In this document: positions 1 through 12,077 of the stretch, one piece after another | Layout: each line of letters opens with the position of its first letter | How positions within the stretch are numbered: position 1 is the first letter of the stretch | NCBI GenBank assembly: GCA_020846815.1 | Contig: JADLDF010000284.1 | Span: forward strand, 1 to 12,077 | Length of the DNA stretch: 12,077 nt | Direction of reading: 5' to 3' | Source of the DNA: Gammaproteobacteria bacterium | GTDB taxonomy: Bacteria; Pseudomonadota; Gammaproteobacteria; Steroidobacterales; Steroidobacteraceae | Program-made: the position numbers and the translations under genes | Notes under the pieces: generated by a model | Database searches by the model: none | The model's input: only the letters and a program-made list of their open reading frames with translations | What the model was told of the DNA's origin: nothing

Positions 1-2123
1 GCGAGATCCCGATGTACTACCTGAACATCACGCGCTACGCCGACGAGCTGCTCGGCGACCTCGACCAGCTCGCCGGCTGGCCGGAGCGCGTCAAGGTCAT
101 GCAGGCCAACTGGATCGGCCGCAGCGAAGGCGCCGAGATCGCCTTCCCATATGGCGACGACGTGCGCGCGCTGCTCGGCGCCGACGGCGCGCTGAAGGTG
201 TTCACGACGCGTGCCGACACGCTGTTCGGCGTGACCTTCATGGCGATTGCGGCCGAGCACCCGGTGGCGCTGGCCGCTGGCGCGCGCGATCCGGCGCTGC
301 AGGTCTTCATCGACGAATGCCGCCGCGGCAGCACCATGGAAGCCGACGTCGCGACCATGGAGAAGAAGGGCCGTCGCACGGGGCTGCACGTGCGCCACCC
401 ATTCACCGGCGAGCCGGTCGAGATCTGGGTCGCGAACTACGTGCTCATGGGCTATGGCGAGGGCGCGGTCATGGGCGTGCCGGCGCACGACGAGCGCGAC
501 TTCGCATTCGCAAACGAGTACGGCATTCCAATAAAGCAGGTACTCGAGAACGCAGTCGTATACACAGACGACGCAAGGCGTGAGTTTCCACGCGATACAT
601 ACGAGGCTTACTACTTCGACTCGTCGATCTGGAAGGAGTGGTACGGGTCGAAGTCGGCAGATGAAGTGCTGCTGATCAATTCGGGACCCTACGACGGCAT
701 GTCGCCGGTTGAGGCCGTCGCCGCGATGGCCAAGGACCTCGCCGCCAAGGGGCTGGGACAGCTGCGCGTGCAGTTTCGTCTCCGCGACTGGGGCATCTCG
801 CGCCAGCGCTACTGGGGCTGCCCGATCCCGCTGATCCACTGCGCGTCCTGCGGCGAGGTGCCGGTGCCGGACGAACAGCTGCCGGTGGTGCTGCCCGAGG
901 ACCTGGTGCCGGACGGCAGCGGCAATCCGCTCGCCAAGTCGGCGGTGTTCCGCGACTGCGCCTGCCCGAAGTGCGGCGCGCCGGCGCGGCGCGAGACCGA
1001 CACCATGGACACCTTCGTCGATTCGTCCTGGTACTTCCTGCGCTACGCTTGCGCCGACAACGCGCGGGCCATGGTCGATGCGCGCGTGAAATACTGGCTG
1101 CCGGTCGACCAGTACATCGGCGGCATCGAGCACGCGATCCTGCACCTGCTGTATTCGCGCTTCTGGACCAAGGTCATGCACGACCTCGGGCTCGTCGGCA
1201 TCAGCGAGCCGTTCGCGAACCTGCTGACCCAGGGCATGGTGCTGAACCACATCTACTGGCAGCAGCCGGCCGAGGGGCGGCGCGTCTACTACAACCCGAA
1301 CGACGTCGACGTCGAGGACGCCGGCGGTGGCGCGAAGCGCCATGTCGCGACCCGCGACGACGGCTCGAAGCTCGAGGTCGTCCACGACGGTCTCGGCACG
1401 ATGTCGAAGTCGAAGAACAACGGCGTCGACCCGCGGGGCCTCGTGGAGAAGTACGGCGCCGACACGGCGCGCCTGTTCATGATGTTCACCGCGCCGCCCG
1501 AGCAGTCGCTCGAGTGGTCGGACGAGGGCGTGCAGGGCTCGTTCCGCTTCATCCGCCGGCTGTGGAAGGCCGTCTACGACCACGTCGCCGTGGGGCCGGC
1601 GCCGCGCCTCGAAGTCGGCGCGCTGGACGCCGCGCAGCAGGCGCTGCGCCGCGCGGTGCACCAGACGCTCGCCAAGGTCGGCGACGACATCGGCCGCCGG
1701 CGCACCTTCAACACCGCGATCGCCGCAGTCATGGAGCTGCTGAATGCGATCGGCCGCTTCGAGGACCGCTCGCCGCAGGGCCGGGCCGTGGTCCAGGAGG
1801 CCTATGAGATCGTGACCATGGCGCTGTCGCCGATCGTGCCGCACGTCTGCCACGCACTGTGGGGCGCGCTGGGCCATTCGACCGCGCTGATCGACGAGCG
1901 CTGGCCGCAGCCCGACGCCGCGGCGCTGGCACAGGACACGGTGACGATGGTGGTCCAGGTCAACGGCAAGCTGCGGGGCCAGATCTCGGTGCCGGTTGAT
2001 GCCGGCGAGGAGACGATCCGTGCCGCGGCGCTGGCCGAGGAGTCGGTGCAGCGATTCGTCGCCGGGGCGAGCCCGCGCAAGGTCGTGATCGTGCCGCGCA
2101 AGCTCGTCAACGTGGTCGTCTGA
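1..2123 (+). CDS. leuS: Leucine--tRNA ligase, 5'-truncated by the window edge
   Basis: This is cytoplasmic class I leucyl-tRNA synthetase, which charges tRNA-Leu with leucine and hydrolyses mischarged products. The frame is open from base 3 (E-I-P-M-Y-Y...), so the start and the HIGH motif lie outside the window; by comparison with the 860-aa E. coli protein roughly 190 residues are missing. Visible parts are the CP1 editing domain (the FTTRADT threonine-rich motif near 199-219, and [11 protein letters not shown] near 468-500 with the editing Asp kept), a Cys4 zinc-knuckle pattern (C-A-S-C at 840-851 and C-P-K-C at 963-974), the [10 protein letters not shown] strand, the catalytic loop MSKSK at 1401-1415, and a C-terminal domain ending in the usual KxVxVPxKLVNxVV-like tail. 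Threonine stands in place of the first Lys of KMSKS. Codon use shifts sharply at about 503-695 (separate entry). lptE starts 2 bp after the stop. Confidence 0.97.
503..695 (+). other. Codon-usage anomaly inside leuS (end of editing domain)
   Basis: The leuS frame stays open here, but codon choice changes abruptly. GCA occurs five times, with CCA, GTA, ACA, ATA, AGG, TTT, GGG and GGA, whereas flanking leuS uses GCG/GCC, CCG, GTC/GTG and ATC almost exclusively. In the 37 codons starting at 507, 16 end in A or T. The encoded segment covers the end of the CP1 editing domain, from [12 protein letters not shown] to [10 protein letters not shown], and reads poorly against the usual gammaproteobacterial sequence between YGxPIKxV and NSGxYDG. 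This suggests replacement by homologous recombination from a lower-GC donor, or a lineage-specific insertion. The anomaly is seen directly; its origin is inference. Confidence 0.6.
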
Positions 2124-2125
2124 AC

Positions 2126-2695
2126 GTGGCGCGCGCGTCCAGCGTCGCTTCGCTTCGGGCCGGCACTGCGGCCCGCGGCGTCGCCTCGCCAGCGATGATG
2201 GCGATGCTGCTGCTGGCCGTGCTGCCGCTGCTGCTGTCGGCCTGTGGCTTCCGGCTGCAGGGCAGGGTGCCGCTGCCGGCCTCGCTGGCCTCGACCTGGA
2301 TCGAGACCGAGGATGCGCAGAGCGACTTCGTCGTCGACCTGAAGCGCGCGCTGCGCGCTTCCGGCGCGATGCTCGCGGCGCGGCGGGAGGAGGCGACGGC
2401 CGTGGTGCGCGTGGAGCGCGACGAGCTCACCGAGAGCGTGCTGTCGGTCTCCGGCCGCAATCTGCCGCGCGAGGTCGAGCTGACCTACACCGTGCGCCTC
2501 GCGGTCGAGGGTCAAGGCGAAGGCCAGGGCCAGGGCCGGACGCTGCTCCCGTCCGAAGAGTTCGCCGTGTCGCGCGACCAGAGCTTCGCCGAAGAGCAGT
2601 TGCTGGCCAAGGAACGCGAGCAGGAGATCCTGCGCGCGGCGCTGGCGCGCGACCTGGTCGGCGTGGTCATGCGACGACTGTCGAGCCTGCCGTGA
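2126..2695 (+). CDS. lptE: LPS-assembly lipoprotein LptE
   Basis: LptE is the outer-membrane lipoprotein that plugs the LptD barrel and takes part in the last step of LPS export to the cell surface. The protein (189 aa from GTG 2126) has a hydrophobic stretch at residues 24-39 and a clear lipobox L-S-A-C with Cys40, followed by the family hallmark GFRLQG. The position directly after leuS is the conserved one. The GTG start lies 2 bp past the leuS stop and has no clear ribosome-binding site, suggesting translational coupling. ATG codons at 2195 and 2198 are alternatives, but they would leave a signal peptide without Arg/Lys before the hydrophobic core. Residues 128-138 form an unusual Gly/Glu/Gln repeat within the beta-sheet domain. 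The gene overlaps the next by 4 bp. Confidence 0.9.
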   Translation: MARASSVASLRAGTAARGVASPAMMAMLLLAVLPLLLSACGFRLQGRVPLPASLASTWIETEDAQSDFVVDLKRALRASGAMLAARREEATAVVRVERDELTESVLSVSGRNLPREVELTYTVRLAVEGQGEGQGQGRTLLPSEEFAVSRDQSFAEEQLLAKEREQEILRAALARDLVGVVMRRLSSLP

Positions 2696-3258
2696 GCGGC
2701 GGGGTCAACGCCTCCGCTGCGCCCGCATCCGTGTCCATGCCCGGCTCCGGTCCGCCGCCCGATGGCGAGACACGCGTGCTAAGACTCTTCTCGCTGCCGC
2801 GGCTGCCGCTCGCGCTGTTGCTGGCGCGCTATGGCATGCAATTGCGCCTGGTCGCGCCAGGCGAGCTGATCCCGGGTTCCTACTGGGGCGAGAGCGAAGC
2901 CGGCCTGATCGGCGACGTGCTGTACGCGCGACTCGACACGCCGCTGCATTCGGTGCTGCACGAAGCCAGCCACTACGTCTGCATGTCGCCGGAGCGCCGG
3001 GCGGCGCTCGACCGCGACGCTGGCGGTGACCACGCCGAGGAGTGCGCGGTCTGCCTGCTGCAGATCCTGCTGGCCGAGGCGCTGCCGGGCGTCGGCCGCG
3101 AGCGCATGCTCGCCGACATGGACGCCTGGGGCTACAGCTTCCGCCTCGGCTCGGCGCGCGCTTGGCTCGAACGCGAGGCCGACGACGCCCGCGAATGGCT
3201 GCGACGCGAGGGTCTCGCCGATGAGCGCGATTCGCCTACGTGGCGCTGTCGCGGCTAG
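2692..3258 (+). CDS. Uncharacterised HExxH putative metallopeptidase-like protein
   Basis: No function is known to me. The 188-aa protein starts at a GTG overlapping the lptE stop (GTGA, 4 bp), so it is probably translated by coupling to lptE; an ATG at 2737 is an alternative start. Residues 1-26 are a Pro/Gly/Ser-rich low-complexity leader. The core has a zinc-peptidase-like H90-E91-A-S-H94 in a predicted helix, followed 21-22 residues later by H114-A-E116-E117-C118 and a helix beginning C121-L-L-Q. The two His plus a downstream Glu fit the gluzincin ligand plan. I have a memory of short conserved gammaproteobacterial proteins with the pattern HEaxH...DAGGD..EE.AVC.LQ, which this matches, but none has an assigned role that I can cite. 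There is no convincing signal peptide or membrane segment, so it is probably cytoplasmic. Confidence 0.8.
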   Translation: MSGGVNASAAPASVSMPGSGPPPDGETRVLRLFSLPRLPLALLLARYGMQLRLVAPGELIPGSYWGESEAGLIGDVLYARLDTPLHSVLHEASHYVCMSPERRAALDRDAGGDHAEECAVCLLQILLAEALPGVGRERMLADMDAWGYSFRLGSARAWLEREADDAREWLRREGLADERDSPTWRCRG

Positions 3259-3391
3259 GAGCTGTCGACGCTGCAGCCCGCCCGACATCGTCGAGAGGTC
3301 GACGAGGGGATGGCGCACGACTCCAGAGTCCTGCGCTACCAAGAGTCGGGGACGAGGGAGTGCAGCGCGGTCAGTCGCACGTTCCCGCTGA

Positions 3392-3417
3392 AATGTCTGG
3401 CTTGCCGGTGAAACATT
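3392..3417. other. Stem-loop 1 of a tandem pair
   Basis: Outer arms AATGT (3392-3396) and ACATT (3413-3417) flank inner arms CTGG and CCGG that close a CTTG loop; one inner pair is G-T and four bases are unpaired on the 3' side. The hairpin is modest alone but sits one base before a stronger hairpin with the same CTTG loop. Confidence 0.35.
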
Positions 3418-3418
3418 G

Positions 3419-3447
3419 GCGACCCTGACCTTGGTCAGACGGGTCGC
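3419..3447. terminator. Possible bidirectional terminator stem-loop
   Basis: A 7-bp perfect outer stem, GCGACCC (3419-3425) with GGGTCGC (3441-3447), encloses a 4-bp stem TGAC/GTCA capped by CTTG, with three bases bulged on the 3' side. It lies between convergent genes, where a shared terminator would be expected. No T-run follows on either strand, so intrinsic termination is uncertain; mRNA 3'-end protection is another possibility. Confidence 0.45.
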
Positions 3448-3471
3448 GAGCTACTTGAAATAGCCTTGTGC

Positions 3472-4470
3472 TCAGCGCGCGTAGCGATCGGTCGCGGCGA
3501 CCAGCTCGCCGGCGATGCCCACCTCGAAGGCCGAGTGCCCGGCGTCGGCGACGATGCGCAGGTCCGCTTCGGGCCAGGCGCGGTGCAGATCCCAGGCGCT
3601 CTTCATCGGGCAGACCACGTCGTAGCGGCCCTGCACGATGGTGCCGGGGATGTGGCGCATCTTCGGCACTTCGTCGAGCAGCTGGGTCGGCGTGCGCAGG
3701 AAGCCGCCGTTGACGAAATAATGGCATTCGATGCGCGCGAAGGCTTCGGCATAGGCGTCTTCCCTGAATTTCGCGACGTAGTCGGGATTCATGCGCAGGA
3801 AGCTGGTCGCGCCTTCCCAGATCGACCAGGCGCGCGCGGCCTCGGCACGCACCCGCGGGTCGTCGCTGGTGAGGCGGCGGTAGTAGGCCTGCATCATCGC
3901 GCCGCGCTCGGCGGGCGGGATCGGCCGCACGTACTCCTCGTAGAGGTCGGGGAACAGCGCCGCGGTGCCGTCGGCCGATTCGTAGAACCAGCGGAACTCC
4001 CAGGGCCGCACCAGGAAGATGCCGCGCAGCACCAGCTCGGTGACGCGCTCGGGGTGCGCCTGCGCGTAGGCGAGCGCCAGCGTCGAGCCCCAGGAGCCGC
4101 CGAACAACTGCCAGCGGTCGATACCGAGGTGGCCGCGGAGCCGCTCGATGTCGTCGACCAGGTGCCAGGTGGTGTTGTCGACCAGCGAGGAATGCGGCCG
4201 GCTGCGGCCGCAGCCGCGCTGGTCGAACAGCACGATGCGGTAGCGCTGCGGGTCGAAGAAGCGGCGCATCCTCGGGTCCGTGCCGCCACCCGGGCCGCCG
4301 TGCAGGAACACCACCGGCTTGCCGTCCGGGTTGCCGCTTTCCTCCCAGTACAGCTCGTGCAGGTCGGAGACGCGGAGCCAGCCGCTGCGGCGGGCCTCGA
4401 TCGCCGGATAGAGGCTGCGCGGTGCGCCGTCGTTGTCGTGCTGCGTGGTCGGTCGGGACGTCGGGTTCAT
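3472..4470 (-). CDS. pip: Prolyl aminopeptidase (proline iminopeptidase), S33 family
   Basis: This is a probable cytoplasmic alpha/beta-hydrolase that removes N-terminal proline from peptides. The 332-aa length is normal for the family. Family motifs are in order: oxyanion-hole H57-G-G-P-G-G-G, D83-Q-R-G-C-G-R-S, nucleophile elbow G-G-S126-W-G-S, catalytic Asp284 in GRYDVVCP, and catalytic His312 in AGHS. The cap domain between residues about 150 and 260 is rich in Trp, Tyr and acidic residues, as in Xanthomonas-type enzymes. The start is supported by GGAGG five bases upstream. It follows the HIT gene by 14 bp in the same direction, so the two probably form a transcription unit. The acidic cap favours the proline-specific enzyme over other S33 peptidases. 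Confidence 0.93.
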   Translation of the reverse strand: MNPTSRPTTQHDNDGAPRSLYPAIEARRSGWLRVSDLHELYWEESGNPDGKPVVFLHGGPGGGTDPRMRRFFDPQRYRIVLFDQRGCGRSRPHSSLVDNTTWHLVDDIERLRGHLGIDRWQLFGGSWGSTLALAYAQAHPERVTELVLRGIFLVRPWEFRWFYESADGTAALFPDLYEEYVRPIPPAERGAMMQAYYRRLTSDDPRVRAEAARAWSIWEGATSFLRMNPDYVAKFREDAYAEAFARIECHYFVNGGFLRTPTQLLDEVPKMRHIPGTIVQGRYDVVCPMKSAWDLHRAWPEADLRIVADAGHSAFEVGIAGELVAATDRYAR

Positions 4471-4475
4471 GCTTG

Positions 4476-4480
4476 CCTCC
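4476..4480 (-). promoter_or_regulatory. Ribosome-binding site of pip
   Basis: GGAGG on the minus strand ends five bases before the ATG at 4470 and fixes the pip start. It lies in the 14-bp gap after the HIT gene, so pip can be translated independently. Confidence 0.75.
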
Positions 4481-4484
4481 GGCT

Positions 4485-4835
4485 TCAGCGGCGCTGCGCG
4501 AGCATCGGACCGAGCGGCTCGCCGCCGACCAGGTGGATGTGCAGATGCGGCACTTCCTGGCCGCCGTTCGCGCGGCAGTTGATGATCAACCGGTAGCCGC
4601 CTTCGGCCAGCCCCTCGCGCCGCGCGAGGTCGCGCGCGACCAGGAACATCCGGCCGATCAGCAGCGCGTCGTCGTCGGCGATGTCGTCGGCGGTCGGGAT
4701 CGGCTTGTTGGGCACGATGAGGATGTGGGTCGGCGCGCGCGGATGGATGTCGCGGAACGCAGTGACCTGCGAGTCCTGGTGCAGGATCGTCGCGGGCAGC
4801 TCACCGGCGACGATCTTCTCGAACAGCGTGGGCAT
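4485..4835 (-). CDS. HIT-family (HinT-like) purine nucleoside phosphoramidase
   Basis: This is a histidine-triad nucleotide hydrolase, expected to act as a cytoplasmic dimer on adenosine or guanosine 5'-phosphoramidates and aminoacyl-AMP-type substrates. The 116-aa protein starts with [15 protein letters not shown], the usual N-terminus of bacterial HinT proteins, has the conserved [17 protein letters not shown] strand, and ends with the triad H97-L-H99-I-H101-L before GGEPLG. The frame stays open to an ATG at 5009, but the upstream part is Arg-rich with no family similarity, so I take ATG 4835, which has GAGG eight bases upstream. It lies 14 bp ahead of pip. A phosphoramidase beside a peptidase does not imply a shared pathway. 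Confidence 0.93.
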
Positions 4836-4872
4836 GGGCGCAACCTCGGCGGGAATCGGAACGCAGTAGTCG

Positions 4873-4902
4873 ATTCTTCCGCATTCTGTGGTCCGCAGCC
4901 AA
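4873..4902 (-). promoter_or_regulatory. Weak sigma-70-like promoter candidate for HIT-pip
   Basis: On the minus strand, TTGGCT (+ strand 4897-4902, four of six -35 bases) is followed after 18 bases by AAGAAT (4873-4878, four of six -10 bases), about 38 bases before the HIT start. The match is weak and the -35 lies inside the stem-loop at 4891-4918. Confidence 0.25.
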
Positions 4903-4918
4903 TGGCCGGCTGCCGGAC
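4891..4918 (-). terminator. Strong stem-loop, possible terminator of the DUF3299 operon
   Basis: Arms GTCCGCAGCC (4891-4900) and GGCTG-c-CGGAC (4908-4918) pair over 10 bp with one bulged C and a 7-base loop. The stem-loop is about 120 bp past the DUF3299 stop in that gene's direction. No T-run follows, so it may instead protect the mRNA 3' end or separate the two transcription units. Confidence 0.4.
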
Positions 4919-4937
4919 GGGCACGCCACCGCACGCT

Positions 4938-4993
4938 GGCCACGGCGCAGCATGCCGGGCGACGCTCGCGGGCCAGACGCTCCCGCCGTGGCC
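4938..4993. repeat. Perfect 10-bp inverted repeat with 36-base spacer
   Basis: GGCCACGGCG at 4938-4947 is the exact reverse complement of CGCCGTGGCC at 4984-4993. The spacer also contains GACGCTC twice (4961-4967 and 4976-4982). It lies in the gap just downstream of the DUF3299 gene and could form a long hairpin in the operon transcript. Function unknown. Confidence 0.5.
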
Positions 4994-5036
4994 GCTGCAT
5001 CCACCGCACGACCGCGACCGCGATTACAGCCGGCCG

Positions 5037-5738
5037 CTAATACTTGTAGATCTCGACCTTGCTGGCGGCAAGTGAGTAGGCGGCGGCGCCGAGCTGCGTG
5101 GTCTTCTTGGCGACCTTCATGCGGCCGGTGATCCAGTAGGCCTCGTAGATCGAGTCGAGCGCGATGCCGTTGTCGACTCTGACGTAGACGATCTGGTTCG
5201 GCGGCGGCGGCGGTACGTGGATGCAGGCACCGAAATAGGGCACGAGGAAGAACTCCGAGACGAGGCCGTCCTTGCCGACGTCGAGCGGTACGATGAAGCC
5301 CGGGATCTTGACGTCGACGCCGTCGAGCTGCGGGTTGACGCTGAAGTCCATCGGCTGCGCGGCGGCCATGTCGCCTTCGCCGAGGTAGTCGTGGACCGGC
5401 GGCGGCGGCGCGGCACCGGCGAACTGCGAGCGGGCGTCCTGCGGCACGAGCTCTTCCCAGTCGAGCTCGAGCACCGACGCCGGTCTGGCCGCCGCGGCCT
5501 TCGAGCGGCTTGGCGAGGCCGGTACCGGGGTGCCGACTGCGGGAGCGGCGGCCGGCGCGGGCTGCGGCGGCGTGACGGCGCTGGCGGTCGCGGCGAATAC
5601 CGGCAGCAGCGTCGCCACGAGCATCGCGATGCGGCTGGCCGGCGCAGCTTCCCGGCGGCATGGCCGCGCAATGGCAGGGCGTGACGGCTCTGTGGCGACG
5701 CAGTGGCGGGGAAGTGCGGTGGTGTTGCGCAGTGTCAT
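5037..5738 (-). CDS. DUF3299 periplasmic protein, last gene of putative zinc operon
   Basis: Biochemical role unknown. From ATG 5738 the product is 233 aa, with a basic N-terminus, a hydrophobic segment at 37-54 ending A-T-A-S-A (likely signal peptide), an Ala/Pro-rich linker to about residue 88, then the conserved DUF3299 domain from LDWEELVPQD (92-101) through KIPGFIVPLD and EFFLVPYFGACIHVPPPPPNQ to YWITGRM and the C-terminus. The single Cys172 next to His174 is in the family's conserved motif and could bind metal. The start is uncertain: GTG 5816 and ATG 5792 are nearer the permease stop, and ATG 5624 would give a shorter leader. It follows the ABC permease in the same order as PA4066 follows PA4065 in P. 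aeruginosa, as I recall that locus. Confidence 0.88.
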   Translation of the reverse strand: MTLRNTTALPRHCVATEPSRPAIARPCRREAAPASRIAMLVATLLPVFAATASAVTPPQPAPAAAPAVGTPVPASPSRSKAAAARPASVLELDWEELVPQDARSQFAGAAPPPPVHDYLGEGDMAAAQPMDFSVNPQLDGVDVKIPGFIVPLDVGKDGLVSEFFLVPYFGACIHVPPPPPNQIVYVRVDNGIALDSIYEAYWITGRMKVAKKTTQLGAAAYSLAASKVEIYKY

Positions 5739-5808
5739 GTCGGCAGCAGCCTCGTTGTCGTGGGTCGTCGATCGCTCCGGGAAACCCGGCATCGCCGCCC
5801 GCGAGCGG

Positions 5809-7074
5809 CTAGACACGAATCGTCAGCCCGTCGCTGAGCGTGTTGCGGTAGGCACGCCAGGCGGGCAGCGCGCCCATCAGGAACGCGATGCCGATGATCG
5901 CCCCGAGCAGACCCAGATCGTAGCGGGTCAGACCCCCGATCTCCAGAAAGATTCCGAAGCGCCGCTCGAGCAGGGGACGCGTGGCCGCGATCACGGCATA
6001 GGTCAGTGCCACGCCGGCGAGCACGCCGCCGGTGGCGAGCGTGCCGGCCTCGGCGACCAGCAGCGCGAACACGTGCCGTGGCTGTGCGCCGACCGAGCGC
6101 AGGATCGCCATCTCGCGCCGCCGCTCGTTGAGGCTCGTCAGGATCGCCGTCAGCATGCCGAGCAGCCCCGCGAGCACGACGAAGGCCGCGACGATCATCA
6201 GCGCCGTGTCGGCGATGCCGACCAGGTCCCAGAGCTGGGTGAGTGCGACGCCGGGGATGATCGCCAGCAGCGGCTCCTGGCGGTATTCGTTGATCGCGCG
6301 CTGCATGGTGAAGGTCATGACCTTGGAGCGCATGCCGATCATGAACGCGGTGATGGAGTCGGGCGTGAGGTCGAGCCGGCGCGCCTGCTCGGCGTCGATG
6401 CGCGCTCCCGCGGGAGCCTGCGTGCCGCTCTGCCAGTCCGCGTGGATCGCGGTGATCGCCTCGAGACCGACGTGTACGGTGCGATCGACCGGCGTGCCGG
6501 TGCGCGCGAGGATGCCGGCGACGCGGAACGGCTTGTCGTCGTGGTTCGCGAAGCTGACGTTGCCCAGGCCGTGCGCGATGACCAGCGGATCGCCGAGCTT
6601 AAGCCCAAGCTGGCGTGCGACGTCGGCGCCGAGCACGGCGTCGTAGAGGTCCTCGAAGCGCCTGCCGGCGGCGAAGCCCAGAGCGCGCGTGCCGGCGTAG
6701 CGGTAGTGTTCGAAGTAGTCTTGCGTCGTGCCCAGCACGCGGAAGCCGCGGTAGGAATCGCCGAGCGAAATCGGAATCGTCCAGGCGACGTCCGGGTGCT
6801 GCGCGATCTTCCGATAGGTCGCCCAGCTGACGTTGGCGGTCGCGTCGCCGACGCGGAACACCGAGTAGAGCAGCAGGTTGAGCTGGCCCGAACGTGCGCC
6901 GACGATCAGGTCGACGCCCGAGACGGTGTTGGCGAAGCCGTCCTTGGCCGCGATGCGCAGCTTCTGCACGCCGAGCAGCAGCGCGACGCTGATCGCGATC
7001 GCGGCCATGGTCAGCAGCGCCGTCGAACGGCGGTTCCAGAGCGAGCGCAGCGCGAGTCCGGGTGTCGGGCTCAT
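5809..7074 (-). CDS. MacB/FtsX-type ABC transporter permease
   Basis: This is the inner-membrane subunit of an ABC system of the mechanotransmission (MacB/LolCE/FtsX) superfamily; substrate unknown. The 421-aa protein has one N-terminal transmembrane segment (about 17-36), a large periplasmic domain (about 40-285) of the MacB_PCD type, and three C-terminal segments (about 288-312, 334-366, 386-406), the 4-TM FtsX layout. The cytoplasmic coupling helix NERRREMAILRSVGAQPRHV (316-335) is typical. The start at 7074 overlaps the ATPase stop as ATGA, indicating tight coupling; the open frame continues upstream but overlaps the ATPase gene. No membrane-fusion protein or outer-membrane channel gene is adjacent, so a tripartite MacAB-TolC pump is unlikely. 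Order and family match PA4065 of P. aeruginosa. Confidence 0.93.
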   Translation of the reverse strand: MSPTPGLALRSLWNRRSTALLTMAAIAISVALLLGVQKLRIAAKDGFANTVSGVDLIVGARSGQLNLLLYSVFRVGDATANVSWATYRKIAQHPDVAWTIPISLGDSYRGFRVLGTTQDYFEHYRYAGTRALGFAAGRRFEDLYDAVLGADVARQLGLKLGDPLVIAHGLGNVSFANHDDKPFRVAGILARTGTPVDRTVHVGLEAITAIHADWQSGTQAPAGARIDAEQARRLDLTPDSITAFMIGMRSKVMTFTMQRAINEYRQEPLLAIIPGVALTQLWDLVGIADTALMIVAAFVVLAGLLGMLTAILTSLNERRREMAILRSVGAQPRHVFALLVAEAGTLATGGVLAGVALTYAVIAATRPLLERRFGIFLEIGGLTRYDLGLLGAIIGIAFLMGALPAWRAYRNTLSDGLTIRV

Positions 7075-7817
7075 GGCGTGGTGGCGCGGTTCAGCTCCGC
7101 GAGCGAGTCGACGCGGTCGAACAGGCCGCCTAGCGAGGTGTCGTGGCTGACGAACAGCAGCGTCGAGCGCTGGGCCCGGCACTCGTCCATGAGCAGCCGC
7201 AGGAAGTCCTCGCGCGCATCGTGGTCGAGCGCCGAGGTCGGTTCGTCGGCGACGATGATCTCCGGCCGGCCCAGCAGCGCGCGTGCCGCCGCGACGCGCT
7301 GCTGCTGGCCGATCGACAGCTGCGTGACTTCGCGATCGAGCATCGCGCGGTCCGCGAGCCCGAGCGCCGCCAGCAGTCGCAGCGCCTCGGCGCGCAGCGC
7401 GGCGCGGTCGCCGATGCGGCCGGCGCGCCGCGCCGAGAACTGCGCCGGCAGCATGACGTTCTGCAGCACGCCGAGGTAGGGAATGAGGTTGAACATCTGG
7501 AACACGAAGCCGATGTGCTCGCCGCGGAAGCGGTCGCGCCCGCTCGCCGGCAGCCGGCTGATCTCGGTGCCGAGCAGGCGCACGCGGCCGCGGTCCGGCG
7601 TGAGCACGCCGCCGACCAGGCCGAGCAGCGTGCTCTTGCCGCTGCCGCTCGGCCCGCGCAGGAACACGCGCTCGCCGCGCGCGACGGCGTAGCGATCGAT
7701 CTGCAGTAGCGGCGGCTTGCCCGGCCAGGCGAACACCAGGTCCTCGATCTCGATCGCCGGGCTCGCCGCTGCTGCGGCGTTCGCGCGCGCCTCTGGCGCC
7801 GCCCCCTGGCCCCTCAT
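7071..7817 (-). CDS. ABC transporter ATP-binding protein (LolD/MacB-like)
   Basis: This is the cytoplasmic ATPase that drives the adjacent permease. The 248-aa protein has Walker A G55-P-S-G-S-G-K-S-T63, a Q-loop F-Q107-M-F-N, a signature L167-S-I-G-Q-Q-Q-R in place of LSGGQ, Walker B I-I-V-A-D-E192, a D-loop S-A-L-D and the switch His225 in VSHD. The Ile in the signature is a mild deviation. The start ATG 7817 lies 4 bp after the DUF2796 stop, with GAGG-type purine-rich sequence inside the end of that gene. Residues 1-20 form an Ala-rich extension before the first beta-strand. Its 3' end overlaps the permease start by 4 bp. Confidence 0.94.
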   Translation of the reverse strand: MRGQGAAPEARANAAAAASPAIEIEDLVFAWPGKPPLLQIDRYAVARGERVFLRGPSGSGKSTLLGLVGGVLTPDRGRVRLLGTEISRLPASGRDRFRGEHIGFVFQMFNLIPYLGVLQNVMLPAQFSARRAGRIGDRAALRAEALRLLAALGLADRAMLDREVTQLSIGQQQRVAAARALLGRPEIIVADEPTSALDHDAREDFLRLLMDECRAQRSTLLFVSHDTSLGGLFDRVDSLAELNRATTP

Positions 7818-7821
7818 CGCC

Positions 7822-8445
7822 TCACCTCAGTTCGATCCGCGCGGCATCTGCGCCGAGCGTGCGCTGCGTCTGGAGTTGCGGCGTGACCAGGTTGACCTCG
7901 ATCTCGGCGACGTTCTTCAGGCGGCGCAACAGCCACAGGTCGACCCAGGCGAGCGCCGCCGGGTTCGCACAGTTGTAGGTGAAGCGCGCCAGATAATCGC
8001 TGTGCATGTCGTCGTCGGCTTCGTGCTCGTGTTCGTGTTCGTGCTCATGATCGTGTGCCTGGGCCGAGGCATCGCTGCCGGGCCGCGGCGGTGTGTAGTC
8101 GACGCGCGCACGCTCGCAGCGGGCGGTCGCCGGCACGCCGAGCATGCCGACTCCCGAGGCGAGCCAGCGATCGACGGCCGCGGCCTCGCGCCGTTCCGCA
8201 TCGCTGCGCGGCGCGCGCTCGAAGCCGACGACGTTGATCGCCGGTGCGTCGAGCTCGGCCGACAGCGTGCCGCCCTCGAGCGCCAGGTTGACGACGACCT
8301 TGCCGTGCAGGTGGGCGCCGCGCTGGACGAAGCCATCGGCCGTGGCCGTGGCGGCCGCGGGTTCCGTCGCGGCATCCCGCGCCTGCAGCGACGGCGCAGC
8401 GAGGCCGAGCATGGCGGCGAGTAGCACGAGCGAGGGGCGGGGCAT
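7822..8445 (-). CDS. DUF2796 His-rich periplasmic protein, first gene of putative zinc operon
   Basis: Probable metal-binding periplasmic protein; exact role unknown. From ATG 8445 the product is 207 aa with a signal peptide (hydrophobic 6-18, likely cleavage after LQA, residue 22). The mature part begins with H45-L-H-G, a beta-rich DUF2796 domain with V-V-G-F-E-R-A-P, and a loop of alternating His and acidic residues (131-141, six His in eleven residues, plus H148). The C-terminus LARFTYNCANPAALAW...LRRLKNVAEIEVNLVT is the family hallmark. C110 and C159 could form a disulphide. AGGAGG ends seven bases before ATG 8445, favouring it over ATG 8451 and 8463. A Zur-type palindrome lies 130 bp upstream, and the family and order match PA4063 of P. 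aeruginosa. Confidence 0.9.
   Translation of the reverse strand: MPRPSLVLLAAMLGLAAPSLQARDAATEPAAATATADGFVQRGAHLHGKVVVNLALEGGTLSAELDAPAINVVGFERAPRSDAERREAAAVDRWLASGVGMLGVPATARCERARVDYTPPRPGSDASAQAHDHEHEHEHEHEADDDMHSDYLARFTYNCANPAALAWVDLWLLRRLKNVAEIEVNLVTPQLQTQRTLGADAARIELR
8023..8055 (-). repeat. His-Glu/Asp codon repeat encoding a metal-binding loop
   Basis: Eleven codons alternate His with Asp or Glu (H-D-H-E-H-E-H-E-H-E-H, residues 131-141 of the DUF2796 protein). At DNA level it is an imperfect 6-bp tandem repeat that could change length by slippage without a frameshift. Such loops in periplasmic proteins typically bind zinc or nickel. Confidence 0.75.
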
Positions 8446-8452
8446 CGGCATT

Positions 8453-8458
8453 CCTCCT
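8453..8458 (-). promoter_or_regulatory. Ribosome-binding site deciding the DUF2796 start
   Basis: A full AGGAGG on the minus strand is seven bases from ATG 8445 but only one base from ATG 8451, so 8445 is preferred. Confidence 0.75.
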
Positions 8459-8525
8459 GGCATCGGGGCCTCGAGACCGCAAGCGTACGCGGGCCTTGCG
8501 CGGGGCCGTTGGACAAAGTCGGCAC

Positions 8526-8540
8526 CGGGCTGAATGCCCG
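8526..8540 (-). other. Hairpin in the DUF2796 leader
   Basis: Perfect 5-bp arms CGGGC/GCCCG with a 5-base loop, lying between the Zur-type box and the DUF2796 start and therefore in the expected 5' leader. Function unknown. Confidence 0.4.
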
Positions 8541-8548
8541 ATACACGC

Positions 8549-8568
8549 CGGCCCTGCACGCGGGGCCG
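8549..8568 (-). other. GC-rich hairpin beside the Zur-type box
   Basis: Perfect 6-bp arms CGGCCC (8549-8554) and GGGCCG (8563-8568) enclose an 8-base loop, six bases from the palindrome at 8575. A related sequence ending in the same nine bases, GCGGGGCCG, is at 8490-8508. It would lie at the start of the operon transcript. Confidence 0.4.
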
Positions 8569-8577
8569 CTGAGAGTT

Positions 8578-8583
8578 ATTGTA
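8578..8583 (-). promoter_or_regulatory. Candidate -10 box for the DUF2796 operon
   Basis: TACAAT on the minus strand lies inside the Zur-type palindrome. No good -35 is seen at 16-18 bases. It implies a leader of about 120 bases before the DUF2796 start. Confidence 0.35.
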
Positions 8584-8587
8584 TAAC
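8582..8587 (+). promoter_or_regulatory. Candidate -10 box for holA
   Basis: TATAAC, five of six matches to TATAAT, lies inside the Zur-type palindrome about 55 bases before the holA start. The sequence 17 bases upstream is GC-rich and not a -35. Confidence 0.3.
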
Positions 8588-8641
8588 ACATCATCTCCGC
8601 GATGGGACAGAAGGGAGCCGCTGACGGATAATCGCATCGCG

Positions 8642-9649
8642 ATGAAGCTGACCCTCGAGAACTTCTCCAGCCACCTGAAGGGCCGGCTCGCTCCCATATA
8701 CCTGGTCTCCGGCGACGAGGCGCTGCTGGTCGGGGAGGCCTGCGACGCGATCCGGGTCCGTGCCCGTGCCGAGGGTTTCGCGACGCGGGAGGTACACTTC
8801 GTCGAGCGTGCCGCGGACTGGTCGGCGATCGAGGGCTCGGTCGGCACGCTGTCGCTTTTCGGTGAGCAGCGTCTGCTCGAAATCCGGATGTCCAGCGCCA
8901 AGCCCGGCAAGGAGGGCGGCAGGGTGCTCACGGCGCTCGCCCGGGCCGGCACCGAGACCCTGGTGCTCGTCGTCGCACCGCGCCTCGACCGCGATGCGCA
9001 GACGAGCGCCTGGGTCAAGGCACTGAGCGATGCCGGCGTCTGGCTGCCGCTCTGGGACGTCGACGCCGCGCGCTTGCCGGCCTGGCTCGCGCAGCGCTGC
9101 CGGCGCGCCGGCTTCACCGCGAGCGAGGAAGCGCTGGAGCTGCTCGCCGCGCGTGTCGAAGGCAACCTCCTGGCCGGCCAGCAGGAGATCGACAAGCTGC
9201 GCCTGCTCGTCGACGGCGAGCGGCTCGAGGCACAGCACGTGCTCGCCGCAGTCGCCGACAGCTCGCGCTACGACGTGTTCCGCCTCGGCGAGGCGGTGCT
9301 CGCCGGCGATGCGCCACGCGCGCTGCGCGTCGTCGAGGGCTTGCGCGGCGAGGGCATCGAGCCGACGCTGGTGCTCTGGGCGCTGACGCGCGAGCTGCGG
9401 CAGCTCTGGTCGCTGCGCCAGGGCGCGCCCACTGGGCGCGGCGGCTGGGTGCCGCCGGCGCAGGCCGCGGCCCTGGAGCGCGCCAGGGCGCGCCTGCCGC
9501 GCTTCCCGTTCGCACGGCTCGCGGCACGCGCGCTGCGCGCCGACCGCATGATCAAAGGCCGGCTGCAGGGCGAGCCCTGGGACGAGATCCTGCTGCTGTG
9601 CGCGGAATTCTGCGGCCTGCGGGCGCCGCCTCCGCCGCGCGGCACCTGA
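8642..9649 (+). CDS. holA: DNA polymerase III subunit delta
   Basis: HolA is the clamp-loader delta subunit that opens the beta sliding clamp during replication. The 335-aa protein is close to the 343 aa of E. coli. Recognisable parts are the N-terminal LAPIYLVSGDEALLVGEACDAIR (16-38), the clamp-binding region SLFGEQRLLEIR, EGNLLAGQQEIDKLRLL in the middle domain, SSRYDVFRLGEAVLAGD, and the C-terminal collar domain ending DEILLLCAEF. ATG 8642 gives the usual MKLT... start; the open frame runs 21 codons further up, across the Zur-type box, and that part is not family-like. No strong ribosome-binding site is visible. It would normally follow lptE directly, but here about 5.9 kb separate the two. 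Confidence 0.94.
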   Translation: MKLTLENFSSHLKGRLAPIYLVSGDEALLVGEACDAIRVRARAEGFATREVHFVERAADWSAIEGSVGTLSLFGEQRLLEIRMSSAKPGKEGGRVLTALARAGTETLVLVVAPRLDRDAQTSAWVKALSDAGVWLPLWDVDAARLPAWLAQRCRRAGFTASEEALELLAARVEGNLLAGQQEIDKLRLLVDGERLEAQHVLAAVADSSRYDVFRLGEAVLAGDAPRALRVVEGLRGEGIEPTLVLWALTRELRQLWSLRQGAPTGRGGWVPPAQAAALERARARLPRFPFARLAARALRADRMIKGRLQGEPWDEILLLCAEFCGLRAPPPPRGT

Positions 9650-9702
9650 CGACCTGCTCCACCTCCTTCTCCCACTGGTCACTCCACTGGTTCCGAGTCT
9701 TC

Positions 9703-10347
9703 ATGCAACCCATCGGCATTTTCGGCGGCACCTTCGATCCGATCCACTTCGGTCACCTGCGCACCGGCTTCGAGCTGTGGCAGGAGCTGAAACTCAGCGA
9801 GCTGCGCTGGGTGCCGACCGGCAACCCGGGGCATCGTGAGGAGCCCATCGCCGATCCGGGCCTGCGGCTCGCGATGGTGCGAGCGGCGGTCGCCGATCAG
9901 CCCGGCTTCGTGGTCGACGATCGCGAGATCCGCCGTACCGGCGTGTCGTATTCGGTCGACACGCTGACCGAGCTGCGCGCGGAATTCCCCGAGCGTTCGC
10001 TGTGCCTGATCCTCGGCATGGATGCCTTCCTCGGCCTGCCGAACTGGCACCGCTGGCGCGAGATCGTCGCGCTCGCGCACGTGGTCGTCGCGCACCGGCC
10101 GGGGTGGAAGGCGCCGACCAGCGGCCCGCTCGGCGAGCTCATGGTCGATCACGGCACCGGCGGCGTGCGCGACCTGCACACGGCGCGCGCGGGCCGCATC
10201 TATGTGCACGCGGTCACGCAGCTCGAGATCTCCTCGACCGACCTGCGCAACATCATTACTTCGGGACGCGACCCGCGCTTCCTCGTGCCCGATGCGGTGC
10301 GCGAGATCATCCTCGACACGGGATGCTATGCTCGATCCCGTCCCTGA
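9703..10347 (+). CDS. nadD: Nicotinate-mononucleotide adenylyltransferase
   Basis: NadD transfers AMP from ATP to nicotinate mononucleotide to make deamido-NAD, the step before NAD synthetase in the cytoplasm. The 214-aa protein begins with the nucleotidyltransferase signature G8-G-T-F-D-P-I-H15-F-G-H18 and ends with the second motif I176-S-S-T-D-L-R182. LGMDAFLGLPNWHRW is the substrate-binding loop typical of NadD. ATG 9703 is chosen because the family starts a few residues before GGTFDP; an upstream start at 9598 would overlap holA and adds unrelated sequence. It follows holA by 53 bp and precedes rsfS by 34 bp, the conserved gammaproteobacterial order. Confidence 0.96.
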   Translation: MQPIGIFGGTFDPIHFGHLRTGFELWQELKLSELRWVPTGNPGHREEPIADPGLRLAMVRAAVADQPGFVVDDREIRRTGVSYSVDTLTELRAEFPERSLCLILGMDAFLGLPNWHRWREIVALAHVVVAHRPGWKAPTSGPLGELMVDHGTGGVRDLHTARAGRIYVHAVTQLEISSTDLRNIITSGRDPRFLVPDAVREIILDTGCYARSRP

Positions 10348-10381
10348 ACCGCCCAGACACAAGAGGTCCATCCCAAGCCGC

Positions 10382-10939
10382 ATGACATCCCGCAAGCCCG
10401 CCCGGCGCGCCGCCCGACCGGCCGCCTCCGCCACGAAATCCGCCGCCGCATCCTCCGCCGCTGCCCCGCAGCTTCCGCCCCAGCTCAAGATCGTCCAGGA
10501 CGCGCTCGAAGACATGAAAGCCGTCGACGTGCGCGTGCTCGACGTGCGCGGCATGACCGACATCTCCGACTGGATGGTGATCTCCAGCGGCAACTCCGAC
10601 CGTCACGTGCGCTCGATCGCCGATCGTGTCGTCGAGCAGTCGAAGGCCGCGGGCGTGCGTCCTTTCGGCGTCGAGGGCGCGAACGAGGGCGAGTGGGTGC
10701 TGGTCGACCTGCCGGATGTCATGGTGCACGTGATGCTGCCGCGCACGCGCGAGTTCTACGCGCTCGAGGAGCTGTGGGAGCGCACTGCATCGAAGCCGGC
10801 CGCGGGCGGCGCCGCGTCGAAGCCACGCCGCCCGGCCGCGAAGCCGCGTGCCGCCGCACCGCCGCGCGGCGACGACGTCGCGGCGCCACGCCCGCGTCGC
10901 GCTGCCGCACCGCGGCGTCGTCCGGCCAGCGCCGGCTGA
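10382..10939 (+). CDS. rsfS: Ribosomal silencing factor RsfS with long basic tails
   Basis: RsfS binds ribosomal protein uL14 and blocks subunit joining in stationary phase or starvation. The RsfS core spans about residues 33-135 and shows DVRVLDVRGMTDISDWMVI, SSGNSDRHVRSIADRVVE, GVRPFGVEGANEGEWVLVDL and DVMVHVMLPRTREFYALEELW. At 185 aa the protein is far longer than the 105 aa of E. coli. About 32 residues at the front and 50 at the back are Ala/Pro/Lys/Arg-rich, low-complexity and strongly basic, resembling histone H1-like tails, and could contact rRNA. ATG 10382 is the only good start after the nadD stop; the frame continues up into nadD but overlaps it. It lies between nadD and rlmH as in most relatives. 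Confidence 0.94.
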   Translation: MTSRKPARRAARPAASATKSAAASSAAAPQLPPQLKIVQDALEDMKAVDVRVLDVRGMTDISDWMVISSGNSDRHVRSIADRVVEQSKAAGVRPFGVEGANEGEWVLVDLPDVMVHVMLPRTREFYALEELWERTASKPAAGGAASKPRRPAAKPRAAAPPRGDDVAAPRPRRAAAPRRRPASAG

Positions 10940-10973
10940 AGGCTGACGCCGCTCTGGCACGCACCGCGTCCCG

Positions 10974-11444
10974 ATGCGCCTGCGGATCCTCGCGGTCGGC
11001 ACACGCATGCCGGATTGGGTCGATGCCGCCGTCGAGGACTATGCGCGCCGCCTGCGCACGCACTGGAGATTCGAGCTGCTGGAGCTTCCCCCCGGCCGCC
11101 GCAGCGCTTCGCAGCCCGCAGTGCGCGCGGTCGCGGCGGAAGGCGAGCGCGTGCTCGCGGCGCTGCGTCCCGCCGAGCGCGCGATCGCGCTGGACGAGCG
11201 CGGCATCGCGATGACGACGCGCGAGCTCGCAGCGCGGCTCGCGGCGCTCGAGCGCGAGGGTGACGATGTCGCGCTGCTGATCGGCGGCCCCGACGGACAT
11301 GCTCCCGAGGTGCGCCGCCGCTGCGCCGAGAGCTGGTCGCTGTCGAAGCTGACGCTGCCGCACGGCCTCGCCCGGGTGCTGCTTGCCGAGCAGCTCTACC
11401 GCGCGCAGAGTCTGTTGCTGAACCATCCCTACCACCGCGACTGA
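10974..11444 (+). CDS. rlmH: 23S rRNA pseudouridine-1915 N3-methyltransferase
   Basis: RlmH is a SPOUT methyltransferase that methylates pseudouridine 1915 in helix 69 of 23S rRNA on assembled 70S ribosomes, using S-adenosylmethionine. The 156-aa protein matches the 155-aa E. coli length. Motifs are MRLRILAVGTRMPDWV at the N-terminus, the trefoil-knot cofactor loop L101-L-I-G-G-P-D-G-H, WSLSKLTLPHGLARVLLAEQLYRA, and the C-terminal N150-H-P-Y-H-R. It starts 34 bp after rsfS, the usual partner. Confidence 0.97.
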   Translation: MRLRILAVGTRMPDWVDAAVEDYARRLRTHWRFELLELPPGRRSASQPAVRAVAAEGERVLAALRPAERAIALDERGIAMTTRELAARLAALEREGDDVALLIGGPDGHAPEVRRRCAESWSLSKLTLPHGLARVLLAEQLYRAQSLLLNHPYHRD

Positions 11445-11496
11445 ACACGGTCGCGACCTCGAGCCGGCACGGCCGGAGACCGCGAACACACACTCC

Positions 11497-12077
11497 ATGA
11501 CCTGCGCACCCCAGCTCTGTCTCGCCTCCGCCTCGCCGCGTCGCCGCGAGCTGCTCGCGCAGCTCGGCATCGCGCACGTGGCGGCGCCGGCCGACATCGA
11601 CGAGTCGCAGCGCGACGGCGAGGCGCCCGGCGACTACGTGCTGCGCATGGCGCTCGAGAAGGCACAGCGCATCGCCGCCGAGCCTGCGCTGTCGCGTGGC
11701 CTGCCCGTGCTCGGCGCCGACACCTCCGTGGTCGTGAAGGGCAGGGTGCTCGGCAAGCCGGCCGACGCCGCCGAGTCGCGTGCGATGCTCGAGCTGCTGT
11801 CGGCACGCATGCACGAAGTGCTGTCGGCGGTGGCGCTCGTGTCGGCGTGCGGCACACAGTCGCGGCTGTCGCGCACCGAGGTGCGCTTCCGGGCGATCAC
11901 GGCCGACGAGGCCGCGGCGTACTGGCGTTGCGGCGAGCCGCAGGACAAGGCCGGCGGCTATGCGATCCAGGGCCGCGCCGCGGCCTTCGTCGAGTCGATC
12001 AGCGGCAGCTACAGCGGCGTCGTCGGCCTGCCGCTGTTCGAGACGGCGCAGCTGCTCGAGGCCGCGGGCATCGCGCC
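11497..12077 (+). CDS. maf: Maf-family nucleoside triphosphate pyrophosphatase, 3'-truncated
   Basis: Maf proteins hydrolyse non-canonical or pyrimidine nucleoside triphosphates to monophosphates plus pyrophosphate; the YhdE-type prefers dTTP/UTP. The visible 193 residues include the N-terminal phosphate loop S11-A-S-P-R-R-R-E-L-L, the catalytic Asp75 in GADTSVVVKGRVLGKP, and DKAGGYAIQG (150-159) with SYSGVVGLPL near the end. The stop lies beyond the right edge, probably only a few codons away. The pattern resembles YhdE (dTTP/UTP) more than YceF (m7GTP), judged from remembered sequences. It begins 52 bp after rlmH. In Xanthomonadales and relatives rng often follows, but that is not visible here. 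Confidence 0.93.
   Translation, partial: MTCAPQLCLASASPRRRELLAQLGIAHVAAPADIDESQRDGEAPGDYVLRMALEKAQRIAAEPALSRGLPVLGADTSVVVKGRVLGKPADAAESRAMLELLSARMHEVLSAVALVSACGTQSRLSRTEVRFRAITADEAAAYWRCGEPQDKAGGYAIQGRAAAFVESISGSYSGVVGLPLFETAQLLEAAGIA

Follow-up and report, generated by a model that had tools for sequence, protein, structure and literature searches.

The window, by which we mean the whole stretch of 12,077 nucleotides analysed here, carries leuS, lptE and an ORF on the left of its plus strand, a minus-strand block comprising pip, a HIT gene and the genes for a DUF3299 protein, an FtsX/MacB-type permease, an ABC ATPase and ZrgA, and, on the plus strand to the right, holA, nadD, rsfS, rlmH and maf (the names leuS, lptE, pip, rlmH and maf are assignments by eye; Table 1). 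The ORF after lptE (2692-3258) has no Pfam match and is retained in relatives, while within leuS the G+C content falls to 52 percent at 526-675 as compared to approximately 65-75 percent around it. Read from zrgA, a ZrgA-family protein is followed by an ABC ATPase, an FtsX/MacB-type permease and a DUF3299 protein, the arrangement by which a ZrgA/PA4063 operon was recognised. The original prediction had described a DUF2796-ABC-DUF3299 operon, and those genes are present, with the permease gene lying between the ATPase and DUF3299 genes; the likeness it drew to the gene order of P. aeruginosa PA4063-PA4066 was borne out in all five Pseudomonas loci compared, P. aeruginosa not being among them. 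The window ZrgA matches the PA4063 structure 7ahw (E 1.4e-23) and the solved zinc-binding protein 8ezw of Vibrio (E 4.4e-11), the ZrgA family being shared with the Vibrio zrgABC(DE) system; against the NCBIfam ZrgA equivalog it scores 104 bits, below the cut-off of 185. The DUF3299 protein matches structure 4hsp (PA4066) with an E-value of 1.7e-38.

Table 1. Features of the zrgA-holA region of the window, with the basis of each assignment
Feature	Coordinates	Strand	Basis
DUF3299 protein (PA4066-like; exact start uncertain)	5037..5738	-	Pfam PF11736, 148.2 bits
FtsX/MacB-type permease	5809..7074	-	Pfam FtsX and MacB_PCD
ABC transporter ATPase (LolD/MacB-like)	7071..7817	-	Pfam ABC_tran
zrgA (DUF2796, His-rich periplasmic zinc-binding protein)	7822..8445	-	Pfam PF10986, 141.5 bits
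Box-zrgA stretch, 129 nt	8446..8574	.	Position of the ZnuD-like receptor gene in 21/25 relatives; no remnant found
Predicted Zur box, core GTTATTGTATAAC	8575..8587	.	Core and consensus scans, gap shuffles, conservation in kin
Extended -10-like element TGTTATACA of the zrg operon, inside the box (putative promoter)	8580..8588	-	Read from sequence
holA promoter-like GGGACA-17-GATAAT, separate from the box	8604..8632	+	Sequence; GATAAT conserved in kin
holA (DNA polymerase III delta), divergent neighbour	8642..9649	+	Pfam PF06144

The divergent starts of zrgA and holA are separated by a gap of 196 nt (8446-8641), within which the palindrome GTTATTGTATAAC was found exactly where it had been reported, with two 5-base arms flanking three central bases (GTTAT-TGT-ATAAC) and lying 129 nt upstream of the zrgA start (8445) and 54 nt upstream of the holA start. 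The single-base difference from the Zur core GTTATANTATAAC also held, as the sole match to this core in the 12,077 bases at up to three mismatches is that at 8575-8587, with one mismatch; one or more matches at this tolerance occurred in 14 of 200 shuffled versions of the full window. The Pseudomonas Zur consensus GWWAYWNNNTWHCR, as published in the available text of PMC10393844, likewise has a single match on both strands of the window, at 8575. As regards the E. coli Zur box, the central 13-base core is shared with one mismatch, whereas the wider motif TRWNAYRWTATAWYRTNWCA given in the text seen of PMC6103462 has no match in the window at up to three mismatches, such that the core alone is matched. 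Since the motif is merely 13 bases long, a chance palindrome might be entertained; however, shuffles of the 196-nt gap matched the core with at most one mismatch in 0 of 4000 cases (1 of 4000 at up to two mismatches and 41 of 4000 at up to three), in line with the earlier view that the site is improbable by chance, and the site is kept in 23 of 24 zrgA-bearing relatives, on which combined grounds chance was rejected as an origin whose probability is vanishingly small. The wider E. coli motif is enterobacterial and is not a requirement for other Zur boxes.

Conservation of the site, along with zur and znu genes, was examined in the genomes of relatives rather than in that of the window's own organism. 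The named close ZrgA homologues belong to Steroidobacteraceae MAGs, and one homologue, P0002, shares 88 percent identity with the window ZrgA. A holA search covered 346 genomes of one order, 40 of which have a ZrgA match, and a ZrgA search covered 217 genomes of one family, 30 of which have a match; of these 30, stretches from 25 were compared, G702, G616, G753, G787 and G798 (E-values 2e-18 to 7e-4) being omitted. The 25 genomes yield 26 loci, as G517 is represented on two contigs, and conservation was counted over 24 of them, L113 and L186 having no holA start in the stretch, while 17 relatives without a ZrgA match, the remainder of the 30 best holA loci, served as a zrgA-less control. The kin used represent the order of G019, reached via the shared ORF beside lptE; an order centred on G042, which was picked by LeuS score, gave no zrgA match in 19 genomes. 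The nearest relative, G819, shares 67, 81 and 96 percent identity with the window in ZrgA, holA and nadD, respectively. Where the stretches are long enough the kin present the order lptE-ORF, pip, HIT, DUF3299, permease, ABC, zrgA, in most loci a ZnuD-like receptor gene, and holA. The orientation of HIT and pip in G819 (L181:3033-4377) is opposite to that seen in the window and the other kin, and these two genes need therefore not belong to the zinc operon.

Upstream of holA, in the same gap, a site with one to three mismatches to the core was present in 23 of the 24 zrgA-bearing relatives: the best core match within 150 nt of holA had one mismatch in five loci, two in eight and three in ten, the remaining relative, G769, having no site there and a best match with six mismatches. 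The Pseudomonas consensus was matched in 22 of the 24, the exceptions being G769 and G550, the latter with three mismatches to the core. The 13-mer of G632 is identical to that of the window and likewise stands at -67 relative to holA. In none of the 17 zrgA-less relatives was the Pseudomonas consensus found upstream of holA, and their best core matches had three to seven mismatches; that with three in L090 is not palindromic. The two groups differ with p values of 2e-7 (Mann-Whitney) and 1e-9 (Fisher), which kinship causes to overstate independence. The site thus accompanies the zrg operon rather than holA, as judged from its presence with zrgA and the absence of the consensus without it, and conservation of the palindrome in relatives, set beforehand as a test, was upheld. 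Apparent poor conservation in the nearest kin had emerged from an initial scan that covered at most 350 nt ahead of zrgA in each of 65 loci and found the core at up to two mismatches in 13 (L001 and L007 being one genome); the cause was the ZnuD-like gene that separates the box from zrgA, which makes the holA side of the gap the right search region, and poor conservation was dismissed. At a loose threshold of up to four mismatches, 13 of the 24 relatives have at least two sites within 200 nt. Paired palindromes 15-22 nt apart precede the operon in L103, L104, L107, L109, L111, L112 and L114; the window has one.

As 54 nt separate it from holA, compared with 129 nt from zrgA, the AT-rich palindrome could be supposed to form part of the holA promoter, with TATAAC as its -10 element and no relation to zinc. 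This we regard as very improbable and rejected, on the basis of the zrgA-less controls (0 of 17 with the consensus upstream of holA) and of a separate element, GATAAT, whose first base precedes the holA start by 12-20 nt in 23 of 24 relatives (by 15 nt in the window, 8627-8641), and also as box-holA spacing varies from 53 to 132 nt. Like promoter elements are readable upstream of holA in many zrgA-less relatives, and the closeness of GATAAT to the predicted holA start suggests a very short or absent leader. The earlier assignment of the palindrome to the regulation of the operon is supported; the separate holA promoter had been overlooked. Zinc-loaded Zur might conceivably also tune holA, the box serving both sides, in which case the supply of the delta subunit of the replication clamp loader would be linked to zinc status. 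The box lies 16 nt upstream of the -35-like element of holA in the window and likewise in G819; such co-regulation is nonetheless disfavoured by the same variation in box-holA distance, and we deem it decidedly unlikely.

The box was proposed to sit where a regulator of the first operon gene should sit; it does lie upstream of the operon, but the usual first gene had been overlooked. In 22 of 26 relative loci, or 21 of 25 genomes, a ZnuD-like receptor gene is located between the box and zrgA, and it is missing from L101, L106, L182, L188 and the window. The G819 copy has ZnuD (4rdr) as its best solved relative (E 1.8e-52), and among NCBIfam models that for ZnuD gives the highest scores with the G819 and G632 receptors, 328 and 374 bits, respectively, below its cut-off of 950. 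The box of G632 lies 27 nt from the start of the receptor gene, and the distance of 129 nt between box and zrgA in the window is explained by the absence of the receptor gene. A tblastn search of the window with the ZnuD-like receptor returned nothing of note and no remnant. The absence from the window may be an assembly error, and that from the window and four relatives may represent repeated losses. A literature search on ZnuD together with ZrgA yielded one review.

The motif was also scanned for over whole genomes of relatives. In G632 the strict pattern GTTATNNNATAAC occurs twice, at the zrg site and before a DUF1826-znuCBA operon, where it lies 56 nt before the DUF1826 gene, which is followed by ABC ATPase, ZnuB-type and ZnuA genes; the suggestion that the site should rank with znuA/znuCB, pursued in this relative, agrees with the confinement of the strict pattern to the zrg and znu operons. 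ZnuA was found in two of 14 relatives, G632 and G567, and in both the palindrome precedes the znu genes, in G567 by 9 nt to an ABC ATPase ORF that is followed by a permease-like ORF and ZnuA. The relaxed palindrome RTTAYNNNRTAAY occurs 1-16 times per genome in 14 zrgA-bearing kin as compared to 1-37 times for a backward control, and is thus not enriched as such; it captures the zrg site in ten of the 14 and misses it in four. In G529 and G718 the single RTTAYNNNRTAAY site is the zrg site, and in G632 the three sites are those of zrg and DUF1826-znuCBA and a weaker match ahead of a GGDEF-EAL gene. Several other palindrome matches in relatives, located within ORFs (L147, L150) or ahead of a glpK-like gene named by eye (L149) or a GGDEF-EAL gene (L146), seemed incidental and were set aside. 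The G632 zinc cluster (L145, G632:C182:9000-24500) comprises the boxed DUF1826-znuCBA operon, two CobW genes, one of them beside a second Zur-like gene, and a second DUF3299 gene; a 2-mismatch core match (14501) is found there 25 nt before the ORF preceding the CobW gene beside the second Zur-like gene.

Fur-family genes were detected in all relatives searched (14 of 14 and 11 of 11, thus 25 of 25). A Zur-like class, with scores of about 42 to 59 bits, was assigned by reading of scores in 12 of 14 and 9 of 11 relatives (21 of 25), and 16 of these 21 were checked by identity, namely the G632 query itself and 15 others at 55-83 percent. Beside the checked genes lies a CobW-like gene, weak or truncated in L210 and L211. 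For the copies in G632 and G584 the Zur model is the top-scoring one, with 110 bits in each case, short of the cut-off of 167. Among solved structures, those closest to the G632 protein are 7dh7, a Fur-family regulator, and 4mtd, the zinc uptake regulator. G819 has two Zur-like genes, one being 83 percent identical to the G632 copy and the second (70.6 bits) itself scoring best with the Zur model, below that model's cut-off. In the box-less relative G769 no gene of the Zur-like class was detected, nor was its main Fur, for which reason the assembly may be incomplete. The zur loci in relatives are mostly without a good box, the exceptions being a 3-mismatch site beside zur in L163 and a 2-mismatch site in L210. 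A further Fur-family class (about 61-76 bits, covering model positions 2-99 only) is seen in L128-L136 and in L200-L206 except L202.

As many as three Fur-family genes occur in a relative, among them the class at about 61-76 bits, and the same operon could accordingly be governed by another Fur-family or other dimeric regulator with the palindrome as its operator. This alternative appears unlikely, as the motif is common to the znu loci of G632 and G567 and the site fits the Pseudomonas Zur consensus. The Fur box 7-1-7 motif is TGATAATNATTATCA; the site departs from this motif at 6 of 14 positions, and a Fur box was rejected as the class of the palindrome.

We conclude that the palindrome is very probably a Zur operator for the divergent zrgA-ABC-permease-DUF3299 operon, a reading derived from sequence comparison, and the original prediction of a Zur box for a zinc-starvation operon is supported with the corrections given above, with Zur binding and repression as predicted steps. 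A scripted scan located an element like the extended -10 TGTTATACA over a box in 18 of 24 relatives, and in the text available of PMC10393844 the Zur boxes of P. aeruginosa are described as often overlapping the -10. This overlap in P. aeruginosa, together with the extended -10 located inside the box of the window, makes repression by zinc-loaded Zur the simplest reading, in which the promoter, Zur binding and repression are all predicted, while the zur gene of the window's own organism is presumed from its relatives. With ample zinc, a zinc-loaded Zur dimer would occupy GTTAT-TGT-ATAAC, cover the minus-strand extended -10 and block transcription; with falling zinc, Zur would release the site and the zrg operon would be expressed.

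The window resembles P. aeruginosa PA4063-PA4066 in the order of the ZrgA, ABC ATPase, permease and DUF3299 genes, as judged on the five other Pseudomonas loci, in the matches of its ZrgA and DUF3299 proteins to the PA4063 and PA4066 structures, and in a box that conforms to the Pseudomonas consensus. In the five loci, however, the core (two mismatches) lies 45-49 nt before zrgA as compared to 129 nt in the window, the exact Zur consensus is matched in two and missed in three, and ZrgA is 30-35 percent identical to that of the window. The window operon furthermore diverges from holA, and most relatives have a ZnuD-like first gene. PA4063-PA4066 is presented as Zur-regulated and zinc-repressed in the text seen of PMC11481552, where PA4064-PA4065 are argued to be a MacB-type exporter handling pyochelin-cobalt, while zrgABC is listed as a Zur-regulated zinc uptake system in the available part of PMC6103462 and Vibrio zrg is presented as a zinc uptake system in that of PMC9817125. 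The ZnuD-like neighbour in the kin fits the handling of an outside metal by a transporter that may import or export. A passage of PMC8561739 describes PA4063 as being without homologues in other organisms, a statement that no longer holds.

The switch itself is known; the present analysis would extend the link between Zur and zrg, already described in Pseudomonas and Vibrio, to a lineage whose named kin are Steroidobacteraceae MAGs, for which a literature search on Steroidobacter with zinc uptake regulator found nothing. The ZnuD-like first gene in 21 of 25 relatives is relevant to the substrate of the MacB-like ZrgA system, and in some members, among them the window, the box is retained in the absence of this receptor. 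For annotation, the operon may be called probably zinc-responsive.
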